DNA of 12,543 nt, taken from positions 1-12,543 of the forward strand of contig JAILZY010000096.1 of assembly GCA_023512255.1 (NCBI GenBank), read 5' to 3'. Positions 1-12,543 of the stretch are shown piece by piece. Source of the stretch: a bacterium. GTDB taxonomy: Bacteria > SZUA-182 > DTGQ01. The notes beneath the pieces were generated by a model. That model saw only the letters and a list, made by a program, of their open reading frames with translations, had not been told where the DNA came from and made no database searches. The position numbers were made by a program, and so were the translations under genes. Position 1 is the first letter of the stretch; each line of letters begins with the position of its first letter.

Positions 1-72
1 CTTTCTTCTCTCTTTATTTTCTCTCCTCCCCTTTATATTTTCAACATTATTTTTTCAACATGGGGAACATCT

Positions 73-90
73 GGAAAAAGCTATTTTTCC
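73..90. terminator. AT-rich hairpin, possible terminator of an upstream gene
   Basis: GGAAAAA (73-79) pairs with TTTTTCC (84-90) around a 4-base loop. No upstream gene is visible in the window, so the role is uncertain. It lies immediately before the putative -35 box of the modification operon. Confidence 0.3.
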
Positions 91-119
91 TTGACTTTCA
101 CCTTCTAATATTCTCTAAT
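91..119 (+). promoter_or_regulatory. Putative sigma70-type promoter of the restriction-modification operon
   Basis: TTGACT (91-96) is a 5/6 match to the -35 consensus. TCTAAT (114-119) is a 5/6 match to the -10 consensus at the ideal 17-bp spacing. Transcription would start near 126 and run through the small ORF into mod and res. The -10 hexamer lies inside a 10-bp tandem repeat, so variants of it recur at 104, 124 and 134. Sequence match only. Confidence 0.5.
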
Positions 120-140
120 ATTCTGTAATATTCTCTAATT
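101..140. repeat. Four 10-bp tandem repeats overlapping the promoter
   Basis: Four consecutive units resembling ttctctaata fill 101-140, with one or two substitutions per unit. Each unit contains a -10-like hexamer (TCTAAT, or TGTAAT in the third), so potential -10 elements are spaced one helical turn apart. Confidence 0.75.
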
Positions 141-156
141 ATGGAAATGTTTTATA

Positions 157-181
157 TATCCCTATCAGAATCAGAGGGATA
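157..181. promoter_or_regulatory. Inverted repeat in the operon leader, possible operator
   Basis: TATCCCT (157-163) and AGGGATA (175-181) form a perfect 7-bp inverted repeat around 11 bases. The site lies just downstream of the predicted transcription start and overlaps the likely ribosome-binding region (GAGGGA) of the small ORF at 185. It could be an operator or an RNA hairpin hiding that site; nothing decides between these. Confidence 0.35.
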
Positions 182-243
182 CTTATGGTAAAGGCAAAAA
201 CAGAATCAAAAAACGACAATAGAACTATCTGAAGAGAAGTAAT

Positions 244-410
244 AACCAATGGTGCTAGTTGCTTTTCTTATAAAATCAAGGTCTTAGCAAAATAAAGGTT
301 TATAAGTTTGTTTTACCTTTTTAGGCAATTTAGGACCAAGGCCGATCCTTAAAAAGCTCTTATTTTCTAACTGATTGACTTTATTGAGTTACAAACTAGC
401 ACCATTGGTT
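244..410. mobile_element. MITE-like 167-bp element with long imperfect terminal inverted repeats
   Basis: The 18-base segment taaccaatggtgctagtt (243-260) recurs as its exact reverse complement at 394-411. The similarity continues inward imperfectly (for example the segments around 270-290 and 362-384), so most of the element would fold into one long hairpin. Taking AACC...GGTT as the ends, AAT flanks both sides (241-243 and 411-413), consistent with a 3-bp target duplication. There is no coding capacity. It resembles non-autonomous miniature transposable elements; a structured intergenic repeat is the alternative. Confidence 0.6.
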
Positions 411-444
411 AATAATTGAAGATGACCGCAATAAGAAATGGATG

Positions 445-450
445 AAGGAG
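445..450 (+). promoter_or_regulatory. Shine-Dalgarno site of mod
   Basis: AAGGAG lies 10 bases before the ATG at 461 and supports that start. It is inside the small upstream ORF, so translation of that ORF would influence initiation of mod. Confidence 0.6.
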
Positions 451-460
451 AAAAAATCTT

Positions 461-3001
461 ATGGAGTGTAAGTCAGAGATAAAGAAAAGGAAATTGGAAC
501 AATACGACCACAAAGGAAAGGAACGCCTTAATAATCCACCAGTGGGATTGGTTACTCCTGAGACGGATAAACCAGCTCCTAAAAAAACTTACCAGTATGA
601 CCCACATTTAGACCCTCAACTTGTGTGGGCGGGCAAAGCCGAGCATACTTCCTTTGAAGTGCCTGTTGTTTCACTTCACGTACATGAGCGGATTGATCCT
701 CGTACCATTATTGGGGCGGTACGCAGAGGTGGGCAAAGGCGTGAGCAATTGCCTTTATTCTCTTCTCCTGAAGAAAACCCTCCACTAAGAGAAGCTATCG
801 AGTTTTATAAGCATAAACATAATTGGAGCAACCGACTTATTGCCGGAGATTCGCTTCTGGTAATGAATTCTCTCCTGGAGAAGGAAGGAATGTCTGGCAA
901 GGTGCAGATGATCTATATAGACCCGCCTTATGGGATTAAATACGGAAGCAATTTCCAGCCTTTTGTAAATAAGCGGGATGTTAAAGACGGCAAGGACGAG
1001 GATTTAACCTCTGAGCTAGAGATGATTAAAGCATTCCGGGATACTTGGGAATTAGGCATCCATTCATATCTTACTTATATGAGGGACAGGTTACTTCTGG
1101 CAAAGCAGCTGCTTCACGAGAGTGGAAGTATATTTGTCCAGATCAGTGATGATAATGTGCATCATGTGCGGGAGATTATGGATGAGGTGTTTGGAAGTAA
1201 GAATTTTGTATCTCTGATTCCTTTCAGAAAAAAAACCATGCCTCTTGGATCTTGCTATTTAGATAGTATGTTTGATTTTTTAGTATGGTATTCGAAAAAT
1301 TTAAGCAATTTAAAATATAGACAACTTTATCAAATACTAGACATTCAAGGTGACTTCCATTGGAAATGGTACGAAGATAAATATGGACGGGTTTATGTAA
1401 TGTCTTCTAAAGAAATAAATAATCACGATTTGTTACCGGAAAACATAAAATTGTTTCGTCTCGTTTCTATGAAGGCTCCTGGCTATTCTAAAGAAAATGA
1501 TTTTGAGATCACATTGAATGGGAAAAAATACCCTCCACCTAAAGGAGGCTCGTGGATAACTGGGCCAGACGGAATGGAGCGGTTAAGGCAAGCAAATAGG
1601 CTGTTTATTGAAGGTAATACTGTTACTTATAAGCTTTATTTTAATGATTTCCCATTATCAAAAATAACTAATATTTGGTCTGATACTGTTGGTGCTTTTA
1701 ATAAACTATATGTGGTACAAACAAATGAAATTGTAATCCAACGCTGCCTTCTCATGACCACTGATCCTGGCGATCTCGTTTTTGATCCTACCTGTGGCTC
1801 TGGGACAACTGCCTATGTTGCTGAGCAGTGGGGCCGAAGATGGATTACTTGCGATACATCACGAGTGGCACTGACTCTTGCCAAACAGCGGCTAATGACA
1901 GCAGTATTTGATTATTATACGCTGGCTCATCCTGAAGAAGGAGTCGGTGGCGGGTTTGTTTATAAGACCGTTCCTCACATCATACTCAAGTCAATAGCCA
2001 ATAACGAACCACCGGCGCAGGAAATCCTTTATGATCAGCCGTTTATTGATAATTCCAAAGTACGGGTAACAGGGCCATTTACAGTTGAGGCGGTGCCGGC
2101 GCCGGCTGCCAAAAGTCTTGATGAATTGCAAACAGGGGCTGACTTATCCGCTAAAGCCTTGGCTTCGGCGGATGTTTCTATTGCCCGCTCTGGAGAAACG
2201 CTTCGTCAAGCAGAATGGCGTGACGCACTTCTAAATAGTGGTGTTCGCGGCAGGGGTGGGCAGTATATCAGATTCAGCAGAGTTGAGCCGATGTCAGGGA
2301 CAAGATATATTCAGGCAGAGGCGGAGACAAAACCAGAAGATGAAAAAGCCCCCCAGCGTGTATTTATTGTTTTTGGTCCTGAACATGCGCCTATGGAACA
2401 GTGTCAGGTCGCTCTTGCCCTTGATGAAGCGCAGTCTTTGAGACCAAAAGCAGATATGATTTTATTTGCCGCATTTCAATTTGATCCGGAAGCGGCAAAG
2501 GATATTGATGAAGTCAACTGGCCCGGAGTTACATTATTGCGGGTTCAGATGAATGCAGATTTATTTACAGATGACCTTAAAAAGAAACGCACAAGTGCTG
2601 ATAGTTTCTGGCTTTTAGGTCAGCCTGATGTGCGGCTTAAGAAAATAGAAGAAGGTGAACATAAAGGTAAATTTCAGGTAGAAGTTAAAGGATTTGATTA
2701 TTATGATACTAAAACCGGCAATGTAATTTCAGGAAGCGATAAAAACATTGCCATGTGGATGCTTGACCCTGATTATGATGGCAGAAGTTTGCTTCCGCGT
2801 CAGGTATTTTTCCCTATGGCATCTGATACAGAGGGGTGGAGCAAGTTAGCCAAGAACCTGAAAGCAGAAATTGATTCTGAATTGATTGAGGCATATCGCG
2901 GGACTGTTTCTTTGCCTTTTTCCGCCGGTAAGTATAAGCGGTGCGCAGTTAAAATCATTGATGACCGAGGGACTGAAACTCTGCGGATAATAAAACTATA
3001 G
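461..3001 (+). CDS. mod: Type III-like restriction-modification system methyltransferase (Mod), adenine-specific, beta class
   Basis: An 846-residue S-adenosylmethionine-dependent DNA N6-adenine methyltransferase, expected to protect sites from the adjacent Res. The catalytic motif IV, DPPYG, is at residues 154-158. The SAM-binding motif I, FDPTCGSGTT, follows at 441-450. This IV-before-I order is the beta class typical of Type III Mod proteins. The intervening residues (about 247-425) should contain the target recognition domain; their DNA (about 1200-1735) is more AT-rich than the rest and includes an A8 run (1228-1235). The 400-residue C-terminal part makes the protein longer than EcoP15I Mod (about 640 residues), as in a subfamily with an extended C terminus. 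The frame is intact. Res follows after 12 bases, so the two are co-transcribed. Confidence 0.92.
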   Translation: MECKSEIKKRKLEQYDHKGKERLNNPPVGLVTPETDKPAPKKTYQYDPHLDPQLVWAGKAEHTSFEVPVVSLHVHERIDPRTIIGAVRRGGQRREQLPLFSSPEENPPLREAIEFYKHKHNWSNRLIAGDSLLVMNSLLEKEGMSGKVQMIYIDPPYGIKYGSNFQPFVNKRDVKDGKDEDLTSELEMIKAFRDTWELGIHSYLTYMRDRLLLAKQLLHESGSIFVQISDDNVHHVREIMDEVFGSKNFVSLIPFRKKTMPLGSCYLDSMFDFLVWYSKNLSNLKYRQLYQILDIQGDFHWKWYEDKYGRVYVMSSKEINNHDLLPENIKLFRLVSMKAPGYSKENDFEITLNGKKYPPPKGGSWITGPDGMERLRQANRLFIEGNTVTYKLYFNDFPLSKITNIWSDTVGAFNKLYVVQTNEIVIQRCLLMTTDPGDLVFDPTCGSGTTAYVAEQWGRRWITCDTSRVALTLAKQRLMTAVFDYYTLAHPEEGVGGGFVYKTVPHIILKSIANNEPPAQEILYDQPFIDNSKVRVTGPFTVEAVPAPAAKSLDELQTGADLSAKALASADVSIARSGETLRQAEWRDALLNSGVRGRGGQYIRFSRVEPMSGTRYIQAEAETKPEDEKAPQRVFIVFGPEHAPMEQCQVALALDEAQSLRPKADMILFAAFQFDPEAAKDIDEVNWPGVTLLRVQMNADLFTDDLKKKRTSADSFWLLGQPDVRLKKIEEGEHKGKFQVEVKGFDYYDTKTGNVISGSDKNIAMWMLDPDYDGRSLLPRQVFFPMASDTEGWSKLAKNLKAEIDSELIEAYRGTVSLPFSAGKYKRCAVKIIDDRGTETLRIIKL

Positions 3002-3013
3002 GACAATTAATTT

Positions 3014-5875
3014 ATGGATGCACTTAAAAAGATAGACAAATTAATCATAAATTCTCCGTATGAGGAGCCGAAAGAACATTGGTCATACGACCGCACTACT
3101 CGGACTTTCCATAAAGTAGAAGGCAGAAGACCAGCAGGATATGTTGTGGCCACTCCGGGCTCGCAGTCATTTGACGATCCTGGTATTTTTGTTGAGATTC
3201 CCCTGGTAAATGAGATCAGGAGGCGAGTTAAGATGTGGCGTGAAAATGGTTATCCTGGGATTACTGGTATTACAAAACGGCTCCTTGAACATTGGTATAA
3301 CCTTGAGGAACGACAATATCGCAGATTCTTTTTCTGTCAACTTGAAGCCATTGAGACATTGATCTGGTTAATTGAAGCACCGGAATCCGAAAAAGTAGGC
3401 ATTGAAATTCCTTCAGATGGCGGGGAATTCCAAAGGATTTGTTCAAAGATGGCTACTGGCTCAGGGAAGACGATTGTTATGGCCATGCTTATTGCCTGGC
3501 AGGTTTTAAACAAAGTTACCTATCCTAAAGATACAAGGTTCTCAAAAGATATTCTTGTTATTGTCCCTGGGCTTACGGTTAAAAATAGACTACAGGTCTT
3601 AAAACCGGATTCACCTGGCAATTACTATGACGAGTTTAACGTCATTCCTGTTGGACTAACGGAATTTTTAAGACAGGGTAAAATTATTGTTCATAACTGG
3701 CATGTGCTAAATTGGGATACTGAGGAAAAATTAAAGAGAAAAAAGTCCGTTGATAAACGTGGAGTAAAAAGCGATGAGGCGTATGTTAGGGAAGTGCTTG
3801 GGTGTATGGCGAGCAGTCATAATATAGTTGTTATAAATGACGAAGCGCACCATGCCTGACGGGTAAATGTAGCGGCTGAAGAGAAATATATCCGGCAGCG
3901 TGATTTAAAAGACAGTGCTGAGGAAGCTACAATTTGGGTTGGCGGACTTGACCGTATTCATAAGGCGCGGGGGATTTTAAGGTGTTTTGATTTTTCTGCC
4001 ACTCCATTTGCTCCTTCGGGAAAAAAAAGCGAAGGAGAAGCGCTTTTTGGCTGGATAGTAAGCGATTTCGGGTTAAATGATGCGATTGAATCAGGACTTG
4101 TGAAAACGCCACGTGTTGTTATCAGGGACGATGCCTGTATAAATGCCAAAGATTATAAATCACGGTTGTATCATATTTATATGGACCCCGAAGTTAAAGA
4201 TGATATTAATCGCAAGGCAGAATCTTCTGAACCTCTCCCCGACTTGATAAAAAACGCTTATTATCTTTTAGGGAGGGATTGGCTTGTTACAAAGGAAAAA
4301 TGGGATGAGGTAAAAAAAGAAGTGCCGCCGGTTATGATAACAATAGCAAACAGAACAGAAACAGCAGCCCGGATTAAATTTGCTTTTGACCATAAGGAGA
4401 TACTTATTCCAGAATTGTGTGATTCGGAAAGAATCCTTCAAATTGATTCTAAGGTTCTTGAGGAAGCCGAATCGCAGGTAGAGGAATTAGAAATAAAGAC
4501 CTCAGAGCCAGACGATGAAAATAATAATAAAAATGGAACAAAAAAATTAAATAAACAACAGCAGGCAGAACTTTTACGCAAAATGGTTGATACTGTTGGC
4601 CAAAAAGGACAACCTGGAGAAAAAATACAGAATGTAATATCTGTAGGTATGCTCTCTGAAGGTTGGGATGCCAAAACCGTTACCCATATTATGGGTTTAC
4701 GTGCTTTTACAAGCCAGCTTCTTTGTGAACAGGTTGTCGGACGTGGATTAAGAAGGACATCATACGAAGTTGGACCTGACGGATTATTTGAACCGGAGTA
4801 TGTTAATATTTTTGGAGTGCCATTTACTTTCCTGCCACATGAAGGTGGTGATGATAATCCTCCTCCACCACCAAAACCAAAGACGCAGATTGAACCGGTA
4901 AAAGAAAAAGAGCGGTTCGCAATATCATGGCCGAATGTTATTCGTATAGACCATGTTTACCGGTCGTCTTTAAGTATTGATTTTGATAGGATTGATCCAA
5001 TAGAACTTGACCCGTATGAGAGCATTACTTCTGCTGAAATGGCTCCAATTTTAGAAGGCAAACCTAACCGCTGTGTAGGCGAATTATCCGAGATTGAGCT
5101 TAAAGGAATAGCCGAAAGATATCGTATGCAGACAATTATTTTTGAGACAGCCAAAAGAATCTATAACAACGAAAAAGAAAAATGGCAAGGGATAAAAGAA
5201 CATCTGTTCGGACAATTGGTTTGGATAGTATCTCAATTTATAGAAAGGGATAAGATTATAATAAAGAATGACTTATTCAGAAATGAGGAACTTCACAAGG
5301 TTGTTCTTATTCTTTTGAACATGAATAAGATTATTCATTATGTTTGGCAGGCAATAAAACTTGAAAATACTACCGAAATCAATCCTATTTTTGACACGGT
5401 AAAACCAATACGGTCAACCGAAGATATGAGGACGTGGTATACAAGCAAGCCTTGTGAATATACAGATAAATCACATATTAATTTCTGCGTCTATGATAGC
5501 ACCTGGGAAGCTACTGAATCGTATATTCTTGATAAAAGTAAAGATGTTTACGCCTGGGTTAAAAATGACCACTTAGGATTTGAAATTATGTATAACTACC
5601 AAGGCGTGTTCAGAAAGTACCGGCCGGATTTCATTATAAAACTTACTAACGGCACTCAATTGATTCTGGAAACAAAAGGCAAAGACGACGACCAAAATAA
5701 AGTCAAACGTGATTTTCTTGATGAGTGGGTTCGTGCTATCAATGCACATGGTGGATTTGGCAAATGGGCATGGGCTGTTTCCAGACACCCAAGTGATTTG
5801 GAAGGAATATTGAGAAATATAAATAATGGTGAACTAAAAACGGTTATAGAAATGAATGAGTATGAAAAAGAATAA
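3014..5875 (+). pseudogene. res: Type III-like restriction enzyme Res subunit, interrupted by an in-frame TGA
   Basis: An SF2 helicase/endonuclease subunit that would translocate on DNA and cleave with Mod. One frame runs from ATG 3014 (weak AGGA 10 bases upstream) to TAA 5873-5875, broken once by TGA at 3857-3859. Before the stop are motif I, MATGSGKT (residues 146-153), and motif II, NDEAHHA (275-281). After it the frame continues with family-like sequence (WVGGLDRIHKARG, FDFSATPFAPSG), motif VI QVVGRGLRR (573-581) and a C-terminal PD-(D/E)xK nuclease with Asp872, Glu886 and Lys888. Total length is 953 positions, near EcoP15I Res (about 970). From memory, homologues have Trp right after HHA, so TGG-to-TGA is likely. 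The ORF from GTG 4100 is an internal piece without a real start. The stop context TGAC is known to be leaky, so low readthrough is conceivable. Confidence 0.88.
3857..3859 (+). other. Premature in-frame TGA stop in res
   Basis: Codon 282 of res is TGA, immediately after the DEAH box. The same frame is open for another 2,013 bases and encodes the rest of the helicase and the nuclease. TGA ends the genes at 6719 and 6901, so genome-wide recoding to Trp is unlikely. A sequencing error cannot be excluded from the sequence alone. Confidence 0.85.
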
Positions 5876-6332
5876 TAATTTTATAGTGTATTTCAATATT
5901 GTGTTTAGTTTGCCATAAAAATATGTTTATTGATGTGAATTATCAATATTCATGCCAATCAAAACCTAAATTGAACGAGTATAATGTAATTCACGCAATT
6001 TATATGTCCTGAAAAATCAAACTTGGACTACTATATTCAATATAATTTCAAGGCAGAGATGCTCTCTTATCCCGCCCTATTGGTAAGTTAGATACGAAAG
6101 AATCATTCGACAACTAATTAACACAATTCTAACAATCTTTTTATTCTCTTCTAATGCTTAATTTATACACTAATAAACATAATAATATGTAATTAATAAT
6201 ATTTAATTAAGCATAAAAATTGGATAACTGGAATACGTTACAGCCAACAGCAAAAAATAAAGCGAGTTTGAGGGGTAATTAATGTTTGAGGGGTAATTAA
6301 AACCAATACAGCAGACTAAGGAGAGAAAACCT
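5876..6332. other. AT-rich intergenic stretch between res and the HMA-like gene
   Basis: No convincing gene is present. The stretch is very AT-rich. It contains a 10-bp perfect inverted repeat, ATGCTTAATT (6154-6163) and AATTAAGCAT (6205-6214), with a 41-base AT-rich loop, and a small TGAAT/ATTCA inverted repeat near 5936-5952. It ends with an 18-bp tandem duplication just before the next gene. No clear intrinsic terminator follows res. Confidence 0.6.
6266..6300. repeat. Perfect 17-bp tandem duplication upstream of the HMA-like gene
   Basis: gtttgaggggtaattaa occurs at 6266-6282 and again at 6284-6300, with one base between the copies. It is directly upstream of the ribosome-binding site of the gene at 6333, so it lies in its promoter or leader. 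Confidence 0.85.
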
Positions 6333-6719
6333 ATGAACATCCCTTCACCCTATTTTCATTCACTGAATGGTCGTCTGCGGATCAAGATCACTCAGATTAA
6401 GAACTCTCCGCTCAGAGCATTGGAACTTGAAAGCAGCCTCCTGAAAATCCAAGGAATCAGACACACAAAGGCAAATCCGATTACTGGAAATCTCCTGATT
6501 CTATATGATCAGGGCCAGATCGGCCAAACTAAAATCATCGACGCCCTCAAGAGTCTGGGATACTTGAGAGGGAATGAAAACATTAAAACATGCCCGAAAG
6601 CCACACTCTCCACTCATCATCATGCATTAGCTGAAGAGCTGGCCGATCGGCTGATCAGGCACCTAGCCCACATCATCCTCAAGGCGGCCTTCCAGAGCCT
6701 GGTCAGCGATTTGATATGA
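6333..6719 (+). CDS. Small HMA_2-like (heavy-metal-associated fold) protein, metal motif absent
   Basis: A 128-residue cytoplasmic protein with no signal peptide. Residues 8-77 match the ferredoxin-like HMA pattern: FHSLNGRLRIKI, a helix, then GIRHTKANPITGNLLILYD and a final GYL strand. The GRLR start is typical of the HMA_2 subgroup, which lacks the CxxC copper site, and none is present here. A linker (85-97) holds one Cys and three consecutive His residues (THHHA), possibly binding metal. The tail (98-128, ALAEELADRLIRHLAHIIL and on) is a probable amphipathic helix for oligomerisation or membrane contact. AAGGAGAG (6318-6325) is 7 bases before the ATG and fixes the start. It appears monocistronic and converges on the next gene. 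Function unknown; the fold assignment is from pattern recognition. Confidence 0.75.
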   Translation: MNIPSPYFHSLNGRLRIKITQIKNSPLRALELESSLLKIQGIRHTKANPITGNLLILYDQGQIGQTKIIDALKSLGYLRGNENIKTCPKATLSTHHHALAEELADRLIRHLAHIILKAAFQSLVSDLI

Positions 6720-6804
6720 TCGACACTTCGATTATCATGTTATTGTGTGGCCGTGTATTAGGCGGGGTCCATGTTGTTGTAAATCATGGCCTTGCGAATC
6801 ATAG

Positions 6805-6873
6805 CCTCATGGCTCGTTGAGCTCAATCCTTTCATGGCTCATTGGCCTCATGGCTCATTGGAGCTCAATCCTT
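6805..6873. repeat. Tandem tcatggctcattg-type repeats between convergent genes
   Basis: A 27-bp unit (6805-6831), a shortened copy (6832-6845) and a 28-bp copy (6846-6873) share tcatggctc(a/g)ttg, and the outer two share gagctcaatcctt. The rest of 6720-6900 has no gene and no clear intrinsic terminator for either convergent gene. Confidence 0.8.
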
Positions 6874-6905
6874 ATTGATAATTTCAAGATTATTGATAAT
6901 TCAAG
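6872..6905. repeat. 17-bp tandem duplication reaching into the ahbAB stop codon
   Basis: ttattgataatttcaag (6872-6888) is repeated with small changes at 6889-6905. The second copy covers the TGA stop of the minus-strand gene (6901-6903), so duplication stops at or just inside the coding boundary. Confidence 0.75.
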
Positions 6906-7902
6906 CAAATAGCTTTAGTCTAACCTTTTTAAATTCCCTGATGGTAGGCAAAATTTTATAATCCAAAGGCTCAATCAGTCGGCAAAGCTCTTCAACCGCC
7001 GACCCGGCTTGCTCCTTGCTCCGAGCATGAATCATGGTAAAAAGAGGATAGGCCCAGTCAGCGGCCAAAGCTCTTTGGTAGCAATGACTGACCAAGGGAT
7101 TGTGAGCAGCTCGCTCTCCGGCCTCATCTATCCTTTCTCCTTCCACCTGCCAGGCAACCATCCAGTTTATGGTAAAGCCAGCCTGATGGTGCCGGAGAAT
7201 AGCCGCGATTCTGCGGATAATGCCCTGCTCCTTCCAGCGTCTGACCCGGTCAATCAGACACTTCTCATCACTATATCCCCACTGCTCAGCAAAAACCTGC
7301 CAAGGTGCGGGAACAAGAGGCCAATCCTCCTGAAGAATCCGAATCAGGGCCTTTTCCTCCTCGGTGACAGAAAAGCTTTGGCCTTCAGGCAGACTGCTGC
7401 TGCCCGCCGCCGCCTTCTTTCCCTCCTGCTCCTCCTCAATCAGAGGCAGAATTAGGCTGATTTTATACGTTTTCACCACCGGCAGGCTTATCCATTTGGC
7501 TGCTTTTGAGGCTTTAGCCAGGCTTTCAATTTGAGCCAAAAGGCTCTCTTCGGGTGGAACAGCCAGGGTAAACCAGAGGTTGTACTCATGGTCCCGCTGG
7601 TAGTTATGGGTAACTCCAGGATGCTGGTTGACGATTGCGGCTGCCTCTTCTATTCGCTCAGGAGCCAGGCTGAAAGCAGCCAAGGTGCTCTGATATCCCA
7701 GAGAGCGGGTTGAAAATACGGCCCCAAGCCAGCGAATCAACCCTTGCTCTTTCCATGCTCTCAGACAGGCCAGGACCCTGTTCTCATCCATTTGAAATGC
7801 CCGGCCAAGATGATCAAAGGGCCGACTGACAAGCGGCACATCAGCCTGAATCTGCTGCAAAAGCTTTTGCTCTTCCAAAGATAGCCTAATATTCATGTTC
7901 AT
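6901..7902 (-). CDS. ahbAB: Siroheme decarboxylase, AhbA-AhbB fusion (two Lrp/AsnC-like halves)
   Basis: A 333-residue cytoplasmic enzyme predicted to decarboxylate siroheme to 12,18-didecarboxysiroheme in the alternative haem pathway; NirD/NirL-type haem d1 enzymes are related. Each half has an N-terminal winged helix (about 7-62 and 180-233) and an AsnC-type ligand domain (about 64-155 and 240-330). The N half carries GVTHNYQRDHEYNLWFTL (catalytic-type His99, Tyr101, Arg103) as in AhbA. The C half carries VSHCYQRALAADWAYPLFTM (His273, Tyr275, Arg277) as in AhbB. A Glu/Lys/Gly/Ser-rich linker (156-178) joins them. The two proteins are separate in Desulfovibrio. GGAAGGAG (7914-7921) lies 11 bases before the ATG; a second ATG two codons on is less likely. 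No ahbC or ahbD is adjacent. Confidence 0.85.
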   Translation of the reverse strand: MNMNIRLSLEEQKLLQQIQADVPLVSRPFDHLGRAFQMDENRVLACLRAWKEQGLIRWLGAVFSTRSLGYQSTLAAFSLAPERIEEAAAIVNQHPGVTHNYQRDHEYNLWFTLAVPPEESLLAQIESLAKASKAAKWISLPVVKTYKISLILPLIEEEQEGKKAAAGSSSLPEGQSFSVTEEEKALIRILQEDWPLVPAPWQVFAEQWGYSDEKCLIDRVRRWKEQGIIRRIAAILRHHQAGFTINWMVAWQVEGERIDEAGERAAHNPLVSHCYQRALAADWAYPLFTMIHARSKEQAGSAVEELCRLIEPLDYKILPTIREFKKVRLKLFA

Positions 7903-8010
7903 GCTCTGTTTTGCTCCTTCCCTATGTCTTTTATCATTTATCCTCTTTCATCATTTATCCCTTATATTATGCTACCTTTTTCCCATGAAAACTATCCATT
8001 TTACTTTTAC

Positions 8011-8051
8011 TAACCACTACATAATTAACCACTATATAATTCCTACATAAT
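8011..8051. repeat. 15-bp tandem duplication plus partial third copy
   Basis: taaccactacataat (8011-8025) and taaccactatataat (8026-8040) differ at one base. A shortened third copy, tcctacataat, follows at 8041-8051. Confidence 0.8.
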
Positions 8052-8150
8052 CCATAATCTTCATTCCGCGGCTATCAATCCACTGCCCAAGATTTATATC
8101 CATTACACTATACCCCAAATTCAGCCATCTGGCCATGAGATTCTTTCGAT

Positions 8151-8210
8151 CTGCTATGGCAAGCGATCATTTTATCCTGCCTGCTATGGCAAGGCGATCA
8201 TTTATCCTGC
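8151..8210. repeat. 30-bp tandem duplication with offset indels
   Basis: Two adjacent 30-base units (8151-8180 and 8181-8210) both begin ctgctatggcaag and end atcctgc. They differ by one gained G and one lost T. Weaker echoes of the gcgatcattttatcctg core appear near 8245-8260 and 8288-8302. Confidence 0.85.
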
Positions 8211-8213
8211 TTT

Positions 8214-8241
8214 GCGGCTATTTATCAGCGGCTATTTATCA
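8214..8241. repeat. Perfect 14-bp tandem duplication
   Basis: gcggctatttatca is present at 8214-8227 and again at 8228-8241, directly abutting. Confidence 0.85.
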
Positions 8242-8358
8242 AAAGACGATTTTGTCCTGAGCTGACAAATTGGTCATTGAGAGAGAGACAATTTTGTCAT
8301 TCGCTGATCTTTTATTTGATATTCTAAGAGGGGCTTTTGCTAATAAAATGCGCAACTT

Positions 8359-8379
8359 GGGCGGACATAAGGCTCGCCC
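8359..8379. other. GC-rich hairpin in the sufCB upstream region
   Basis: GGGCG (8359-8363) pairs with CGCCC (8375-8379) around 11 bases. A second small stem, GAGG-AAA-CCTC, lies at 8427-8437. These stand out in AT-rich DNA and precede the strong terminator-like stem at 8537, which suggests a structured transcript on the plus strand. Confidence 0.35.
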
Positions 8380-8456
8380 CTTCCACAATTGATTAGGGAT
8401 GATTGGATCTGCTCTAACAGTTGGCGGAGGAAACCTCTGAGGGTCTGCTAAAAGGA

Positions 8457-8482
8457 TTCTTGGCTCTTATTCTTGGCTCTTA
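8457..8482. repeat. Perfect 13-bp tandem duplication
   Basis: ttcttggctctta occurs at 8457-8469 and 8470-8482 without a gap. Confidence 0.85.
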
Positions 8483-8536
8483 TTGGCATATTATTAGCAT
8501 AAGATTGAGATTAAAATAAAGCCTCCCAAGTAGATG

Positions 8537-8575
8537 CCAGGCGGGGAGTTTTGGCCCCGCCTGGAAATTTTTCAT
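8537..8575 (+). terminator. Strong intrinsic-terminator-like hairpin upstream of sufCB
   Basis: CCAGGCGGGG (8537-8546) and CCCCGCCTGG (8555-8564) form a perfect 10-bp GC-rich stem with an 8-base loop. It is followed by aaatttttcatttta. The T-rich tail is on the plus strand only. No plus-strand gene precedes it for about 1.8 kb, so it either ends a small RNA or acts as an attenuator 270 bases ahead of sufC. Confidence 0.6.
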
Positions 8576-8737
8576 TTTATCTTTCCGCACTCATCAAATC
8601 GTCTCCATATTTTTCGTCACTCATTTTTCTCATGCCGATGGTTAACACAGCCCAAAATGTCTCTCCAAATGGGGAATTTCTGGCCTTCATTTTACCCCTT
8701 GAGTGTGGCCATGCTTTCATGGTATTCTCATACCTCT

Positions 8738-8805
8738 ATGAGATCGTTTTATTAGATCATGAGATTGTTTGTTAGCGTGGGCTTATTTTTAGCGTGGGCT
8801 TATTT
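8738..8805. repeat. Imperfect and perfect tandem duplications just upstream of sufC
   Basis: atgagatcgttttattag (8738-8755) is echoed imperfectly at 8759-8775. A perfect 17-bp pair, ttagcgtgggcttattt, follows at 8772-8788 and 8789-8805. The sufC promoter must lie in or near this area. No gene is supported in 8565-8836. Confidence 0.75.
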
Positions 8806-8836
8806 ATTAAGATATTAAGGAGATGGTAAGAGGGAG

Positions 8837-9595
8837 ATGCTCCGAATCGAGGATCTACAAGTTAAGATCGGCGACAGAAAAATTTTAGAACATATTGACC
8901 TTGAAATTCATCCTGGGGAAACCCATATCCTGTTTGGCCCAAATGGATCGGGTAAGACCTCGCTACTTATGACCATTATGGGCTATCCTCAGTACAGGAT
9001 TACGGGTGGGAAGATCTTTTTCAAGGGAGAAGACATTACTAACATGCCGGTGAACGAGCGAGCTAGGCTCGGTATCGGCCTCTCCTACCAGAGGCCACCA
9101 ACCATTCACGGGCTGAAGATCAGACAGATGGTTCAGATCTGCGGTCGGGGCAAAGAGGTTGATCCGCAAGAGCTGGCCAAGCAGGTGAATTTCAGCGAGT
9201 TTCTTGACCGAGAGGTCAATGCCGGCTTTTCAGGTGGTGAAATCAAGCGCTCTGAGCTTCTGCAACTTCTGGCTCAGGATCCTGACCTCTTACTATTTGA
9301 TGAGCCGGAATCAGGCGTTGACCTTGAGAACATCTCCTTAATTGGCCGCACCATCAATCACCTGCTTCAGCGGGACATGAGAGCAGAGCCTGGCAAGAGC
9401 ATGAGGGAGCTTCGCCAGGAGAGGAAGAAAATGGGACTGATCATTACCCATACGGGATTTATTCTCGACTATGTAACCGCTGACAAGGGGCAGGTTCTGT
9501 ATGGTGGTGTTCTGACCTGTGCCAGCAACCCACGGGAGATTTTCAAGTGTATCAGTGAGGTTGGATACGAGGAGTGTGTCAGATGCGCGACTTAG
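8837..9595 (+). CDS. sufC: SufC, ABC-type ATPase of Fe-S cluster assembly
   Basis: A 252-residue cytosolic ATPase that drives SufB conformational change during Fe-S cluster assembly. Visible are Walker A GPNGSGKT (34-41), the Q-loop YQRPP (84-88), signature FSGGEIKRSELLQLL (131-145), Walker B LLLFDEPESGVD (151-162) and H-loop His205. The FSGGE.KR.E and DEPESG(V/L)D forms are specific to SufC rather than transport ATPases. The C terminus, EECVRCAT, holds a Cys-x-x-Cys pair also seen, as I recall, in SufC of minimal anaerobe systems. The ATG at 8837 is the only in-frame ATG after an upstream stop. AGGGAG abuts it closely; AAGGAGA (8817-8823) is 13 bases away, so initiation may be suboptimal. 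sufB overlaps the 3' end. Confidence 0.93.
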   Translation: MLRIEDLQVKIGDRKILEHIDLEIHPGETHILFGPNGSGKTSLLMTIMGYPQYRITGGKIFFKGEDITNMPVNERARLGIGLSYQRPPTIHGLKIRQMVQICGRGKEVDPQELAKQVNFSEFLDREVNAGFSGGEIKRSELLQLLAQDPDLLLFDEPESGVDLENISLIGRTINHLLQRDMRAEPGKSMRELRQERKKMGLIITHTGFILDYVTADKGQVLYGGVLTCASNPREIFKCISEVGYEECVRCAT

Positions 9596-10806
9596 ATGAC
9601 AAGGCCTTGCAGGCTAAGGATAAACGTGCCGAGTTTGGCCAGGACATTGATCTTGATGCCTTTCAGGCCGAGCCTGCTCCTAGTCCTAGCAGTGTCGAAT
9701 ATCAGGCAGGCTCATCCACCCTGTCAGCGGCAGACAAGGAGCGGATGATTCTATCTGGGATCGAGGTGAGCGGAGTAGGCCGAGCGGGCAGCTTTCTGCA
9801 AAAAAACAGCACAGTGCTTGAGGCTTTCTCCAGGCAGGATGGGCTTGAGGTGATGCCGATCAGGGAGGCACTGGAGCGCCATCCCTGGGTGCGGGATTAC
9901 TATTGGAAACTGGCCTCGGTCGATGCTGACAAGTATACGGCCCAGGCTAGGCTCAAGCTGCACAACGGCTACATTATCAGGGCCTTGCCCGGCAGCAAGA
10001 TCACCTATCCGGTCCAGGCCTGCATGTATTTGGATCAGGAAGGTGCAAGTCAGCACGTTCATAACCTGATTATCGCCGAGGAGGGCTCAGAGCTCCATAT
10101 TATTGCTGGCTGTGCTACTGCCGCTCATGTACGCCGGGCTCTCCACATTGGCATTTCTGAGTTTTACGTCAAAAAGAGGGCCAAGCTGAGCTTCACCATG
10201 ATCCACACTTGGGCCGAAGAGATCGTGGTGCGGCCAAGGTCGGTGGGGATAGTTGAAGAAGAGGGAATCTTTTTGAATAACTATATCTGCCTGATGCCGG
10301 TCAAATCTATCCAGACCTACCCAACCACTTATCTGGCCGGCAAAGGTGCTGTGGCCCGCTTCTCTAACCTGCTGGTAGGAAGCCCTGGCTCGGAAATGGA
10401 TGTCGGCGGCCGTATCTTCCTCCAGGAAGCCAACACTAGGGCTGAGATCATCTCCCGGGCGATTACCAATGGTGGAACCATTATTTCCCGTGGAGCGCTG
10501 ATCGGTGAGGTAGCCGGGGTAAAAGCACACCTTGAGTGCCGGGGACTTATCCTGAAGGGTGGAACCATGCACGCTATCCCTGAACTTGAGGGAAGGGCCG
10601 ATGGGGTAGAGATGTCCCACGAGGCAGCAGTGGGCAAAATCGCCCAGGAAGAGATTCTCTACCTTATGTCTCGCGGCCTGAGCGAAGATGAGGCCACATC
10701 CACGATTGTTCGAGGTTTCCTGAACGTCGATATCCCTGATCTGCCGCCTCAACTGAAGGCGGAAATCGACCGGGCAGTAGGGCAAAGTGACCAGGAGATG
10801 ATGTAA
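9583..10806 (+). CDS. sufB: SufB, Fe-S cluster scaffold protein (minimal SufCB system)
   Basis: A 407-residue scaffold that would assemble Fe-S clusters with SufC. The C-terminal half is the SufB/SufD beta-helix core, with blocks NLIIAEEGSELHIIAGC, MIHTWAEEI and ISRGALIGEVAG. The end, MSHEAAVGKIAQEEILYLMSRGLSEDEA...IVRGFLN, is the conserved family tail. Cys319 (HLECRG) and His346-Glu347 (SHEAA) align by eye with the E. coli SufB Cys405/Glu434 region. It is shorter than E. coli SufB (about 495 residues) because the N-terminal part is reduced. I prefer ATG 9583, with GGAG 8 bases upstream, over the in-frame GTG at 9574. It overlaps sufC by 13 bases, indicating coupling. No sufS, sufU, sufD or sufA is nearby, so this fits the minimal SUF-like arrangement. 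Confidence 0.92.
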   Translation: MRDLDDKALQAKDKRAEFGQDIDLDAFQAEPAPSPSSVEYQAGSSTLSAADKERMILSGIEVSGVGRAGSFLQKNSTVLEAFSRQDGLEVMPIREALERHPWVRDYYWKLASVDADKYTAQARLKLHNGYIIRALPGSKITYPVQACMYLDQEGASQHVHNLIIAEEGSELHIIAGCATAAHVRRALHIGISEFYVKKRAKLSFTMIHTWAEEIVVRPRSVGIVEEEGIFLNNYICLMPVKSIQTYPTTYLAGKGAVARFSNLLVGSPGSEMDVGGRIFLQEANTRAEIISRAITNGGTIISRGALIGEVAGVKAHLECRGLILKGGTMHAIPELEGRADGVEMSHEAAVGKIAQEEILYLMSRGLSEDEATSTIVRGFLNVDIPDLPPQLKAEIDRAVGQSDQEMM

Positions 10807-10807
10807 G

Positions 10808-10859
10808 AGAAAGGCAAAAGTAAAAGTAAAAGGCAAAGTAAAACAAAGGCAAAAGGCAA
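10808..10859. repeat. Purine-rich aaaggcaaaagt repeats after sufB
   Basis: Directly after the sufB stop, short variants of aaaggcaaaagtaaa are repeated several times in a strongly A/G-rich strand. No clear intrinsic terminator for sufCB is visible here. Confidence 0.6.
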
Positions 10860-10883
10860 CGCCACACCCCTGAAGCCGAAAGG

Positions 10884-11246
10884 GAGATCCACGTGGAGCA
10901 GAGGAATTTTTTGAGCATAGCCATGCCCCCACAAAAACGGCTAAGGAACTGACACCTTAGGCCAGAGAGTTTTGCGCGGTCGCAATCCAAACCCTTGCCA
11001 AACGAGAGAGCTCCCTTTGTGATAGAGGAATTTTAGGCTTCATCTCTATCTTGCCAGCCAGGGCTCTATTTTGCCAAAGCCAGGGCCGCAGAGCTTTCCT
11101 TGTGCTAGAGGAATTTTATGGTTCAGCCAGTCAATCCCTCATTAATCTCACAAGCTTTCCCTGTGCTATAGGACTAGAGGAATTTTAGCATGAGGAGATT
11201 GACTAATTTGCTCATAAAGAACTCCCCGTGGGGCAGATAAATTTTA
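10884..11246. repeat. Degenerate 28-bp direct-repeat array, about 62-bp period, CRISPR-like layout
   Basis: Copies lie at 10884-10911, 11008-11035, 11091-11118, 11152-11187 and 11219-11246. Four are exactly 28 bases; the one at 11152 has an 8-base insertion (11169-11176). All share a gagctcccc-like start and most share tagaggaatttta at the end. A weaker copy fits at 10946-10973. Intervals between copies are 34, 34, 55, 33 and 31 bases; the 55 contains a roughly 21-base internal duplication, so it was probably 34. The intervening sequences are not obviously alike. The 11219 copy has CCCC-GT-GGGG and the first has CCACGTGG, giving short palindromes. This fits a decayed CRISPR array or an old tandem repeat; repeats diverge far more than in a live array and no cas gene is in view. 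Confidence 0.6.
11044..11085. repeat. Tandem duplication inside one interval of the 28-bp array
   Basis: ctctatcttgccagccaggg (11044-11063) is followed by ctctattttgccaaagccaggg (11064-11085), a near copy with a 2-base insertion. This explains why this interval is 55 bases instead of about 34. Confidence 0.75.
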
Positions 11247-11286
11247 TTGTCTTCTTACCTCCTATTTTACCCTCCTGTTTTTCAGA

Positions 11287-11400
11287 TTTTGAGCCATCAT
11301 CCATCAAGATTTAATTTGAGCCATCCATCTTTAATTTGAGCCATCCATCAAGGACTTAATTTCAAGAATTTGATTTTTCAAAGAGTTAATTTCAAAGATT
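11287..11400. repeat. 20-bp tandem repeats and related ttaatttcaa repeats
   Basis: ttaatttgagccatccatct (11311-11330) and a copy differing in the last base (11331-11350) abut, preceded by a partial ttgagccatc copy from 11288. They are followed by ttaatttcaagaattt and ttaatttcaaagattt (about 11355-11400). No gene is supported between 10807 and 11531. Confidence 0.8.
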
Positions 11401-11517
11401 TACTTTTTGCGTAATTAAAGTCAGTCTTAATCGTCAGCTTAGGTTAAGGGTTTCTCTCCTTAGATAGCAAATTGGGTGATATATAACAACATCATACAAC
11501 AAAACATCTTTCGTGTC

Positions 11518-11523
11518 GGGAGG
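11518..11523 (+). promoter_or_regulatory. Shine-Dalgarno site of the secreted protein gene
   Basis: GGGAGG lies 8 bases before the ATG at 11532, good spacing that supports that start. Confidence 0.7.
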
Positions 11524-11531
11524 TTTTTGAA

Positions 11532-12543
11532 ATGTTTTTCAAAAAAGTGAGTTTTCTATATTTACTCATTATCAATGCCATATTCGGTTTGCTGCTCCTC
11601 TCCTCAGCAGCCTATGCGCAGAGAATTTTGCTAAGCTCACCATACTTGGCTGGGCGCCTGGTGCCAGAAGCCTACGCGGCGGGGACTTTGTCCTTGTTTC
11701 AAGCGATGTCTTATTATACAACAGGATTTTCTAATAGATTTGGTCCATATCTTGGAGTTACAGCGCCGTCCTATCCTTATCAAAACCCACTGGCTATGCC
11801 CTTATCCACTTATTACGTCTCTCCCCAATCCTTATCTTCAGCAGTCTATCCAGCCTATCAGGGCTATCCATCGGCCTATCAGGGGTATCCAACCTCATCA
11901 TATCAGGGCTATCCATCGGATTATTTGAGATATTCAGCCTCTTATCAGAACTACCCAACACCCTACTGGGGCTATACATCGGCCTATCCAGGCTACTACC
12001 AGGGGTATACAACGGCTTATCAAGCCTCCCTACCTTACCAGGGGGGTGCTTACGCGGCCTCTGGTGGTTATATAGTCCCCAATGTTTATGCACCTTCTGG
12101 CTACACCTTTGGCTCTAGTGGCCACATTCCCTTTGTCTTTAGTCAAAATCCACCTCTATTGCCGGTTGTACAGCTCGCCGATGTAATGCTTGATCAGGAC
12201 GACAATAAGAAACTGGTGAAAATCGACCGAGGAAAAACCTTGAGCATTATGCTGCCTTCAAAATATCTAGCCGACTATCGGTGGGAGCTTGATATTGTTT
12301 CTCTAAATACCGATGTGGCCAGGAAAAAAGGCTGGCAGCTTTTACCACCTGTCATTCCTACGTCCAAGGCTATTTGGTACGAGCAGTGGATCTTTGAGAC
12401 TTTGAATGCAGGCACCACCACAATCAGTCTCAAATATCGACGCTACTGGGAGACGATATTTGCATCTACCAGATGTTCCCCATATTTAAAATTAGGAGAA
12501 GTAGATAAGCTGCAGGGGAAGGGTATTGAGGTAAAAGACAATA
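11532..12543 (+). CDS. Secreted Tyr-rich repeat protein with chagasin-like (I42 inhibitor) domain, 3' end outside window
   Basis: The frame is open for 337 codons to the window edge, so the gene is partial. Residues 1-29 are a signal peptide: FFKK basic start, hydrophobic core LLIINAIFGLLLLSS, and a likely cleavage after AYA. Residues about 79-180 are rich in Tyr, Gly, Pro and Ser with degenerate YQGYPS repeats (109-131) and YxGY variants after them. Residues about 214-308 resemble the chagasin / peptidase inhibitor I42 fold: a KIDRGKTLSIMLPS strand pair, YRWEL where the family has TTGYxWxL, IWYEQWIFETLNAGTTTISL, then KYRRYWE where the family has YxRPWE. The first loop (SKYLADYRW) lacks the usual NPTTG, so cysteine-protease inhibition is uncertain. 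It would act outside the cytoplasm, perhaps at the cell surface. The domain assignment is from motif memory. Confidence 0.75.
   Translation, partial: MFFKKVSFLYLLIINAIFGLLLLSSAAYAQRILLSSPYLAGRLVPEAYAAGTLSLFQAMSYYTTGFSNRFGPYLGVTAPSYPYQNPLAMPLSTYYVSPQSLSSAVYPAYQGYPSAYQGYPTSSYQGYPSDYLRYSASYQNYPTPYWGYTSAYPGYYQGYTTAYQASLPYQGGAYAASGGYIVPNVYAPSGYTFGSSGHIPFVFSQNPPLLPVVQLADVMLDQDDNKKLVKIDRGKTLSIMLPSKYLADYRWELDIVSLNTDVARKKGWQLLPPVIPTSKAIWYEQWIFETLNAGTTTISLKYRRYWETIFASTRCSPYLKLGEVDKLQGKGIEVKDN
11845..12010 (+). repeat. Coding tandem repeats encoding YQGYPS-type units
   Basis: The units tatcagggctatccatcg, tatcaggggtatccaacc and close variants recur from 11854 to about 11918, and weaker ones continue to about 12008. 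The nucleotide identity between units suggests recent expansion, unlike a merely biased composition. Confidence 0.75.

Follow-up and report, generated by a model that had tools for sequence, protein, structure and literature searches.

CRISPR arrays of type I-E carry near-identical, palindromic repeats of about 29 bases that are separated by intervals of about 32 bases. An intact example was located through its Cas1e in a distant genome (L164); its 29-base repeat is GTAGTCCCCACGCACGTGGGGATGGACCG and its copies are spaced at 60-63 bases. Relic CRISPR arrays are a kind of locus that is already known. Where a genome carries self-targeting spacers, its cas genes may be lost, the adjacent repeats mutated, or the PAM absent, all of which have been described (PMC6990116). 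Ectopic repeats, such as those of CreTA and scaRNA, are typically degenerate elsewhere (PMC9458426).

The window, that is, the whole 12,543-nucleotide stretch of DNA analysed here, is one entire contig (C104) of a 3.83-Mb assembly with 172 contigs and an estimated completeness of 96.6%. It contains a series of repeats, which we regard as probably a decayed, orphan CRISPR array laid out as in type I-E, with six repeats and five spacers. Like the intact array of L164, it has a 29-base unit, a spacing of about 61 bases, unrelated intervals of about 32 bases, and a CTCCCC-like 5' part of the repeat. Unlike in L164, the repeats differ among themselves, most copies no longer have the long hairpin, and the contig has no cas genes. 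Self-targeting loci with missing cas genes (PMC6990116) share with it a spacer from the own chromosome, a partly missing cas set, and mutated adjacent repeats, but here the entire array has decayed and the match is 30/32. Ectopic degenerate repeats (PMC9458426) resemble it in that the repeats are diverged and lie outside any active array, and in having an interval that matches the own genome; however, there are six repeats here, not one or two, and the target is no promoter.

Repeats and their spacing

Six copies of a 28-29-base motif lie within 10883-11246, and all six starts listed in a preliminary description of this DNA were found again (10884, 10946, 11008, 11091, 11152, and 11219). The unit becomes 29 bases long once the motif is extended one base leftward. 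For the best 28-base word, five non-overlapping copies matched at 18/28 or better. Not one of 200 dinucleotide-shuffled sequences had 3 or more copies at this threshold, and chance is therefore excluded as the source of the copy number. The preliminary description had counted five clear copies and one weak one; the number six stands, with a different grading, as three copies (3, 4, and 5) are clear, two (1 and 6) are moderate, and copy 2 is weak. Under the repeat model, copy 2 scores 3.5 bits and the other five 15.5-22.9 bits. The features of the array are as follows.

10883..10911, + strand: repeat copy 1, diverged, GGAGATCCACGTGGAGCAGAGGAATTTTT, 15.5 bits
10912..10944, + strand: spacer-like interval 1, about 33 bases; 20-mer without viral match
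10945..10973, + strand: repeat copy 2, weak, placed mainly from the 62-base spacing, 3.5 bits
10974..11006, + strand: spacer-like interval 2, about 33 bases
11007..11035, + strand: repeat copy 3, AGAGCTCCCTTTGTGATAGAGGAATTTTA, 20.4 bits
11036..11089, + strand: spacer-like interval 3, 32 bases after subtraction of a 22-base duplication; 30/32 to contig C32 of the same genome
11065..11086, + strand: imperfect tandem duplication of 22 bases within interval 3
11090..11118, + strand: repeat copy 4, AGAGCTTTCCTTGTGCTAGAGGAATTTTA, 22.9 bits; like the repeat on contig C118 (shuffle p 0.002)
11119..11150, + strand: spacer-like interval 4, 32 bases
11151..11187, + strand: repeat copy 5, with an 8-base tandem duplication (CTATAGGA/CTAGAGGA); like the C118 repeat (0/2000 shuffles)
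11188..11217, + strand: spacer-like interval 5, 30 bases
11218..11246, + strand: repeat copy 6, diverged, with CCCC-GT-GGGG, AGAACTCCCCGTGGGGCAGATAAATTTTA, 15.7 bits
Array repeat, form for an intact version: AGAGCTYYCCYTGTGCTAGAGGAATTTTA

The raw distances between starts are 62, 62, 83, 61, and 67 bases. Two short tandem duplications disturb them. One lies in interval 3; it had been reported as 21 bases long and measures 22 bases by the present count, and Tandem Repeats Finder calls it as a 20-base unit at 11044-11086. The other, reported as an 8-base insertion, is an 8-base tandem duplication in copy 5. Without both, the distances are 62, 62, 61, 61, and 59, which bears out the period near 62 that had been proposed and corresponds to the 29 + 32 layout of a type I-E array.

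The repeats themselves are far from uniform. Copies 3 and 4 agree at 25 of 29 positions, the remaining copies at roughly 60-73% in ungapped comparison, and a palindrome (CCCC-GT-GGGG or TCCA-CGTGGA) is left only in copies 6 and 1. Since the repeats are neither near-identical nor, in most copies, palindromic, an active array is excluded and the claim is limited to a relic.

A match to the host chromosome in interval 3

When the array was searched against the own genome, a single further place appeared at E < 0.001. This place, at C32:23567-23596 (E 1.7e-5), is matched by interval 3. With the 22-base duplication left out, the sequence of interval 3 is GGCTTCATCTCTATCTTGCCAGCCAGGGCCGC; these 32 bases are identical to C32 (L002:1502-1533) at 30 of 32 positions, for which the chance expectation is about 4e-7 in a uniform model. 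The duplication was discounted post hoc, after the match had been seen, and the 32-base length hinges on this step; the uncorrected BLAST E of 1.7e-5 is independent of it. Similarity begins directly after repeat 3 and stops directly before repeat 4, apart from the last A of repeat 3, which also matches C32 coincidentally. A type I-E spacer should match its source over precisely the stretch from one repeat to the next, as seen here; neither a copied fragment nor a tandem repeat predicts this. There is some room for a copied fragment, as the genome is rich in short duplications. Interval 3 can thus be paired with a protospacer-like site, and the target is self, not a virus.

The site on C32 lies within a long open frame that reads as a Wzz/BY-kinase-like exopolysaccharide gene, judging from sequence features and an export-protein-like neighbour. 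Beside the match stands ACA or CAC, unlike the flanking motif of E. coli, AAG; the motif of the host system may differ. Interference with this target by the array would be improbable, given a decayed array and a match of 30/32.

The other intervals yielded no source. Exact 20-mers of the five intervals had zero matches among viral contigs, and blastn of the array against plasmid and phage collections gave no convincing match. With the host chromosome as the only confident target, the earlier suggestion of a record of past invaders finds no support. The other four spacers may still be of foreign origin, since these searches were limited to exact 20-mers and named collections. Further array matches on C91, C100, C99, and C122 (E 0.016 to 0.7) were set aside as short and indifferent to the interval edges.

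The preliminary description had also offered a 62-bp minisatellite as an alternative to a CRISPR-like array. In that case the whole 62-base unit would have been tandemly duplicated and would then have decayed, with only about 28 bases per unit still recognisable. The genome is indeed full of short tandem duplications, and both indels of the array are of this kind. A minisatellite should be homologous across copies over its whole unit, intervals included, and this was not found. When all intervals were compared with one another, no direct homology was detected, in agreement with the dissimilarity noted before, whereas the 28-base motif stays at 18/28 or better. Decay that acts uniformly would not leave just one half recognisable. 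Moreover, the match of interval 3 to an unrelated chromosomal gene runs exactly to the repeat edges. Because the intervals are unrelated, the minisatellite is disfavoured and we consider it unlikely. The best pair of intervals, 4 (11119-11150) and 5 (11188-11217), shows an inverted 15-base match (14/15, E about 0.01) that is possibly due to chance.

A dispersed intergenic repeat was a further candidate, and the preliminary description had named single copies scattered through many intergenic regions as evidence against an array. Neither such copies nor mutually homologous intervals, the other refutation that it named, were found. Across the whole genome, the 13-base core with one mismatch allowed had zero exact copies outside the array and was no commoner than a reversed control, the 28-base consensus with three mismatches occurred in the array only, and a sequence model built from this array and a second one on contig C118 recovered the copies of the window and of C118, with nothing else at E below 1.

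Type I-E genes and a second degenerate array

The gene cas1 is present on three contigs (C118, C11, and C130). C118 encodes, consecutively, Cas8e, Cas11e, Cas7e, Cas5e, Cas6e, and Cas1e, a partial type I-E operon; its Cas1e is 54% identical to that of L164. Hence the earlier statement that there are no cas genes is correct for contig C104 and does not extend to the genome. Beyond Cas1e, C118 has no open frame above 66 codons and no Cas2e match, and no Cas3 lies upstream of Cas8e. The Cas2e family PF09707 was not found in the whole genome by a family search that was positive in only 2 of 14 genomes as a control. A profile search of the genome for the Cas3 core gave one match, in a frame of 1239 aa on C80, and it stayed below the cut-off. 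Cas3 and Cas2e are probably truly gone rather than lost in assembly gaps. As neither was found, the I-E system looks dead.

Next to Cas1e on C118 lies the second degenerate array (L036:139-337), with four copies of the repeat CTGCTCTCCATGCGCTGTAGGGTTAA at spacings of about 60, 62, and 48. It resembles the array of the window in the spacing of about 60 bases between its first copies and in its repeat, which aligns to copy 4 at 15/19 (shuffle p 0.002; 0.3% of genomic 29-mers do as well) and to copy 5 at 18/23 (shuffle p < 0.0005, 0/2000; equalled by 0.04% of genomic 29-mers). For copies 1, 2, 3, and 6 individually, the likeness to the C118 repeat is not significant. The two arrays differ in the 3' end of the repeat, in copy number, and in their spacers, which are unrelated. 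The repeat ends in AGAGGAATTTTA in the window, in TGTAGGGTTAACC on C118, and in GGGGATGGACCG in the intact I-E array of L164; since the end in the window is unlike the other two, the array may descend from a different repeat variant or a different system. The genome also carries type III-associated and Cas4/Cas1 loci.

From the first C118 spacer, one 20-mer occurs in 5 viral contigs, all with one sequence, and the match ends after about 21 bases, so it was set aside as possibly due to chance; a second 20-mer from C118 had no match in viral contigs. A lone, weak and partial C118-like repeat with flank is present on C26 (L145:1500-1540; 80% over about 40 bases), with E 0.035, or 1.84 under the two-array model. 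The locus on C11 (L034) is a second CRISPR locus fragment, type III associated, with genes for Cas1 and for Csx3-like, Csx1-like, and Csm5-like proteins; its cas1 contains a CCTGAT run of 13 copies. The third cas1 locus, on C130 (L035:11239-13276), consists of adjoining Cas4-like and Cas1 genes near the contig end. No arrays were seen next to cas1 of C11 and C130 in the stretches examined.

These genes bear on the possibility that ectopic degenerate repeats are kept on purpose, with guide RNAs that load residual Cascade and, like those of CreTA or scaRNA, keep a host gene repressed. The Cascade-type genes are still open, Cas3 was not found, one spacer matches an own gene, and degeneracy is typical of ectopic repeats elsewhere (PMC9458426). 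Against this, the matching spacer contains a 22-base insertion and a mismatch at position 8, and the C32 target lies in a coding region, not in a promoter. The six repeats have also diverged differently, and duplications have entered one repeat and one spacer, as neutral decay would lead one to expect. Retained guide RNAs are, in our judgement, very unlikely, and it is equally hard to credit that a nuclease-less I-E remnant uses diverged repeats as guide RNAs to keep the expression of a host gene low, for instance that of the exopolysaccharide gene on C32. If this were true, the remnant would be a natural case of CRISPR repression through binding alone.

Probable origin and decay of the array

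A decayed type I-E array accounts for the locus as follows. The array was probably built by type I-E machinery, of which the C118 genes would be the remnant; that I-E Cas proteins were the builder is something we infer. One spacer would have been taken from the lineage's own chromosome, from the exopolysaccharide chain-length/tyrosine-kinase gene. The system would then have lost acquisition and cleavage, and decay of the array followed. As no Cas3 and no Cas2e were found, I-E interference and acquisition are not expected, and repeats and spacers would therefore have drifted, by substitution as well as by short tandem duplication. The order of loss within the system is inferred in the same way, and self-targeting may have contributed to inactivation. 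The self-matching spacer may have driven the loss of the system or may simply have been tolerated afterwards.

The fossil type I-E-like array that the preliminary description proposed is supported in its 29/32 geometry, in an interval with a bounded 30/32 match, and in the related array beside the type I-E cas genes of C118. Finders that require near-identical repeats may miss arrays so worn. The anatomy of such an array is still readable, and the bounded self-match provides independent evidence for a spacer. One genome offers a case of CRISPR after the death of the system: two arrays in decay and one self spacer are accompanied by a remnant of Cascade, and neither Cas3 nor Cas2e was found. 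The case bears on the question of whether self-targeting comes before or after the loss of a system.

Genomic setting

The array is intergenic, with sufB (9574-10806) on one side and a gene at 11532 on the other. The latter gene lies on the + strand, and its secreted product combines a chagasin (I42) domain with tyrosine-rich repeats. Protein-binding or regulatory sites, arrayed about six helical turns apart in the promoter region of this gene, would fit the regular spacing of about 61-62 bases and the intergenic position upstream of a + strand gene. However, one close relative of the same genus (G001) keeps the gene order, namely sufC-sufB and the repeat-rich downstream gene, and the repeat model finds nothing in its intergenic region, which shows only short local similarity. 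Binding sites would also leave the bounded 32-base match to another gene unexplained, and this reading seems to us quite unlikely. An Rfam search of the window gave zero matches.

Short tandem duplications (10-30 bases, mostly two copies) are abundant genome-wide, in both intergenic and coding DNA (the window, L034, L035, and L036). Two more follow the array at 11301-11408, with units of 20 and 30 bases. Elsewhere in the window, a type III restriction (res) gene at 3014-5875 is broken by a single in-frame stop (3857-3859), and the frame of the methyltransferase gene upstream of it is open.
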